From contig NZ_JNWV01000035.1 of NCBI RefSeq assembly GCF_000716535.1, forward strand, positions 73,279-137,278: DNA of 64,000 bases. Reading direction: 5' to 3'. A model generated the notes under the pieces. It was not told where the DNA came from. It made no database searches and saw only the letters and a program-made list of their open reading frames with translations. The translations under genes and the position numbers were made by a program. Shown piece after piece: positions 1 to 64,000 of the stretch. Position 1 is the first letter of the stretch. Each line of letters begins with the position of its first letter. The stretch is from Streptomyces flaveolus. GTDB lineage: Bacteria; Actinomycetota; Actinomycetes; Streptomycetales; Streptomycetaceae.

Positions 1-2307
1 CCGGCCGGTCAGCTCGCGCTCGTAGTAGTCCAGGCCGAGCCGCTGGAGCTGGGCGAAGATCTTCAGCCGCAGCGTGTACAGCACGCGTTCGCCGGTACGC
101 CCGGTCATCCGGGTCTCGCCGATCTGCGCGGCCCACTGGACGAGCACGGTCAGCAGGCCGAGCAGGGCCGCCGCCCAGACCGCGCCGACCGCCATCTTCG
201 TGACGCCCGAGTCGATGCCGTGCCGGATCAGCACCGGCAGCAGCAGGCCGGCGCCCGCGTCGACGGCGACCAGCAGCAGGCTGACGAGCAGGGGCAGCCG
301 GAAGCCGCGCAGGAGGCGGCGCAGGCCGTAGGAGTCCTCGGGCAGGACGGCGCGGGCCTCGTCGATGTCGGGGGTGTCGGTGGCCGGGGGCAGCGCCTCG
401 ACCTGGGCGAGCAGTTCCGGGGTGGCCGGGGTGCCGGTCAGGGCCGTGTCCTTGGGCTCGCGGTCGCCGGTCCACAGCCGCGGGGTGACACCCCGCTCGG
501 CGTCGAACTCGGCCTCCAGCTCGTCGCGGACGGAGGTGTCCTCCCGCGGCTCGGCCGGCACGGCGCGGCCCGGGGAGGTCCTGCCCAGCTCGTCCGGGTC
601 GGTGAGCAGACGGCGGTAGAGGGCCGAGCGTTCCTGGAGCTCCTCGTGGGTGCCGAGGCCGGCGAGCCGGCCGCCGTCGAGCACGGCGATGCGGTCGGCG
701 AGGTTGAGGGTGGAGCGGCGGTGGGCGATGAGCAGGGTCGTACGGCCCTCCATCACGTGCTTGAGCGCCTCGTGGATCTCGTGCTCGACGCGGGCGTCCA
801 CGGCCGAGGTGGCGTCGTCCAGGACCAGCAGGCGCGGGTCGGTGAGCAGGGCGCGGGCGAGGGCGACGCGCTGGCGCTGGCCGCCGGAGAGCGTGAGGCC
901 CTGTTCGCCGACCTTGGTGTCGTAGCCGTGGGGCAGCTCCCTGATGAAGCGGTCCGCCTGGGCGGCGCGGGCGGCGGCCTCGATCTCTTCGTCGGTGGCG
1001 TCCGGGCGGCCGTAGGCGATGTTGTTGCGGACGGTGTCGGAGAAGAGGAACGAATCTTCCGGGACCAGTCCGATCGCGGCCCGCAGCGAGTCCAGGGTCA
1101 GCTCGCGGACGTCGTGGCCGCCGACCAGGACGGCGCCGTGGGTGACGTCGTAGAAGCGCGGCAGGAGCAGGGAGAGGGTGGACTTGCCGGAGCCGGAGGA
1201 GCCGACGACGGCGAGGGTCTCGCCGGGCCGGATCTCGAAGCTCAGCCCTTCCAGCACGGGACGCTCGTGGTCGTAGCCGAAGGACACGTCGTCGAACTCG
1301 ACGGTCGCGGGCGCGTCGGCGGGGAGGGTCTTGGTGCCGTCCTCGAGGGTCGGCTCGGTGTCGATCAGCTCCAGGACGCGCTCGGTGCCGGCGCGGGCCT
1401 GCTGGCCGACGGTGAGGACCACCGCGAGCATGCGGACCGGGCCGACGAGCTGGGCCAGGTAGGTGGAGAAGGCCACGAAGGTGCCGAGCGTGATGTGCCC
1501 GCGTACGGCGAGCCAGCCGCCGAGGGCCAGCATGGCGACCTGGCCGAGCGCGGGCACGGCCTGGAGGGCCGGGGTGTACGTGCTGTTCAGGCGGATCGTG
1601 CGCAGGCGCCCCGCGAACAGCCGACGGCCGACCTCGCGCAGCTTGCCGGTCTCCTGGTCCTCCTGCCCGAACCCCTTCACCACGCGGACGCCGCTCACCG
1701 CGCCGTCCACCACGCCGGCCACGGCGGCGGCCTGGGCCTGGGCGTACCAGGTGGCCGGGTGGAGCCTGCTGCGGCTGCGCTTGGCGATCCAGCCGAGGGC
1801 GGGCGCGACGGCCAGGGCGACCAGGGTCAGCGGCAGCGACAGCCACGCCATGATCCCCAGGGAGATCACGAAGAGCAGGATGTTCCCGATGGTCATCGGG
1901 AGCATGAAGAGCAGACCCTGGATGAGCTGGAGGTCGCTGGTGGCGCGGCCGACGACCTGCCCGGTGGACAGCTCGTCCTGGCGGCGGCCGTCCAGCCGGG
2001 TGATCGCGCCGTACATCTCCGTCCGCAGGTCGTGCTGGACGTCGAGGGCGAGCCGGCCACCGTAGAAGCGACGGACGAAGGTGGAGGCGTAGACGAGGAC
2101 GGCGGCGCCTATGAGGGCGCCGGCCCAGGGGGCCATGGCCCGGGTGTGGGCGCCGATCACGTCATCGATGATCACCTTGGTGAGCAGCGGGACGACGGCC
2201 AGGACGGCCATACCGGCGAGGGAGGAACCGAGGGCGAGGACGACGTCCTTCGGATACCGCCAGGCGTACGCCGCCAGACGTCGTGCCCATCCCCGTTGCG
2301 CTGCCAC
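1..2307 (-). CDS. Fused ABC transporter (TMD-NBD-TMD-NBD type), C-terminal part outside window
   Basis: The GTG start follows an AGGAGG ribosome site with 7 nt spacing. The visible 769 residues begin with a six-helix exporter-type membrane domain (roughly residues 20-310). A nucleotide-binding domain follows: Walker A GSSGSGKS (369-376), signature LSGGQRQR (473-480) and Walker B LLVLDD near 495. A second membrane domain then starts and is cut off by the window edge after its DYYERELTG segment. A second membrane domain after the first NBD means this is a full-length fused exporter of perhaps 1200 residues, not a half-transporter. Such proteins export lipids, drugs or peptides across the cytoplasmic membrane; the substrate cannot be read from sequence. 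It is transcribed away from the secreted-protein genes to its right. Confidence 0.9.
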
Positions 2308-2476
2308 GCCGGTGCCTCCTGCTTTTGGCCGTCCTCTACCCCAGACGTCAACGCGTTCGGGGGGCGATTTCATCCCGCCGCGACGAGGGCCGGGAACTGT
2401 GCGTCGGCGGGTGCGGCGCCGTCGTGGTTCCTCGCGCAGTTCCCCGCGCCCCGGGGGGGCTGCCCCCCTTCCGGAG

Positions 2477-3511
2477 TCAGATTCGTACCCGCAGGTAGTA
2501 CAACCGGGTCGTCTGGGCCGCGTTCTGGTTGTCGTCGCTCACCAGGAGGACCTCCAGGCGGCCGGTGTGGTCGCGGCCTGTGATCGTCATGCCCTCGATG
2601 TTGTCCAGGAGGGGATTCGGCTGGGGCTGTTTCGCCGTGGCGCCGAGGGAGGGGCAGGCGGCGATGTCGGTCAAAAGCGTCTTCCTGATCAGGCGGACGC
2701 CCGGCTGGCCGGTGAGGTTCTCGGTGCCGCTCGTGTCCGTGGCGTGGCGGAGGTCGGCCAGGTAGAGGCGGACCGTGTTGCCGACGCCGGCGGTGAAGCC
2801 GCGCTCCAGGACGAGGAGGCGGCCGTCGGGGGTCGCCTGGACCTCGGGGACGCCGAGACCGGCGTCGGTGCGGTAGGCGTACTGGGCGCCGGGCGTGAAG
2901 CGGCCGTGGTGGCGGGTCCACGTCTGGAAGCGGACGATGCCGGCGGAGTCGCCGGAGAGTGCGTATTCCATGGAGGCCAGCAGGGTGTGGCCGCCGGGCA
3001 GCAGGGTCAGGCCCTCGAAGGTCTGGTTGACGGTGGCGCGGCCGGCCGGGGCGACCTGGAGGGCGCCCGGGACCGGGAGGCGGTCGAGGATCTTGCCGTC
3101 GCGGGAGTAGCGGCGGACGGACGGCTCGGTCTCGGAGGAGACCAGCCGGGTGCCGTCCCGCTCGATGACGAGGCCCTCGGAGTCGAGGTCGGCGCCCTTC
3201 TCGTCGGCGAGGCGGACGGCCGCCCACGGCTGGAGCGTGCGGGCGTCCAGGCGGAACAGCGACGAGCGGTCGGCCAGGGCCGCGAGCGAGCCGTCCCGGT
3301 CCACGGCGAGGGCGGAGAAGTTGCCGACGAAGGTGCCGTCGTACGTGGTCTTGTCGAGCGCGTCGGAGAAGCGGTCGATCGACACGGTGGCCGAACAGGC
3401 GTGACGCTCTGCGGTGCCGGCGGTGGACCCGGCGGCGGGCCCGGCGGCGGTCAGACAGGTGGCCGCCGCCAGGCCGGCGGTGAGGGTGGCGAGTACGGTT
3501 CTCAGGCGCAT
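2477..3511 (-). CDS. Secreted esterase-like phytase-family protein
   Basis: This 344-aa protein begins with a signal peptide (MRLRTVLATL, then an Ala-rich stretch ending near residue 30). The body is a beta-propeller-like repeat protein with segments such as FSALAVDRDGSLAALADRS and VPEVQATPDGRLLVLERGF, typical of the 'esterase-like activity of phytase' family (Pfam Phytase-like). Members are exported and thought to act on phosphate esters or as propeller scaffolds; enzymatic activity is seldom proved. The same frame stays open far upstream, but the signal peptide places the start here; a GTG at 3520 is a close alternative. It ends 169 bases from the divergent ABC gene and lies 53 bases after the beta-lactamase-like gene on the same strand. 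Confidence 0.82.
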   Translation of the reverse strand: MRLRTVLATLTAGLAAATCLTAAGPAAGSTAGTAERHACSATVSIDRFSDALDKTTYDGTFVGNFSALAVDRDGSLAALADRSSLFRLDARTLQPWAAVRLADEKGADLDSEGLVIERDGTRLVSSETEPSVRRYSRDGKILDRLPVPGALQVAPAGRATVNQTFEGLTLLPGGHTLLASMEYALSGDSAGIVRFQTWTRHHGRFTPGAQYAYRTDAGLGVPEVQATPDGRLLVLERGFTAGVGNTVRLYLADLRHATDTSGTENLTGQPGVRLIRKTLLTDIAACPSLGATAKQPQPNPLLDNIEGMTITGRDHTGRLEVLLVSDDNQNAAQTTRLYYLRVRI

Positions 3512-3564
3512 GACCGTCACCGTAGGACCCGTCGGTGACATGCGCGAGACCGCCTCGTGAAGCG

Positions 3565-4488
3565 TCAGCCCCGCGGCGGTACGGCGACGAACGCCTCGCG
3601 CGGCTGGCTGGTCGGGGTGTAGCGGGTGACGCCGGTGGTGGTCGGCACCAGGTCCTTGTGGATCGCCTTGGCGACGTTCTGGATGGTGGTGACGCCGTAG
3701 CTCATGGTGCTGTTGTCCTGCGTCAGCACGGTGATCATGTAGTCGCGGCCGGCGCCGTTGAAGGTGCCCAGGCTGTGCACCCGCCAGCCGTGCGTGGAGC
3801 GCTGCAGCCAGCCGTTCTTGACGTGCACGGAGACGGAGGACGGCGCGCCGGCCGGGGTGCCCCAGCGCTGCGAGGAGACGACCTGGCCCATCAGCTTCAG
3901 GATGTAGGCCCGGGAGTTGTCGCTCAGCACGCTGTTCTTGGCGGTGACGAGCTTGAGGAGCTTCTGCTCGTCGGTGACGTTCTCCTGGGTCAGGCCCCAG
4001 TAGCCGTTCGCGCCCGGCACGGTCTTGGTCATGCCGGCGGCGGCCAGGAAACCCTTGATCTTCGTCATGCCGAGCTGCTTCCACAGCTTGCTGGTCGCGT
4101 TGTTGTCGGACTGGGTGATCATGGCCTTGGCGAGCGACTGCTCGGTGCTCGTCAGGTACCGGTTGTGCTTCTTCGCGTCCCACAGCAGCGTGGCGAGCAC
4201 GGTGACCTTGACGGTGCTGGCCGAGTCGTAGGCGCTGGTGGCCCGCAGGGTGCAGGTGGTGTTGGTGCTGCGGTCGTACAGACCGACGGCGACCGTGCCC
4301 TTGCGGTTCGTGAGGGCGGCCGTGATGTCCTTCTTCAGCTTCGCGGCCAGGCCCGCCTTGGCGGACGTACAGGTCACGGTCGGCGTGGCCGCGGCGGCCG
4401 GGGCGGCGGCGACGACCGTCGGTACGAGCAGCGCGGCACTGACGGCGGCCGCGAGCGCGCCGGCCCGGCCGGATATCCGGTAAGTCAT
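3565..4488 (-). CDS. Secreted class A beta-lactamase-like serine hydrolase
   Basis: The product has 307 aa, and a GGGGGAA ribosome site sits just before the ATG. An N-terminal signal peptide runs to the Ala-rich stretch near residue 35. The serine beta-lactamase/PBP fold is indicated by S91-T-V-K94 (SxxK), S127-D-N129 (SDN) and K224-N-G226 in the place of the usual KTG. A Glu-containing QENVTDEQ segment near 169 lies where the omega-loop Glu would be. The KNG variant and weak similarity to classical enzymes make it uncertain whether it hydrolyses beta-lactams; a peptidoglycan-directed or other esterase role is possible. An in-frame ATG at 4557 would only add a non-secretory leader. Confidence 0.85.
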   Translation of the reverse strand: MTYRISGRAGALAAAVSAALLVPTVVAAAPAAAATPTVTCTSAKAGLAAKLKKDITAALTNRKGTVAVGLYDRSTNTTCTLRATSAYDSASTVKVTVLATLLWDAKKHNRYLTSTEQSLAKAMITQSDNNATSKLWKQLGMTKIKGFLAAAGMTKTVPGANGYWGLTQENVTDEQKLLKLVTAKNSVLSDNSRAYILKLMGQVVSSQRWGTPAGAPSSVSVHVKNGWLQRSTHGWRVHSLGTFNGAGRDYMITVLTQDNSTMSYGVTTIQNVAKAIHKDLVPTTTGVTRYTPTSQPREAFVAVPPRG

Positions 4489-4667
4489 GGAAAGTTCCCC
4501 CTTGGACGTCGTACGGGCGTCCCCCTGAACGCCGTTGAGCGCACCCGTGCGCTGCATGACTGGACTCGCGGGGGTGGTCGATAGTTGTACGCGCGTTCGG
4601 GGAAGGGGGGTTCCTCACAGGTGCCGCCCGGACGTGCGGCGGTCCCGGCGAAGTAGCGTCACGACGC

Positions 4668-5126
4668 ATGGTGTCTCTGTTCGCGTTCTTCGGCCCGCCC
4701 GCGATCACACTTCTCCTCTTCGCCGTTGGGACGGTCCCGTACGCGCTGTGGGTGTCCAGGAGGAAGCCCTCGCGGCCGGCCCGGTGGGCCGTGATCGGGG
4801 TCGCGGCGGCGATCGCCGGCTATGGGGCGGCGAGCGTCTACGGGCTCGCCTTCACGAACCCGCTCGACCTGTGCGGGGACAGGGGCGGCGACGGTGTGTA
4901 CCGGGATGCCGGACGGGACTACGGCCTGACTTCGGCGAGCGTGGGCGGCTTCCCCCCGTCCGTCACCTGTCATTGGACCAGCGGCCACAACACCGAGGAG
5001 GTGTGGTTCTGGGCCCCGCCTTTGCTGTACGCGGGGCTGGCCTGCTCCGCCGTCTGCTCCGTTCTGCTTCTCCTCAACCGCCACGCGCACGGAAACACCC
5101 CTCGCGACAACGGGCGTGACGCGTAG
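4668..5126 (+). CDS. Small integral membrane protein, unknown function
   Basis: This 152-aa protein has four likely membrane helices: residues about 5-28 (FFGPPAITLLLFAVGTVPYALWV), 40-62, then a hydrophilic extracytoplasmic-looking loop with two Cys (DLCGDRGG and VTCHW), and a final hairpin around 112-140 (FWAPPLLYAGLACSAVCSVLLLL). The two loop cysteines could form a disulfide. I do not recognise the family. It diverges from the beta-lactamase-like gene across about 180 bases, so the two may share a regulatory region. GC-skewed codon use supports coding. Confidence 0.65.
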   Translation: MVSLFAFFGPPAITLLLFAVGTVPYALWVSRRKPSRPARWAVIGVAAAIAGYGAASVYGLAFTNPLDLCGDRGGDGVYRDAGRDYGLTSASVGGFPPSVTCHWTSGHNTEEVWFWAPPLLYAGLACSAVCSVLLLLNRHAHGNTPRDNGRDA

Positions 5127-5280
5127 ACGGGATGCGGCGTCTACGGTCCTACTAGTCCCACTTCTTCCCTCACACCGGCGAAGGCGGTCTCGCCGGTGGG
5201 CGTGTCCCGTGGGCCGGCGCCCACCATGGCGGTGCCCGGCGCGCTGCCGGGCATCCCGACTCCCCTTCCTGGAGAGCCAC

Positions 5281-5640
5281 ATGAAGCAGCAGCTCCGCAG
5301 TTGGACGCTCGCCGCCGCCCTCGCCCTGACCGCCGTGCTCGTGCCCGCCGAAGCCGCGACGGCCCGTGCCGCCCAGCCCTCCTGCCCCGACGGCTCCGTC
5401 TGTTTCTGGAGCGGCGAGGGCTTCGGCGGTGACTACTGGGAGTGGACCGCCCGCAGCGGCTACCGCGACCTGCCGCCGAGCCTCCACGACCACGTGGGCT
5501 CCTTCGTCGCCTCGACCCGCGCCTGCTTCATCAACTGGGGCCCGGTGGAGAAGCGGGACGTCTTCAACGGGGACTGGCGCTCCCGCTACCGCGGCGACTT
5601 CGGCGGCCGGATGGACGCGGTGGGGCCGGGCGGCTGCTGA
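5281..5640 (+). CDS. Secreted peptidase-inhibitor I36-family protein
   Basis: This 119-aa protein starts at an ATG preceded by GGAGAG. A signal peptide (MKQQLRSWTLAAALALTAV...ARAAQ) ends near residue 30. The mature part carries the crystallin-like signature of the SMPI/I36 family: CPDGSVCFWSGEGFGGDYW, a Leu-Pro-Pro turn (DLPPSLHDHVGSFV) and paired cysteines (CPDGSVC, ACFINW and the C-terminal C). Family members such as SMPI from Streptomyces nigrescens inhibit metalloproteinases, but many homologues are uncharacterised. It stands alone, 154 bases after the preceding membrane-protein gene. Target protease unknown. Confidence 0.8.
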   Translation: MKQQLRSWTLAAALALTAVLVPAEAATARAAQPSCPDGSVCFWSGEGFGGDYWEWTARSGYRDLPPSLHDHVGSFVASTRACFINWGPVEKRDVFNGDWRSRYRGDFGGRMDAVGPGGC

Positions 5641-5916
5641 CGGGAGGCGGCAGGGCCGGGCTGTTCGCCTGAATCGGAAAACCGTACAGCGCTTGGCCTA
5701 CAGTGGCGGGTGACGTGCACTGTACGGACGTCGTGCCGCAGGGATACGGGCGCGAACTCGTCAGCGCCGTCAGCGCGGCGAGGTCCGGCCCCGGCGGCAA
5801 CCGGAGCCGGACCGCAGCGCATGCGCCGGGTGGGTCCGGCCGATCAGAGGCCGGTCGGACTCGCCTTGCCATCGGCGAAGTCGTCCCGTTCGGCCCGAAC
5901 CCCTCACGTCGTCGCC

Positions 5917-6048
5917 CTACTTGGCGAACGTCTGCACACACACCGCGACAAGGGGAGCCAGTGGCGTCAGGATCGCGACCGTGACCCGCACCCACCGGGG
6001 AAGCGGTTCCGGCTCGCGTTCCGCGGTGCCACTCCTTCTCCTTGCCAT
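5917..6048 (-). CDS. 43-aa single-pass membrane peptide
   Basis: A short frame is preceded by a strong GAGAGGAG ribosome site about 7 nt from its ATG. It encodes a basic, charged N-terminus (MARRRSGTAEREPEPLPRW) and one membrane helix (VRVTVAILTPLAPLVAVCVQTF), ending AK. The charge pattern suggests an inside-N, single-span protein. It sits between the I36 gene and the TPP-enzyme gene on the latter's strand, 131 bases upstream of nothing else coding. Evidence is the ribosome site, the well-formed helix and GC-consistent codons; no family is recognised. It is easily missed because of its length. Confidence 0.5.
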   Translation of the reverse strand: MARRRSGTAEREPEPLPRWVRVTVAILTPLAPLVAVCVQTFAK

Positions 6049-6216
6049 GCCAGCGCTCCTCTCGCCGTAGCGTCCCGCGCTGCGGGATCCGGCCCTGGCG
6101 GACCGGAGCACTGGACGGCGATCGAAGCACCAGCGGCACAGAGCATACTGGCTCCCTCTGGCCGGCCGGTCACCTTCCGACCATCAAGTCACGTGCCTGT
6201 GCGCGCAGTTGTCCGG

Positions 6217-7914
6217 CTAGCCGGCCGCCTGGCCCAGGTGCGTCGGTGCGAACATCCGCAGCACGGCCGGGAGCACCACCACCGACGGGCCCGAGGTCGC
6301 CAGGGCCTTGGTCAGGTCGACCTCCAGGGTTTCCGGGGTCGTGCGCACCCCCGGTACGCCGAAGGACTCGGCGAGGGCCACGTAGTCGGGGCGGGTGAGT
6401 TCCGTCGCCGTCGCCTGACCGAAGGCGTCCGTCATGTACTCGCGGAGGATGCCGTAGCCGCCGTCGTCGACGATCAGCCAGGTGACGTTCAGGCCGTACT
6501 GCTTCGCCGTCGCCAGTTCGGCGATCGAGTAGAGCGCCCCGCCGTCGCCCGACACCGCCAGGACCGGGCGCGTCGGGTCGGCCGCCGCCGCACCCAGGGC
6601 CGCCGGGAAGCCGTACCCGAGGCCGCCCGCGCCCTGGGCGGAGTGCATGGTGTTGGGGGCCTGCGGGTCGAAGGCGGACCAGGCCCAGTAGGCCAGGATC
6701 GTCATGTCCCAGAAGGACGGGGAGTCGGCGGGCAGGGCGCGGCGGACCGACGCCAGCACGTCCTGTTCCAGGGTGAGTTCCTGGGCGGCTATCCGCTCGG
6801 ACACGCGGGCCAGGAGGTCCCGCACCCGCTCGGGCGCGGAGTCGTCCGTGCGCTCCTCCACCGTCTCCAGCAGCGCCTGGAGGGCCGGCCGGGCGTCCGC
6901 GTGGATGCCGAGGGCCGGGTGGTTGGACTCCAGTTTGCCGAGGTCCGCCTCGATCTGGATCACGCGGCCCCGGGGCTTGAACGTGTGGTAGTTGGACGAC
7001 AGTTCACCGAGGCCCGAGCCGACCACCAGCAGGACGTCCGCGTCCTCCAGGAAGTCCGTCGTGTGCCGGTCCTCCAGCCAGGACTGCAACGACAGGGGGT
7101 GGTGCCACGGGAACGCGCCCTTGCCGCCGAAGGTCGTCACCACGGGTGCCTTGAGCTTCTCGGCCAGCCGGCGCAGCTTGCCCGACGCGTCCGCGCGTAC
7201 GACCCCGCCGCCCGCGATGATCGCGGGTCGGGCGGCGCGGGAGAGCAGGTCGGCCGCCACCGCCGTCAGCTCGGGGCGCGGGACCAGGTCGTCCGGGGTC
7301 GCGTCCATCGCCGTCACCACGGGCAGCGAGGTCTCGGCCAGCAGGACGTCCTGCGGGATCTCCACCCACACCGGGCCGTGCGGGGCCGTCAGGGCCGACT
7401 TCCAGGCCGCCGCGAGGGCGGAGGGGATCTGGGAGGGGGTGCGGACCGTGTGCACCGACTTCACCACGCCCCGGAACGAGGCCGCCTGGTCCGGCAGTTC
7501 GTGGAGGTAACCGTGCCGGCCGCCGCCCAGGCCCGCCGTCGGGATCTGGCTGCTGATCGCCAGCACCGGCGCGCTGGCCGCCGCCGCCTCCTGGAGCGCG
7601 GCCAGTGACGTCAGCGCGCCCGGACCCGTCGAGAGCAGCAGCGGGGCCGCCTCACCCGTGATCCGGCCGTACGCGTCCGCCGCGAAGCCCGCGTTGTTCT
7701 CCACCCGCAGGCCCACGTACCGCAGGGAGGAGCGGCGGAGCGCGTCGAACATGCCGAGGGCGTGCTGGCCGGGGAGGCCGAAGACGGTCGTCGCGCCCAG
7801 CCCGGCCAGCGTCTCCACGACCAGGTCTCCGCCGTTGCGCCCCGGGGGTGGGTTCAGGGCGGCGGTGATCTGCGCCGGCGTCGGGCGGAGTACCAGGTCG
7901 TGGTCGTGAGTCAC
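6217..7914 (-). CDS. Thiamine pyrophosphate enzyme, probable 2-ketoarginine decarboxylase (AruI-like)
   Basis: This 565-aa three-domain TPP enzyme belongs to the acetolactate synthase/decarboxylase superfamily. It has the catalytic Glu72 in [15 protein letters not shown], a central domain with VGSGLGEL, and a C-terminal TPP/Mg site starting at [13 protein letters not shown] (about residue 450) and ending in VDDGGYG. The GTG start overlaps the ureohydrolase stop by 4 nt (GTGA), so the two are translationally coupled. No regulatory ILV subunit gene is near, which argues against branched-chain biosynthesis. In Pseudomonas the ATA pathway uses a TPP enzyme (AruI) to decarboxylate 2-ketoarginine and GbuA to hydrolyse 4-guanidinobutyrate. 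The coupling to a ureohydrolase here supports the same role, but this is inference; other 2-keto acid decarboxylations remain possible. Confidence 0.8.
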
Positions 7915-8891
7915 TTCGCTTCCGCGTCCTTCCGGGCCGCCGCGATCTGGCGGCTCATGATGGTGGTCAGTTCGTACGCCGTGTGGGAGGCCGCGACCGA
8001 GGTGATCTCGGCGTGGTCGTAGGCCGGGGCCACCTCGACGACGTCCGCCGACACCAGGTTGCAGCCGGCCAGCCCGCGCAGGATCTCCAGCAGCTCGCGG
8101 GAGGTCATGCCGCCCGCCTCCGGCGTGCCGGTGCCGGGCGCGTGGGCCGGGTCGAGGCAGTCGATGTCGATGGAGATGTACAGCGGGCGGTCGCCGATGC
8201 GCTGACGCAGCTGGTCGGCCACCTCGTCGGCGCCCCGGCGGTAGATGTCGGCGGACGTGACGATGCCGAAGCCCATCTTCTCGTCGTCCGTGAGGTCCTG
8301 CTTGCCGTACAGCGGGCCACGGGTGCCGACGTGCGACAGGGCGGACGTGTCGAGGATGCCCTCCTCGACCGCGCGGCGGAACGGGGTGCCGTGCGTGTAC
8401 TCGGCGCCGAAGTAGGTGTCCCAGGTGTCCAGGTGGGCGTCGAAGTGCAGCAGGGCGACCGGGCCGTGCTTCTTCGCCACCGAGCGCAGCAGCGGCAGCG
8501 CGATGGTGTGGTCGCCGCCCAGGGTCATCAGGCGGGCGCCCGTGCCGAGCAGCTCGTCCGCCGCCGCCTCGATGGTCTCCACGGCCTCGTTGATGTTGAA
8601 CGGGTTCACGGCGATGTCGCCGCCGTCCGCGACCTGGGCGAGGGCGAACGGGGAGGCGTCCTGCGCCGGGTTGTACGGGCGCAGCAGCCGGGACGCCTCG
8701 CGGATGGCGTTGCCGCCGAAGCGGGCGCCCGGCCGGTACGAGACGCCGGAGTCGAACGGCACGCCCACGACGGCGACGTCGGCGGTGCCGACCTCGTCCA
8801 GGCGGGGCAGCCGGGCGAAGGTCGCGGGGCCGGCGTACCGCGGGATGCGGGAGGAGTCGACGGGGCCGCGGGGCGTCTCGTTGCTGCTCAT
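7911..8891 (-). CDS. Ureohydrolase (agmatinase / guanidinobutyrase family)
   Basis: This 326-aa member of the arginase/agmatinase superfamily has all Mn-ligand motifs: GGDHT (125-129), DAHLD (151-155) and SIDIDCLDP (240-248), with [10 protein letters not shown] after it. Such enzymes hydrolyse a guanidino group to urea plus an amine. Streptomyces homologues are usually annotated speB (agmatinase). However, the tight coupling with a TPP enzyme and the symporter, and no arginine decarboxylase nearby, fit 4-guanidinobutyrate (giving GABA) at least as well. Its ATG lies 56 bases after the symporter stop on the same strand, so symporter, ureohydrolase and TPP enzyme probably form one transcript. 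Substrate not decidable from sequence alone. Confidence 0.88.
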
Positions 8892-8947
8892 GGTGAAATG
8901 CCTTCTTTCCAGCGCTTCATCGCGCTTGTACTGCTTTCCCTATGACT

Positions 8948-10408
8948 CTACTGGTGAGCCGGGACCGGTTCGGACGGGAGTTCGGGGGAGCGTCCGGCGA
9001 GGCGCTCGCGCCAGGTGGCGAGGACCGTCTCGTCGGTGGGCCTCGTGGCCAGGGAGACGGCGACGTAGGCCGCGAGGGAGGCCAGCAGGCCGTAGTAGAC
9101 GGGCTCGTTGGCGAGGATGCCGTAGCCGGCCATCAGACCGATGACGGCGAGGCCGCCGACGATCACGGAGGCGAGCGCGCCCTGGACGGTGCCGCGCTTC
9201 CACAGCAGGCCGCCCAGGATGGGCACGAGCAGGCCGCCGACGAGGAGGTTGTACGCCACGGTGAGCGCCTCGACCACGTTGTTCAGCGCGATCGCCGTGC
9301 CGATCACCGCCAGGCCCATGACCAGGATGAACACGCGGTTGCCCTTGACCTCGTCGTGGTCCTCGCCGTCACGTCGTACGACCCCGCGCAGCCGGGACCA
9401 GATGTCGTTGTTGGCGACCGTGGCACAGGCGATCAGGGCGCCGGATGACGTCGACATCACGGCGGCGAGGGCGGCGGCCAGGACGAGTCCGCGCACGCCG
9501 ACCGGGAGTTCGTCCTTGACGATGGTGGCGAAGGCGTCGTCGGGGCTGCCCAGCTTGGGGTAGAGCACCTTGGCGGCCGTACCGATCACCGCGCCGGCCA
9601 GGGCGTAGGCCAGGCAGTAGGTTCCGGCCACCGTGCCGCCCCACTTGGCGGTCCTGTCGCTGCGGGCGGTGAACACGCGCTGCCAGATGTCCTGGCCGAT
9701 CAGCATGCCGAACGTGTAGATGAGGACGTAGGTGAAGATCGTCTCGCCGCCGATGCCCAGCGGGTCGAAGTACCCGGTCGGCAGCTTGGCCTTCATCTCG
9801 GAGAAGCCGCCCGCCTTGACGACCGCGATCGGCAGGAGCAGGAGCAGCACGCCGATGGTCTTGACGACGAACTGGACCATGTCCGTCAGGGTGATCGACC
9901 ACATGCCGCCGAGGGTCGAGTACGCGACGACGATCGAGCCGCCGAGGATGATCGCGACCGTGCGGTTCATGTCGAAGAGCACGTCGAAGATCGTGGCGTA
10001 GGCGATGGTGGAGGTCACCGCGAGCATGAGGGTGTACGCCCACATGACCACGCCCGAGATCACGCCGGCCCGCCCGCCGTAGCGCAGGTCGAGCATCTCG
10101 GAGACCGTGTACACCTTCAGGCGGGCGATCCGTGCCGAGAAGAAGACCGACAGGGCGAGCAGGCCGAGGCCGATGGTGAAGACCATCCAGGCGCCGGAGA
10201 GGCCGTACTGGTAGCCGAGGCCCACGCCGCCGATGGTGGAGGCGCCGCCGAGGACGATCGCCGCCATGGTGCCGGAGTACATGGCGGGCCCGAGGCGGCG
10301 GCCGGCCACCAGGAACTCGCTCTTGGACTTGGCGCGGCGCATGCCCCACCAGCCCATGGCGAGCATGCCGGCGAGATAGACGACGATCACTGTGTAGTCG
10401 ACGGCCAT
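8948..10408 (-). CDS. Sodium:solute symporter (SSS family)
   Basis: This 486-aa integral membrane protein has about 13 helices in the SSS (SLC5-like) arrangement. It begins VDYTVIVVYLAGMLAMGWWG and carries the family hallmarks FLVAGRRLGPAM, the Gly-rich GGASTIGGVGLGYQYG, and AALAAVMSTSSGALIACATV in the sodium-site helix. A strong AAGGAGG ribosome site precedes the ATG. It is the first gene of the unit with ureohydrolase and TPP enzyme, so it probably imports the guanidino compound they process; SSS transporters next to guanidinobutyrase or guanidinopropionase genes are known in Pseudomonas. It diverges from the PucR regulator across 189 bases. Confidence 0.9.
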   Translation of the reverse strand: MAVDYTVIVVYLAGMLAMGWWGMRRAKSKSEFLVAGRRLGPAMYSGTMAAIVLGGASTIGGVGLGYQYGLSGAWMVFTIGLGLLALSVFFSARIARLKVYTVSEMLDLRYGGRAGVISGVVMWAYTLMLAVTSTIAYATIFDVLFDMNRTVAIILGGSIVVAYSTLGGMWSITLTDMVQFVVKTIGVLLLLLPIAVVKAGGFSEMKAKLPTGYFDPLGIGGETIFTYVLIYTFGMLIGQDIWQRVFTARSDRTAKWGGTVAGTYCLAYALAGAVIGTAAKVLYPKLGSPDDAFATIVKDELPVGVRGLVLAAALAAVMSTSSGALIACATVANNDIWSRLRGVVRRDGEDHDEVKGNRVFILVMGLAVIGTAIALNNVVEALTVAYNLLVGGLLVPILGGLLWKRGTVQGALASVIVGGLAVIGLMAGYGILANEPVYYGLLASLAAYVAVSLATRPTDETVLATWRERLAGRSPELPSEPVPAHQ

Positions 10409-10560
10409 GGGGCCCTCCTTCGCGCACTGTCCGGTGGCGTGTCGTGCAGGTGCTTCGGGGATGTGCCGGCAGCGGCTCGCGGGGACATCCGCCCGTACCC
10501 GCGGCTGCCGTGCCCCTTGAGGCTAGGTGGCCGGAAAGCGACTGCGAAGTGTACGTTTCA

Positions 10561-10570
10561 TCCATATGGA
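10561..10570. promoter_or_regulatory. Perfect 10-bp palindrome TCCATATGGA before the PucR gene
   Basis: This AT-centred perfect inverted repeat stands out in very GC-rich sequence. It lies 27 bases before the proposed PucR start and about 150 bases upstream of the divergent symporter. It is a plausible operator or part of a promoter; no consensus is known to me. Confidence 0.35.
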
Positions 10571-10597
10571 CGGGGCGGGATGGAGGGAACGCACACC

Positions 10598-12199
10598 ATG
10601 CCGGAGACGATCGCCCCAGCGGTCCCACCGACCCCACCGGTCGCACTCCAGGCCCTGCTGGCCCGCGACGACCTCGCGCTGCGGCAGATCGCCGGGCCGA
10701 CGGACCCGGGGATCGTGATCCACTGGGCGCACACCTCGGAGATGGCCGACCCCTACCCCTATCTACTGGGCGGCGAGCTGCTGCTCACGGCCGGGGTGCA
10801 CATCCCCGAGGCGGCCGGATCGGGCACCTACTTCGACGACTACGTCTCCCGGATCGTGGCGGCGGGCGGCGCGGCCCTCGGCTTCGGGGTGGCCCCGGTG
10901 CACGACACGGTCCCGCGCGCCCTGGTCGCCGCCTGCGACCGGTACGGGCTGCCGCTGCTGGAGGTCCCGCCGCAGACCACGTTCTCCGGGGTGGCCCGCG
11001 CGGTCTGGCAGCTGATGGCACAGGCCCGGCTGGCCGAACTGCGCCGGGTCACCGAGGCCCAGCAGAGTCTGGCGGCCGCCGCCTCCCGGCCGGATCCGGT
11101 CCCCTCGGTCCTGCGTCAGCTCGCCCAGCGCCTGGGCGGCCGGGCGGTGCTCTACGGGCCCGACGGCACGGAGGTCGCGGGGGCGGGCCGGGAGACACCG
11201 GAGGGCGCGCGGACGGCACTGGCGGAGCTGGCGGGGGTGGTCCGGCACCCCACCGCTTCCGGACCGACCGCTCCGCCCGGCCGGCCGCACTCCGCGACGG
11301 CCGCTCACCCGGCCCCTTCCCTACCGAGCGCTCCCCCCGGCCGGCCGCACGCAACCCCTTCCGCACCGACCGCACCGGCCCCCCGCCCGCACCCCACCTC
11401 CGCCACCGACACCCACGGCGCCACCCACCTCGCGGTCTACGCCCTCGGGGCCGGGGAAGGGTTCGTGCTCGGGGTGGCCGCTCCCCGGCGCGACCCGGGT
11501 GACCACACCATCGCCTCCGTCGCCGCCGTCCTGCTGGCCCTGCTGACCGGTGAGCACCAGAGCGGGGCCGGGGCGGCCCGCTCCTCCGCGCTCGTCCGGC
11601 TGCTGCTCGGCGCCCCGCCCGAGGAGGTGGCGCCACTGCTCGGCACCGGGCAGTGGCTCGTGGTGCACGCGCGGCCGGAGGCCCAGGCCCCGGACGCGGT
11701 CGCCGCCTCCGCGCTGGGCGCCGCCCTGGGCTCGCCGCTGGTCGACCTCGCCCGTGATGTCGTACGGGTGCTGGTGCCGGCGGACCGGGAACCGGAGCCG
11801 CAGCCCGGCTGGACGCTCGGGGTGAGCGCCGCGGCCGGACCCCGGGAGTGGCCGGCCGCCGACACCCAGGCCGCCCGCGCCCTCGCCCGGGCCCGCGCCA
11901 CCCGCACCCCGCTGGTCCGGCACGCGGCCCGGCCGGCGCTGGCGGACCTGGTGCCGTCGGCGGACGCCGAGACCCACGCCCGTACGCTGCTCGCCCCCCT
12001 CGCGGGGCAGGCCGCGCTCGCCGACACCCTGCGCACCTGGCTGTCCCTGCACGGCAGTTGGGATCGCACGGCGGTGGCGCTGGACGTGCACCGCAACACC
12101 GTGCGGCAGCGGATCGCCCGCTGCGCCGCCCTGTTGGCCGCCGATCTGGACGATCCGGACGTGCGCATGGAGCTGTGGTTCGCGCTGCGCCGTGACTGA
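10598..12199 (+). CDS. PucR-family transcriptional regulator
   Basis: The protein has 533 aa. The N-terminal PucR ligand-type domain covers about residues 10-135 (ALLARDDLALRQIAGP, then YLLGGELLLTAG and LPLLEVPPQTTFSGVARAVWQ). The C-terminal PucR helix-turn-helix covers about 470-530 (WDRTAVALDVHRNTVRQRI). Between them lies a Pro/Ala-rich linker around residues 215-275 built from imperfect repeats. The ATG at 10598 has GGAGGG upstream; an in-frame ATG at 10580 has a weaker site. PucR proteins control purine, GABA or other nitrogen-compound catabolism. Its divergence from the symporter-ureohydrolase-TPP unit strongly suggests it controls that unit in response to a nitrogenous ligand. Confidence 0.88.
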   Translation: MPETIAPAVPPTPPVALQALLARDDLALRQIAGPTDPGIVIHWAHTSEMADPYPYLLGGELLLTAGVHIPEAAGSGTYFDDYVSRIVAAGGAALGFGVAPVHDTVPRALVAACDRYGLPLLEVPPQTTFSGVARAVWQLMAQARLAELRRVTEAQQSLAAAASRPDPVPSVLRQLAQRLGGRAVLYGPDGTEVAGAGRETPEGARTALAELAGVVRHPTASGPTAPPGRPHSATAAHPAPSLPSAPPGRPHATPSAPTAPAPRPHPTSATDTHGATHLAVYALGAGEGFVLGVAAPRRDPGDHTIASVAAVLLALLTGEHQSGAGAARSSALVRLLLGAPPEEVAPLLGTGQWLVVHARPEAQAPDAVAASALGAALGSPLVDLARDVVRVLVPADREPEPQPGWTLGVSAAAGPREWPAADTQAARALARARATRTPLVRHAARPALADLVPSADAETHARTLLAPLAGQAALADTLRTWLSLHGSWDRTAVALDVHRNTVRQRIARCAALLAADLDDPDVRMELWFALRRD

Positions 12200-12277
12200 C
12201 GGCGACCGTGGGTGAACCCCGTCCCAGCGGGCGATATGCCGAGGACGCGCGCGGTGCGCTGCCCCACAATGGGAGGC

Positions 12278-13066
12278 ATGCCGATATCCGGGACACCCAG
12301 CCGCGCCCAGCTCGTCGACCACCTGGTGCGCACGCGTATCGCGGGGGACGTCGCCACGCCCCGCGAGAACAACCTCTCCCACTACCGTCAGCTCGCCAAC
12401 GGTGTCCGCAACTTCTGGCTCGGCCTGGAGCTGGGTGACCGCTGGACGGACGAGCAGGACGTGCTCGCGGTCATGGCGGAGCGGGTGGGTGTCAACGACG
12501 ACCCCGAGTACCGGTACGGGCAGGACACCATCGACCCCGAGCTGACCGTGGACGCCCTCGACCGCATGGCGGCGCGGCTGCGCAAGGCGGCCGAGGACCG
12601 GCAGCGCGTGCTGTTCGCGACCGGGCACCCGGGCGGTCTGCTGGACGTCCACCGGGCCACGGCCGCCGCGCTGCGCGCCGCCGGCTGCGAGATCGTGGTC
12701 ATCCCGGACGGGCTGCGGACGGACGAGGGGTACGTGATGCAGTTCGCGGACGTGGCCGTGCTGGAGCACGGGGCGACGCTGTGGCACACCCACTCCGGCG
12801 AGCCGATGCGGGCCATTCTCACGGCACTCGAGCGGGAGGGGCGCCCGCTGCCGGACCTGGTGGTCGCCGACCACGGCTGGGCCGGGTACGCGGGACAGCA
12901 CGGCGTCGACTCCGTCGGGTACGCCGACTGCAACGACCCGGCGCTGTTCCTCGCCGAGTCCGAGGGCACCGTGCAGGTCGTCGTCCCGCTGGACGACCAT
13001 GTGGTGAGCCCGCGTCACTACGACCCGATGACGGCGTACCTCCTCGCCGCGGCGGGCCTTTCCTGA
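12278..13066 (+). CDS. Conserved protein annotated as phosphatase in Streptomyces, function unproved
   Basis: This soluble 262-aa protein has no signal peptide. Notable segments are RENNLSHYRQLANG, an alternating beta/alpha pattern with FATGHPGGLLDVHRATAAALRAAG, VVIPDG, and acidic/His motifs VVADHGWAGYAGQ and YADCNDPALF. The layout suggests a Rossmann-like alpha/beta fold; the Asp/His clusters could bind metal. Homologues in Streptomyces genomes are commonly called phosphatases, but I see no classical phosphatase signature. The start could be 12278, where GGGAGG is very close, or 12269 (leaderless-like). A long perfect hairpin follows the gene. Confidence 0.72.
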   Translation: MPISGTPSRAQLVDHLVRTRIAGDVATPRENNLSHYRQLANGVRNFWLGLELGDRWTDEQDVLAVMAERVGVNDDPEYRYGQDTIDPELTVDALDRMAARLRKAAEDRQRVLFATGHPGGLLDVHRATAAALRAAGCEIVVIPDGLRTDEGYVMQFADVAVLEHGATLWHTHSGEPMRAILTALEREGRPLPDLVVADHGWAGYAGQHGVDSVGYADCNDPALFLAESEGTVQVVVPLDDHVVSPRHYDPMTAYLLAAAGLS

Positions 13067-13102
13067 CTCCCCGTCACGGTCTCTTCTGGCGCTCGGTGAA
13101 AC

Positions 13103-13138
13103 CGATGTGCGGCCCCGCGCGCGCGGGGCCGCACATCG
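13103..13138. terminator. 18-bp perfect stem, bidirectional terminator
   Basis: Bases 13103-13120 are exactly the reverse complement of 13121-13138, a very GC-rich uninterrupted palindrome. It sits between the convergent phosphatase-annotated gene (ends 13066) and the Gly-rich gene (ends 13155), the right place for a two-way terminator. Confidence 0.75.
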
Positions 13139-13154
13139 TCATTCGTTGGCCGGC

Positions 13155-13553
13155 TCAGTGGCCGCCGCCGCCACCTCCTCCGTGGCCGCCGCCGCCACCG
13201 CCGCCGTGACCGCCGCCACCGCCGCCGTGACCGCCACCGCCGTGGCCACCGCCACCGCCGCCGTGACCGCCACCGCCGTGGCCTCCGCCACCGCCGTGGT
13301 CGCCGCCGTAGCCGCCGTGGTCACCGCCGCCGCCGTGGTCGCCGCCGTAGCCGCCGTTGTCGCCACCGTAGCCGCCGTAGCCGCCGCCGTAGCCGCCGTC
13401 GTCGTCATCGTCGCCCCAGTTCCAGCTGTAGGAACTGTGGCTGTTGTAGTCCGAGGCTGAGGCGGTTCCGGCCGTGCCGATCGCGGCTCCGCCGGCCAGC
13501 AGCAGGCCACTGGCGGAAATCGCGACAAGACGCCTCGCGCGCTGTGATCGCAT
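13155..13553 (-). CDS. Secreted glycine/histidine-rich repeat protein
   Basis: This 132-aa protein has a signal peptide (MRSQRARRLVAISASGLLLAGG...ASA). A short tail SDYNSHSSYSWNWGDDDDDGG follows, then about 75 residues that are almost only Gly with regularly spaced His, Tyr and Asp (GGYGGD, GGGGH units). An AGGTATTCCC context with GGAAGG precedes the ATG at 13553; the in-frame ATG at 13574 is less likely. The acidic DDDDD run and many His suggest metal binding or a wall-associated sticky polymer, but function is unknown. The DNA is a purine/pyrimidine-skewed repeat, likely to vary in length between strains. Confidence 0.7.
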   Translation of the reverse strand: MRSQRARRLVAISASGLLLAGGAAIGTAGTASASDYNSHSSYSWNWGDDDDDGGYGGGYGGYGGDNGGYGGDHGGGGDHGGYGGDHGGGGGHGGGGHGGGGGGHGGGGHGGGGGGHGGGGGGGHGGGGGGGH

Positions 13554-13797
13554 GGGAATACCTTCCATCTCCATCGTCTCTCACGACTCCCGAAGGGGAG
13601 GCGCGAGGTGGATGGCCGTCGCCGCTGCGAAAGGGGAAGAATGCGGCGCGGTCTTCAGGTGTCACCGCAGCCAGTTGAAACCGAAACGGCGCTGGGCACC
13701 TCGCATAGCGGGTCTGCCGGGCATGCCGTTCACTGCGGCCTTCACTCAGAGAGCCTAATCCCACATAGGTCACGCGTCATCTCGAGGAGAACCCCTG

Positions 13798-14679
13798 TCA
13801 CGCCTGTCTCGGCACGCGGACGACACCCTCCTGGATGACCGAGATGGCGAGCCGCCCGTCCTGGGTGTAGATACGCGCCTGGCCGAGGCCCCGGCCGCCG
13901 TGCGCGGACGGCGACTCCTGGTCGTACAGCAGCCATTCGTCGGCCCGGAAGGGGCGGTGGAACCACATCGCGTGGTCCAGGGAGGCCCCGACCACGTCGC
14001 CGACGGCCCAGCCGCCGCGCCCGTGCGCGAGCAGCACGGAGTCGAGCAGGGTCATGTCGGAGACGTAGGTGGCGAGGACGACGTGCAGCAGGGGTTCGTC
14101 GACGGCGCCGCCGAGCTTGCCGTTGGTGCGGAACCACACCTGGGAGTGGGGTTCGCGCGGCTCGCCGTACCGACCGTACGGCGGCTCGTCCACGTACCTG
14201 AGGTCGATCGCCTCGCGCGCCTGAAGGAACCGTTCCACGACGTCGGGGGCGAGGTGGCCGTAGCCGCGCAGCCGCTCCTGGGAGGTCGGCAGGGTCGCCG
14301 GGTCGGGCGCGGCGGGCATGGGCGCCTGGTGCTCCAGGCCGTCCTCGTACGCCTGGAAGGACGCGGACAGGTGGAAGATCGGCTTGCCGTGCTGGACGGC
14401 CACCACCCGGCGGGTGGTGAAGGACCGGCCGTCACGGATGCGGTCCACGGTGTACACGATCGGCGCGCCCGGGTCGCCTGGGCGCAGGAAGTACGCGTGC
14501 AGGGAGTGGGCGGGCCGGTCCGCGGGGACCGTCCGCCCGGCGGCGACCAGCGCCTGCGCCGCCACCTGTCCGCCGAAGACGCGGGGGACGACGGCGGAGC
14601 GGGACCGGCCGCGGAAGATGTTCTCCTCGATCTGCTCCAGGTCGAGCAGATCGAGGAGATCCTGGAGTGCCTGGCTCAT
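13798..14679 (-). CDS. tesB: Acyl-CoA thioesterase II (TesB family)
   Basis: This 293-aa double-hotdog thioesterase hydrolyses acyl-CoA to free acid and CoA in the cytoplasm. The TesB catalytic triad is visible: Asp in SLDHAMWFHRPF, Ser/Thr in ESPSAHGGRG and Gln in SVIQEGVVR. The N-terminal IEENIFRGRS and FGGQVAAQAL segments are typical of the family. Length matches E. coli TesB (286). It lies 47 bases after the acyl-CoA dehydrogenase gene on the same strand, so the two are probably cotranscribed, linking beta-oxidation with acyl-CoA pool control. No clear ribosome site is seen before the ATG, consistent with coupling or leaderless-like initiation. Confidence 0.9.
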   Translation of the reverse strand: MSQALQDLLDLLDLEQIEENIFRGRSRSAVVPRVFGGQVAAQALVAAGRTVPADRPAHSLHAYFLRPGDPGAPIVYTVDRIRDGRSFTTRRVVAVQHGKPIFHLSASFQAYEDGLEHQAPMPAAPDPATLPTSQERLRGYGHLAPDVVERFLQAREAIDLRYVDEPPYGRYGEPREPHSQVWFRTNGKLGGAVDEPLLHVVLATYVSDMTLLDSVLLAHGRGGWAVGDVVGASLDHAMWFHRPFRADEWLLYDQESPSAHGGRGLGQARIYTQDGRLAISVIQEGVVRVPRQA

Positions 14680-14726
14680 GGTGTGCGGTTGTACCAGCCA
14701 GTGATCGCTCGTCGGTGTCCGGGGCC

Positions 14727-15884
14727 TTACAGGCCCATGTCCTTGGCGATGATCGTCTTCATGATCTCGCTGGTGCCGCCGTAGATGCGGTTGACGCGGT
14801 TGTCCGCGTACAGGCGCGCGATCGGGTACTCGTTCATGTAGCCGTAGCCGCCGTGCAGCTGGAGGCAGCGGTCGATCACGCGGTGGGCGACCTCGGTGCA
14901 GAAGAGCTTGGCGGAGGCGGCCTCGGCAGGGGTCAGCTCGCCGGCGTCCAGGGCCTCCAGGGCGCGGTCGGCGACCGCCTCGGCGGCGTCCACCTCGGCC
15001 TGGCAGGCGGCCAGCTCGAACTTGGTGTTCTGGAAGTGGGCGACCGGCTTGCCGAAGACGGTGCGCTCCTGCACGTAACTCTTGGCGAACCGGACGGCGG
15101 CCTTGGCCTGGGCGTAGGCGCCGAAGGCGATGCCCCAGCGCTCGGAGGCCAGGTTGTGGCCGAGGTAGGAGAAGCCCTTGTTCTCCTCGCCGAGCAGGTC
15201 CTCGACCGGGACCTTGACGTCGACGAAGGCCAGCTCCGCGGTGTCGGAGGTGCGCAGGCCCAGCTTGTCCAGCTTGCGGCCGATGGAGTAGCCCTCGGAC
15301 TTGGTGTCCACGGCGAACAGGGAGATGCCGTGGCGGCGGTCCTCGGCGGTGGGCGCGGCCGTGCGGGCGCAGACGATCACCTTGTCGGCGTGCACACCGC
15401 CGGTGATGAAGGTCTTGGCGCCGTTGAGGACGTAGTGCGTGCCGTCCTCGGAGAGCTTGGCGGTGGTCTTCATGCCCGCGAGGTCGGAGCCGGTGCCCGG
15501 CTCGGTCATCGCGATGGCCCACATCTCCTCGCCGGTGACGAACTTCGGCAGGTAGCGCTTCTTCTGCTCGTCGGTGGCGAGCATCTTGATGTAGGGCAGG
15601 GCGAGCAGTACGTGCACGCCGGAGCCGCCGAACTGCACGCCGGCGCGGGCGGTCTCCTCGTAGAGGACGGCCTCGAACTTGTGGGTGTCCAGGCCCGCGC
15701 CGCCGAACTCCTCGGGCACGCTGATGCCGAAGATGCCCAGCTCGCCGAGCTTGTAGTAGAAGTCGCGCGGCGCCTGGCCGGCGGCGAACCACTCGTCGTA
15801 CACCGGCACGACCTCGGCCTCGATGAAGGCGCGAAGGGTCTCCCGGAACGCCTCGTGATCCTCGTTGAACACCGTACGGCGCAC
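14727..15884 (-). CDS. Acyl-CoA dehydrogenase, LCAD/FadE type
   Basis: This 385-aa FAD flavoenzyme carries out the first step of beta-oxidation. The GTG start follows GGAGGTGG. FAD and substrate signatures are present: AMTEPGTGSDLAGM (about 125-138), NGAKTFITGG, and RCLQLHGGYGYMNEYPIARLY at the C-terminus. The MCAD catalytic Glu position is Gly here (IYGGTSEIM), while Glu248 in NLASERWGIAF matches the alternative catalytic base of long-chain and isovaleryl enzymes, so the enzyme is probably active on long or branched chains. A promoter-proximal palindromic motif with AAGCGCTT lies 35 bases upstream. Confidence 0.92.
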   Translation of the reverse strand: MRRTVFNEDHEAFRETLRAFIEAEVVPVYDEWFAAGQAPRDFYYKLGELGIFGISVPEEFGGAGLDTHKFEAVLYEETARAGVQFGGSGVHVLLALPYIKMLATDEQKKRYLPKFVTGEEMWAIAMTEPGTGSDLAGMKTTAKLSEDGTHYVLNGAKTFITGGVHADKVIVCARTAAPTAEDRRHGISLFAVDTKSEGYSIGRKLDKLGLRTSDTAELAFVDVKVPVEDLLGEENKGFSYLGHNLASERWGIAFGAYAQAKAAVRFAKSYVQERTVFGKPVAHFQNTKFELAACQAEVDAAEAVADRALEALDAGELTPAEAASAKLFCTEVAHRVIDRCLQLHGGYGYMNEYPIARLYADNRVNRIYGGTSEIMKTIIAKDMGL

Positions 15885-15918
15885 GCCGCCACCTCCACGT
15901 ACCTGACATCGGCATGTC

Positions 15919-15932
15919 TAAGCGCTTGCTCA
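15919..15932. promoter_or_regulatory. Candidate TetR-type operator with AAGCGCTT core
   Basis: TAAGCGCTTGCTCA contains the perfect 8-bp palindrome AAGCGCTT and lies about 40 bases upstream of the acyl-CoA dehydrogenase start, where an operator or -35 region would be. Similar GCAAGCGCTT motifs precede fatty-acid-oxidation genes in actinobacteria. The regulator is not identified. Confidence 0.4.
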
Positions 15933-15949
15933 CTCACCGTACCGGCGAG

Positions 15950-16304
15950 TACGGAACCCCGTCCAGGGGGGTCCCGCCGTAACGCTCGTCACGCTCCCCC
16001 GAGGAGCGGAAGCGGCAGCCGGAGAGCGGGCCACGCACGGGCCCGGTCACCCTGACGCGGACGTGGAAGCAGGCGCCGGCCTGGCCGTGCGGCGGCACCA
16101 CGAGCAGCCGGGCGGGCCCGACACGGAGATCGTCGGCGACCCGATGCGGAGCGGCGTGCTCACCCGGTACTCGGCGCCCACCCGAGCGTGCTCGTGTCCG
16201 ACGCGGAACGACCGGCCCCCAGCACCCTCGAACCCGTCACTCCCCCGGCCGGGCCGGCCGACGGCACTCCCCCTGCCGCCGACCCGTGTGAACGGCTCCG
16301 CCGG
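15950..16304. other. Intergenic stretch without a recognisable gene
   Basis: Between the acyl-CoA dehydrogenase promoter and the end of the TetR gene there are roughly 350 bases. Both strands have open stretches, but none has a good ribosome site, a recognisable domain or the codon bias of its neighbours. It may hold a decayed gene or the 3' region of the TetR transcript. Confidence 0.4.
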
Positions 16305-16901
16305 CTACTCCTCGCCCGCCGCCTCGAACGCCCCCCGCGCCATCCGGTGCAGCAGGGACGCCGTCGTGCCCCGGCCGGGGAGCGTGCCGGCGCGGCCGAG
16401 GTGGGGGGTGGAGTTGAGCAGGCCGAAGACCGAGTGGACGGCCGAGCGGGCGGCCGGTTCGGTCAGGCCCGGGTACACCGCGCGGACCACCTCCACCCAC
16501 AGCTCCACGTACTGCCGCTGGAGCTGCCGCACCAGCTTGCGGTCGCTGTCCCGCAGGCGGTCCAGCTCGCGGTCGTGCAGGGTGATCAGGGGGCGGTCGT
16601 CCAGGGCGAAGTCGATGTGGCCCTCGATCAGGGAGTCGAGGATGCGGGTCGCGGGGACCCCGTCGGCCTCCGCCAGCCGGCGCTTGGCCCCGGTCAGCAG
16701 CTGTCCGCTGATGCCGACCAGCAGCTCGGCGAGCATCGCGTCCTTGCCCGGGAAGTGCCGGTAGAGGCCGGGGCCGCTGATGCCGACCGCGGCGCCTATC
16801 TCGTCGACACCGACGCCGTGGAACCCGCGCTCGGCGAACAGCCGGGCGGCCTCCTTGAGGATCTGCTCGCGGCGGGTGGGGGCGTCGGTTCTGGTGACCA
16901 T
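16305..16901 (-). CDS. TetR-family regulator of the adjacent leucine/isovalerate operon
   Basis: This 198-aa protein has an N-terminal TetR helix-turn-helix at about residues 10-56 (RREQILKEAARLFAERGF, VDEIGAAVGISGPGLYRHF) and an all-helical ligand domain with AVHSVFGLLNSTPH. It is transcribed away from the MCC operon, 97 bases apart, and two similar inverted repeats fill that gap. This arrangement is that of a local repressor which also controls itself, probably relieved by an acyl-CoA of the pathway. The ligand is inferred, not seen. Confidence 0.88.
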   Translation of the reverse strand: MVTRTDAPTRREQILKEAARLFAERGFHGVGVDEIGAAVGISGPGLYRHFPGKDAMLAELLVGISGQLLTGAKRRLAEADGVPATRILDSLIEGHIDFALDDRPLITLHDRELDRLRDSDRKLVRQLQRQYVELWVEVVRAVYPGLTEPAARSAVHSVFGLLNSTPHLGRAGTLPGRGTTASLLHRMARGAFEAAGEE

Positions 16902-16922
16902 GCAGACAATTCTAGACAGCGA

Positions 16923-16940
16923 GGTTAGCGGTCGTTAACC
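16923..16940. promoter_or_regulatory. TetR operator 1, GGTTAGCGGTCGTTAACC
   Basis: This 18-bp near-perfect inverted repeat (one mismatched pair) has the pattern TTARCGnnCGTTAA, located 22 bases upstream of the TetR start. The second copy lies 28 bp downstream centre to centre, close to three helical turns, suggesting two dimers on one DNA face. Confidence 0.7.
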
Positions 16941-16951
16941 TGGTGGCGATG

Positions 16952-16967
16952 GTTAACGCTCATTAAC
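16952..16967. promoter_or_regulatory. TetR operator 2, GTTAACGCTCATTAAC
   Basis: This 16-bp inverted repeat shares the TTAAYGnnCRTTAA pattern of operator 1. It lies 32 bases before the MCC beta start and probably overlaps the operon promoter. Confidence 0.7.
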
Positions 16968-16998
16968 AGGTTCGATCACCGGTGAGGGGAACCGCAGG

Positions 16999-18615
16999 AT
17001 GCACGAGGCACCGGAGCTCCAGAGCGCGGCAGATCCCGCGTCGGAGGCCTGGCGGGCCAATGAACAGGCGCATCTCGCCCTCGTGGAGGAGCTGCGCGCC
17101 AAGCTGGCCGCGGCGGCCCTCGGCGGCGGCGAGAAGGCGCGGGCCCGGCACACCGCGCGCGGCAAGCTGCTGCCGAGGGACAGGGTGGACACACTGCTCG
17201 ACCCGGGCTCGCCCTTCCTGGAGCTGGCCCCGCTCGCGGCCGACGGGATGTACGAGAGACAGGCCCCGGCCGCCGGGGTGATCGCCGGCATCGGCCGGGT
17301 CAGCGGGCGCGAGTGCGTGATCGTCGCGAACGACGCCACGGTCAAGGGCGGCACGTACTACCCGATGACGGTGAAGAAGCACCTGCGCGCCCAGGAGGTG
17401 GCCCTCGACAACCGGCTGCCCTGCGTCTATCTGGTCGACTCCGGCGGCGCCTTCCTGCCGATGCAGGACGAGGTGTTCCCGGACCGGGACCACTTCGGGC
17501 GGATCTTCTACAACCAGGCCCGGATGTCCGGCGCGGGCATCCCGCAGATCGCGGCCGTGCTCGGCTCCTGCACGGCCGGCGGGGCGTACGTCCCGGCGAT
17601 GAGCGACGAGGCCGTGATCGTCCGCAACCAGGGCACGATCTTCCTGGGCGGCCCGCCCCTGGTGAAGGCGGCCACCGGCGAGGTCGTGACGGCGGAGGAG
17701 CTGGGCGGCGGAGAGGTCCACTCCCGGGTCTCCGGGGTCACCGACCACCTCGCCGAGGACGACGCGCACGCCCTCAGGATCGTCCGGAACATCGTCGCCA
17801 CTCTCCCGGCCCGGCAGTCCCCGCCCTGGGAAGTCGCGCCCGTCACCGAGCCGAAGGTCGACCCGTACGGCCTCTACGGCGCGGTGCCCGTCGACTCCCG
17901 CACCCCCTACGACGTCCGCGAGATCATCGCCCGCGTGGTCGACGGCTCCCGGTTCGCCGAGTTCAAGAGCGAGTTCGGGCAGACCCTGGTCACCGGCTTC
18001 GCCCGGATCCACGGCCACCCGGTCGGGATCGTCGCCAACAACGGCATCCTGTTCTCCGAGTCCGCCCAGAAGGGCGCCCACTTCATCGAGCTGTGCGACC
18101 AGCGCGGCATCCCGCTGGTGTTCCTCCAGAACATCTCCGGCTTCATGGTCGGCAAGGACTACGAGGCCGGTGGCATCGCCAAGCACGGCGCCAAGATGGT
18201 GACCGCGGTCGCCTGCACGCGCGTGCCGAAGCTGACAGTGGTGGTCGGCGGCTCGTACGGCGCGGGCAACTACTCGATGTGCGGCCGGGCCTACTCCCCC
18301 CGCTTCCTGTGGATGTGGCCGGGCGCCAAGATCTCCGTCATGGGCGGCGAGCAGGCCGCGTCCGTGCTGGCGACCGTCAAGCGGGACCAGCTGGAGGCGC
18401 GCGGGGAATCCTGGCCCGCCGAGGACGAGGAGGCGTTCAAGGCGCCCATCCGCGCGCAGTACGAACGCCAGGGCAACGCCTACTACGCCACCGCCCGGCT
18501 CTGGGACGACGGCGTCATCGACCCGCTCGAGACTCGTCAGGTGCTGGGCCTCGCCCTGACGGCCTGCGCCAACGCGCCTCTGGGAGACCCCCAGTTCGGC
18601 GTCTTCCGGATGTGA
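16999..18615 (+). CDS. accD1: Acyl-CoA carboxylase carboxyltransferase, methylcrotonyl-CoA carboxylase beta type
   Basis: This 538-aa carboxyltransferase subunit transfers carboxyl from biotin to 3-methylcrotonyl-CoA in leucine breakdown. MCC-type features are [37 protein letters not shown] with [14 protein letters not shown], the oxyanion segments [15 protein letters not shown] and [16 protein letters not shown], and [16 protein letters not shown]. It is the first gene of a four-gene operon behind two TetR operators. Streptomyces annotations use accD1 for this gene. The ensemble with HMG-CoA lyase and an acyl-CoA dehydrogenase argues for methylcrotonyl rather than acetyl or propionyl specificity. 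Confidence 0.92.
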
Positions 18616-18626
18616 GGAGGGGAACC

Positions 18627-20540
18627 GTGTTCGACACAGTGCTGGTGGCCAACCGGGGCGAGATCGCCGTACGCGTCATCCGAACGCTCCGCTCGCTGGG
18701 CGTGCGCTCGGTGGCGGTCTTCTCCGACGCCGACGCCGACGCGCGGCACGTCCGGGAGGCCGACACGGCGGTACGGATCGGTCCGGCGCCGGCCGCCGAG
18801 AGCTATCTGTCGGTGGAGCGGCTGCTTGAGGCTGCCGCCCGCACCGGCGCCCAGGCCGTCCACCCCGGCTACGGCTTCCTCGCGGAGAACGCGGGCTTCG
18901 CCCGCGCCTGCGAGGAGGCGGGGCTGGTGTTCATCGGCCCGCCGGCGGACGCCATCGCGCTCATGGGCGACAAGATCCGTGCCAAGGAGACGGTGCAGGC
19001 GGCCGGGGTGCCGGTGGTGCCGGGCGGCCGTGACCCCGAGCTCGCCGAGGCGGCCCGCGCGCTGGGCGCGCCCGTGCTGCTCAAGCCCTCCGCCGGGGGC
19101 GGCGGCAAGGGCATGCGGCTGGTGCGGGACATGACCGTGCTTGAGGAGGAGATCGCCGCCGCCCGCCGCGAGGCCCGCGCCTCCTTCGGCGACGACACCC
19201 TGCTGGTGGAGCGGTGGGTCGACCGGCCCCGGCACATCGAGATCCAGGTGCTGGCCGACGGCCACGGCAACGTGGTCCACCTCGGCGAGCGCGAGTGCTC
19301 CCTCCAGCGGCGCCACCAGAAGATCATCGAGGAGGCGCCGAGCGTGCTCCTCGACGAGAGGACCCGGGCCGCGATGGGCGAGGCGGCCGTACAGGCGGCC
19401 CGTTCGTGCGGGTACCGGGGCGCGGGCACGGTGGAGTTCATCGTCCCGGGCGGCGACCCTTCGCAGTACTACTTCATGGAGATGAACACCCGTCTCCAGG
19501 TGGAACACCCGGTCACCGAACTCGTCACCGGGCTGGACCTGGTGGAGTGGCAGCTGCGGGTGGCCGCCGGGGAGCCGCTGGGGTTCGCGCAGGAGGACCT
19601 GCGGCTGACCGGCCACGCGGTGGAGGCCCGGATCTGCGCGGAGGACCCCGCGCGCGGGTTTCTGCCGTCCGGTGGCACGGTCCTGCTGCTGAACGAACCG
19701 CAGGGCGACGGCGTGCGCACCGACTCCGGGCTCACCGAGGGCACCGAGGTCGGCAGCCTGTACGACCCGATGCTGTCCAAGGTGATCGCGTACGGCCCCG
19801 ACCGCGAGACGGCGCTGCGCAAGCTCCGTTCGGCGCTCGCGGAGACGGTCACGCTGGGCGTGCAGACCAACGCGGGCTTCCTGCGCCGGCTGCTCGCGCA
19901 CCCGGCGGTCGTCGCGGGCGAGTTGGACACGGGCCTGGTCGAGCGCGTCGTGGACGAGCTGGTCTCCACGGACGTGCCCGAGGAGGTGTACGAGGCGGCG
20001 GCGGCCGTACGCCTGGAGCGGCTGAAGCCGCGTACGGAGGGCTGGGTCGACCCCTTCTCGGTGCCGAGCGGCTGGCGCCTGGGCGGTACCCCGAGGCCGC
20101 CCGCCTTCCACGTGCGGGTGCAGGACCCGGTGGCGTACACGCCCCGGGGCACCCACACCGTCACCGGCGACCGCGTGACCGTCACCCTCGACGGCGTCCG
20201 GCACACCTTCCACCGGGCCGGTGACTGGATCGGCCGCGACGGCGATGCCTGGCAGGTGCGCGACCACGACCCGGTGGCCGCGTCGCTGAACCGCGCGGCC
20301 CACGCGGGCGCCGACTCGCTCACCGCGCCCATGCCCGGCACTGTGACGGTGGTCAAGGTGGCCGTCGGCGACGAAGTGGCCGCCGGGCAGAGCCTGCTGG
20401 TGGTGGAGGCGATGAAGATGGAGCACGTCATTTCCGCCCCGCACGCGGGCACGGTCGCCGAACTGGACGTGACACCGGGCACGACGGTCGCCATGGACCA
20501 GGTGCTGGCCGTCATCGCCCCCGAGGAGGCGGCGGAATGA
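18627..20540 (+). CDS. Biotin carboxylase/BCCP fusion, methylcrotonyl-CoA carboxylase alpha type
   Basis: This 637-aa protein starts at a GTG 11 bases after the beta subunit, behind GAGGAGGGG. Domain order: biotin carboxylase N-lobe ([20 protein letters not shown]), ATP-grasp with GGGGKGM (157-163) and [14 protein letters not shown], biotin carboxylase C-domain, a linker BT-type region (about 480-570), and a biotinyl domain with EAMKMEH, where Lys597 is the biotinylated residue. It carboxylates its own biotin with ATP and bicarbonate for the beta subunit. Length fits MCC alpha subunits better than the shorter actinobacterial AccA2-type proteins. Confidence 0.93.
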
Positions 20541-21481
20541 GCGTCGACGGTCTGCCCATGGTCGTACCGGCCCCGGGCCTGCCCGCGCGGGTGCGGATCC
20601 ACGAGGTCGGCGCGCGGGACGGGTTGCAGAACGAGAAGACGGCCGTGCCGACGGCGGTGAAGGCGGAGTTCATCCGGCGGCTGGCCGGCGCGGGCCTGAC
20701 GACGATCGAGGCGACGAGCTTCGTGCACCCGAAGTGGGTGCCCCAACTCGCCGACGCCGAGGAGCTGTTCCCGCTGGTGAGCGAGGTTCCCGGGGTGGCC
20801 CTCCCGGTGCTGGTCCCCAACCGGCGCGGTCTGGACCGGGCGCTGGCCCTCGGCGCCGAGCGCGTCGCCGTGTTCGCCAGCGCCACCGAGTCGTTCGCGA
20901 AGGCCAACCTCAACCGCACGCTGGACGAGTCGCTGGCGGTGTTCGAGCCGGTGGTGCGGGAGGCCAAGGACCGGGGCGTGCACGTGCGCGGCTATGTGTC
21001 CATGTGCTTCGGCGACCCGTGGGAGGGCGCGGTGCCGGCGCACCAGGTGGCCCGGGTCTGCACGGCCCTGCGGGACATGGGCTGCGACGAGCTGAGCCTC
21101 GGCGACACGATCGGCGTGGCCACGGCCGGTCAGGTCCGGGAGCTGCTCGGCCTGCTGAACGAGCGGGGGGTGCCGACGGACGTGATCGGCGTGCACTTCC
21201 ACGACACCTACGGCCAGGCGCTCGCCAACACCCTGGCGGCGCTGCAGCACGGCGTCACCACGGTCGACGCGTCCGCCGGCGGCCTCGGCGGCTGCCCGTA
21301 CGCCAAGTCCGCCACCGGCAACCTCGCCACCGAAGACCTCGTCTGGATGCTGCACGGACTCGGCATCGAGACGGGGGTCGACCTCGGCCGTCTGACCGCC
21401 ACCAGCGTGTGGATGGCCGAACAGCTGGGCCGGCCCAGCCCGTCCCGTACCGTCCGCGCTCTCTCCCACAAGGACCAGTGA
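20537..21481 (+). CDS. mvaB: Hydroxymethylglutaryl-CoA lyase
   Basis: This 314-aa TIM-barrel enzyme cleaves HMG-CoA to acetoacetate and acetyl-CoA, the final step of leucine degradation. Diagnostic motifs: [15 protein letters not shown] at the start of the barrel, [15 protein letters not shown], the metal site [12 protein letters not shown] and the lyase signature [15 protein letters not shown] with its catalytic Cys. The ATG overlaps the preceding stop by 4 nt (ATGA), so it is translationally coupled to the alpha subunit. The start is set by this overlap and by length. Confidence 0.93.
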
Positions 21482-21486
21482 TCAGC

Positions 21487-22647
21487 ATGGACCACCGTCT
21501 CAGCCCCGAGCTGGAGGACCTCCGCCGCACGGTGGAGGAGTTCGCGCACGATGTCGTGGCGCCGAAGATCGGCGACTTCTACGAGCGGCACGAGTTCCCG
21601 TACGAGATCGTCCGTGAGATGGGCCGCATGGGCCTGTTCGGGCTGCCGTTCCCGGAGGAGTACGGCGGCATGGGCGGCGACTACCTGGCGCTCGGCATCG
21701 CGCTGGAGGAGCTGGCCCGCGTCGACTCGTCGGTGGCCATCACCCTGGAGGCGGGGGTCTCGCTGGGCGCGATGCCGCTGCACCTGTTCGGCACCCAGGA
21801 GCAGAAGCGCCAGTGGCTGCCCCGGCTCTGCGCGGGCGAGATGCTGGGCGCGTTCGGTCTGACGGAGCCGGACGGCGGCAGCGACGCGGGGGCGACCCGT
21901 ACGACGGCCCGCCTCGATCCGGACACGGACGAGTGGGTGATCAACGGCACGAAGTGCTTCATCACCAACTCGGGCACGGACATCACGGGGCTGGTGACCG
22001 TCACCGCCGTCACCGGGCGCAAGCCGGACGGCCGGCCGGAGATCTCGGCGATCATCGTCCCGTCGGGCACGCCGGGCTTCACGGTGGCGGCGCCCTACTC
22101 GAAGGTCGGCTGGAACGCGTCGGACACGCGCGAGCTGTCGTTCACCGACGTCCGGGTCCCGGCCGCCAACCTGCTGGGTGAACAGGGCCGTGGCTACGCC
22201 CAGTTCCTGCGCATCCTGGACGAGGGCCGCATCGCCATCGCGGCCCTGGCGACGGGCCTGGCCCAGGGCTGCGTGGACGAGTCGGTCAAGTACGCCAAGG
22301 AACGTCACGCCTTCGGCAAGCCCATCGGCGCGAACCAGGCGATCCAGTTCAAGATCGCCGACATGGAGATGAAGGCCCACACGGCCCGCCTCGCCTGGCG
22401 CGACGCCGCCAGCCGTCTGGTGGCCGGCGAGCCCTTCAAGAAGGAGGCGGCCCTGGCCAAGCTCTACTCCTCCACGGTCGCCGTCGACAACGCCCGCGAG
22501 GCCACCCAGATCCACGGCGGCTACGGCTTCATGAACGAGTACCCGGTGGCCCGCATGTGGCGCGACTCCAAGATCCTGGAGATCGGCGAGGGCACGAGCG
22601 AGGTCCAGCGCATGCTGATCGCCCGTGAACTGGGCCTGGTGAGCTGA
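21487..22647 (+). CDS. Acyl-CoA dehydrogenase, isovaleryl/short-branched-chain type
   Basis: This 386-aa FAD enzyme starts 5 bases after the lyase stop. It has FGLTEPDGGSDAGATRTTA for FAD, NGTKCFITNSG, RHAFGKPIGANQAIQFKIADM, and ATQIHGGYGFMNEYPVARMWRDSKILEI. The catalytic base is Glu368 in GEGTSEVQRM, in the SCAD/MCAD position, unlike the LCAD-type enzyme at 14727. In this operon it is expected to oxidise isovaleryl-CoA to 3-methylcrotonyl-CoA, the MCC substrate. The hydratase that would link MCC product to HMG-CoA is not in the cluster. Confidence 0.9.
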   Translation: MDHRLSPELEDLRRTVEEFAHDVVAPKIGDFYERHEFPYEIVREMGRMGLFGLPFPEEYGGMGGDYLALGIALEELARVDSSVAITLEAGVSLGAMPLHLFGTQEQKRQWLPRLCAGEMLGAFGLTEPDGGSDAGATRTTARLDPDTDEWVINGTKCFITNSGTDITGLVTVTAVTGRKPDGRPEISAIIVPSGTPGFTVAAPYSKVGWNASDTRELSFTDVRVPAANLLGEQGRGYAQFLRILDEGRIAIAALATGLAQGCVDESVKYAKERHAFGKPIGANQAIQFKIADMEMKAHTARLAWRDAASRLVAGEPFKKEAALAKLYSSTVAVDNAREATQIHGGYGFMNEYPVARMWRDSKILEIGEGTSEVQRMLIARELGLVS

Positions 22648-22667
22648 CCGGGCACCCGCCCCGCCGC

Positions 22668-22704
22668 ACACGGGACCGACAGCCCCCGGCTGTCGGTCCC
22701 GTGT
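22668..22704 (+). terminator. Strong hairpin after the leucine operon
   Basis: A perfect 15-bp stem (22668-22682 with 22690-22704) encloses a 7-nt loop cccccgg, beginning 21 bases after the acyl-CoA dehydrogenase stop. It separates the leucine operon from the desE promoter. Confidence 0.8.
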
Positions 22705-22806
22705 CATGTGTGCGGCTGCCGCACAGGACGCGCACCGCCAACTCCGGGCCGGCCGGGAGTCGTCCACGACGCGCGCGCCGGGTGAACCCGCCCCCTGGAC
22801 ATCTAC

Positions 22807-22825
22807 TGAGGTTAGGCTAACCTAC
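22807..22825 (+). promoter_or_regulatory. Iron box upstream of desE
   Basis: TGAGGTTAGGCTAACCTAC matches the 19-bp DmdR/IdeR iron-box pattern TTAGGTTAGGCTAACCTAA at all but three outer positions. It lies 52 bases before the desE start, so desE-desF should be repressed when iron is replete. Confidence 0.9.
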
Positions 22826-22876
22826 CTTCGAACTTGTCCGGCGGGCGCTTCGCCCCGTTCGAAAGCAGTCATACCC

Positions 22877-23923
22877 ATGCCCCATGCCCGTGTCACCCAC
22901 CTCACTCGCCGTGGCCTGCTCGCCGCCGGCGGCGCCCTCGGACTCGGTGCCGCGCTCGCCGCCTGCGGGGACGACAAGGGCAAAGACAGCGGCTCCGGCA
23001 CGGAGGCGAAGGCCGGCAAGTCCGGGCCCTGGTCGTTCAAGGACGACCGCGGCACGACCGTGAAGCTGGACAAGGTCCCCGCGAACATCGTCGCGTTCAC
23101 CGGTGTCGGCGCCGCGCTGTACGACTACGGCATCCAGGTGAAGGGCGTCTTCGGCCCGACGAGGACCACCGCGGGCAAGCCCGACGTCCAGGCCGGCGAC
23201 ATGGACATCAGCAAGGTGACGGTCCTCGGCAACACCTGGGGCCAGTTCAGCATCGAGAAGTACGCCTCCCTCGCCCCGGACGTGCTCATCTCCACGATGT
23301 TCGACGACGCCGGCACCCTCTGGTACGTCCCCGAGGAGTCGAAGAAGAAGATCGCCCAGCTCGCCCCCAGCGTCGGCATCTCCGTCTACGACCGCCAGCT
23401 CACCGCGCCGCTCCAGCGCATGTGGGACCTCGCCGAGTCGCTCGGCGCGGACATGAAGGCCGCGAAGGTCACCGACGCCAAGAAGCGGTTCGAGGAGGCC
23501 GCCGCCCGGCTGCGCGCCGCCGCCAAGGCCAAGCCCGGCATCAAGGTGATGGCCGGCAGCGCCAGCGACCAGCTCTTCTACGTCTCCGGCACCAACCTCT
23601 CCATCGACCTGGAGTACTTCAAGGCCCTCGGCGTGAACTTCGTGGAGCCGCCGGAGAGCGCCAAGAAGCAGGGCGGTGGCTGGTACGAGTCGCTGAGCTG
23701 GGAGAACGTCGACAAGTACCAGGCCGACATCATCATGATGGACGACCGCTCCTCGGCGATCCAGCCCGCCGACATCACCAAGGCCACCTGGAAGAAGCTG
23801 CCCGCGGTGAAGGCGGGTCAGGTCATCGCCCGGTCCCCCGAGCCGATCCTGTCCTACGACAAGTGCGTGCCGCTGCTGACGAACCTGGCGGAGGCCCTGG
23901 AGAAGGCCAAGAAGGTCAGCTGA
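22877..23923 (+). CDS. desE: Ferrioxamine-binding lipoprotein
   Basis: This 348-aa siderophore-binding lipoprotein has a twin-arginine-like N-terminus (THLTRRGLLAAGG) and a lipobox LAAC, cysteine near residue 30. Two lobes of the FecB/FhuD class III binding-protein fold follow (VPANIVAFTGVGAALYDYG, LAPDVLISTMFDDAG, YQADIIMMDDRSSA). It captures ferric desferrioxamines at the membrane for an ABC importer encoded elsewhere. Its iron box, and its position next to the desferrioxamine biosynthesis genes as in other Streptomyces, support the name. The ATG is the only one that gives a proper export signal. Confidence 0.92.
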   Translation: MPHARVTHLTRRGLLAAGGALGLGAALAACGDDKGKDSGSGTEAKAGKSGPWSFKDDRGTTVKLDKVPANIVAFTGVGAALYDYGIQVKGVFGPTRTTAGKPDVQAGDMDISKVTVLGNTWGQFSIEKYASLAPDVLISTMFDDAGTLWYVPEESKKKIAQLAPSVGISVYDRQLTAPLQRMWDLAESLGADMKAAKVTDAKKRFEEAAARLRAAAKAKPGIKVMAGSASDQLFYVSGTNLSIDLEYFKALGVNFVEPPESAKKQGGGWYESLSWENVDKYQADIIMMDDRSSAIQPADITKATWKKLPAVKAGQVIARSPEPILSYDKCVPLLTNLAEALEKAKKVS

Positions 23924-23973
23924 CCGCCAAGCACCTCTGACAAAGCCCTGAACCCCACTCTCAGGAGCCACAC

Positions 23974-24822
23974 ATGACGACGGCCGTAGCCGCCCCGTTC
24001 CGTTTCTTCGCCCTGCAGGTCGTACGGACGAGGCGGCTCGGTCCGTCCCTGGTCCGGGTCACCTTCGGCGGAACCGATCTGCACGCCTTCCACTCGGACG
24101 GCCGGGACCAGTCCCTGTCGCTCTTCCTCCCGCATCCCGGACAGGCCGAACCCGTCGTCCCCCTGGAGCTGGGCGAGCGCTGGTGGCAGGGGTGGCGGGA
24201 ACTCCCGGACGACGTACGGGCGGTGATGCGCTCGTACACGCTGCGGGCGCTGCGCCGTGACCCCGACGAGATCGACATCGACTTCGCCCTGCACGGCGTG
24301 GAGCCGGGCGCGGCCACGCCCGCCGGCCCCGCGTCCCGCTGGGCCGCCCGCGCCGCCGCCGGCGACCGGGTACTGCTGCTCGGCCCGGCCGTGGCCGACA
24401 ACCGGGCGATCCGGTTCCGCCCGCCCGAGGACACCGGTCCCGTCGTGCTGTGCGGCGACGAGACCGCCGTACCGGCCGCGACCGCGATCCTCGAAGCACT
24501 GCCCGCCGGCACCCGGGCCCGGGCCTGGCTGGAGGTGCCGCACGCCGGTGACGTCCAGGACGTGCGCACGGAGGCGGACGCGGAGATCACGTGGCTCGTA
24601 CGGCACGACGGGTCCCCCATGGCCGTCGACGCCGTACGAGCCGCTCCCCTGCCGGACGCCGAGCGGGCGTACGTGTGGATCGCCGGGGAGTGCAACCAGG
24701 TCAAGGCGCTCCGGCGGCACTTCGTGGGTGAGCGCGGGGTGGACCGGCGGCGTGTCACCTTCGTCGGCTACTGGCGGCAGGGGATGACGGAGGAACAGCT
24801 CCGGGCCGCGGAACAAACCTGA
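23974..24822 (+). CDS. desF: Siderophore-interacting protein, ferric-siderophore reductase
   Basis: This 282-aa SIP-family flavoprotein (FAD/NAD(P)H ferric reductase of the ViuB type) releases iron from ferrioxamine in the cytoplasm. Visible are the FAD-binding barrel segment MRSYTLRALRRDPDEIDIDFALHG, with the RxYT motif, and the family-typical GDRVLLLGP, LCGDETAVPA and C-terminal WIAGECNQVKALRRH and VTFVGYWRQGMTEEQ. It starts 50 bases after desE, so they form an operon under the desE iron box. Confidence 0.9.
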   Translation: MTTAVAAPFRFFALQVVRTRRLGPSLVRVTFGGTDLHAFHSDGRDQSLSLFLPHPGQAEPVVPLELGERWWQGWRELPDDVRAVMRSYTLRALRRDPDEIDIDFALHGVEPGAATPAGPASRWAARAAAGDRVLLLGPAVADNRAIRFRPPEDTGPVVLCGDETAVPAATAILEALPAGTRARAWLEVPHAGDVQDVRTEADAEITWLVRHDGSPMAVDAVRAAPLPDAERAYVWIAGECNQVKALRRHFVGERGVDRRRVTFVGYWRQGMTEEQLRAAEQT

Positions 24823-24848
24823 CCCTTCGTGACATCGGTCACGGGTCA
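24820..24848 (+). terminator. Hairpin after desF
   Basis: A TGACCC...CGTGAC arm pairs with GTCACG...GGTCA across an ATCG loop, with a 2-nt bulge, right over the desF stop. The downstream bases 24841-24847 can alternatively pair with 24860-24866, giving a second, mutually exclusive stem just before the desA iron box. Confidence 0.5.
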
Positions 24849-24871
24849 AGGCATGCCCCGACCCGTGAAAT

Positions 24872-24890
24872 TTAGGTTAGCCTTACCTAA
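24872..24890 (+). promoter_or_regulatory. Iron box upstream of desA
   Basis: TTAGGTTAGCCTTACCTAA is a 19-bp inverted repeat matching the DmdR1/IdeR consensus almost exactly. It lies 39 bases before desA and gives the biosynthetic operon its own iron control. It is the better of the two iron boxes. Confidence 0.95.
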
Positions 24891-24929
24891 GTTGATCTCG
24901 CACGGACCGTCCCCTCGGAGGACCCCCAC

Positions 24930-26387
24930 ATGCGCTCGCACCTGCTCAATGGCCTCACCGCGGAGCACTACCGCCGCTCCGTGACCGAAGGAGTCGAGCG
25001 GGTGGCGGCCAAACTCGCCACCACCGACCGTCCGTTCACCGGCGTCACCGTGGACGCCCTCTCCCCCGCCATCGACGCGATCGACCTCGACCGTCCGCTG
25101 GGCGACACCACCGCCGCCCTCGACGAACTGGAGGACGTCTACCTCCGGGACGCGATCTACTTCCACCACCCCCGCTACCTCGCCCACCTCAACTGCCCGG
25201 TCGTCATCCCGGCGGTGCTGGGCGAGGCCGTGCTCTCCGCGGTCAACTCCTCGCTGGACACCTGGGACCAGTCGGCGGGCGGCACCCTCATCGAGCGCAA
25301 GCTCGTCGACTGGACGGCCGCGCGCATCGGCCTCGGCCCGGCCGCCGACGGCGTCTTCACCTCCGGCGGCACCCAGTCCAACCTCCAGGCGCTGCTGCTG
25401 GCCCGGGAGGAGGCCAAGCCAGGGCGGGAAGAGGGGGACTCGCTCGGGCGCCTGCGCGTCTTCGCCTCCGAGGCCGGCCACTTCAGCGTCAGGAAGTCCG
25501 CGCGACTGCTCGGGCTCGGGCCGGACGCCGTCGTCGCCGTCCCCGTCGACCACGACAAGCGCATGCAGACGGTCGCCCTCGCCCGTGAGCTGGAGCGCTG
25601 CCGGCAGGACGGCCTGACCCCCATGGCCGTCGTCGCCACCGCCGGCACCACCGACTTCGGCTCCATCGACCCGCTTCCGGAGATCGCCGAGCTGTGCGCC
25701 CAGTACGGCGTCTGGATGCACGTCGACGCGGCCTACGGCTGCGGACTGCTCGCCTCCCTGAAGTACCGGGACCGCATCGACGGCATCGAACGCGCCGACT
25801 CGGTCACCGTCGACTACCACAAGTCCTTCTTCCAGCCGGTCAGTTCGTCCGCCGTGCTGGTCCGGGACGCGGCCACCCTGCGGCACGCCACCTACCACGC
25901 GGAGTACCTCAACCCGCGCCGGATGGTGCGGGAACGCATTCCCAACCAGGTGGACAAGTCCCTCCAGACCACCCGCCGCTTCGACGCCCTGAAGCTGTGG
26001 CTCACCCTGCGCACGATGGGCGCCGACGGCATCGGGCAGCTCTTCGACGAGGTGTGCGACCTGGCTCAGGAGGGCTGGAAGCTGCTCGCGGCCGACCCCC
26101 GCTACGACGTCGTCGTCGAGCCCGCCCTCTCCACCCTCGTCTTCCGCTACGTCCCGGCGGCCGTCACCGACCCGGCCGAGATCGACCGCGCCAACCTCCA
26201 CGCCCGCAAGGCCCTGTTCGCCTCCGGCGACGCCGTGGTCGCGGGCACCAAGGTGGGCGGCCGCCACTACCTGAAGTTCACCCTGCTCAACCCCGAGACC
26301 CGGGCGGCCGACATCGCCGCCGTCCTCGATCTGATCGCCGGCCACGCCGAGCAGTACCTGGGAGAGTCCCTTGACCGCGCGTCCTGA
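24930..26387 (+). CDS. desA: Lysine decarboxylase, first step of desferrioxamine biosynthesis
   Basis: This 485-aa PLP-dependent group II decarboxylase converts lysine to cadaverine. Family motifs: [18 protein letters not shown] (phosphate binding), HVDAAYGC with Asp266, and the Schiff-base lysine Lys298 in [10 protein letters not shown]. An AGGA-type site precedes the ATG (CGGAGGACCCCCAC). It is the first gene of desABCD behind an iron box and overlaps desB by 17 nt, so the pair is translationally coupled. Confidence 0.95.
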
Positions 26388-27657
26388 AGCCCACAGCGAG
26401 ACCCACGACTTCGTGGGGATCGGGCTCGGCCCCTTCAACCTCGGTCTCGCCTGCCTCACCGAGCCGATCGCCGAACTGGACGGCGTCTTCCTGGAGTCCA
26501 AGCCCGACTTCGAGTGGCACGCCGGCATGTTCCTGGACGGCGCCCACCTCCAGACCCCGTTCATGTCGGACCTGGTCACCCTGGCCGACCCGACCTCGCC
26601 GTACTCCTTCCTGAACTACCTGAAGGAGAAGGGCAGGCTGTACTCGTTCTACATCCGTGAGAACTTCTATCCGCTGCGGGTCGAGTACGACGACTACTGC
26701 CGCTGGGCCGCGAACAAACTGAGCAGCGTCCGCTTCGGCACCACGGTCACCGAGGTGACGTACGAGGACGGGCGGTACGTCGTCCGCACCGACGCCGGGG
26801 ACGCCTACCGGGCCCGGCACCTGGTCCTCGGCACCGGCACGGTCCCCTTCGTGCCCGAAGCGTGCCAGGGCCTGGGCGGCGACTTCCTGCACACCTCCCG
26901 GTACATGCACCGCAAGGCGGAGCTGCTGGAGAAGAGGTCCATCACGATCGTCGGCAGCGGCCAGAGCGCGGCCGAGATCTACCACGAGCTGCTCGCCGGG
27001 GTCGACGTCCACGGCTACCAGCTCAACTGGGTCACCCGCTCCCCGCGGTTCTTCCCGCTGGAGTACACCAAGCTGACCCTGGAGATGACCTCCCCGGACT
27101 ACGTCGACTACTTCCGGGCGCTGCCCGAAGAGACCCGCTACCGGCTGGAGAAGCAGCAGAAGGGCCTGTTCAAGGGCATCAACTCGGACCTCATCGACGC
27201 GATCTTCGACCTGCTGTACCAGAAGAACGTCGAGAGCGGCGACCGTCCGGTCCCCACCCGGCTGCTCACCAACTCCACGCTGCGGACGGCGACGTACCAG
27301 GACGGGACGTACACCCTCGGCTTCCACCAGGACGAGCAGGGCAAGGACTTCGAGATCCGCACCGAGGGCCTGGTCCTGGCCACCGGCTACCACTACACCC
27401 CGCCGGCCTTCCTCGCCCCGGTCCTAGGCCGGCTCCGCTTCGACGGCCACGGCCGCTTCGACGTCGCCCGCAACTACTCCATCGACGTCACCGGCCGCGG
27501 GGTCTTCCTGCAGAACGCCGGCGTCCACACCCACAGCATCACCAGTCCCGACCTGGGCATGGGCGCGTACCGGAACGCGTACATCGTCCGTGAGCTGCTC
27601 GGCACGGAGTACTACCCGGTGGAGAAGACCATCGCCTTCCAGGAGTTCGCGGTATGA
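26371..27657 (+). CDS. desB: Cadaverine N-monooxygenase
   Basis: This 428-aa flavin-dependent N-hydroxylase of the IucD/SidA class makes N-hydroxycadaverine. FAD motif [10 protein letters not shown] (16-25), NADPH motif GSGQSA (195-200), and the C-terminal ATGYHY segment ([17 protein letters not shown]) are present. The TTG start at 26371, 4 bases after GGGAGAG, lies inside desA; no ATG or GTG fits better because the FAD motif begins 15 residues later. Confidence 0.95.
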
Positions 27658-28193
27658 CCGGCACAACCACGACCTTCACGTTCCGTCCCGTCGACCCGCT
27701 GACCGACGCCGAGCTGCTGCACTCCTGGGTCACCCATCCCAAGGCGGCGTTCTGGATGATGCGGGACGCACGGCTGGAGGACGTCGAGCGCGCCTACAGG
27801 GAGATCGCGGCGGACGAGCACCACCACGCGCTGCTCGGGCTGCGGGACGGCACGCCCGTCTTCCTGATGGAGAAGTACGACCCCGCGCACCGGGAGCTGG
27901 CCGGGCTGTACGAGCCGCGGCCGGGCGATGTCGGCATGCACTTCCTGACCCCGGCCACCGACACCCCTGTGCACGGGTTCACCAGGGCCGTCATCACCGC
28001 GGTCATGGCCCATCTCTTCGAGGACCCGGCGGTGCGGCGGGTCGTCGTCGAGCCGGACGTCCGCAACGAGGCGGTGCACGCCCTGAACGCGGCCGTCGGG
28101 TTCGTGCCCGAGCGGGAGATCGACAAGCCGGAGAAGCGGGCGCTGCTGAGCTTCTGCACCCGCGAGCAGTTCGAGGAGGCGGTGACCGCATGA
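27654..28193 (+). CDS. desC: N-hydroxycadaverine acyltransferase
   Basis: This 179-aa GNAT-type siderophore acyltransferase (AlcB/RhbD class) transfers succinyl, acetyl or other acyl groups from CoA to N-hydroxycadaverine. Typical parts: [49 protein letters not shown] and the acyl-CoA region [24 protein letters not shown]. Overlaps of 4 nt with desB (ATGA) and with desD show a tightly coupled operon. Confidence 0.94.
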
Positions 28194-29959
28194 CCCTCGC
28201 CGACGCCGTGGCCCATCTGTCCCCCGAACGCTGGGCGACCGCCAACCGGCTGCTGCTGCGCAAGGCGCTCGCCGAGTTCGCACACGAGCGGCTGATCACG
28301 CCCGAGGAGGACGGCGGCCGGTACGTCGTCCGCAGCGACGACGGGCACACCACCTACCGGTTCAGCGCCGTGCGGCGGGCCCTCGACCACTGGGAGATCG
28401 ACCCCGGTTCCCTCACCCGGCACCGCGACGGCACCGAACTCCCGCTGGCCGCACTGGACTTCTTCATCGAGCTGAAGGAGTCGCTGGGGCTGAGCGACGA
28501 GATCCTGCCGGTCTACCTGGAGGAGATCTCCTCCACCCTCTCGGGCACCTGCTACAAGCTCACCAAACCCCGCGTGACCTCCGCGGAACTGGCGCGGAGC
28601 GGCTTCCAGGCGATCGAGACGGGGATGACCGAGGGCCACCCGTGCTTCGTCGCGAACAACGGGCGGCTCGGCTTCGGCGTCCACGAGTACCTGTCGTACG
28701 CGCCGGAGACGGCGAGCCCCGTGCGGCTGGTGTGGCTGGCCGCGCACCGCTCGCGGGCCGCGTTCACGGCCGGCGCCGGGATCGAGTACGAATCCTTCCT
28801 GCGGGAGGAGCTGGGCGAGAAGACGGTGGAGCGGTTCCGCGCCGTCCTCACCGACCGGGGCCTGGACCCCGCCGACTACCTGTTCATCCCGGTCCACCCC
28901 TGGCAGTGGTGGAACAAGCTCAGCGTCACGTTCGCCGCCGAGGTGGCCCGCCGGCACCTGGTCTGCCTGGGCGAGGGCGACGACGAGTATCTGGCCCAGC
29001 AGTCGATCCGCACCTTCTTCAACTCCAGCGACCCGCACAAGCACTATGTGAAGACCGCCCTGTCGGTCCTCAACATGGGCTTCATGCGCGGCCTGTCCGC
29101 CGCCTACATGGAGGCGACCCCGGCCATCAACGACTGGCTGGCCGCGCTGATCGACAGCGACCCGGTGCTGAAGGCGACGGGTCTGTCCATCATCCGGGAG
29201 CGGGCCGCCGTCGGCTACCGGCACCTGGAGTACGAGCGGGCCACCGACCGTCACTCGCCGTACCGCAAGATGCTGGCCGCGCTGTGGCGGGAGAGCCCGG
29301 TGCCCTCGCTGCGGGACGGCGAGACCCTCGCCACCATGGCCTCGCTGCTGCACGTGGACCACGAGGGCGCCTCCTTCGCGGGCGCGCTGATCGAGCGGTC
29401 GGGCCTGGCCCCGGTGGAGTGGCTGCGGCAGTACCTGCGGGCCTACTACACCCCGCTGCTGCACAGCTTCTACGCCTACGACCTGGTGTTCATGCCGCAC
29501 GGCGAGAACACGATCCTGGTGCTGCGGGACGGGGCCGTGCAGCGGGCGGTCTACAAGGACATCGCCGAGGAGATAGCCGTCATGGACCCGGACGCGGCCC
29601 TGCCGCCGGAGGTCCGGCGCATCCGCGTGGAGGTCCCCGAGGACAAGAAGCTGCTGTCCGTCTTCACGGACGTCTTCGACTGCTTCTTCCGCTTCCTCGC
29701 CGCCCACCTCGCCGCCGAGGGCGTCCTGGAGGAGGACGACTTCTGGCGCACGGTCGCCGAGGTCACCCGCGAGTACCAGGAGGCGAACCCGGAGCTGGCC
29801 GGCAAATTCCGCCAGTACGACATGTTCGCCCCCGAGTTCGCGCTGTCCTGCCTGAACCGTCTCCAGCTGCGCGACAACAAGCAGATGGTGGACCTCGCCG
29901 ACCCGTCCGGCGCGCTCCAGCTGGTCGGCACCCTGAGGAACCCGATCGCCGGTTTCTGA
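28190..29959 (+). CDS. desD: Desferrioxamine siderophore synthetase (NIS, IucA/IucC family)
   Basis: This 589-aa NRPS-independent siderophore synthetase uses ATP to oligomerise and cyclise the hydroxamate units into desferrioxamines. Motifs: TEGHP (147-151) with NNGRLGFG, HPWQWW (236-241), a core KTALSVLNMGFMRGLSA, and HGENTILVLRDGA near residue 437. The last gene of desABCD, it is followed by a strong hairpin terminator. Confidence 0.95.
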   Translation: MTLADAVAHLSPERWATANRLLLRKALAEFAHERLITPEEDGGRYVVRSDDGHTTYRFSAVRRALDHWEIDPGSLTRHRDGTELPLAALDFFIELKESLGLSDEILPVYLEEISSTLSGTCYKLTKPRVTSAELARSGFQAIETGMTEGHPCFVANNGRLGFGVHEYLSYAPETASPVRLVWLAAHRSRAAFTAGAGIEYESFLREELGEKTVERFRAVLTDRGLDPADYLFIPVHPWQWWNKLSVTFAAEVARRHLVCLGEGDDEYLAQQSIRTFFNSSDPHKHYVKTALSVLNMGFMRGLSAAYMEATPAINDWLAALIDSDPVLKATGLSIIRERAAVGYRHLEYERATDRHSPYRKMLAALWRESPVPSLRDGETLATMASLLHVDHEGASFAGALIERSGLAPVEWLRQYLRAYYTPLLHSFYAYDLVFMPHGENTILVLRDGAVQRAVYKDIAEEIAVMDPDAALPPEVRRIRVEVPEDKKLLSVFTDVFDCFFRFLAAHLAAEGVLEEDDFWRTVAEVTREYQEANPELAGKFRQYDMFAPEFALSCLNRLQLRDNKQMVDLADPSGALQLVGTLRNPIAGF

Positions 29960-29974
29960 CGACCGCACAGACCT

Positions 29975-30013
29975 GACGGGCACCCCGGAGTACGGTCCTC
30001 CGGGGTGCCCGTC
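29975..30013. terminator. Bidirectional terminator between desD and the GH20 gene
   Basis: A perfect 15-bp stem (29975-29989 with 29999-30013) around a 9-nt loop lies between the convergent desD and hexosaminidase genes. Confidence 0.85.
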
Positions 30014-30023
30014 GGCCTTCGGG

Positions 30024-31628
30024 TCAGCGTGCCGGCCAGGGCACCTGCGGTGAGCGGTAGTAGTGGATGCCGAGGGCGTCCCAGCGGGGGCCCTGTGCCG
30101 CCAGCCGGACCCGGTAGGCGTTCCAGTCGTGGGTGGCCGCCGGTGACCAGCCCAGCTCGGCCGCGCCGGCGAGCCGGGGGAACGCCATGTACTCGATCTC
30201 GGCGGTGTTCGTCACGTTCTCCGTCCACAGGGGTGCCTCGACGCCCCGGACCGCCGAGGCCGGCACCCCGGCGAGATAGGCGCCCGGATCCCAGTCGTAC
30301 GACCGCTTCACCTCCACCAGGCCCGCCCAGTCCTGACCGGGGCCGGTGTCCCGCGTGTACTTCATGTCGAGGTAGGTCCGGTCGGCCGGGGACAGGATCA
30401 GGCCCGTGCCGTTCCGGGCGGCCTGGGCGACCTGTGCCTTCTCCGCCGCGCTGGTGTCGTCCAGGCCCCAGTACTGGGCGAGGGCGCCCTTCGCCGGGTG
30501 CGCGCCGGTGAGCTGGTGCCAGCCGATGACCGTCTTGCCGTAGCGGGCGACGACCGGCTGCGCCCGGTCCATGAACGTCACGTAGTCCGCGTGGCTGGTG
30601 GAGTGCGCCTCGTCGCCGCCGATGTGCAGATAGCGGCCGGGGGTGAGGGCGGCCAGCTCCCGGACGACGTCGTCCACGAAGTCGTAGGTGACCTCCTTGG
30701 GCACGCACAGCGAGCTGAAGCCGACCTCGGTGCCGGTGTACAGCGGTGGTGCCACGCCGTCGCAGTTGAGCCGGGCGTAGGAGGCGAGGGCCGCGTTGGT
30801 GTGGCCGGGCATGTCGATCTCGGGCACGACCTCCAGGTAGCGGGAGGCCGCGTACCGCACGATCTCCCGGTAGTCGGCCTTGGTGTAGTGGCCGCCCGGG
30901 CCGCCGCCGACCTGGGTGGAGCCGCCGTAGGAGGCCAGGCGCGGCCAGGAGTCGATCGCGATGCGCCAGCCCTGGTCGTCGCTGAGGTGCAGATGCAGCT
31001 CGTTGACCTTGTAGAGCGCCAACTGGTCGATGTACCGCTTCACCTGGGCGACCGTGAAGAAGTGCCGGGAGACGTCGAGCATGGCGCCCCGGTAGGCGTA
31101 GCGGGGGCGGTCCTGCACGGTGCCGCCGGCGATCAGCCAGGGGCCGGGCTGGACGGTCTTCCTCTCGACGGCCGCCGGGAGGAGCTGGCGCAGGGTCTGC
31201 ACGCCGTGGAAGAGCCCGGCGGGGGTGCGCGCGGTGAGGGTGACACCGCCCGCGCCGCTGTGCAGCCGGTAGCCCTCGGCGCCGAAGTCGCCCTGTCCCA
31301 GCCTGAGTCGGATGCCGCCGGTGCCGTGGTCGGTGACCGGCAGCGGATAGCCTGTGGCCGGGCGCAGCAGGCCGGCCAGGTAGTCGCCGATGCGGCGGAC
31401 CTCGGCGGATCCGTCGACGCGGACCCGGGTGTCCCGGGTGATGCGGTACGGCGTTCCGCCCGGGGTGACCGAGGCCGGGGCCGGGACCACGCGGTTCAGG
31501 GGGGTCGGGGTGGCGGCCTGCGCCGTGCGGTCCGCGCCGAGGGTGCCGACGCCGGCCGCCGCGAGCAGCAGCAGCAGGGAACCGAGGACGTGGGACAGGC
31601 GGGGAGTCGTGCCGTGGTTCCGTCTCAC
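30024..31628 (-). CDS. Secreted beta-N-acetylhexosaminidase (GH20)
   Basis: This 534-aa enzyme starts at a GTG after GAAGGGAG. A signal peptide runs to about residue 39 (QAATP). A GH20b-type domain (about 45-170) precedes the catalytic barrel, with LHLHLSDDQGWRIAID, MPGHTNAALASY and the catalytic Asp339-Glu340 in HIGGDEAHS. It releases GlcNAc from chitobiose-type ends outside the cell, feeding the GlcNAc/DasR network. A DasR-like element lies 34-49 bases upstream. An open frame continues upstream to 31928, but the signal peptide fixes the start. Confidence 0.93.
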   Translation of the reverse strand: MRRNHGTTPRLSHVLGSLLLLLAAAGVGTLGADRTAQAATPTPLNRVVPAPASVTPGGTPYRITRDTRVRVDGSAEVRRIGDYLAGLLRPATGYPLPVTDHGTGGIRLRLGQGDFGAEGYRLHSGAGGVTLTARTPAGLFHGVQTLRQLLPAAVERKTVQPGPWLIAGGTVQDRPRYAYRGAMLDVSRHFFTVAQVKRYIDQLALYKVNELHLHLSDDQGWRIAIDSWPRLASYGGSTQVGGGPGGHYTKADYREIVRYAASRYLEVVPEIDMPGHTNAALASYARLNCDGVAPPLYTGTEVGFSSLCVPKEVTYDFVDDVVRELAALTPGRYLHIGGDEAHSTSHADYVTFMDRAQPVVARYGKTVIGWHQLTGAHPAKGALAQYWGLDDTSAAEKAQVAQAARNGTGLILSPADRTYLDMKYTRDTGPGQDWAGLVEVKRSYDWDPGAYLAGVPASAVRGVEAPLWTENVTNTAEIEYMAFPRLAGAAELGWSPAATHDWNAYRVRLAAQGPRWDALGIHYYRSPQVPWPAR

Positions 31629-31661
31629 AAGCGCTCCCTTCGGAAGGGGGTGACCGTCAGA

Positions 31662-31677
31662 GATGGTCGAGACCACT
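31662..31677. promoter_or_regulatory. DasR-responsive-element-like operator
   Basis: GATGGTCGAGACCACT contains TGGTCGAGACCA, one base from the core TGGTCTAGACCA of the DasR 16-bp element. It sits in the divergent gap between the hexosaminidase (start 31628) and the DUF4429 gene (start 31708). GlcNAc-6-phosphate relieves DasR repression in Streptomyces, so this gives a direct reason for chitin-dependent expression of the hexosaminidase. Confidence 0.7.
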
Positions 31678-31707
31678 GTCCCGCAGATCGGGTGGAACAA
31701 TCCCCGC

Positions 31708-32580
31708 ATGGCGGAAATCATCCAGAAGGACGGTACTTGGGCCTTCGACGGGGACGCCCTGCGCCTCACCCCGGGCCGGGACAAGAACGTGGGCCTGCTC
31801 CGCCGCGAGCTGGGCGAACTCATCGTACCGCTCGGCGCTTTGGCGGGTGTCTCCTTCGAACAGGGCCGCAAGTCGGGGCGGCTCAGGCTGCGGCTGCGCG
31901 ACGGCGCCGACCCGCTGCTGCACGCCACCGGGGGCCGGCTCGCCGAGCCGCACGACCCCTACCAGCTCATGGTGGAGCCCGACCGGTACGGCGTCGCCGA
32001 GTACGTCGCCGACGAGGTGCGCAACGCCCTGCTGCTGGACGGGGTGTCGCCGGACCCGGTCGACGGGTATCTGCTGCCGGGCCCGTCCCTGCCGGTGTCC
32101 GCCTCGGCCGGGGACGGCACGGCGGGCTTCGACGGGGAGCGGGTGCGGCTGGAGTGGAACTGGAAGGCCGAGGAGGCCAAGGCCTCCGCCGGGCCGCGCA
32201 CGATCCCCCTCGCGGACATCACCGGCGTCGAGTGGCAGCCGGCGGCCGGCCTGGAGAACGGGCACCTGCGGTTCCTCGTGCGTGGCGCCCCGGTCACCGC
32301 ACCGCCCAAGTACGACCCGAACGCGGTCGAGCTGTGGGGCTTCAAGAAGGATCCGCTGATGGCACTGGTCGCGGCGGCCGTGCAGGCGCGTCTGCCGCAT
32401 CCTTCGGCGGCGGAGCCGGACGTACGGCAGGACGCGCCCCGGCCGGGCACGGAGCCCGCCGGGGACGACCACGACGTGCTGCTGCGCCGGCTGCGCGAGC
32501 TGGGTGAGCTGCACCGTGACGGGGTGCTGACGGACGAGGAGTTCGCCCTGGCCAAGGGGGCGGTCCTCAAGCGCCTGTGA
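31708..32580 (+). CDS. DUF4429 protein with C-terminal SHOCT-like domain
   Basis: This soluble 290-aa protein has two DUF4429 (PH-like) repeats, about residues 1-120 (IIQKDGTWAFDGDALRLTPG) and 130-235 (GTAGFDGERVRLEWNWK), and a C-terminal short SHOCT-type helix-pair ending LRRLRELGELHRDGVLTDEEFALAKGAVLKRL. SHOCT modules mediate oligomerisation. Function unknown. The ATG at 31708 is chosen because the conserved family start begins there; the in-frame ATG at 31663 overlaps the DasR-like site. Confidence 0.82.
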   Translation: MAEIIQKDGTWAFDGDALRLTPGRDKNVGLLRRELGELIVPLGALAGVSFEQGRKSGRLRLRLRDGADPLLHATGGRLAEPHDPYQLMVEPDRYGVAEYVADEVRNALLLDGVSPDPVDGYLLPGPSLPVSASAGDGTAGFDGERVRLEWNWKAEEAKASAGPRTIPLADITGVEWQPAAGLENGHLRFLVRGAPVTAPPKYDPNAVELWGFKKDPLMALVAAAVQARLPHPSAAEPDVRQDAPRPGTEPAGDDHDVLLRRLRELGELHRDGVLTDEEFALAKGAVLKRL

Positions 32581-32598
32581 GAAGGCGCTCGAGGACCG
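32561..32598. terminator. Hairpin overlapping the DUF4429 stop codon
   Basis: Two 16-nt arms, 32561-32576 and 32583-32598, pair with one mismatch around a 6-nt loop that contains the stop codon. It is placed between convergent genes and can serve both. Confidence 0.65.
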
Positions 32599-32614
32599 CG
32601 TGCTCGGCCGAGGC

Positions 32615-34195
32615 CTACTGGGCCTTGCGGGACACCGTGAAGTGGTCGATGCGGTCGCCGGTCTCGGCGATGCCCGACACCGTCAGAGTGGTCTGCCGGC
32701 CCTTCGGCGCGGGCGCGACGTCCACGCGCAGGAAGGAGTAGTTGAGGTAACGCACCCGGGACCAGGCGACGGTCTCGTCGACCTTGCCGTCCTTGGTGTT
32801 GACGAACGAGGCCACGGAGTCGGTCTCGTGCTCGTGCCCCTCGTAGGAGTCCGGGGCGGAGAACGCGTACAGGCTGCGGCCGGCCGCGCCCGCGGTGACG
32901 TAGACCACACCGTCGGTCTCGGGGTAGGCCGTGCCGCCGATCGGCAGCTTCCTGGTGACCTTGCCCGCCTTGATGACGTCGGTGCGCTCGTACTGGTGGT
33001 TGTGGCCGTTGATGACCAGGTCCACCGTGTACTTCTCGAACAGCGGCACCCACTCCTGGCGCACGCCGCCCTCCGAGGCGTGCGCGGTGGAGGTGCAGTA
33101 GGCGCAGTGGTGGAAGAAGACGACGATGAAGTCGACGTCCTTCGACGCGCGGAACTTCTTCAGCTGGCCTTCCAGCCATTTGGTCTGGGTTCCGCCGGAT
33201 ATGCCGAGGTTCGCCGGGATCTCGAAGGAGACGTCGTTGGCGTCGAGCGAGATGACCGCCGTGTTGCCGTAGACGAAGGAGTAGACGCCCGGCAGGTTCT
33301 TCTTGTCGGGGCCGTTGTCCGGGAGGGTCCAGCGGGCTTCCTCGCCGCCGTAGCCGTTGGGCGAGTACCAGGCCTCCATGTCGTGGTTGCCGTACGCGGG
33401 CATCCACGGGACCTGCTTGGCGACCGACTCGGTCTGGTACAGGAACTGGTCCCAGGTGCGCGAGTCGAAGCCGGTGTCGCTGGTCTTGCCCGCGCCGGCC
33501 GGGTCGCCGTAGGCGATGTCGCCGGCGTGCAGGTGGAAGGCCGGGTTCTGGCCGAGGATCAGGGCGTTGTTGGCCAGGCCGTGGTAGCCGACGCCCTCGT
33601 CGCCGAAGGCGGTGAAGGTGAACGGAGCCTTGTGGGCGGGGGCGGTGGTGAACGTGCCCACCGTGCCCAGCAGGTGCGGCTCGGCCGGGTCGAAGCCCTC
33701 GTGGCCGACGCCGTAGTAGTAGGTCTTGCCGGGGCGCAGGTGGGTCAGCTTGGCGTGCAGGTAGTACTGGGTGTGGTCGCCGCTCGCGCCGACACCGGCC
33801 GGGGTGTAGAGGGTGCGGACCTCGGCCTCGATCTTGCGCGAGAGGTCCCAGGGGTGGGCGCCGATGCGGATGAACGGCTTCTTGACGGCGACCGGGACCT
33901 GCCAGGAGACGGTGATCTCGGTGCGCGGGTCGTTGCCGTAGGCGAGGTGGCGGCCGAAGGGGGCGACGAGGGCCCCGTCGACGTGCTCGGTGGCGGGGGC
34001 GGTCCCCTGGGTCGGCACGGCCGCCTGGGCGGTGGCGCCCGGCACGAACGCGCCACCCGCGACGGCGCCCAGCGTGACCGCGCCGCCCCTGATCATGGTG
34101 CGCCGCGAGAATCTGGCGCGCAGGTACTCATGCTGCTCGGCCATGCTCATGCGCGCGGCCAGCTTCTCGGGTACTCCCATACGAGGAATGTCCAT
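32615..34195 (-). CDS. Tat-exported purple acid phosphatase-type metallophosphoesterase
   Basis: This 526-aa protein has a Tat-like signal SRRTMIRGGAVTLGAVAGG at about residues 30-60. A fibronectin-like purple-acid-phosphatase N-domain follows (YGNDPRTEITVSWQVP, LTHLRPGKTYYYGVG). The metal-binding motifs come in order: GDEG, GDIAYGD, GNHDMEAW, VFFHHCAY and GHNHQYERT. This is the dinuclear-metal phosphatase set, so it should hydrolyse phosphate esters outside the cell. Start choice is weak because no ribosome site is clear; ATGs at 34180 and 34144 are alternatives. Confidence 0.9.
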   Translation of the reverse strand: MDIPRMGVPEKLAARMSMAEQHEYLRARFSRRTMIRGGAVTLGAVAGGAFVPGATAQAAVPTQGTAPATEHVDGALVAPFGRHLAYGNDPRTEITVSWQVPVAVKKPFIRIGAHPWDLSRKIEAEVRTLYTPAGVGASGDHTQYYLHAKLTHLRPGKTYYYGVGHEGFDPAEPHLLGTVGTFTTAPAHKAPFTFTAFGDEGVGYHGLANNALILGQNPAFHLHAGDIAYGDPAGAGKTSDTGFDSRTWDQFLYQTESVAKQVPWMPAYGNHDMEAWYSPNGYGGEEARWTLPDNGPDKKNLPGVYSFVYGNTAVISLDANDVSFEIPANLGISGGTQTKWLEGQLKKFRASKDVDFIVVFFHHCAYCTSTAHASEGGVRQEWVPLFEKYTVDLVINGHNHQYERTDVIKAGKVTRKLPIGGTAYPETDGVVYVTAGAAGRSLYAFSAPDSYEGHEHETDSVASFVNTKDGKVDETVAWSRVRYLNYSFLRVDVAPAPKGRQTTLTVSGIAETGDRIDHFTVSRKAQ

Positions 34196-34345
34196 GGCGT
34201 CTGAAACTCGTCTGTTCGGGCAACGAGTCGCAGGACGCGGGATGGACAGCTCACGAACAGAGCCCCATAAGAGTTTCAACAGCCGCTTGCCCGGAATCGG
34301 GCACGATTCTTGCGAAACAGGCGCCGGTACTCCAGGATCTACCGG

Positions 34346-34603
34346 GTGCACGACGAACTTGTTGATCACCTGACGCGGTCCACGCCCCTCAGCCGGGGCG
34401 AGGCGCTGCGTGTGGTCCAGGACGTGCTCGCCTACTTCGACGAGACGATCCAGGAGTTCGTCCGCCGCCGCCACCGTGAACTCCAGGCCCAGGGCCTGGT
34501 GAACACGGAGATCTTCGAACGGATCGGGGCGGACCTGAAGTACCGGGCGGTGGCGCCGCCGGAGCTGACGCTCAGGCAGCTGCGCCGCATGGTCTACGGC
34601 TGA
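34346..34603 (+). CDS. Small conserved actinobacterial protein upstream of glmS
   Basis: This 85-aa, all-helical, charged protein has LSRGEALRVVQDVLAYFDETIQEFVRRRH and a C-terminal PPELTLRQLRRMVYG. GTG at 34346 is proposed because the protein begins with VHDELVDHLTR there; an in-frame ATG lies at 34310. Homologues sit in the same place before glmS in related species as far as I recall. Function unknown; the helix density suggests a binding or regulatory adaptor. Confidence 0.7.
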   Translation: MHDELVDHLTRSTPLSRGEALRVVQDVLAYFDETIQEFVRRRHRELQAQGLVNTEIFERIGADLKYRAVAPPELTLRQLRRMVYG

Positions 34604-34665
34604 AACCAGCCGGAACCCGGCCGGCGACAGCCCGGCCCAGCGACAGCCAAGGGATACCTCTATAT

Positions 34666-36483
34666 ATGTGCGGAATTGTCGGATACATCGGGAAGCGTGA
34701 CGTCGCCCCCCTCCTCCTGGAGGGCCTCCAGCGCCTGGAGTACCGCGGCTACGACTCCGCGGGCATCGTCGTCACCTCCCCGAAGACGCCCGGCCTGAAG
34801 ATGGTCAAGGCCAAGGGCCGGGTGCGCGACCTGGAGGCCAAGGTCCCGGCGCGCTTCAAGGGCACCACCGGTATCGCCCACACCCGCTGGGCCACCCACG
34901 GCGCCCCGTCCGACGTGAACGCCCACCCGCACATGTCGGCCGACAGCAAGGTCGCCGTCGTCCACAACGGCATCATCGACAACGCCTCCGACCTGCGCCG
35001 CAAGCTGGAGGCCGACGGCGTCGAGTTCCTCTCCGAGACCGACACCGAGGTCCTCACCCACCTCATCGCCCGCTCGCAGGCCGGGAAGCTGGAGGACAAG
35101 GTCCGCGAGGCCCTGCGGGTGGTCGAGGGCACGTACGGCATCGCGGTCATGCACGCCGACTTCTCCGACCGCATCGTGGTGGCCCGCAACGGCTCCCCGG
35201 TCGTCCTCGGCATCGGCGAGAAGGAGATGTTCGTCGCATCGGACATCGCCGCCCTGGTCGCCCACACCCGGCAGATAGTGACGCTGGACGACGGCGAGAT
35301 GGCCACCCTCAAGGCCGACGACTTCCGCACGTACACCACCGAGGGCACCCGTACCTCGGCCGAGCCGACCACCGTGGAGTGGGAGGCGGCGTCGTACGAC
35401 ATGGGCGGTCACGACACCTACATGCACAAGGAGATCCACGAGCAGGCCGACGCCGTGGACCGCGTACTGCGCGGCCGCATCGACGACCGGTTCTCCACCG
35501 TGCACCTCGGCGGCCTCAACCTGGACGCCCGCGAGGCCCGGCAGATCCGCCGCGTGAAGATCCTCGGCTGCGGCACCTCGTACCACGCGGGCATGATCGG
35601 CGCCCAGATGATCGAGGAGCTGGCCCGCATCCCCGCCGACGCCGAGCCCGCCTCCGAGTTCCGCTACCGCAACGCGGTCGTCGACCCCGACACCCTGTAC
35701 ATCGCGGTCTCCCAGTCCGGTGAGACGTACGACGTGCTGGCCGCCGTGCAGGAGCTGAAGCGCAAGGGCGCGCGGGTCCTCGGCGTGGTCAACGTCGTCG
35801 GCTCGGCGATCGCCCGCGAGGCCGACGGCGGCATCTACGTGCACGCCGGCCCCGAGGTCTGCGTCGTCTCGACCAAGTGCTTCACCAACACCACGGTCGC
35901 CTTCGCCCTGCTCGCCCTGCACCTCGGCCGCACCCGCGACCTCTCGGTCCGCGACGGCAAGCGGATCATCGAGGGCCTGCGCAAGCTGCCGCAGCAGATC
36001 ACCGAGATCCTGGACCAGGAGGAGGAGATCAAGAAGCTGGCGGAGAGCTACGCCGACGCCCGCTCGATGCTCTTCATCGGCCGCGTCCGGGGCTACCCGG
36101 TGGCCCGCGAGGCCTCCCTGAAGCTCAAGGAGGTCTCCTACATCCACGCCGAGGCCTACCCCGCCTCCGAGCTGAAGCACGGCCCCCTGGCCCTCATCGA
36201 GCCGGCCCTCCCCACGGTCGCGATCGTCCCCGACGACGACCTGCTGGAGAAGAACCGCGCGGCCCTGGAGGAGATCAAGGCCCGCGAGGGCAAGATCCTC
36301 GCGGTGGCCCACCAGGACCAGGAGAAGGCGGACCAGACGATCATCGTCCCGAAGAACGAGGACGAACTGGACCCGATCCTGATGGGCATCCCCCTGCAAC
36401 TCCTCGCGTACCACACGGCGAAGGCCCTCGGCCGGGACATAGACAAGCCCCGCAACCTCGCCAAGTCGGTGACGGTGGAGTAG
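34666..36483 (+). CDS. glmS: Glutamine-fructose-6-phosphate aminotransferase
   Basis: This 605-aa enzyme makes glucosamine-6-phosphate for cell-wall precursors. Cys2 (MCGIVGYIG) is the glutaminase nucleophile after Met removal; RLEYRGYDSAGI and the ammonia-tunnel part HTRWATHG follow. Two SIS isomerase domains come after, with CGTSYHAG and SQSGETYD, then LKLKEVSYIHAEAYPASELKHGPLALIE, ending KSVTVE. Streptomyces carry more than one glmS; which paralogue this is cannot be decided here. The start context is unusually AT-rich (ctctatatatg) after a weak AAGGGAT site. Confidence 0.95.
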   Translation: MCGIVGYIGKRDVAPLLLEGLQRLEYRGYDSAGIVVTSPKTPGLKMVKAKGRVRDLEAKVPARFKGTTGIAHTRWATHGAPSDVNAHPHMSADSKVAVVHNGIIDNASDLRRKLEADGVEFLSETDTEVLTHLIARSQAGKLEDKVREALRVVEGTYGIAVMHADFSDRIVVARNGSPVVLGIGEKEMFVASDIAALVAHTRQIVTLDDGEMATLKADDFRTYTTEGTRTSAEPTTVEWEAASYDMGGHDTYMHKEIHEQADAVDRVLRGRIDDRFSTVHLGGLNLDAREARQIRRVKILGCGTSYHAGMIGAQMIEELARIPADAEPASEFRYRNAVVDPDTLYIAVSQSGETYDVLAAVQELKRKGARVLGVVNVVGSAIAREADGGIYVHAGPEVCVVSTKCFTNTTVAFALLALHLGRTRDLSVRDGKRIIEGLRKLPQQITEILDQEEEIKKLAESYADARSMLFIGRVRGYPVAREASLKLKEVSYIHAEAYPASELKHGPLALIEPALPTVAIVPDDDLLEKNRAALEEIKAREGKILAVAHQDQEKADQTIIVPKNEDELDPILMGIPLQLLAYHTAKALGRDIDKPRNLAKSVTVE

Positions 36484-36500
36484 CGGACGCAAGACAGAAC

Positions 36501-36536
36501 GGACCCCCACGTGTGCCACCTTTCACGTGGGGGTCC
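36501..36536 (+). terminator. Terminator after glmS
   Basis: Stem of 13 bp, 36501-36513 with 36524-36536, loop of 10 nt, followed by a short T-run (tttc). It lies 17 bases after the glmS stop and before the convergent membrane-protein gene. Confidence 0.85.
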
Positions 36537-36554
36537 TTTCCGTGCTGCTCGACT

Positions 36555-37109
36555 TCAGCCGGCGGCCGTCACCCCCCGGCCCGCAGCACGCCCCGGAAGG
36601 GCCGTCGGCCAGTGGGCGAGCGCCGCCGTCGCCGCGTACCAGGCCACCGCCCCCGAGGCGACGGCCACCCACCCCCCGGCCTTCGCGAGAGCGGAACTGT
36701 CGGCGAAGGCCGCCACGGCCAGCACCACCATCGCCAGGAACAGCAGCCCGTGCAGGAGCTGGCCGAGGGTGTCCCCGCCGGCGACGGTCAGCGTGAGGGC
36801 GACCAGGGCGAACAGCAGCAGGAGGAGTCCGGCCGCGTTGGCCGAGCCGTGGTCCGACACGGCCCAGGTGAACCACAGGGCGCCGAGGGCGACGTACCCC
36901 ACGCCGGAGGCGCCGTCACGCAGGGCCAGCAGACCGACCAGGAACAGGGCGACTCCGCCCACGTAGTGGGCCACGGTCACGGCGTCGGCGGCACCCACGC
37001 CGTCGATGACACCGGTCGTGCCCAGCCCGAATGCCAACAAGGTGATCGCCAGGGCCAGTCGGCCGACCACGGTGGTGCTCACGCTTCCCGCAGAGACGTC
37101 GTTGTCCAC
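36555..37109 (-). CDS. GPR1/FUN34/YaaH-like six-helix membrane protein
   Basis: This 184-aa protein starts at a GTG behind GAAGGGAG. Six hydrophobic spans are evident: VVGRLALAITLLAFGLGTTGV, VAHYVGGVALFLVGLLAL, GYVALGALWFTWAV, AAGLLLLLFALVALTLTVAG, LHGLLFLAMVVLAVAAFA and GGWVAVASGAVAWYAATAA. This fits the acetate/succinate-transporter-like GPR1/FUN34/YaaH group by topology, but the classic NPAPLGL motif is not seen, so substrate is unknown. It stands alone between the glmS terminator and the stress-protein gene. Confidence 0.65.
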   Translation of the reverse strand: MDNDVSAGSVSTTVVGRLALAITLLAFGLGTTGVIDGVGAADAVTVAHYVGGVALFLVGLLALRDGASGVGYVALGALWFTWAVSDHGSANAAGLLLLLFALVALTLTVAGGDTLGQLLHGLLFLAMVVLAVAAFADSSALAKAGGWVAVASGAVAWYAATAALAHWPTALPGRAAGRGVTAAG

Positions 37110-37245
37110 GGCGGGCTCCCTTCATGCATGTGCAGTTGTGCGGTGACCGGTATATGCCCTTCACAAGGGCACAAACACCTTCTACGCATGAGTAATCCAC
37201 GCGTGCACAAAGGGAAGTGACGAGGCGTGAGGTCGCCCGAGGCGG

Positions 37246-37773
37246 TTACGGGATGACGATCACGGGCCGCTGCGCCCGCTTGGCGAGCCGCCCCGCGACC
37301 GAGCCGAAGATCCGGCCGACGATGCCGTGCGTGGAGCCGACCACGATCGCGTCGGCCTCGTACTCACGGCCGACCTCTTCGAGTTCGTGGCAGATGTCGC
37401 CGCCCCGCTCGACCAGGATCCAGGGGACCTCGGCCAGGTAGTCCGCGCAGGCCAGCTCCAGCCCCAGGACCTCCGTGCGGTGGTCCGGCACGTCCACGAA
37501 GACGGGCGGCTCGCAGCCGGCCCACACCGTCGTGGGCAGCCGGTTGGCGACATGCACGATGATCAGGCCGGAACGGGAACGGTGGGCCATGCCGATCGCG
37601 TAGGCGAGGGCGCGCTCACTGGAGGTGGAGCCGTCGAAGCCGACGACGACTCCGTGCCGGAAGGCGGGGTCGCAGGAAGGGCGTGACTCTGCCGCCGCCA
37701 GGGGATCGGCCGCCGTGGGGTCGGCGACCGGCCGCTTGCGGTCCGCGGGTTCGAAGAATTCGTGACCGGCCAT
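37246..37773 (-). CDS. Universal stress protein (UspA family)
   Basis: This 175-aa protein has a single Usp domain after a charged N-terminal extension of about 45 residues. The Usp core starts VVVGFDGSTSSERALAYAIGMA and ends GSTHGIVGRIFGSVAGRLAKRAQRPVIVIP, containing the GxxGx9G(S/T) nucleotide-binding motif, so ATP binding is likely. Such proteins are induced by starvation or redox stress. The ATG at 37773 (MAGHEFFEP) is chosen over the far upstream start of the open frame. Confidence 0.85.
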   Translation of the reverse strand: MAGHEFFEPADRKRPVADPTAADPLAAAESRPSCDPAFRHGVVVGFDGSTSSERALAYAIGMAHRSRSGLIIVHVANRLPTTVWAGCEPPVFVDVPDHRTEVLGLELACADYLAEVPWILVERGGDICHELEEVGREYEADAIVVGSTHGIVGRIFGSVAGRLAKRAQRPVIVIP

Positions 37774-38099
37774 GGCTGTCTCGGCGTTGTGATCCTTTAT
37801 GGATGGGACGACAGTGTGCGGCGGAAGCGTGCTGCGGAGCTGTGTCCGGGAAACATCTTCACAAGCCCATACCCCCAAGGGTACGGCGGCACGCCTCCTG
37901 AGCCCAGATACCGCGCACGCTGCGTGAGCGGTCCCCGACGTCCGTAGGGGTTCACCGGAGCATGCACGAGCCGCGCCCGTAACGCAATGGTTGCTGCCCC
38001 GTACAGGCGGTTTGCACAGGATTCACAGATGCGCGTTCGGTGACCGACCGGTCGGACGGACGTTGAACCGGGGTGAGCCACCGCCACAGGGAGTACCAG
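37774..38099. other. Divergent intergenic region with a 12-bp palindrome
   Basis: About 326 bases between the Usp gene and the next plus-strand gene. It holds the perfect palindrome CCGACCGGTCGG at 38044-38055, 45 bases before the small membrane-protein gene, a likely operator or regulator site. No coding frame here looks real. Confidence 0.5.
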
Positions 38100-38369
38100 A
38101 TGCCCGGAGCCCGACCCCGCCGCGACCCTCGCCCCGCACCGGACAGCGCGGGCGATGTGATCCGCTGGGCCGCCTTCAGCTGCGTGCTCGTGCCCGTGGT
38201 CCTCCTCTGGTACGGCACCTCGCTGGCCGGCGCCGCGGGCACCGCGTCGGGCCTCGCCGCCGTCACGGCGGCCTGCCGGGTGCTGCTGCGCCGTTCCGAG
38301 CGCTGTGCCGAGCGTTGCGCCGCGCAAAGAGGCGGACGTCACACCCGGGAGCAGACACCGGTCGACTGA
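38100..38369 (+). CDS. Small membrane protein, unknown function
   Basis: This 89-aa protein has an ATG preceded by AGGGAG at a good distance. A basic N-terminus is followed by a membrane hairpin (GDVIRWAAFSCVLVPVVLLWYGTSLAGAAGTASGLAAVTAACRVLL) and an arginine/cysteine-rich tail. The two spans and short loop suggest a small integral protein. No family is recognised. Confidence 0.6.
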   Translation: MPGARPRRDPRPAPDSAGDVIRWAAFSCVLVPVVLLWYGTSLAGAAGTASGLAAVTAACRVLLRRSERCAERCAAQRGGRHTREQTPVD

Positions 38370-38747
38370 CCTGTTTCCGCACCTGCGAGCGCTGCTTTTC
38401 AGCCAACTTCTGGATATCGACCAGGAGGGGTCCCCACCACCCCCCAACCCCCGTTCCACCTGCACGGAAAGGGTCTACGGGCCGCTGCGCACCCTACGCG
38501 GTTTGGCCACTGCGACAAGGCGCACTTCCCTGCACGCCTCGCGAGTGCAACGCTTCGTGATCGAATGCTTCACGCCAAGTTGTCATGTCGACAATGTGCC
38601 GCGTGTGGAACTGGTCACCGCACGACCGCGGGAGCCAGTAGATTCGATCTTGACTGTCTTACGGCGGGGGACTCGTGCAGGACCGAGGGGAAACGTGCAG
38701 GAGCGACACAACCGAGGAGCCGCGACCACCGAGGGGGGCTTAGCAGT
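38370..38747. promoter_or_regulatory. Long leader/promoter region of adpA
   Basis: About 380 bases precede adpA without a convincing gene. It contains the inverted repeat TTGTC..GACAA within cgccaagttgtcatgtcgacaa-like sequence near 38578-38592 and a TTTGGCCACTGCG segment close to an AdpA-type site (TGGCSNGWWY). In other Streptomyces the adpA promoter region is long and regulated by AdpA itself and BldD. Nothing more specific can be placed. Confidence 0.45.
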
Positions 38748-39965
38748 ATGAGCCACGACTCCACTGCCTCGCCGGACGCCGCAGCCCGGAAACTGTCCGG
38801 GCGACGCCGCAAGGAGATCGTCGCGGTGCTGCTGTTCAGCGGCGGCCCCATCTTCGAGAGTTCCATTCCGCTGTCGGTGTTCGGGATCGACCGCCAGGAC
38901 GCCGGCGTGCCGCGCTACCGCCTTCTGGTGTGTGCCGGCGAGGAAGGCCCGCTGCGGACCACAGGGGGCCTGGAACTCACCGCGCCGCATGGGCTGGAGG
39001 CGATCTCACGCGCCGGGACGGTCGTCGTACCGGCCTGGCGTTCGATCACCTCGCCGCCGCCGGAGGAAGCACTGGACGCGCTGCGCCGGGCACACGAGGA
39101 GGGCGCCCGCATCGTCGGGCTGTGCACGGGCGCGTTCGTGCTCGCGGCGGCCGGACTGCTGGACGGCCGCCCGGCGACCACGCACTGGATGTACGCACCG
39201 ACACTGGCCAAGCGCTATCCGTCGGTGCACGTCGATCCACGCGAACTGTTCGTCGACGACGGCGATGTGCTGACGAGCGCGGGTACGGCGGCCGGAATCG
39301 ATCTCTGTCTCCACATCGTGCGGACGGACCACGGCAACGAGGCGGCCGGCGCGCTCGCCCGGCGCCTGGTGGTCCCGCCGCGCCGGTCGGGCGGCCAGGA
39401 GCGCTATCTCGACCGGTCTTTACCCGAGGAGATCGGCGCCGACCCGCTCGCCGAGGTCGTCGCCTGGGCGCTGGAACACCTCCACGAGCAGTTCGACGTG
39501 GAGACACTGGCGGCACGCGCCTACATGAGCCGCCGCACGTTCGACCGCCGGTTCCGCTCGCTGACGGGCAGCGCGCCGCTGCAGTGGCTGATCACACAGC
39601 GCGTGCTCCAGGCCCAGCGCCTGCTGGAGACGTCGGACTACTCCGTGGACGAGGTGGCGGGCCGCTGCGGGTTCCGCTCGCCGGTGGCCCTGCGCGGCCA
39701 CTTCCGCCGCCAGCTCGGCTCCTCCCCCGCCGCCTACCGGGCCGCCTACCGGGCCCGCCGGCCGCAGGGCGACAAGCCGGGTGAGGCGGAAGCGGCCGTA
39801 CCGCAGGCCGGCCAGCAGGGCGCGCCCACGGGCCTGCCCGGCCCCGGCCCGGTGAACCCGGCCCCGATGCTCCACGAGCACCGGGACAGCGGGGTGCCCC
39901 TGCAGAGCCGCCGAGCCGCGGCGGGCGCGGTGGGCCTGCTGCCGGGTCCGCGCAGCGGTAACTGA
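38748..39965 (+). CDS. adpA: AdpA/BldH, AraC-type central developmental regulator
   Basis: This 405-aa regulator has an N-terminal DJ-1/PfpI-like dimerisation domain (KEIVAVLLFSGGPIFESSI to GLCTGAFVLAAAGLL, about residues 22-200) and a C-terminal AraC DNA-binding domain of two helix-turn-helix motifs (AWALEHLHEQFDVETLAARAYMSRRTFDRRF, then SVDEVAGRCGFRSPVALRGHF, about 240-340). Codon 225, between the two domains, is TTA (39420-39422), a rare leucine codon read by the bldA tRNA. This placement is a hallmark of adpA. It controls aerial growth, secondary metabolism and many secreted enzymes. A variable Pro/Gly-rich tail follows. Confidence 0.96.
   Translation: MSHDSTASPDAAARKLSGRRRKEIVAVLLFSGGPIFESSIPLSVFGIDRQDAGVPRYRLLVCAGEEGPLRTTGGLELTAPHGLEAISRAGTVVVPAWRSITSPPPEEALDALRRAHEEGARIVGLCTGAFVLAAAGLLDGRPATTHWMYAPTLAKRYPSVHVDPRELFVDDGDVLTSAGTAAGIDLCLHIVRTDHGNEAAGALARRLVVPPRRSGGQERYLDRSLPEEIGADPLAEVVAWALEHLHEQFDVETLAARAYMSRRTFDRRFRSLTGSAPLQWLITQRVLQAQRLLETSDYSVDEVAGRCGFRSPVALRGHFRRQLGSSPAAYRAAYRARRPQGDKPGEAEAAVPQAGQQGAPTGLPGPGPVNPAPMLHEHRDSGVPLQSRRAAAGAVGLLPGPRSGN
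39420..39422 (+). promoter_or_regulatory. adpA: In-frame TTA codon in adpA (bldA dependence)
   Basis: Frame check from the ATG at 38748 places TTA as codon 225, in the segment RS-L-PEE. In Streptomyces, TTA codons need the bldA leucyl-tRNA, so AdpA translation is developmentally delayed. Confidence 0.95.
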
Positions 39966-39972
39966 GCGCGAC

Positions 39973-40005
39973 GGAAAGGGGGCGGTTTCCTCCCGCCCCC
40001 TTTCC
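39973..40005 (+). terminator. Terminator after adpA
   Basis: A 13-bp perfect stem (39973-39985 with 39993-40005) around a 7-nt loop starts 8 bases after the adpA stop, insulating the downstream oligoribonuclease gene. Confidence 0.8.
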
Positions 40006-40097
40006 CACGTCTGCTCACGTCCGGGACGGCAGCGCCCGGCGAGCCCGGCACCAGCACGGGGGCATCCAAAAGCTCAGGTCCGCTTTAGGGTGGTCGC

Positions 40098-40700
40098 ATG
40101 AACGATCGCATGGTGTGGATCGACTGCGAGATGACCGGCCTCTCGCTGTCCGACGACGCTCTCATCGAGGTGGCCGCCCTCGTCACCGACTCCGAGCTGA
40201 ACGTACTCGGCGAGGGGGTGGACATCGTCATCCGCCCGCCGGACCGGGCGCTGGAGACGATGCCGGAGGTGGTGCGTCAGATGCACACCGCGTCCGGGCT
40301 GCTCGCCGAGCTGGAGAGCGGCACGACCCTCGAGGACGCCGAGGAGCAGGTCCTCTCCTATGTCCGGGAGCACGTGAAGGAGCCCGGCAAGGCCCCGCTG
40401 TGCGGCAACTCGGTCGGCACCGACCGCGGCTTCCTCCTCCGTGACATGCCGACCCTGGAGGACTACCTCCACTACCGGATCGTCGACGTCTCCTCGATCA
40501 AGGAGCTGGCCCGCCGCTGGTACCCGCGGGCGTACTTCAACAGTCCGGAGAAGAACGGCAACCACCGGGCCCTCGCCGACATCCGCGAGTCGATCGCCGA
40601 GCTGCGCTACTACCGCGAGGCCATCTTCGTGCCGCAGCCCGGGCCGGACTCCGAGACCGCGAAGGCGATCGCCGCCAAGCACGTCCTGCCCGCCCGCTAG
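40098..40700 (+). CDS. orn: Oligoribonuclease
   Basis: This 200-aa 3'-5' exoribonuclease of the DEDDh group degrades 2-5 nt RNAs and pGpG (the linear product of c-di-GMP). Exo I motif [11 protein letters not shown] near residue 9, Exo [17 protein letters not shown] around 110, and Exo [16 protein letters not shown] with the catalytic His and Asp are visible. The adpA-orn order is well conserved in Streptomyces, and orn is needed for normal development there. Confidence 0.96.
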
Positions 40701-40803
40701 CCGCCACGGGCGCCGCGCGAAAACCTGTGCGCGAGCACCCCTTCGGACCCTGTAGACTTCTTCTCGGCCGGTCGGGGAGAGCACTCCTCGAACAGCCGGT
40801 CGT

Positions 40804-40877
40804 GGTGGGTGTAGCTCAGCTGGTAGAGCACCTGGTTGTGGTCCAGGATGTCGCGGGTTCGAGTCCCGTCACTCACC
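40804..40877 (+). tRNA. tRNA-His (GTG)
   Basis: Acceptor arms GTGGGTG and CACTCAC pair with one G-U wobble. The extra G-1 (40804) pairs with discriminator C73, the identity mark of tRNA-His. The anticodon loop TTGTGGT gives GTG, and the T arm GCGGG-TTCGAGT-CCCGT is canonical. CCA is not encoded. Confidence 0.96.
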
Positions 40878-40887
40878 CTGAGTAATC

Positions 40888-40923
40888 AGCCGGTGACTCC
40901 GTCGTAGGACGGGTCACCGGCTG
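40888..40923 (+). terminator. Terminator after tRNA-His
   Basis: An 11-bp outer stem CAGCCGGTGAC/GTCACCGGCTG with an inner TCCGTC/GACGG pairing is followed by TTTCG. Confidence 0.8.
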
Positions 40924-40995
40924 TTTCGTTGTCCGGGCCCCCGCGCGCCGGCGTCCCGCACCGGCCGGGGGTGCGGATCCGGCCGGTGCGGGACG

Positions 40996-42051
40996 TCACG
41001 ACGACGCCCGGACCACCAGTTCCGTCGGCAGGACCGCCTGATGCCGGTCGAGGCCACGGGACGCCGCCGGGCGGCGGTCCGCGATCTCCGTGAGGAGGAG
41101 GTCGATCATCGCGCGGCCCATCTCCTCGATGGGCTGGCGGACGCTGGTGAGCGGCGGGTCCATGTGCCGGGCGATGGCGGAGTCGTCGTACCCGACCAGC
41201 GCGACGTCGTCGGGGATGCGGCGGCCCGCCTCGCGCAGCACCTGCCGGGCGCCGGCCGCCATCACGTCCGAGCCGGCGAAGACGGCGTCCAGGTCGGGGT
41301 GGCGGGACAGCAGGGTCGTCATCGCCCGGCGCCCGCCCTCATCGGTGAAGTCACCCTGCTCGATGAGGAGTTCGTCCACCGGGTGGCCCGCCTCGCGCAG
41401 GGCGTCGCGGTAGCCGTCGACGCGGCGCTGGGCGCCGTAGACGTCCAGGCGGCCGGTGATGTGCGCGATCCGGCTGCGGCCCCGGCCCAGCAGGTGCTCC
41501 ACGGCCGAGCGGGCGCCGCCGTAGTTGTCGGAGTCCACCGAGGGCAGCGACTCGGCCGCCGAGCGCGGGCCGCTGATCACGGCCGGGATCTCCAGCTGGG
41601 CGAGCAGGTCCGGCAGCGGGTCGTCGGCGTGGACGGAGACCAGGAGGACGCCGTCCACGCGGTGGGCCGCCAGGTACTGGGCCAGGCGCTGCCGCTCGCG
41701 GTCGCTGCCGGCGAAGATCAGCAGCAACTGCATCTCGGTGTCGGAGAGTTCGGCGCCGACCCCGCGCAGCATGTCGGAGAAGTACGGCTCCGCGAAGAAC
41801 CGGGTCTCCGGTTCGGGGACGACCAGCGCGATGGCGTCGGTGCGGTTGGCCGCGAGGGCGCGGGCGGCGGTGTTGGGCACGTAGCCGAGTTCGGCGACGG
41901 CCGCCTCCACCGCGGCGCGGGTGGCGTCGCTGACCCGGGGCGAGCCGTTGATCACCCGGGAGACGGTGCCCCGCCCGACCCCGGCCCGGGCGGCGACCTC
42001 TTCCAGGGTCGGCCGCCGGCCGCCCCGGCCTCTCCCACCGTTGCCTGCCAT
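40996..42051 (-). CDS. LacI-family regulator, CebR-like (copy 1)
   Basis: This 351-aa repressor has the LacI helix-turn-helix at residues about 14-60 (RRPTLEEVAARAGVGRGTVSRVINGSPRVS and ELGYVPNTAARALA), a periplasmic-binding-protein-like ligand domain with IAHITGRLDVYGAQRRVDGYRDAL, and the C-terminal LTSVRQPIEEMGRAMIDLLL. Its recognition region AGVGRGTVSRVINGSP is identical to that of the second LacI regulator at 47888. It lies 125 bases downstream of bglC on the same strand, not upstream of cebE, so it may be read through from the ceb operon. The described CebR location is taken by copy 2. Confidence 0.88.
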   Translation of the reverse strand: MAGNGGRGRGGRRPTLEEVAARAGVGRGTVSRVINGSPRVSDATRAAVEAAVAELGYVPNTAARALAANRTDAIALVVPEPETRFFAEPYFSDMLRGVGAELSDTEMQLLLIFAGSDRERQRLAQYLAAHRVDGVLLVSVHADDPLPDLLAQLEIPAVISGPRSAAESLPSVDSDNYGGARSAVEHLLGRGRSRIAHITGRLDVYGAQRRVDGYRDALREAGHPVDELLIEQGDFTDEGGRRAMTTLLSRHPDLDAVFAGSDVMAAGARQVLREAGRRIPDDVALVGYDDSAIARHMDPPLTSVRQPIEEMGRAMIDLLLTEIADRRPAASRGLDRHQAVLPTELVVRASS

Positions 42052-42176
42052 GGTCGCCGCCTTCCGTTCACCGCCGTTCAGGCCAGGAATGTAACAGCCA
42101 TGACGGGAGCACCTTCGGTTCCGTCCACCGCGGCGGCCACGGCCGGTGTCCGGCCGTGCCCGCCGCACGGCGTCGG

Positions 42177-43619
42177 TCAGGCGGGCAGGGCGTTGTTCCG
42201 GATCACGTCGGCGTACCAGTGGGCGCTGGCCTTGGGAATGCGGCGCTGGGTGGCGTAGTCGACGTAGACGGTGCCGAAGCGCTTCGAATAGCCGTAGGAC
42301 CACTCGAAGTTGTCCAGCAGCGACCACAGGAAGTAGCCGCGCACGTCGGCGCCGTCGGCGATGGCGCGGCGGACGGCGTCCAGGTGGGAGTGGAGGTAGG
42401 CGATCCGCTGCGGGTCGTTGACCCGTCCCTCCGGGGAGACGTAGTCGTCGAAGGCGGCGCCGTTCTCGGTGACCATCAGCGGAAGCTGCGGGTGCGAGGC
42501 CGCCAGTCCGGTCAGCAGCGTGTGCAGTCCGCTCGCGTCGATCGCCCAGTTCATCGCGGTGAGATCGTCGTTGGCCAGGTGGAAGGCGACGTGCTCGGAG
42601 CCGGTCCACGGGGAGTGGTCGCTGACGCCGTGGCCGTCGTTGCGGGTGCTGGCGGAGCCGTCGGCGGGCAGGGAGACCACGGTCGGCGAGTAGTAGTTGA
42701 CGCCGAGCACGTCGATGGGCCGGGAGATCTCCGCCAGGTCCCCGTCCTGCACGAGCTGTCCCCAGTCGACCAGGTGCGCGGTGTCGGCCAGCAGGTCCTC
42801 GGGGTAGGCGCCGTCCAGGAGGGGGCCGGTGAAGATCCGGTTGCCGACCGCGTCGATGCGGCGCGCGGCCTCGGCGTCCCCGGGGCTGTCGGTGAGCGGG
42901 CGCACCTGGTGCAGGTTCAGGGTGATCGAGGTCTGGGCGGACGCCGGCAGGACGGCGCGCAGCGCGCCGACGGCCTTGCCGTGGGCCAGGTTGAGGTGGT
43001 GCGCGGCGCGCAGGGTGGCGGCCGGGTCGGTCCGCCCCGGCGCGTGCACGCCGGAACCGTAGCCCAGGAACGCCGAGCACCAGGGTTCGTTGAGGGTGGT
43101 CCACACGCCGACCCGGTCGCCGAGGGCGCGGGCCATGATGTCGGCGTAGTCGGCGAAGCGGTGGGCGGTGTCGCGGTGCGGCCAGCCGCCGACGTCCTCA
43201 AGCTCCTGCGGCAGGTCCCAGTGGTAGAGGGTGGCCACGGGCGTGATGCCCGCCTCCAGGAGCTCGTCGGTGAGGCGGCGGTAGAAGTCCAGGCCACGCT
43301 CGACGGCGGGGCCGCGGCCGGTGGGCTGGACCCGGGACCAGGAGATGGAGAAGCGGTAGGCCCTGAGGCCGAGTTCCTTCATCAGGGCGACGTCGTCGCG
43401 GTACCGGTGGTAGTGGTCGGCGGCGATGTCACCGGTGTCGCCGTTGCGCACCTTGCCGGGAGTGTGGCTGAAGGTGTCCCAGATGGAGGGGGTGCGGCCG
43501 TCCTCGGCGGCGGCGCCCTCCACCTGGTAGGCGGCGGTGGCGGCACCCCAGACGAAGCCGGTCGGGAAGGAGGTGTCCGAGGCCGGCTGGGCCGTGGTCT
43601 CGGGTCGTACGGCGGTCAT
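42177..43619 (-). CDS. bglC: GH1 beta-glucosidase of the ceb operon
   Basis: This cytoplasmic 480-aa GH1 enzyme hydrolyses imported cellobiose and cellotriose to glucose. The catalytic acid/base Glu178 is in TLNEPW and the nucleophile Glu385 in VTENGAAF. The family start [18 protein letters not shown] is followed by [12 protein letters not shown], and the C-terminus has [18 protein letters not shown]. The ATG at 43619 is chosen, with a GGGAGCG site inside a CebR-like box 43622-43635. It lies 264 bases downstream of cebG with its own box, so it can be independently controlled. Confidence 0.93.
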
Positions 43620-43621
43620 GG

Positions 43622-43635
43622 TGAGAACGCTCCCA
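43622..43635. promoter_or_regulatory. CebR-like box over the bglC ribosome site
   Basis: TGAGAACGCTCCCA matches the CebR 14-bp palindrome TGGGAGCGCTCCCA at 12 of 14 positions. It ends 3 bases before the bglC start and includes its ribosome site, so repressor binding would block initiation. Confidence 0.7.
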
Positions 43636-43883
43636 AAGGGGGTGAGAAACGGACGACGGACGGCGGTCCGGCGGTGCGGGAGTAAGGGGAGGAAGAGAGG
43701 GCGAGGTGCGCGGGCAGCGGCGCGGCCCGGGGGCGCCCGGTCCGGTACGGCCCGCTGCGGGGCGGGCTGTGCGGGCGGTACCGGACCGGACACGAGGGCG
43801 GGCCGACGTCAGGCGGCGCACGCCGGCGACGGGGCGGGGCGGAGCCGGCACTGTGGCGGCCGGCCCCGCGGCACCGGCAGGGC

Positions 43884-44804
43884 TCAGCCCTTGACGGCGC
43901 CCGCCATGATCCCTCCGACGATCTGCTTGCCGAAGACGACGAAGACGAGCAGCAGCGGCAGGGTGCTGATCAGCGCTCCGGCCATGACGATGCTCTGGTC
44001 GGGGGTGTAGGAGGCGCTGAGCTGGCCGAGCGCCACCTGGATGGTGGGGTTCTCCTGGTTCAGCGCGAGGAAGGGCCAGAAGAAGTCGTTCCACGCCTGG
44101 ACGAAGGTGAGCATGCCCAGCACCATCATCGCGGGCCGGGCCACGGGCAGCACCACGCTCCACACGATGCGGAAGTTGCTCGCCCCGTCGACCTTGGCCG
44201 CCTCGATCAGCTCGTACGGCAGGGCCTCGATCAGGTACTGGCGCATGAAGAAGACGCCGAAGGCGCCGACCAGGGTCGGGAAGATCACCGACTCCAGCTT
44301 TCCGCCCCACCCGATGTCCGACATCATCATGAACAGCGGGACGACGCTGAGCTGGGGCGGGATCGTCAGCGTGGCGATCACCGCGGTCATCAGCACACCA
44401 CGGCCGCGGAAGCGCATCTTGGCGAACGCGTAGCCGGCGAGGGTGCAGAAGAACAGGGTGGCTACGGTGATGCTGCCGGCCACGATGACGCTGTTGACGA
44501 TGGCCTTGCCCAGGTGGGCCTGGTCCCAGGCCGCCTGGAGGTTGCTCCACAGTCTGCCGCCCGGCACGAGCGGCGGCGGGGTGTCCAGGACCCGCTGCTG
44601 GTCGTGCGAGGCGGCCACCAGGGTCCAGTACAGCGGGAAGATCGAGCCGAGGCCGACGACGATGAGGGCGACGTAGGTGAACGGACCGCCTCTGAGCTGC
44701 TGGCCGGCACCCATCTTGAAACGGGCACGGCCCTTGCCGGGGGCGGTGGGAAGCGGTGCCGGGCCGAGGTCCGGCGCGGTCGTGGTGGGACTGGTCGTGG
44801 TCAT
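43884..44804 (-). CDS. cebG: Cellobiose ABC transporter permease CebG
   Basis: This 306-aa permease has six membrane helices and the EAA-type loop EAAKVDGASNFRIVWSVVLPVARP, in the MalG class. It has a hydrophilic N-terminal tail (TTTSPTTTAPDLG). It starts 14 bases after cebF stop and pairs with CebF to form the membrane channel. The ATPase that powers such systems in Streptomyces is the shared MsiK, and none is encoded here. Confidence 0.93.
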   Translation of the reverse strand: MTTTSPTTTAPDLGPAPLPTAPGKGRARFKMGAGQQLRGGPFTYVALIVVGLGSIFPLYWTLVAASHDQQRVLDTPPPLVPGGRLWSNLQAAWDQAHLGKAIVNSVIVAGSITVATLFFCTLAGYAFAKMRFRGRGVLMTAVIATLTIPPQLSVVPLFMMMSDIGWGGKLESVIFPTLVGAFGVFFMRQYLIEALPYELIEAAKVDGASNFRIVWSVVLPVARPAMMVLGMLTFVQAWNDFFWPFLALNQENPTIQVALGQLSASYTPDQSIVMAGALISTLPLLLVFVVFGKQIVGGIMAGAVKG

Positions 44805-44818
44805 CGATGTCGCTCCCG

Positions 44819-45811
44819 TCAGGCCGCGCTCTTGCGCACGAACCGGCCGACGATCCAGTTGATCAGGGCGATGAGCAGCAGCAGGACGAGCATGGCCCAG
44901 GCCACGGCCGCCGCCGGACCCAGGTGGCCCAGCTTCCAGCCGTAGTTGAAGAGGTAGATGCTGAGCGTCTCGTACTGGTGCTCGCTGCCGCCGATCGAGC
45001 CGAGGGTGCCGCCCTGGAGCAGCAGCGGCTCACCGAACAGCTGCATCGAGCCGATGGTGGAGATCACGATGGTGAACAGGATCGTGGGCCGCAGCGAGGG
45101 GATGGTCACCTTGCGGAACTGCTGCCACCGGCTCGCTCCGTCGATGGAGGCGGCCTCGTACAGGTCGGTGGGGACCGCCTGCATGGCCGCCAGGTAGATG
45201 AGCGCGTTGTAGCCGGTCCACCGCCAGATGATGATGACGGAGATGGCGATCTTGGAGGTCCACTCCCCGTTGCCCCAGTCGGTGTTGCCGGCGCCGAAGA
45301 AGTGCAGCACCCAGTTGAGGATGCCGCCGTCGGCGCGGAAGACCAGCGCGAAGACCAGGGCGGCCGTGGCCACCGAGGTGGCGTACGGGGTGAGGATGAT
45401 CGTCCGCCAGAAGGTGCTGGCGCGCAGCTTGTAGTTGAGCAGGTGGGCCAGGCCCAGCGCCACCAGCAGCTGCGGAACGGTGGAGATGACACCGATGATG
45501 AAGGTGTTGGTGACGGCCGTCCAGAACTCGGAGTCCTGGAGGATCTTGGTGAAGTTGTCGAAGCCGACCCACTGGGACTGGTCCAGGCTCGTCATCTCCA
45601 CCCGGTGCAGGGCGATCCAGCCCGTGTACAGGAGTGGATAGAGCCCGAAGGCGCCGAAGATCAGGAAGAAGGGGGCTATGTAGGCGTACGGCGAGGCCTT
45701 GTCGTCGAAGCGCCACAGCCGGCTGCGCCAGGTACCGCGTCCTTTCGACGCGGCACCGGTGCCGCCGGGCGGCGGGGTGTAGGCGCCCCGGGCGGGGGTT
45801 GTCGTTGCCAC
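44819..45811 (-). CDS. cebF: Cellobiose ABC transporter permease CebF
   Basis: This 330-aa MalF-type permease has a GTG start at 45811. An N-terminal Pro/Gly-rich tail precedes six helices (YIAPFFLIFGAFGLYPLLYTGWIAL, PQLLVALGLAHLLN and others), with the cytoplasmic EAASIDGASRWQQFRKVTIPSLRP loop that contacts the ATPase. It is separated from cebE by a 264-base gap containing a hairpin, so stoichiometry between binding protein and permeases can differ. Confidence 0.93.
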   Translation of the reverse strand: MATTTPARGAYTPPPGGTGAASKGRGTWRSRLWRFDDKASPYAYIAPFFLIFGAFGLYPLLYTGWIALHRVEMTSLDQSQWVGFDNFTKILQDSEFWTAVTNTFIIGVISTVPQLLVALGLAHLLNYKLRASTFWRTIILTPYATSVATAALVFALVFRADGGILNWVLHFFGAGNTDWGNGEWTSKIAISVIIIWRWTGYNALIYLAAMQAVPTDLYEAASIDGASRWQQFRKVTIPSLRPTILFTIVISTIGSMQLFGEPLLLQGGTLGSIGGSEHQYETLSIYLFNYGWKLGHLGPAAAVAWAMLVLLLLIALINWIVGRFVRKSAA

Positions 45812-46075
45812 GGAGGGAGTCCTTCCCTGGAGGTTTCGGCCGGGTGGGGCGGGAAGCGCGTTCGGGGACCGGGGTCGGTCCGCCCCTCCCCGCGCGGATC
45901 GGTACGGTGGCGAACGGCCCACGCCGCGGCCTGACGTGCGTGTGAGGCGGAGCCCGGCCGTCGGCTGCCGGGTCCCGCCGGGTGGTGCCGTGGGCGGCGC
46001 CCGCCGTCGGGCACCGCTCACGTCGTCGAGCGCGGACGGGTGCGGGCGGCCGGTGGGCCCCCGCACCCGGTACGG
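45812..46075. other. cebE-cebF intergenic region with hairpin 46037-46069
   Basis: The CGGGTGCGGG arm (46037-46046) pairs with CCCGCACCCG (46060-46069) directly after the cebE stop. Such hairpins in sugar-uptake operons attenuate or stabilise the binding-protein mRNA, keeping CebE in excess over the permeases. The remaining bases show nothing recognisable. Confidence 0.6.
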
Positions 46076-47395
46076 CTAGCCGAGCGCCTTGTCGATCGTC
46101 TCGGTCGCGGCCTTCCACGCGTCGGCGGGCTTGGTGCCCCGCTGCTCCATGTTGTTGATCTGCGTGGAGATCGTGTCCTTGATCACGCCGTCCTTCGCGC
46201 CGAGCACGGCCTCGGGGATGGACTTGGCCTCCTCGGCGTAGATCTGGCCGATGGGGGCGTCGCTGAAGTACGGCAGCTTGGCGTTCTTCACGTCGGCCAG
46301 CTCATAGGCGCCCTTGTTGGACGGGAAGACACCGATCGCCTTGAAGACGGCGGCCTGCTGCTCCGGGGCGGTCAGCCACTTGACCAGCTCCGTGGCCTCC
46401 TTGACGTGCTTGCCGCTCTTCGGGACGGCGAGGAAGGAGCCGCCCCAGTTGGCCGCGGTCGAGCCGGGGGCGCGGGAGATGTCCCACTTGCCCTTGAAGG
46501 AGTCGCCGGAGTTGATGGATATCTGGCCGGCCATCCAGGCGGGGCACGCCACGGTGGCCACGGTGCCCTTGCGCAGCGCCGCGTTCCAGGCGTCGGTGAA
46601 CTGGGGCAGGCCCTGGCTCAGCTTCTTGTCGGCGGCCTCGGCGGCCAGGTTCCAGCCCTGCTGCACCGACTGGCTGTCCTTGTAGGCCGGCTTGCCGTCG
46701 GCGTCGTAGTACTGCTGGGAGGAGGAGCTGACGACCGCGTTGTACATGGCGGACGCGGAGTCCATGAAGTAGGTGCCGGAGGGCGCCTTCTTCTTGTACT
46801 GCTCGCCGAGCTTGAGGTAGTCCTCCCAGCCGCCGGCGACGGCCTTGGCGACGGCCTCGCGGTCGGTGGGCAGGCCCGCCTTCTCGAAGAGGTCCTTGCG
46901 GTAGCACAGGGACATGGGGCCGATGTCGGTACCGGCGCCGATCACCGTGCCGTCCTTGGCGGTGGCCTGCTTCTCCTTCCAGGACACCCAGTCGTTGACG
47001 TTGATCGCCTTGCTGAGGTCGGCGAACTTGCCCGACTGGGTGTCGACGACCTCCTTGATACGCCCGACTTCGATGCCCGTGACGTCCGCGAGGCCGCTGC
47101 CCGTGTTCAGCTGCTGAAGGAGCTTCGGGTAGTAGTCCTGCTCGTTGGCGGTGGTCTCTTCCTTGACCGTGATGTTCGGGTGCAGCTCGTGGTACTTGGC
47201 GAACAGCTTGGCCTCCTTGTAGCCGAACTGCCCGAAGTCGGCCACCTTGAGGGTGATGTTCCCGTTGGCGTCCGTGCTGTCCGAGTCGTCGTCGCTGCTG
47301 CAACCGGTCAGCAGCAACGCGGAGGCCGTCAGGACCGTCGTGGCCAGCGTCGCGGTTCTGCGGCCGTGACCACCGCCGGTACGGGTGATGCGCAT
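46076..47395 (-). CDS. cebE: Cellobiose/cellotriose-binding lipoprotein CebE
   Basis: This 439-aa extracellular binding protein has a lipoprotein signal with lipobox LLTGC near residue 32. A solute-binding type I (SBP_bac_1) fold follows: LKVADFGQFGYKEAKLFAKYH, DVTGIEVGRIKEVVD, IGPMSLCYRKDLFEKAGLP, and a C-terminal helix EQRGTKPADAWKAATETIDKAL. It binds cellobiose and cellotriose for CebFG. A CebR box lies 211 bases upstream, plus a 9-bp hairpin in the leader. Confidence 0.93.
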   Translation of the reverse strand: MRITRTGGGHGRRTATLATTVLTASALLLTGCSSDDDSDSTDANGNITLKVADFGQFGYKEAKLFAKYHELHPNITVKEETTANEQDYYPKLLQQLNTGSGLADVTGIEVGRIKEVVDTQSGKFADLSKAINVNDWVSWKEKQATAKDGTVIGAGTDIGPMSLCYRKDLFEKAGLPTDREAVAKAVAGGWEDYLKLGEQYKKKAPSGTYFMDSASAMYNAVVSSSSQQYYDADGKPAYKDSQSVQQGWNLAAEAADKKLSQGLPQFTDAWNAALRKGTVATVACPAWMAGQISINSGDSFKGKWDISRAPGSTAANWGGSFLAVPKSGKHVKEATELVKWLTAPEQQAAVFKAIGVFPSNKGAYELADVKNAKLPYFSDAPIGQIYAEEAKSIPEAVLGAKDGVIKDTISTQINNMEQRGTKPADAWKAATETIDKALG

Positions 47396-47887
47396 TCCAC
47401 TACTCCTTGTTCCAGTGGGGAACGGGACCTCAGGAATCGGACCGCCGGACCCGGCGGTCCGGACCTGCCCTCTCGGTGCGAGCAGCGGCTAGCCAACAGC
47501 ACACGGAGTGCGGTGGAAAGGTGCTGGTCAACGGTGTGCCATGCAAGGTAGAGGGGAAGGCCATGGGTGGTTCGATCCGAACGGAAGAGAGCCCCGGTCG
47601 CCCTGTGGGACCGCTCCCACGCGGCATGCCGGAAGACTCGTTGGTGCCAGGCCGAGTGTCAAGTCTTGAAGACGGCGTTGTTGCGTAAGCGTGTTCCGCG
47701 CGTCACGTGAACGTGTCGTGCGCCCCCACGCAACCAGCCCGTCATCCGGCCGTTCCCTACAGCGTCGGCGCAGGTCACGAGCGGGTCAATCCCCGCTCAC
47801 GGCCAACAGGGCCCGCATCCGGACCGGTTGCCGGATTCTCTGGGTCAGAATGAAGCGCCCCTCCACCGGACCACCGGAAGGTGAACG
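47396..47887. promoter_or_regulatory. Divergent promoter region between cebE and the LacI regulator
   Basis: 492 bases without a convincing gene. It contains a 9-bp stem-loop (47439-47460) in the cebE leader, the CebR-like box TGGGACCGCTCCCA (47606-47619) and a 7-bp inverted repeat (47779-47798, GAGCGGG..CCCGCTC) near the regulator start. A short plus-strand frame through here lacks signals. Confidence 0.6.
47606..47619. promoter_or_regulatory. CebR-like box upstream of cebE
   Basis: TGGGACCGCTCCCA has one change from the perfect CebR palindrome TGGGAGCGCTCCCA. It is 211 bases upstream of cebE and 268 before the divergent LacI gene, and it probably overlaps one of the two promoters. Confidence 0.8.
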
Positions 47888-48937
47888 ATGAGCCCTGCCG
47901 AACAGCCGCAGCCGCACAGGACCGCGGACGTCCGGCGCCCGACCCTGAACGCCGTGGCCGCCCGCGCCGGAGTGGGCCGCGGCACGGTCTCGCGGGTGAT
48001 CAACGGCTCCCCGAAGGTCAGCGCGCGCTCCCGGGCGGCCGTGGAACAGGCCATCGCGGAACTCGGCTACGTCCCCAACCGCGCCGCCCGTTCACTGGCG
48101 ACGCGGCGCACGGACGCGGTCGCGCTGGTCGTGCCCGACGCCGAGAACCGGCTGTTCTCCGAACCGTACTCCTCCGGGATCATCCGGGGCGTTTCCACCG
48201 GAATCGCGGGCGCCGGGATGCAGTTGCTGCTGGTCCTCACGGGCAACGACAAGGAGCACGGCCGGCTCGCCGCCTACCTCGCCGCCCAACGGGTGGACGG
48301 CGTCCTGATGATGGCGGTCCACGGGGACGACACCCTGCCCGACCGGCTGGAGGAACTGGCCGTGCCGACCGTGCTGGCCGGGCGGCGCAGCGACCGCGAG
48401 AGGCTCGGCCATGTCCGCGCGGACAACCGGGGCGGCGCCCGGCTCGCCGTCCGGCACCTGCTGGCGGGCGGCCGCCGGTCCATCGGCACCATCACCGGTC
48501 CGCTGGACATGGACGTGGCGCGGGCACGGCTCGACGGCTACCGGGAGGCCCTGCGCGAGGCGGGGGTCGCCGTCGACGAAGACCTCGTCGCGGCGGGCGA
48601 CTTCACCGAGGAGGGCGGGCGCGTGGCCATGCGGGAACTGCTGCGCCGGCACCCGGACCTGGACGCCGTCTTCGCCGCCTCCGACGTGATGGCCTCCGGC
48701 GCGGTGCTGGAACTGCGCGCGGCGGGGCGGAGGGTACCGGACGACGTGGCGCTGATCGGCTTCGACGACTCGATCGTGGCCCGGCACATCGATCCCCCGC
48801 TGACCAGCGTGCGCCAGCCGCTGGAGGAGATGGGCCGCACGATGGCGAGCCTCCTGCTGGAGGAGATCGCCCAGCGCGGAACCGGCCAGCGGGGAGTGGT
48901 GTTGCCGACGGAACTGGTGGTACGGGCGTCGGCCTGA
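47888..48937 (+). CDS. cebR: LacI-family regulator, CebR-like (copy 2, canonical position)
   Basis: This 349-aa LacI repressor has a helix-turn-helix at RRPTLNAVAARAGVGRGTVSRVINGSPKVS, identical in the recognition region to the copy at 40996. The ligand domain matches closely along its length (ELGYVPNRAARSL, RHPDLDAVFAASDVMASGAVL, LTSVRQPLEEMGR). It is divergent from cebE, the place where cebR lies in characterised ceb loci, so this copy is the better cebR. It ends 202 bases before a second GH1 gene on the same strand. ATG with GGAAGGTGA upstream. Confidence 0.9.
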   Translation: MSPAEQPQPHRTADVRRPTLNAVAARAGVGRGTVSRVINGSPKVSARSRAAVEQAIAELGYVPNRAARSLATRRTDAVALVVPDAENRLFSEPYSSGIIRGVSTGIAGAGMQLLLVLTGNDKEHGRLAAYLAAQRVDGVLMMAVHGDDTLPDRLEELAVPTVLAGRRSDRERLGHVRADNRGGARLAVRHLLAGGRRSIGTITGPLDMDVARARLDGYREALREAGVAVDEDLVAAGDFTEEGGRVAMRELLRRHPDLDAVFAASDVMASGAVLELRAAGRRVPDDVALIGFDDSIVARHIDPPLTSVRQPLEEMGRTMASLLLEEIAQRGTGQRGVVLPTELVVRASA

Positions 48938-49087
48938 GGGGGCGGGGGTTGGTCGGTGGGGTTGGGGGTCGGGGGTCGGCCGGAGAAGTCGAGCATCTGC
49001 CTGAGCCATCGGGCACCCAGAAGTCACCTGCCGCCCGCGAAGCCGCCCCTGCCATACCGAACCGATCACCGCCTCCCCCTTTCGCCG

Positions 49088-49101
49088 TGGGAGCGCTCCC
49101 A
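49088..49101. promoter_or_regulatory. Perfect CebR box before the second GH1 gene
   Basis: TGGGAGCGCTCCCA is the full 14-bp palindrome, 38 bases before the start. Together with a second near-copy at 49126-49139 it gives two operators for one promoter. Confidence 0.92.
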
Positions 49102-49125
49102 TGCATAATGCGTGCACTCGACCCA

Positions 49126-49139
49126 TGGGAGAGCCTCCA
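49126..49139. promoter_or_regulatory. Second CebR-like box overlapping the start codon
   Basis: TGGGAGAGCCTCCA keeps both outer TGGGAG/CTCC(C)A halves of the CebR palindrome and includes the GGGAG ribosome site and the first base of the ATG. Distance between the two box centres is 38 bp. Confidence 0.65.
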
Positions 49140-50566
49140 TGCCCGAACCGACGACCGTGGCCTTTCCTCCCGGCTTCCTCTTCGGCGCCGCGACCTCGGC
49201 GTACCAGATCGAGGGTGCGGTGCGGGAGGACGGCCGCACCCCCTCGATCTGGGACACCTTCAGCCACACGCCGGACAGGACGGCCGGCGGCGAGACCGGG
49301 GACATCGCCGTCGACCACTACCACCGCTACCGCGACGACGTCGCGCTCATGGCGGAGCTGGGCCTGAACGCGTACCGCTTCTCCGTCTCCTGGCCCCGGG
49401 TGCAGCCGACGGGCCGGGGGCCGGCGGTCCAGCGGGGCCTGGACTTCTACCGCCGCCTCGTCGACGAGCTGCTGGCCCGGGGCATCGCACCGGCGCCCAC
49501 GCTCTACCACTGGGACCTGCCCCAGGAGCTGGAGGACGCGGGTGGCTGGCCGGAACGGGACACCGCCTTCCGGTTCGCCGAGTACGCGCAGCTCGTCGGC
49601 GAGGCGCTGGGCGACCGGGTGGAGCAGTGGATCACCCTCAACGAGCCGTGGTGCAGCGCCTTCCTGGGCTACGCCTCCGGGGTGCACGCCCCCGGCCGGA
49701 CCGACCCGGCGGCCTCGCTGCGCGCGGCCCACCACCTCAACCTGGGGCACGGGCTGGCCGTTTCCGCCCTCCGCGCGGCGATGCCGGCCCGCAACCGGAT
49801 CGCGATCAGCCTGAACTCATCCGTCGTACGGCCGCTTTCCCAGGACCCGGCCGACCTGGCCGCGGCCCGCAGGATCGACGACCTGGCCAACGGCGTGTTC
49901 CACGGGCCGCTGCTGCACGGGGAGTACCCGTCGTCGCTCCTGGAGGCCACGCGCTCGCTGACCGACTGGTCGTACGTCCTGGACGGCGATCTCCGCACGA
50001 TCAACGCCCCGTTGGACGCCCTGGGCCTGAACTACTACACCCCGGCACTGGTCTCGGCCGCCTCCGACGGCGTCGCGGGCCCCCGGGCGGACGGCCACGG
50101 CTCCAGCGACCACTCCCCCTGGCCCGGCGCCGACGACGTCGTCTTCCACCAGACCCCCGGCGACCGCACGGAGATGGGCTGGACGATCGATCCGACGGGC
50201 CTGTACGACCTGCTCATGCGCTACACGCGCGAGGCGCCCGGCCTCCCCCTCCACATCACCGAGAACGGTGCGGCCTACGACGACAAGCCCGATCCGGACG
50301 GCCGGGTGCACGATCCCGAGCGCATCGCCTACCTGCACGCCCACCTGTCGGAGGTGCGCCACGCCATCGCCGACGGCGCCGAGGTCCGTGGCTACTACCT
50401 GTGGTCCCTGATGGACAACTTCGAGTGGGCGTACGGGTACGGCAAGCGGTTCGGCGCGGTGTACGTGGACTACGCCACGCTGGAGCGGACGCCGAAGTCG
50501 AGCGCGCGGTGGTACGGGAAGGTGGCGCGGACCGGAGCGCTGCCCCCGGTGGACGCGCGGGTGTGA
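49139..50566 (+). CDS. Second GH1 beta-glucosidase (bglC paralogue)
   Basis: This 475-aa GH1 enzyme has catalytic Glu169 (TLNEPW) and Glu375 ([11 protein letters not shown]). It matches the bglC product closely throughout ([53 protein letters not shown]), so the two are paralogues. There is no signal peptide, so it is cytoplasmic. Two CebR-type boxes, one perfect, control it. Its substrates may overlap with bglC or be longer cello-oligomers; sequence does not tell. Confidence 0.92.
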
Positions 50567-50572
50567 GCGTGC

Positions 50573-50599
50573 GGCCCGGCGGCAGTGAGCCGCCGGGCC
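50573..50599. terminator. Bidirectional terminator between GH1 and chitinase genes
   Basis: GGCCCGGCGGC pairs with GCCGCCGGGCC around a 5-nt loop, 6 bases after the GH1 stop and 27 before the convergent chitinase stop. Confidence 0.8.
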
Positions 50600-50626
50600 C
50601 TCACCCGGTCGTGGTGACGCGCGCGC

Positions 50627-52096
50627 CTACTTGTACGCCCCGAACGCCTTGGAGAAGGCGAACGGGTCCTGGGTGAGGGAGCTGCACGTGGCGTCGGCGG
50701 TCGGCTTGGTGCCGCCGGCGCACTGCTTGTCGCGGGTCGCCGACCACATCGACAGCCAGCCGAGCCCCTTGGACCGGGCGAAGTTCACCAGCTGGGTGGC
50801 GTCGTCGACCTTGAACACCTCGGACGAGACGTCGTTGACGCCGATCATCGGGGTGACGGCGACGGCCTTCCAGGCGGCCGCGTCGGACAGCCCCAGCACG
50901 CTCTTGACCTGGGCCTGGGTGGCGGTCGCGGCCTGCTCGGCGTACGTGCCCATGTCGCCGTTGTACGAGGCGCCGTAGTCCATCGCCATGATGTTGACGG
51001 TGTCGATCTCCACGCCGTTGGACCTGGCGTTGGCGAGGAGGTTCACGCCGTCCTGGGTCAGACCCTCGGGCATCACCGGGAGGGTGAAGGAGACGTCCAG
51101 GTCCGGGTGCCGCGCCTGGAGCTTGGCGATGGCCTGGGCGCGGCGGGTGTTGGCGGCGGTGTTCGGCAGCGCGCCGCCCTCGACGTCGAAGTCGACCTTG
51201 GTCAGCTTGAACGCGTCGACCGCCTTGCCGTACGCCGCCGCCAGCGCGTCCGCGGAGGAGCAGGTGGTGGCCAGCTCGGAGCCGGAGGCGCCGCCGAAGG
51301 AGACCCGGACGTCACCGCCCTTGGCGCGCAGCGCGCCGATCTGCGCGGCCACGGCGTCGCTGCTGAGGTCCGTGACCCCGCCCCACTTGGGGGTGCAGCC
51401 GCCGCCGTCGGTGAGGAAGGCGAGGTTGTAGTTCTTCACGCCGGTCGCGTCGGCGGCGCCGAGGAGGTCGAAGGCCGGGTAGAGGCTGGTGTCGACGTAG
51501 GGGGCGAAGCCGGCGGAGGCGGTGCTGCCGGATCCGGTGCTGCCGGTGGGGGTGGGGGTCCCGCTCTGCGCGGGGGTCGACGTGGGCGCGGAGGTGGGCG
51601 TGGAGGTGGGGGTCGGCGCCGGCGACTGGGTGGTCTGCGTCGGTCGGCCGCTCGGCTCGGGGGTGGCTGCGCCGTCCGCGGAACACTGCGCGCCGTCGAT
51701 GCGGCAACCCGTCGGTTCGCCGCCGCCGTTGACCACGAAGCCGACGGTCACGGACTTGCCCGGGGCCAGGCCGTCGGTGTCCCACGTGGCCGGCTTCACG
51801 GTGACGTGCTGACCGCTGACGCTCGACTCGCCGTTCCACAGGGAGCTGAGCCTGGCCCCCGCGGGGAGGTCGAACTCCAGCGTCCAGGTCTTCTCGGCCT
51901 GGCCGGTGTTGTTGGTGACGACGTACTGGGCGGTGTAGCCCGTGGACCAGTCGCTGGTCTTGGTGTAGGCGGCGTTCACACCGGCCGCGTTGGCGGTGCC
52001 GGTGAGCAGGACCGCGCCGCCGCCGATCACGGCCGCGGCCACCAGGCCGCCCATCGCCTTGTTCCTGCCACTGATCCTGCGCCGGTGCGTGCTCAT
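50627..52096 (-). CDS. Secreted GH18 chitinase with N-terminal CBM2
   Basis: This 489-aa protein has a signal peptide to about residue 38 (TANAAGV) and a CBM2-like cellulose/chitin-binding module at about 40-135 (YTKTSDWSTGYTAQYVVTN, WNGESSVSGQ). A Thr/Pro/Ser linker follows (150-190), then a GH18 barrel with Asp302, Asp304 and the catalytic Glu306 in KVDFDVEGG. The first Asp of the usual DxxDxDxE is replaced by Thr (T299). It should cleave chitin outside the cell. A DasR-like motif lies about 135-150 bases upstream, in the 3' end of the kinase gene. Confidence 0.9.
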   Translation of the reverse strand: MSTHRRRISGRNKAMGGLVAAAVIGGGAVLLTGTANAAGVNAAYTKTSDWSTGYTAQYVVTNNTGQAEKTWTLEFDLPAGARLSSLWNGESSVSGQHVTVKPATWDTDGLAPGKSVTVGFVVNGGGEPTGCRIDGAQCSADGAATPEPSGRPTQTTQSPAPTPTSTPTSAPTSTPAQSGTPTPTGSTGSGSTASAGFAPYVDTSLYPAFDLLGAADATGVKNYNLAFLTDGGGCTPKWGGVTDLSSDAVAAQIGALRAKGGDVRVSFGGASGSELATTCSSADALAAAYGKAVDAFKLTKVDFDVEGGALPNTAANTRRAQAIAKLQARHPDLDVSFTLPVMPEGLTQDGVNLLANARSNGVEIDTVNIMAMDYGASYNGDMGTYAEQAATATQAQVKSVLGLSDAAAWKAVAVTPMIGVNDVSSEVFKVDDATQLVNFARSKGLGWLSMWSATRDKQCAGGTKPTADATCSSLTQDPFAFSKAFGAYK

Positions 52097-52205
52097 GCGC
52101 GTGCCTGCCTTCGCTGTTCACGGGGTGAGGTGCGGCAGCACGCTAGCGATCAGGAAAGGGACAAACCGCTTGTTCGGGGCGCCCGTTGCAGACCTTAGGG
52201 TTCGC

Positions 52206-53609
52206 TTAAGGAAGCGATCGGGGACGGTTAAAGGTAGAGACCAATTTGCCCGGTCGGCGTCTGCGTACGGCCCCGCGCTGTCTGCGTCCCACCGGCTTCC
52301 GCGCGTCCAGCTGGAACCAGATCCGCACCTCGGTGCCGCCCAGCACGGAGGCGCCGATGCGGACGTCACCGCCGGTGGACTCGGCGAGCCGGCGGACGAT
52401 GTCCAGGCCGAGGCCGGTGGAGCCGGTGTGTCCGGAACCCCGGCCGCGGGCCATCGCCGCCTCGGGGTCGGCTATGCCGGGGCCCGCGTCGGAGACGAGC
52501 ACGATCACCGCGTCCTCGCCGTTGTGCACGTCGACCGCGAAGGCGGTGCCCTCGGCGGTGTGCCGGAAGACGTTGCCGAGCAGGGCGTCGAGCGCGGCGG
52601 CCAGGTCGGCGCGGGCCACGGGTACGCGCACCGGCCGGTCGACGCCGGCCACCCGCCACTTGCGGCCCTCGTCCTCCGCCAGCGCGGACCAGAACTCCAT
52701 GCGTTCGCGGACCACTTCGGCCACGTCACAGCCCGCACCGGGTCCGGCGGCGGCCGTCTGCGGCTTGGCCTCGCGGGCCGTCCGGATGATGGTGTCGACC
52801 TCGCGCTCCAACTGGGCGACGGCGGCCCGGGTCTGCTCGGCGGCCGGTCCGGCGCCGAGGGAGGCCGCGTTCAGCCGGAGGACGGTGAGCGGGGTGCGCA
52901 GCCGGTGCGAGAGGTCGGCGGCCAGCTCCCGTTCGTTGGCGAGGAGCTGGACGACCTGGTCGGCCATGGAGTTGAACGCGGCGGCGGCCAGCCGGAGTTC
53001 GGTCGGGCCGTCCTCCGGCACCCGGGCGCCCAGCTTGCCCTCGCCCAGTTCGTGCGCGCCCTCGACGAGCCGCCGTGCGGGCCGCACCATGCGCACCCCG
53101 AGCCGGTCGGCGACCGCGACCGAGCCGACGATCAGCGCGAGGCCGACGGCCGCGAGCACCGCCCAGGCCGTGCCGACGCCGTTGGTCACCTCGGACTCGG
53201 GGACGTACACCTCGACCACGGCTATCGCGCCGGAGCCGAGCGCGACCGGCTGGAGCAGGGTGGAGCCGCCGGGCACGGTGGTGGTGGAGGCGCGGCCGAG
53301 TCGTCGTACGGCCTCGATGTCGCGTCCTGCGGCGCGCTGCCGGCCGAGGTCGAGCGCGGCCCGGCCGCCCTCGGCGGGCAGGTGGACCGCCATCCCGGAG
53401 TCGGCGCCGGCCGAGGCCACCACACGCTCCAGCTGGTCCCGGTCGGTGGTGATGGACAGCGCGGGCGCCACCGCCGCGGCCTCCCGCTCGGCGCCTGAGA
53501 ACGCGCGATCGCGGGCCATCTCCTTGACGACCAGGCCGAGCGGCACGGCGAAGGCGACCACGACCATCGTGGTGACCGCCAGGCAGACCTTGACCAGGGC
53601 CCATCTCAT
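52206..53609 (-). CDS. Sensor histidine kinase
   Basis: This 467-aa kinase has two membrane spans (about 5-30 and 150-168) around an extracytoplasmic sensor loop, then HAMP (VRPARRLVEGAHELGEGKLGARV), a dimerisation region with DLSHRLRTPLTVLRL (phospho-His) and an ATPase domain with NVFRHTAEG, DAGPGIADPEA and GSTGLGLDIVRRLAES. The ligand is unknown. It overlaps the regulator by 4 nt and sits 110 bases upstream of the chitinase on the same strand. The basic C-terminal tail is unusual. Confidence 0.92.
   Translation of the reverse strand: MRWALVKVCLAVTTMVVVAFAVPLGLVVKEMARDRAFSGAEREAAAVAPALSITTDRDQLERVVASAGADSGMAVHLPAEGGRAALDLGRQRAAGRDIEAVRRLGRASTTTVPGGSTLLQPVALGSGAIAVVEVYVPESEVTNGVGTAWAVLAAVGLALIVGSVAVADRLGVRMVRPARRLVEGAHELGEGKLGARVPEDGPTELRLAAAAFNSMADQVVQLLANERELAADLSHRLRTPLTVLRLNAASLGAGPAAEQTRAAVAQLEREVDTIIRTAREAKPQTAAAGPGAGCDVAEVVRERMEFWSALAEDEGRKWRVAGVDRPVRVPVARADLAAALDALLGNVFRHTAEGTAFAVDVHNGEDAVIVLVSDAGPGIADPEAAMARGRGSGHTGSTGLGLDIVRRLAESTGGDVRIGASVLGGTEVRIWFQLDARKPVGRRQRGAVRRRRPGKLVSTFNRPRSLP
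52231..52246. promoter_or_regulatory. Weak DasR-like element inside the kinase 3' end
   Basis: On the minus strand AATTGGTCTCTACCTT keeps TGGTCT and ACC of the DasR core TGGTCTAGACCA. It lies about 135-150 bases upstream of the chitinase, within kinase coding sequence. Streptomyces chitinase promoters carry such repeats, but this match is imperfect. Confidence 0.35.
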
Positions 53610-54322
53610 CGCGAGACCTGCCCGTCCTGCCGGTCGCAGGGCGGTTCGAGCTTCACTCCGACGCCCCGCAGCGTGTGCAGGTACCGGGGCCGGGCGGCCG
53701 TCTCCCCCAGCTTGCGGCGCAGCCAGGACAGATGGACGTCGATGGTCTGGTCGTCACCGTAGGACTGCTGCCAGACCTCGGCGAGGAGTTCCTTGCGCGG
53801 GACGACGACGCCCGGCCGCCCGGCGAGGAAGGCCAGCAGGTCGAACTCGCGGCGGGTGAGGTCGAGCCGGGCCCCGTCCAACTCGGCCTGGCGGCGCAGC
53901 GGGTCGACGGTCAGGCCGCCGACGCGGAGCACGGACGAGGGCGGGGCCTCCCCGCCGCCGGAACGGGCCCGGCGCAGCACGGCCGCGATCCGGGCGGAGA
54001 GGTGGTCGACGGAGAACGGCTTGGTCAGATAGTCGTCCGCCCCGGCGTTCAACAGCCGGACGATCTCCGTCTCGTCGTCCCGGGCGGTGGCGATGATGAC
54101 GGGCACGTCGGTGATGCCGCGCAGCATCTTCAGGGCCTCGGAGCCGTCCAGGTCGGGCAGTCCGAGGTCCAGGATGACCAGGTCGAAGCGGAAATGGGCG
54201 ACCTCGCGCAGCGCCTCCAGTGCCGTACCGACACTGCGCACGGTGTGTGCGGCGTCGGTCAGGTGCCGGATGAGCGCCGAGCGTACGAACTGGTCGTCCT
54301 CGACCACGAGCACACTTGCCAT
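53606..54322 (-). CDS. OmpR-type response regulator
   Basis: This 238-aa regulator has a receiver domain (VLVVEDDQFVRSAL, phospho-Asp in LVILDLGLPDLDG, LTKPFSVDHL) and a winged-helix OmpR DNA-binding domain (LDLTRREFDLLAFLAGRPG, YGDDQTIDVHLSWLRRKLG, LHTLRGVGVKLE). The stop overlaps the kinase ATG by 4 nt (ATGA), so they form a cognate pair. ATG at 54322 is at the start of the receiver beta-strand. Confidence 0.94.
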   Translation of the reverse strand: MASVLVVEDDQFVRSALIRHLTDAAHTVRSVGTALEALREVAHFRFDLVILDLGLPDLDGSEALKMLRGITDVPVIIATARDDETEIVRLLNAGADDYLTKPFSVDHLSARIAAVLRRARSGGGEAPPSSVLRVGGLTVDPLRRQAELDGARLDLTRREFDLLAFLAGRPGVVVPRKELLAEVWQQSYGDDQTIDVHLSWLRRKLGETAARPRYLHTLRGVGVKLEPPCDRQDGQVSR

Positions 54323-54421
54323 GCGCCGCACCGTACGCCATGCGGACACGACCGGGCGGGCGCCTGTGGACGACTCGGGGCATGTGCGTACGGCGGTTCG
54401 CCTGGGGCAGTATGGCCCGCG

Positions 54422-54946
54422 ATGCGCAAAGGACTCGTACACGTACTGGCGTGGCTGCTCGCGACGGGAGCGGCGGTCACGCTGTCGTGGTGGGGTGTCC
54501 ACACGGTGATGGCGGGGACGGCCTACGACCCGCCGCGCGCGCTTCCGGTCACGGCCGCCGACGCGGACACCCGGGACGTGAAGTCCGCGTCCCCGGCGCC
54601 CTCTCCGTCGCCGCCCCCGTCTCGGAAGCGGCCGGTCCGGACGACGGCGACGCCGACGCCCGCGCACACGCCGTCCCGCACGCCGTCCCCGCCCCCGTCC
54701 CCCACCGCTTCGGCCACCGCGTCCGGCCGGGTCAGGTCCTACGACACCGACGGCGGCCGGGCGGTGTTCGACCTGCGGACGGCCGACGCCACGCTCGTGT
54801 CGGCGATCCCGGGCCCGGGCTGGTCGATGCAGGTGTGGAAGACGGAGAGCTGGATCCGGGTGGAGTTCAGCCGGGGCGCGGACCGGGTGTCGGTGTTCTG
54901 CACCTGGCACGACGGGCCGCCGCGGGTCGAGGTGGGCACCTACTGA
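54422..54946 (+). CDS. Secreted or membrane-anchored protein with Pro/Ser-rich linker
   Basis: This 174-aa protein has an N-terminal hydrophobic segment (LVHVLAWLLATGAAVTLSWWGVHTV) and a long Ser/Thr/Pro linker (about residues 55-105, PSPSPPPSRKRP, PTPAHTPSRTPSPPPSP). A C-terminal small beta-rich domain (RVRSYDTDGGRAVFDLR, GPGWSMQVWKTESWIRVEF) has one Cys. Domain not recognised. It is transcribed divergently from the response regulator across 99 bases and could be in its regulon. Confidence 0.72.
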   Translation: MRKGLVHVLAWLLATGAAVTLSWWGVHTVMAGTAYDPPRALPVTAADADTRDVKSASPAPSPSPPPSRKRPVRTTATPTPAHTPSRTPSPPPSPTASATASGRVRSYDTDGGRAVFDLRTADATLVSAIPGPGWSMQVWKTESWIRVEFSRGADRVSVFCTWHDGPPRVEVGTY

Positions 54947-54958
54947 CCGGGGCGGCCC

Positions 54959-55828
54959 CTAGCGGAACACCGAGGGCGGCGGTGCCGGCGAGGCCACCGC
55001 GGCATCGTCCGTCACGGGCACCGCGCCACCGGTGAAGTCGGTGAGCTGTCTGCCGTGTTCGACGCGGCCGGGGTGCGGGTCGGAGGCGGCGCGGCGGGTG
55101 AGTTCGGCGAGCGGCAGCGGGAGGTCGGAGGCGACCAGGACCGCGTTGCCGAAGCGCTTGCCGCGCAGCACGGCCGCGTCGGCGATCAGCGCGAGTTCGC
55201 CGAACCGGGCGGCGGCGGTGGCGATCTGGCCGCGCAGGTGCGCGAGCGGCGGACCGTCGGCGAGGTTGGCCGTGTAGACACCGGAGGGCTTCAGGGCGCG
55301 CCGGACCTCGTCCAGGAACTCGGTGGAGGTGAGGTGGGCGGGGGTGCGGGCGCCGCTGAAGACATCGGCGACGACCAGGTCGGCCCAGCCGTCCGGCACC
55401 TTGGCGAGCCCCGCGCGGGCGTCGGTGGCCCGTATCCGGATGCGCGCGCCCGGGTCCAGCGGCAGCTCCCGGCGGACGAGCTGCACCAGGGTCGCGTCCC
55501 GCTCCACGACCTGCTGGGTGGAGCGGGGCCGGGTCGCGGCGACGTACCGGGCGAGGGTGAGGGCGCCGCCGCCGAGGTGCACGGCGTGCACGGGCTTGCC
55601 GGGCGGGGCGGCGAGGTCGATGACATGGCCGAGGCGGCGCTGGTACTCGAAAGACAGGTACGCGGGGTCGTCCAGGTCGACGTGCGACTGGGGCGCGCCG
55701 TCGATCAGCAGCGTCCAGGCCCGGGCGCGGTCCGGGTCGGGCACGAGCTGTGCGAGCCCGCCGTCGACCGGCTCCTCGACCGCGGCTACGGCGGCCGATC
55801 CGCGCCGTGTGTTCCTGGACCTGCCCAT
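54959..55828 (-). CDS. Spermidine-synthase-like protein
   Basis: This 289-aa Rossmann-fold protein is of the spermine/spermidine-synthase (polyamine aminopropyltransferase-like) family. It has the SAM-type motif AVHLGGGALTLARYVAA, RIRATDARAGL with the aspartate at the cofactor ribose position, DLVVADVFSGARTPAHL and RALKPSGVYTANLADG. The aminopropyltransferase proton-acceptor region is DVFSGA. Whether it makes polyamines is unproved; many actinobacterial homologues are of unknown substrate. It is convergent with the preceding gene (12 bases apart). Confidence 0.8.
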   Translation of the reverse strand: MGRSRNTRRGSAAVAAVEEPVDGGLAQLVPDPDRARAWTLLIDGAPQSHVDLDDPAYLSFEYQRRLGHVIDLAAPPGKPVHAVHLGGGALTLARYVAATRPRSTQQVVERDATLVQLVRRELPLDPGARIRIRATDARAGLAKVPDGWADLVVADVFSGARTPAHLTSTEFLDEVRRALKPSGVYTANLADGPPLAHLRGQIATAAARFGELALIADAAVLRGKRFGNAVLVASDLPLPLAELTRRAASDPHPGRVEHGRQLTDFTGGAVPVTDDAAVASPAPPPSVFR

Positions 55829-55862
55829 CCACCCATTTTCGCAGCCTCCGGGGGCGGGCGCG

Positions 55863-56273
55863 TCACCGGCAGTTGTCGGCCACCTCGATCAGGCGGGCCG
55901 CCTCGCCGAGGGCCCGGCGCAGGACCACCGGGTCGGTGGCGAGGTCGGCCTCGCCGGGCGGCAGCAGCCAGTCGGAGCCCTCCACCGGCGGCTCGGGGTT
56001 CAGCCGCAGCCCGCGTCCGTCGGTCTCGGTGCAGGTGCTGCCCGGCAGGTCCCAGCCGGCGGCCGTGCCGGCCGGGACCAGGAAGCCGAGGGTGCCGCAG
56101 CCGTCGTCGTGCAGCACGGGCCCGACCGCGTCCGCCGCCCCCCGCCGCAGGATGTCGACGGCTTCCAGCCCCTGCCGGGTCGGTACCGTCACGAGGTCGC
56201 ATCTCGCGTCACCTCCCGCGCACGCGGACGACGACGGCGACGTACAAGGATCGTTGCTCTGGCTGGTCTCCAT
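55863..56273 (-). CDS. Small soluble conserved protein, unknown function
   Basis: This acidic 136-aa protein starts METSQSNDPCTSP, with a GGAGG site 6 bases before the ATG. It has no signal or membrane span. Features: LVTVPTRQGLEAVDILRRG, a Cys/Trp-containing core (CGTLGFLVPAGTAAGWDLPGSTCTETDGRG) and LLPPGEADLATDPVVLRRALGEAARLIEVADNC. The function is unknown; the Leu-Pro-Pro-Gly-Glu loop and Cys residues recall the PrimPol-associated small proteins, but that is speculative. Divergent from the helix-turn-helix/TPR regulator. Confidence 0.7.
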   Translation of the reverse strand: METSQSNDPCTSPSSSACAGGDARCDLVTVPTRQGLEAVDILRRGAADAVGPVLHDDGCGTLGFLVPAGTAAGWDLPGSTCTETDGRGLRLNPEPPVEGSDWLLPPGEADLATDPVVLRRALGEAARLIEVADNCR

Positions 56274-56537
56274 GCCGGCCTCCACACACAGCCCTGTTGC
56301 GGTCCATGGAGTCCAACGCGCGAGCGCGTCAACGGCAACGGCACAAGTGCGCCGCAAAGGATGGCACTTCATGGCAGATCATGCATGAGATATCCGGTTT
56401 GTAGCTAAACACCGCGTGGCGGGTCCTTCACAGCGGGTACGTTCATGCCCGCCGGAACCAGGGCGTCACACGGGCAACTCGTCCCGGATCGCCCGGGTCC
56501 CGGCGTGGTTCGACGGTTCGCACGAGAGGACCCGGCC

Positions 56538-58046
56538 ATGGCGTCGTCAACCGTGACCTCGTCACAGCCCGAACGGCCACCACGGCCGAACCTCGCCTTC
56601 CGGCGACTGCGCGGCCGGCGCTCACCGGCGGAGTTCGCGGCGCTGGTACGGCGGGCGGCGCGCGAGATCGGTGAGCGGGTGAGCTGTGACGCGCGCTACA
56701 TCGGCCGGGTCGAGGCGGGCGAGATCCGCTGCCCCAACTACGCGTACGAACGGGTGTTCCTGCACATGTTTCCCGGCCGCACGCTCACCGACCTCGGCTT
56801 CGCGCCCCGCTCGTCCGTCCGCGGACGCGCGGCGCGCACGGCGGTGGAGACGGCCCCCGCGGAGCGGGTGCCCGGTGAGTTGCGCGAGGCGTTGGAGCCG
56901 TATGAGTCCCGTGAGACCGGTGGGTCCCGCGACGCGCGGGACCCGCGAGAAGGGGGCCCGTATGAACCGCACCCGCTGTACGAACCGCACGAACCGTTTG
57001 CGAAAGACCCCCTGAACCACGAGGAGAGCGACGTGCTGCGTCGCGCATTCATGACCGGCGGAGGCGCCACGGTGGCCGCCGCCACGCTGGCCCCGCTGGG
57101 GCTCACCACCGGCGCCACGGCGGCGGAACGGCCGCTGCGGCGCGCCGGCAGCTCCGAGGCGGCGGCGCTGGAGGAGGCCGTCCGCCGTATCCGGCTGCTC
57201 GACGACCGGCACGGCGCGGACGGCCTCTACCGGCGCGCGGCGGCTCCGCTGCGCGCGGCGTACGAGCTGCTCGACGCGGGCGCGACCCGGCAGACCACCG
57301 CCGACCGGCTGCACGCGGGCGCGGGTGAACTCGCCATCTCCGTCGGCTGGCTGGCCCACGACTCCGGCCGTTTCGACGACGCCCGCTCGCACTACGCGGA
57401 GGCACTGGCCACCGCGCGTATGACCGGCGATCCGGCGCTGGAGGCCCACGCCTTCTGCAACACCGCGTTCCTGGCCCGGGACGCCGGGCGGCCCCGGGAG
57501 GCGGTACGGGCCGCGCAGGCCGCGCAGCGCGCCGCCCGGCCGCTCGGCTCCGACCGGCTGATGTCCCTGCTGGCGCTGCGGGAGGCGGGCGGCTGGGCGG
57601 GGCTCGCCGACCGCACCGGCTGTGCGCAGGCGCTGGCCCGGGCGCACGCCCTCTTCGAGCGGGGCCGCTCGGACGCCGACCCCGAGTGGATGAGCTTCTA
57701 CGGAGAGGCGGAGCTGGAGGGGCTGGAGGCGCAGTGCTGGTCCACGCTGGGCGACTGGCGGCGGGCGTCCCGGCACGCGCGGCGGGCGGCGCGTCTGCAG
57801 GATCCGCACTTCACCCGGAACATCGCGCTGTACACCGCGGAGCTGGCCGACGATCTCGCCCGCGAGGGCCGGCCCGACGAGGCGGCGGAGGCGGGGCTGC
57901 GGGTGCTGGCGCTGCTGGACCAGGTCCAGTCCTCCCGCATCCAGACGATGCTGGCGGGGACGGCACGGGTGCTGTTGCCGCACCGGCGGGCGTCGGGGGT
58001 GTCGGAGTTCCTGGACCGCCACGCGTCCGTTCCGCGGCGGGTGTAG
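56538..58046 (+). CDS. DNA-binding TPR-type regulator (NsdA/XRE-like)
   Basis: This 502-aa protein has an N-terminal helix-turn-helix-like domain (AALVRRAAREIGERVSCDARYIGRVEAGEIRCPN, about residues 38-75). A low-complexity hinge follows (about 120-155, EPYESRETGGSRDARDPREGG and PLYEPHEPFA). An internal twin-arginine-like hydrophobic stretch lies at 165-195 (VLRRAFMTGGGATVAAATLAPLGLTTGATAAERP), and a C-terminal TPR-type helical repeat covers about 205-490. Actinobacterial regulators of this build respond to peptides or metabolic state. The ATG at 56538 has GAGAGGA upstream. The internal Tat-like segment is odd for a cytoplasmic protein. Confidence 0.8.
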   Translation: MASSTVTSSQPERPPRPNLAFRRLRGRRSPAEFAALVRRAAREIGERVSCDARYIGRVEAGEIRCPNYAYERVFLHMFPGRTLTDLGFAPRSSVRGRAARTAVETAPAERVPGELREALEPYESRETGGSRDARDPREGGPYEPHPLYEPHEPFAKDPLNHEESDVLRRAFMTGGGATVAAATLAPLGLTTGATAAERPLRRAGSSEAAALEEAVRRIRLLDDRHGADGLYRRAAAPLRAAYELLDAGATRQTTADRLHAGAGELAISVGWLAHDSGRFDDARSHYAEALATARMTGDPALEAHAFCNTAFLARDAGRPREAVRAAQAAQRAARPLGSDRLMSLLALREAGGWAGLADRTGCAQALARAHALFERGRSDADPEWMSFYGEAELEGLEAQCWSTLGDWRRASRHARRAARLQDPHFTRNIALYTAELADDLAREGRPDEAAEAGLRVLALLDQVQSSRIQTMLAGTARVLLPHRRASGVSEFLDRHASVPRRV

Positions 58047-58172
58047 GGGCTGCCCGGTTCCGGACGGGGGCCGGCGCTGTCGCCGGTCCGCGGGCCGGTG
58101 GGGCCGGTCGCGCCCACGCGGCGGAGCCCCACGTCGCCACAGCCCCGCGCCCCTCCGGGCGCGGCCATCCTC

Positions 58173-58769
58173 TCAGCCCGCCAGATGCCCCAGGTCGTTC
58201 CAGCTCTCGATCGCGGGTTCCCCGTAGGCCCAGCCCAGTACGGACAGCGACGTGGGATTCAGCCGTATCCGCGCCGCGAAGTCCAGCGGCAGCCCCAGCC
58301 ACCGCGCCCCGATCGACCGCAGGATGTGTCCGTGGGCGAAGACCAGGACGTCACGGTCGGCGGAACGGGCCCAGGACACCACCTCGTCCGCGCGCGCGGT
58401 GACGTCGGCGATGCTCTCGCCCTCCGGGACCCCGTCCCGCCAGATCAGCCAACCGGGCCGCACCGCCTGGATCTCCGCCGGGGTCATGCCCTCGTAGGCG
58501 CCGTAGTCCCACTCCATCAGCGTGTCCCACACCGTGGCACGGTCCCCGAAGCCGGCCAGTTCGCACGTCTCCCGCGCGCGTGACAGCGGGCTGGTCCGCA
58601 CCTCCACGTCCGCCAGACCGTCCAGCGGGGCGCGGTGCAGCCGCTCACCGAGCAGCTTGGCCCCGCGCCGGCCCTCCTCCAGCAGCGGCACATCGGTCCT
58701 GCCGGTGTGCTTGCCGGACAGCGACCATGCCGTCTGTCCGTGCCGGGCCAGCAGAATGCGCGGTGCCAT
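58173..58769 (-). CDS. Histidine phosphatase (phosphoglycerate-mutase-like)
   Basis: This 198-aa protein has the RHG motif [10 protein letters not shown] with the catalytic His, a Glu in [14 protein letters not shown], and the second His in [19 protein letters not shown]. The length fits acid-phosphatase/PGM-like enzymes without a cap insertion. GGAGAG lies before the ATG. It dephosphorylates small molecules or sugar phosphates; the exact substrate is unknown. It is divergent from the PAP2 gene. Confidence 0.9.
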
Positions 58770-59008
58770 GGGGTCTCTCCGAAGAACAAGCGGATGCACG
58801 ACAAGGGGACGCACGACGAGTGGGTGCGGTCCCTCCATCATCGCGCACCGGGTTCCCAGGCAACCCGCCGGGCGATCTCCGCGTCTTCGAGGGCTGACAC
58901 ACGCCGAGCGTGATCCGAGCGCCCGTCATGGGCGCAGTAGGGACACCGTAAAGTGGCACGGTCGCCCGCCGGGGCGCAGCCGCACAGCAGAAGGGGGAGG
59001 GCGATCGG

Positions 59009-59953
59009 ATGCCGCAGACCGAGACACCGGGCACCGAGGTGGCCCCGCGACCCCGGCTGCGCTGGTGGACCGAGCTGCCGCTGATCCTGCTGGTCTACGG
59101 CTGCTACTCGGCCGGCCGGCTCCTCGCGCGCGGTGACGTCACCGGCGCCGTCGACCACGGCCTGGCGATCCTGCGCGTCGAGAAGGCCCTGCACCTGAAC
59201 GCGGAGCACCCGCTGAACCGGCTGTTCACCCGCGAGGCCTGGCTCGGGGTGCCGGCCGACTTCTGGTACGCCTCGCTGCACTACCTGGTCACGCCCCTGA
59301 TCCTGGTCTGGCTGTTCCGCGCGTGCGCCCCCCACTACCGCGCGGCCCGCACCTGGCTGATGACGTCCACGTTCATCGGCCTGATCGGCTTCAGCCTGCT
59401 GCCGACCTCCCCGCCCCGCCTGCTCTCCGCCGATCACGGCTTCGTGGACACGATGGCGCAGTACAGCGCGTACGGCTGGTGGGGCGGCGAGGCCAGCGCC
59501 CCGCGCGGCATGGGCGGCATGACCAACCAGTACGCGGCGATGCCGAGCCTGCACGTGGGCTGGGCGCTGTGGTGCGGTGTGATGCTGTGGCGGTACGGCG
59601 GCTCGCGCCTGACGAAGGTCCTCGGTGTCGTCTATCCGCTGGTGACCGCGCTGGTGGTCATGGGCACCGCCAACCACTACTTCCTGGACGCGGTCGCGGG
59701 CGCGGCCGTGATGGGCGTCGGCCTGCTGCTGGCACCGCGGATGATGCGGGCCGCGGACCTCGTCCGGACCCGGCTGTCCCCCCGTACCGCACCGGTCCCG
59801 GACGGCACGGGTTCCCCGATTGTCAGTGCCGGATGCCAGACTTCGGCGGGTGAGCGAATTCCACGGCAGCGCGAGTCGCGGCTCGACCCCGCGGCCGGAC
59901 CGGACGCCTCCCCCAGCGACGCGGGCGAAGGGGCTCCGGCACCGGCTCGCTGA
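59009..59953 (+). CDS. PAP2-type membrane phosphatase/phosphotransferase
   Basis: This 314-aa protein has six predicted membrane helices and PAP2 motifs MPSLHVGWALW (second motif) and ANHYFLDAVAGAAVMG (third motif His-Asp). The arrangement matches the inositol-phosphorylceramide-synthase-like PAP2_3 family. It acts on lipid phosphates at the membrane. It has a long hydrophilic C-terminal tail (about residues 265-314), which overlaps the start of the nuclease gene by about 100 nt. Confidence 0.9.
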   Translation: MPQTETPGTEVAPRPRLRWWTELPLILLVYGCYSAGRLLARGDVTGAVDHGLAILRVEKALHLNAEHPLNRLFTREAWLGVPADFWYASLHYLVTPLILVWLFRACAPHYRAARTWLMTSTFIGLIGFSLLPTSPPRLLSADHGFVDTMAQYSAYGWWGGEASAPRGMGGMTNQYAAMPSLHVGWALWCGVMLWRYGGSRLTKVLGVVYPLVTALVVMGTANHYFLDAVAGAAVMGVGLLLAPRMMRAADLVRTRLSPRTAPVPDGTGSPIVSAGCQTSAGERIPRQRESRLDPAAGPDASPSDAGEGAPAPAR

Positions 59954-61070
59954 GCTGCGCGGTCCCGACGTACCGGCCAAGGCCCTGGACGCCCGCGCCC
60001 TCGCGGCGCTCGCCGCGAACCCGGGCTGCTCCCGGCGGGCGATCCTGGACGGCGCCGGGGTGGACAAGGCCAAGCTGGCCGGCGCGCTGGGCGCGCCGTC
60101 CGGCTTCGGGCAGTCGCAGTTCGCGCTGACCCGGGGCAACGCGTTCGAGGCGCGGGTCAAGGCGGACGGCGGCGCCGAGCTGCTGCGCCTGGTGCACGCC
60201 CGGCTCGACCCCGGCGCCGAACCACCCGCCACGGCGGCCGTGCCCGACCTGACCGCGCACGGCCCCGAGGGGCGTACGGCCCGTACGGCGCTGGCGCTGC
60301 GCGAGGCCACGCGGGCCGGCGGCTGGACGCTCCTGGACCATCCGATGCTCGCTCTGGACGTGGCCGGTTCGCTCGCCTTCCTGGAGCCGGACGCGGTCGT
60401 GGTGCACCCGGACGGCAGCTGGTCGGTGGTCGAGATCAAGTCCTTCCCGATGGTGGACGGCGCCGCGGACCCGGCGAAGGTGGGCGCGGCGGCCCGCCAG
60501 GCGGCGGTGTACGTGCTCGCCCTGGAGGAGGTCGCGAAGCGTCTCGGCGCGGAGCCGGAGGGGCACGACCCCAAGGGCGCTCCGGTGCCGCGGGTGCGCC
60601 ACCAGGTGCTGCTGGTGTGCCCGAAGGACTTCTCCAACCTGGCCGCGGGCTCCGCCGTGGACGTCCGCAAGCAGCGCGCGGTCACCGCGCGCCAGCTCGC
60701 CCGGCTCACCCGCGTCGAGGAGATCGCCGACGCGCTGCCCGAGGGCACGTGCTTCGCGCCCGACCGGCCCGCCGAGGAGCTGACGGCGGCCGTGGAGGCG
60801 GTGCCGGCGGCGTACGCGCCCGAGTGCCTGTCCGCCTGTGAGCTGGCCTTCCACTGCCGGGAGCGGGCCCGCGCGGCCGGCGCCGTCACCCGCCTCGGCC
60901 GGCCGCTGCGGGCCGAACTGGGCGGCCTGGCCACGGTCGAGGAGGTGCTGGCGGCCGCTCACGGCGAGAGCGGCGACCCGGACGACCCGGCGGTGGCCGC
61001 CCTGCGCCGGGCGGCTGCCCTGCGCGCGGAGGCCCTGCGCCAGGCCCGGGAGGCGGTCCCGTGTCCCTGA
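59850..61070 (+). CDS. RecB-like PD-(D/E)XK nuclease with 4-Cys iron-sulphur pattern
   Basis: This 406-aa protein starts at GTG 59850; in-frame TTG 59820 and GTG 59826 are alternatives. The nuclease core has Asp181 (LEPDAVVV) and Glu195-Ile-Lys197 (WSVVEIKS). Cys60 (NPGCSRR) lies before the core, and Cys326, Cys330 and Cys336 (ECLSACELAFHC) after it. One upstream Cys plus a C-terminal triplet is the 'iron staple' layout of AddB, Cas4 and Dna2 nucleases. It is the first of three genes overlapping by 10 and 4 nt. It is expected to cut DNA ends or flaps, guided by the helicase partner. Confidence 0.82.
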   Translation: MSEFHGSASRGSTPRPDRTPPPATRAKGLRHRLAELRGPDVPAKALDARALAALAANPGCSRRAILDGAGVDKAKLAGALGAPSGFGQSQFALTRGNAFEARVKADGGAELLRLVHARLDPGAEPPATAAVPDLTAHGPEGRTARTALALREATRAGGWTLLDHPMLALDVAGSLAFLEPDAVVVHPDGSWSVVEIKSFPMVDGAADPAKVGAAARQAAVYVLALEEVAKRLGAEPEGHDPKGAPVPRVRHQVLLVCPKDFSNLAAGSAVDVRKQRAVTARQLARLTRVEEIADALPEGTCFAPDRPAEELTAAVEAVPAAYAPECLSACELAFHCRERARAAGAVTRLGRPLRAELGGLATVEEVLAAAHGESGDPDDPAVAALRRAAALRAEALRQAREAVPCP

Positions 61071-62650
61071 TCACCACCCTCGCCCGGCTGGAAGCCGTCG
61101 GCACGGGCCGGGCGCAGCGCACCGCGACCGTCCGGCACCGGCATCTGTCCGACCACCCGCTGGTGTTCGTGCCGCTCACCACGGCCGGTGAGACGGGTGC
61201 CCCGCTCGGCGCGCTGGTCGGCACCGACCGTGACGCGCCCCGGCTGCTGGTCGTGCCCCAGCCCCGCGACCGCGACCTGCGCTTCACGTTCCTCGCCGAC
61301 CTGGCCGACGTCGTCCTGCCGTACATCGACGCGTACGCCGACTCGGTGGAGGCGGCCGAGCGCACCGAGACCGACCCGGAGACCGGCAAGCGGGTCAAGG
61401 TGGCGGCCGAGCTGTGCGCGGACGCGCCCCAGCTGATCGTGCCGAGCCGCACGGGCCTGGACTTCGTACGGCTGCTGGGCCGCTCCATGCGGTTCCGGCG
61501 CACCGCCGAGCAGGACCCGGACGCGCCCTACCCGGCGCCGCCCCGGGTGCCGCTGCTCGGCCGCTGGCTGACCCACTACGGCGAGCGGGCCCGGGTCCCG
61601 GGCTCCTCGCTGCTGCTCGCCCTGACCGATGTGCTGTCCCGGCACTGGGCGACCGGCCAGTCGGGCCTGGAGGACGAACACCTGGGCGCGCTGCTGGCCT
61701 GGATCGACCCCCCGGAGGGCCTCAGCGGTGCCGAGGCCGCCCACCGGGCCGAACTCGCCAGGGACGCCGACGGCCAGTTGCTGTGCCCGCCGGCCGGCCC
61801 CGCCACGGACCCGGCGTTCGACAACAAGCTGCTGGCCCCGGCGATCGAGCGCTACGACCGCGCGCGCACGGCCCTGGCCGCCGCCGAGGACCCGCTGGAG
61901 GCCGACGACCGGCTGGCCGCGCTCACCCGGGCCGAGCGGGAGATCCGCGACCTGGTCGAGAGCCGTACCCGGCCCACCTGGGACGCGGTGTGGCGGGGCC
62001 TGGACCTGCTGCGGGCGCTGCCGGTGGGCGCGCACGTGGAGGGGCGCTGGACCCGGGACCGCTGGTCGTTCACCGGGCACCGGGACCGGGTGCTGGCCGG
62101 TGAGCCCCCGCAGCCGCGCCGGGACGACGCGGTGACGGCGGCGAACAAGCTGGCCACGCGCGAGCGTGAGCAGTCCCGGCTGGAGGCGCAGGAGGCGCTG
62201 GACGACCCGCTGGTGATGGCGGGGCGGCGGCTGGCCGGGGAGGCGTTCGCGGGCGAGGTGACCGACGTCGTGATGGCGTACAGCGAGGGCAAGCGGCCGA
62301 GCCCGCGCCCGCTGGTGACGGTCCGCACGGACGACCGGCCGCATCTGGCGGAGCGGGCGAAGGTGTACCGCTCGCTGGGCGGCAAGCCGCAGTCGGCGGA
62401 GTTCGTCGGTCAGGAGGCCGACGGTGTGCTGGTCCTGCGCGTGATGGACAAGATGGGCCGCGGCAAGGAGCCGGAGCCCGGGTCGGTGCCGGAGAAGGGC
62501 GACCGGGTCTGCTTCACCCTGTTCGAGCACGAGCAGCGCGGCGGTGCGAAGCTGCCCGACCCGGAGGAGACCCCCTGGACGCACGGCGGCCCGCCGGGCG
62601 AGCCGGCACCGGAGGCCCCCGACACCGTGACCGAGGAGGACGTGCTGTGA
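61061..62650 (+). CDS. Unrecognised 529-aa partner protein of the nuclease-helicase set
   Basis: Starts at GTG 61061, inside the nuclease gene, with GGGAGGC upstream. The N-terminal alpha/beta part (about 1-130) includes FVPLTTAGETGAPLGALVG and LLVVPQPRDRDLRF. A helical middle part (about 130-380) has RVPLLGRWLTHYGERARVPGSS and LTRAEREIRDLVESRTR. A C-terminal beta-rich barrel-like part (about 390-500) has RPHLAERAKVYRSLGG, EADGVLVLRVMDKMGRG and PEKGDRVCFTLFEHEQRGG. The last part resembles the OB or beta-barrel accessory domain of Upf1/Dna2-type enzymes, which is inference from position and strand pattern. The nuclease and helicase overlaps prove coupling. Confidence 0.7.
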   Translation: MSLITTLARLEAVGTGRAQRTATVRHRHLSDHPLVFVPLTTAGETGAPLGALVGTDRDAPRLLVVPQPRDRDLRFTFLADLADVVLPYIDAYADSVEAAERTETDPETGKRVKVAAELCADAPQLIVPSRTGLDFVRLLGRSMRFRRTAEQDPDAPYPAPPRVPLLGRWLTHYGERARVPGSSLLLALTDVLSRHWATGQSGLEDEHLGALLAWIDPPEGLSGAEAAHRAELARDADGQLLCPPAGPATDPAFDNKLLAPAIERYDRARTALAAAEDPLEADDRLAALTRAEREIRDLVESRTRPTWDAVWRGLDLLRALPVGAHVEGRWTRDRWSFTGHRDRVLAGEPPQPRRDDAVTAANKLATREREQSRLEAQEALDDPLVMAGRRLAGEAFAGEVTDVVMAYSEGKRPSPRPLVTVRTDDRPHLAERAKVYRSLGGKPQSAEFVGQEADGVLVLRVMDKMGRGKEPEPGSVPEKGDRVCFTLFEHEQRGGAKLPDPEETPWTHGGPPGEPAPEAPDTVTEEDVL

Positions 62651-63984
62651 CGACCGTCGACTTCGATCCCGGAGCCGCGGCCGGCCGCGCCACCGACGCG
62701 ATCCTCCACGACACGCTGCACGGCGCCGAGCGGGGCGTGGTGGTGGACTCCCCGCCGGGCGCCGGCAAGTCGACGCTGGTGGTCCGCGCGGCCCTCGAAC
62801 TCGCCGGTGCCGGGCGCCCGCTGATGGTGGTGGCCCAGACCAACGCCCAGGTGGACGACCTGGTCCTGCGCCTGGCCGAGAAGGACCCGGACCTGCCCGT
62901 CGGCCGTCTGCACAGCAGCGACGCCGACGCGTACGACAAGGCGCTGGACGCCTTGCCGCAGGTGCGCACCTCGGCGAAGGCGGCGGACCTGAACGGCCTG
63001 CCGGTGGTGCTCTCCACGGCGGCCAAGTGGGCGCACGTGAAGGTGGACGAGCCGTGGCGGCACGCGATCGTGGACGAGGCGTACCAGATGCGCTCCGACT
63101 CCCTGCTCGCGGTGGCCGGGCTGTTCGAACGGGCGCTGTTCGTGGGCGACCCGGGCCAGCTCGACCCCTTCTCCATCGTCGGCAGCGAGCAGTGGGCGGG
63201 CCTGTCGTACGACCCCTCGGCCTCGGCGGTCACCACCCTCCTGGCCCACAACCCGGACCTCCCCCAGCACCGCCTGCCGGTCTCCTGGCGCCTGCCGGCC
63301 TCGGCGGCGCCCCTGGTCTCGGACGCGTTCTACCCGTACACGCCGTTCCGCAGCGGCACGTCCCACGGGGACCGCCGGCTGGCCTTCGCCGTGCCCTCCG
63401 ACGGCTCCGGCCCGGACCGGGTGATCGACGAGGCCGCGGAGTCCGGCTGGGGCCTGCTGGAGCTGCCCGCCCGGCACACTCCGCGCACGGACCCGGAGGC
63501 GGTCCGGGCGGTGGCGGCGGTGGTCCGCCGGCTGCTGGACCGGGGCGGAGCGGCCGTGTCGGAACGCGCGCCGGATCCCACCCCCCTCACCGCCGACCGC
63601 ATCGCCGTGGGAACGGCCCACCGCGACCAGGCGGCGGCGATCCGCTCGGCCCTGGCCGACCTCGGCGTCCCGGACGTGACCGTCGACACGGCGAACCGTC
63701 TCCAGGGCCGCGAGTACGACGTCACGGTCGTCCTGCACCCGCTCTCCGGCCGCCCCGACGCCACCGCCTTCCACCTGGAGACGGGCCGCCTGTGCGTGCT
63801 GGCCTCCCGCCACCGCCACGCGTGCATCATGATCTGCCGCGCCGGGGTGACCGACCTGCTGGACGACTACCCCTCCACGGAACCGGTCCAGCTGGGAACG
63901 CTGGTGAAGTTCCCGGACGGCTGGGAGGCGAACCATGCGGTCCTGTCCCACCTGAGGGAACACCGGGTGCCCTGGCGCCCCTGA
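62647..63984 (+). CDS. SF1B (Upf1/Dna2-like) helicase
   Basis: This 445-aa protein starts at GTG, overlapping the previous stop by 4 nt. Helicase motifs in order: I DSPPGAGKST (34-43), Ia VVAQTNAQVDD (61-71), II IVDEAYQM (141-148), III GDPGQLDPF (167-175), IV VSWRLP (212-217), V VDTANRLQGREYDV (346-359) and VI LCVLASRHRHA (382-392). This is a complete minimal SF1B core without fused accessory domains. It should translocate on single-stranded nucleic acid with ATP, and its partners supply nuclease and probably the barrel. The gene ends 16 bases from the window edge. Confidence 0.88.
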   Translation: MTTVDFDPGAAAGRATDAILHDTLHGAERGVVVDSPPGAGKSTLVVRAALELAGAGRPLMVVAQTNAQVDDLVLRLAEKDPDLPVGRLHSSDADAYDKALDALPQVRTSAKAADLNGLPVVLSTAAKWAHVKVDEPWRHAIVDEAYQMRSDSLLAVAGLFERALFVGDPGQLDPFSIVGSEQWAGLSYDPSASAVTTLLAHNPDLPQHRLPVSWRLPASAAPLVSDAFYPYTPFRSGTSHGDRRLAFAVPSDGSGPDRVIDEAAESGWGLLELPARHTPRTDPEAVRAVAAVVRRLLDRGGAAVSERAPDPTPLTADRIAVGTAHRDQAAAIRSALADLGVPDVTVDTANRLQGREYDVTVVLHPLSGRPDATAFHLETGRLCVLASRHRHACIMICRAGVTDLLDDYPSTEPVQLGTLVKFPDGWEANHAVLSHLREHRVPWRP

Positions 63985-64000
63985 CCGACACCCCGTGCCT

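Follow-up and report, generated by a model that had tools for sequence, protein, structure and literature searches.

Gene organization at the locus

The window considered here, a 64,000-nt stretch of Streptomyces flaveolus DNA analysed as a whole, carries three successive genes on its forward strand, termed N, M, and H. N (59850..61070, 406 aa, GTG start) encodes an iron-staple-type RecB/Cas4 nuclease, M (61061..62650, 529 aa) a putative bridging subunit, and H (62647..63984, 445 aa) the 1A/2A lobes of an SF1B helicase. The coupling of these genes, proposed in an earlier note made from the sequence alone, is borne out by the reading frames, which overlap by 10 nt (N/M) and 4 nt (M/H). Each overlap is kept in 57 of the 70 loci (out of 80) in which all three genes were detected by script, and a single comparison, with S. 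griseofuscus L071, gave dN/dS values of ~0.20 for N and ~0.30 for M. Neither N nor M has a name in Pfam, NCBIfam, or PADLOC. An ORF for a PAP2-family membrane phosphatase (59009..59953, forward strand; Pfam PAP2_3, 2.9e-64) lies upstream, its final 104 nt overlapping N. This ORF precedes N on the same strand in 77 of 80 core loci versus none of 23 diverged loci, and because it is missing beside the latter it was rejected as a subunit; it is regarded as a neighbour that carries the promoter and stands outside the machine.

A scan for sigma-70 promoters and terminators found nothing. This analysis newly revealed a putative RecA-NDp/PafBC-type promoter embedded in the 3'-terminal part of the PAP2 ORF (59820..59842, forward strand), consisting of TTGTCAGTG, an 8-nt spacer, and CAGACT. 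It is separated by 7 nt from the GTG start of N, whose message is therefore probably leaderless. Against the consensus, which we take to be TTGTCRGTG-N8-TANNNT near the start, it matches the -35 element in full and departs from the -10 element by one letter, a C shared by many of the 80 such sites in this genome (N's among them), compared with 3 in a backward control. Others of these sites precede uvrA, uvrB, pcrA, dnaE, and ogt. Of 77 core Streptomyces loci, 70 have TTGTCRGTG at -30 relative to N; in a set of 70 sequences (the window plus 69 core loci selected for TTGTCAGTG), 67 carry CAGACT as the -10 hexamer. As a general feature the promoter was rejected outside Streptomyces: a search within 1.5 kb of N did not find it in 22 of the 23 diverged loci, and none was seen near the genes for single-chain relatives in 20 loci examined.

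Features of the three proteins

RecB-family nucleases share the motif set H, D, E-x-K, Q-x3-Y, which is found in that order in N as H164, D181, E195-I-K197, and Q217-x3-Y221. Asp181, Glu195, Lys197, and the four cysteines (C60, C326, C330, and C336) occupy the positions given in the earlier note. D181, Q217, Y221, and all four cysteines are invariant (134/134 sequences), while E195, K197, and H164 are kept in 131/134; the invariance of D181 and the cysteines indicates that the motif positions are not due to chance. One cysteine lies before the nuclease core and three after it, with the spacing C-x3-C-x5-C, which differs from that of eukaryotic DNA2, where two residues separate the second and third cysteines. 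The modelled fold resembles Cas4, RecB, Exo5, AddB, and Dna2 and is thus of RecB/Cas4 type, although the cysteine-bearing residues 58-89 and 323-341 have pLDDT <50. From its motifs and modelled fold, N is classed as an iron-staple-type RecB/Cas4 nuclease, for which an Fe-S cluster and DNA cutting are predicted. In one paralogue, present in two genomes, both E195 and K197 are lost, suggesting that nuclease activity is dispensable in some places.

H matches Pfam AAA_11/12/30 and, in the PDB, SMUBP-2 (1.4e-8) and DNA2 (1.8e-7). SF1B motifs I, II, III, V, and VI are present, with key residues kept in 131-134 of 132-134 sequences; the motifs include Walker A GAGKST (38-43), DEAYQ (143-147), GDPGQL (167-172), WRL (214), QGRE (353), and SRHR (387). 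In SF1B helicases of the Upf1/DNA2-like type, a 1B barrel is found in the same chain, ahead of Walker A. H starts only ~35 residues before Walker A and therefore has no 1B barrel, so that of the "complete SF1B helicase core" described earlier, both RecA-like lobes stand but the 1B domain does not.

M belongs to no known family. Its model comprises an N-terminal alpha/beta region, a helical hairpin (251-319), stalk-like helices (357-392), a six-stranded barrel (~391-489), and a conserved PWTHGGPP-type tail. The model as a whole is weak (pLDDT 64, pTM 0.54), but it lends moderate-confidence backing to the barrel-like C-terminus noted previously. This barrel resembles the 1B domains of senataxin (SETX) and Sen1, in a match with which unrelated barrels tie. 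A Foldseek search with the whole M model was judged uninformative: it returned BAR-PH and F1-ATPase chains with low TM values and nothing viral at E <= 0.001. A decayed RNase-H-like exonuclease domain may make up the N-terminal half of M.

Distribution and neighbourhood

Presence lists compared by eye across 296 Actinomycetes genomes place N and H in an identical set of 48, with M in the same 48 and as one broken trace elsewhere. The set includes 27 of 28 sampled Streptomyces genomes; in one member of the genus (G504) N, M, and H are all absent. In 45 of the 48 genomes no more than 300 nt separate H from M; the distance is 1.5 kb in one (G554) and 36-49 kb in two (G204, G466), where H is nonetheless retained. 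Second copies in four genomes are likewise all-or-none. The expectation that the operon is kept in relatives thus holds, and the genes co-occur even where H is distant. A phage or plasmid origin was rejected: M matched nothing in phage records, and viral contigs scanned with M, N, and a paralogous M yielded no relative; three records of a plasmid collection matched, one being an 11.85-Mb Nonomuraea record.

Diverged paralogues have a fourth gene (X), and some adjoin SbcCD. In a plasmid element (loci L146 and L147), X-N-M-H stands immediately before the Wadjet genes JetABCD, the only two of the 23 diverged loci (L146-L168) with this adjacency. The idea of a neighbourhood with defence genes therefore applies to some diverged paralogues but not to the window or the 80 core loci, in which no Wadjet, SbcCD, or X gene was found.

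Comparison with known helicase-nucleases

AddAB and AdnAB unite a nuclease and an SF1A-type motor in a single chain, whereas in N-M-H the motor is of SF1B type and separate. We know of no dedicated helicase partner for the Cas4, Exo5, and MGME1 nucleases, which in this respect are unlike N. Eukaryotic DNA2 is one chain, and so is its bacterial counterpart Bad, described from Geobacillus as a monomeric DNA2-like helicase-nuclease with an iron-staple nuclease, a central part that belongs to no known family, and an SF1B helicase, in the same order as N-M-H (PMC7430649). This likeness is one of described parts and their order. Nuclease and SF1B helicase are separate ORFs in the window and the loci examined. 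A DNA2-like helicase-nuclease split into three chains, as first proposed, with DNA2-like parts in DNA2 order, is well supported. No printed description of the split form was found in the open-access literature, nor any paper under SCO numbers guessed from the distance to orn.

TM0106-family single chains (TIGR03491 with AAA_11/12) also have a RecB-type nuclease first and an SF1B helicase last; both of those scanned contain an RNase_H_2 domain, and the 20 loci examined have one open frame of 1146-1564 codons. The suggested membership of N in this family was rejected: N matched 0 NCBIfam families at E <= 1, and the best TIGR03491 score in its own genome was 21.5 bits, elsewhere in that genome (C31), against a cut-off of 97.45. 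H matches the helicase part of these proteins at 3e-20 in profile comparison, but no significant profile similarity links N or M to their nuclease, RNase_H_2, or middle parts. Scores with true and reversed templates were 15.3 and 22.0 for the N-terminal part of M, 16.3 and 23.1 for whole M, 13.9 and 11.5 for the M barrel, and 21.1 and 16.0 for N, none of them significant.

A proposed three-chain machine and its alternatives

We consider it fairly likely that N, M, and H form one DNA2-like machine, induced by DNA damage and repairing DNA ends, in which M supplies the 1B domain. H would be the SF1B motor (1A/2A lobes), and the C-terminus of M, as modelled, would contribute the stalk and barrel of the 1B domain missing from H, so that the motor would be whole only with M bound. 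M would also hold N onto the motor. In Streptomyces, the operon would be turned on after DNA damage through the RecA-NDp/PafBC-type promoter in the PAP2 gene; the machine would then load onto 5' single-stranded tails or flaps, travel 5' to 3' while cutting the strand, and trim or resect damaged ends and flaps alongside AdnAB. Because the genes are kept together in Streptomyces behind a damage-type promoter, a role in DNA repair is the most likely one.

The genes could instead be a mere operon, encoding an Exo5/Cas4-like exonuclease, a DNA-binding protein, and a helicase with separate repair functions and no stable complex. Contacts among the proteins are hypothetical, H is away from N-M in two genomes, and N and M have no detectable kinship to the matching parts of single-chain enzymes, all of which suits this explanation. 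It is nevertheless considered unlikely, since the genes are all-or-none across the 296 genomes, as are the second copies that four genomes carry, the overlaps persist, and an H without 1B adjoins a gene predicted to end in a barrel. SbcCD beside paralogues in four lineages was also counted in favour of one machine. It would be equally surprising if N-M-H were the TM0106/DNA2-like single chain of other actinobacteria, split in place and doing the same job. The homologous helicase parts and the shared order of parts speak for this, as does the meeting of both systems in only 2 of 48 genomes (0 of 17 in families f84 and f85). This near-exclusion (2/48 vs 97/248, p 2e-7) was set aside, since kinship confounds it and its significance is lost when genera are counted (2/12 vs 35/102, p 0.33); moreover, N and M lack significant similarity of the expected kind, and the two systems have no promoter in common.

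Defence against phages or plasmids, with the motor moving along foreign DNA and the nuclease destroying it, draws its support from the paralogues: besides the Wadjet element, some adjoin an HmaA-like SNF2 helicase (L151), restriction-type helicases (L152, L165, and L166), or SbcCD, and Bad is reported to have a type III methyltransferase gene as its neighbour in Geobacilli (PMC7430649). However, L146 and L147 represent one element (N-M-H 92-96% and Jet proteins 79-84% identical), and Wadjet occurs in 42% of Actinobacteria (PMC10482375), so the adjacency may be chance. The absence of relatives from phage records and viral contigs also speaks against defence, which we regard as quite improbable overall. 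For the window copy, the phage-defence role raised in the earlier note is unlikely, this copy being near-fixed in its genus and free of Wadjet, SbcCD, and X, and the damage-type promoter favours repair. A broader version of the three-chain machine holds that it is a damage-induced, DNA2-type resection enzyme with 1B outside the motor chain, and that X-N-M-H, allied with SbcCD (Mre11-Rad50), is a counterpart of eukaryotic MRN-DNA2 that evolved with separate chains; this is conceivable but rather doubtful.

Significance

Streptomyces have linear chromosomes that are often rearranged, and their principal helicase-nuclease is considered to be AdnAB (PMC5869714). If the proposal is true, this genus would have, under a damage-type promoter, a second helicase-nuclease that has been missing from the picture of end processing. 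Its separate chains would offer natural parts with which to dissect the iron-staple nuclease, the 1B barrel, and the motor of DNA2-like enzymes.

Three overlapping genes and their protein families

The window, whose 3' end is the end of contig C35 in a genome of 10.35 Mb, which its relatives place within Streptomyces, closes with three plus-strand genes: N (59850-61070), M (61061-62650; 10-nt overlap with N) and H (62647-63984; 4-nt overlap with M). All residues listed in the earlier note were found at their places. In scans against Pfam, NCBIfam and PADLOC models, H matches AAA_11, AAA_12 and AAA_30, and N and M have no match at E <= 1. Among 12 relatives of N, one weakly matches PDDEXK_1 (0.0025) and two match MarR_2 (best 0.012); the best match among 12 M relatives is no better than 0.15. 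PDB searches returned SMUBP-2 (1.4e-8) and DNA2 (1.8e-7) with H, and two designed proteins only (E 0.31 and 0.45) with N. In a large protein set, where scoring was limited to the candidates with most words in common, at least 3424, 3731 and 4814 relatives were found for N, M and H, respectively; the 120 relatives among the matches listed per gene are close, come chiefly from named Streptomyces, and are annotated chiefly as hypothetical or AAA proteins.

Distribution and residue conservation

M was detected in 11 of 296 genomes sampled from the phylum, all belonging to the class, and 296 genomes sampled from the class contained N in 48, H in 48 (counted at E <= 1e-30) and M in 49. Compared by eye, the carriers of all three are the same 48 genomes, and the extra M genome (G487) has a trace of 108 residues that two stops interrupt. 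All three genes are present in 27 of the 28 genomes listed for the window's genus, and none in the other (G504). By coordinates, 45 of 48 genomes have H no more than 300 nt from M; the distance reaches 36 and 49 kb in two genomes (G204 and G466), and 1.5 kb in G554, because a 395-aa ORF on the opposite strand (L167:11808-12995; transposase-like by eye) intervenes. Four members of the genus (G182, G246, G469, G513) have a second copy, likewise arranged as N-M-H. Since shared presence extends to distant H genes and to second copies, N, M and H are an obligate set, operon or not.

The window N was aligned with 133 sequences from fetched loci containing at least 70% of the protein, chiefly from Streptomyces and with some single-genome loci counted twice. 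The four cysteines, Asp181, Gln217 and Tyr221 are invariant (134/134), and Glu195 and Lys197 are present in 131; key motif residues of H are present in 131-134 of 132-134 sequences.

Relation to single-chain enzymes

H shares homology with the helicase region of TM0106-type fusions (3e-20 by hhalign). N and M showed no significant match to these single chains in profile comparison: for M, the reversed template scored above the true one with the whole protein and the N-terminal part and below it with the barrel, all at noise level, and for N the true template exceeded the reversed one by a noise-level difference. The TM0106 label that the earlier note attached to the window copy thus does not hold, N lacking a match even at E <= 1. 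Of the 296 genomes, 99 have TM0106 proteins above cut-off, and just 2 of these (G050, G519) also have N-M-H; TM0106 and N-M-H never coincide in family f84 (7 genomes with N-M-H, 13 with TM0106) or f85 (10 and 14). Counted by genus this avoidance is not significant, and it gives no more than a hint of similar function.

Bad, the bacterial DNA2-like helicase-nuclease of Geobacillus, is one chain, whereas N-M-H is three; the available part of its description reports a conserved central region whose structure was unknown, notes that Mycobacteria and Rhodococcus have a second class, and contains no mention of a split form (PMC7430649). A search of open-access papers likewise listed no description of a split N-M-H-type form.

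A putative damage-type promoter within the PAP2 gene

Core copies were defined as N-M-H behind a PAP2 gene. N starts within the PAP2 3' end in 77 of 80 core loci (overlap 92-143 nt, chiefly 104); in the window, the putative promoter and N start (59820-59953) lie within the last PAP2 codons. TTGTCRGTG stands at -30 relative to the N start in 70 of 77 core loci, and CAGACT follows TTGTCAGTG by 8 nt in 67 of 70 sequences, namely the window and 69 core loci chosen for having TTGTCAGTG at -30. The N start codon occupies the expected transcription start, suggesting that the message has no leader. Read in the PAP2 frame, the motif covers eight codons, of which four have A or T at the third position; third positions of the gene are 92% G+C, which points to a constraint on the DNA itself.

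The core N promoter resembles the RecA-NDp motif, to which PafBC binds, its -10 being one letter off from what we take to be the consensus. In the window's own genome, TTGTCRGTG-N9-A-N3-T has 80 sites against 3 with a backward control, a large RecA-NDp-type promoter set for one Streptomyces genome. Ten downstream proteins were chosen from 30 sites with loci, some for repair-like appearance; five are UvrB, UvrA, DnaE, PcrA and Ogt, and the others (L214, L218, L223, L235, L241) have no NCBIfam match at 1e-20. The available parts of two papers describe PafBC as acting in a RecA-independent damage response and as found in other actinobacteria (PMC8223512, PMC6789036). TGTCRGTG is close to the estimated N start in 7 of 10 additional Streptomyces loci, occurs in 1 of 23 diverged N-M-H loci (L150, >500 nt upstream of the estimated N start) and near 0 of 20 single-chain genes; the predicted damage link of N-M-H is therefore a Streptomyces feature.

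Diverged paralogues and gene X

Of these 23 loci (L146-L168), 14 have X, a fourth gene, directly before N (L148:9929-10699; L153:10599-11396; 12 further loci). It encodes about 255-290 aa without known family (no Pfam match in four members), with an N-terminus that is coiled-coil-like by eye. A search for X had no hit in the window or in any of 80 core loci; among 10 genomes searched whole it hit two, both of which carry an X-type paralogue. Copies cluster by family on the M tree, where the presence of X takes three changes by parsimony; X may have a single origin. The three N sequences without Glu195 and Lys197 come from two Streptomyces genomes, G246 (fetched twice) and G469; in this paralogue (L151:10017-11135; L166:7135-8253) L-I-R replaces E-I-K, so that nuclease activity is probably lost. 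Beyond X in these loci lies a divergent gene (L151:12238-13878; L166:4392-6032), which encodes a PDDEXK_1 protein by family match in L166 and a relative of it in L151.

SbcD and SbcC divergently adjoin X in 5 of 23 loci, as remnants in L147; these represent four lineages, L146 and L147 being one element. In eukaryotic end resection, MRN and DNA2 work together, and Mre11-Rad50 next to a DNA2-like set recalls this arrangement. The shared element, on one Streptomyces plasmid recorded as linear and one as circular, carries JetA-D (Wadjet) directly behind H (L146:5343-21676; L147:208-14021, with the preceding divergent SbcCD fragmented), and lies close to the record end in both. Wadjet is present in 42% of Actinobacteria, according to part of one source (PMC10482375). 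Other neighbours of N-M-H include an HmaA-like SNF2 helicase (L151) and restriction-type helicases (L152, L165, L166). In L163 (281-6791), genes for an AAA_5-type protein and a 1835-aa AAA/WD40 protein adjoin X-N-M-H on the opposite strand and look like a defence or signalling module. In L164 (12618-15655), DUF2397 and DUF2398 genes directly follow an X-N-M-H cassette that adjoins SbcCD.

Altogether, the proposal of a DNA2-like enzyme in three chains was real and mostly right, and a defence role for the window copy is unlikely. On the best reading, the window N-M-H is a machine that processes ends or flaps and is inducible by damage, and as such a variant form of DNA2-like enzyme in three chains.
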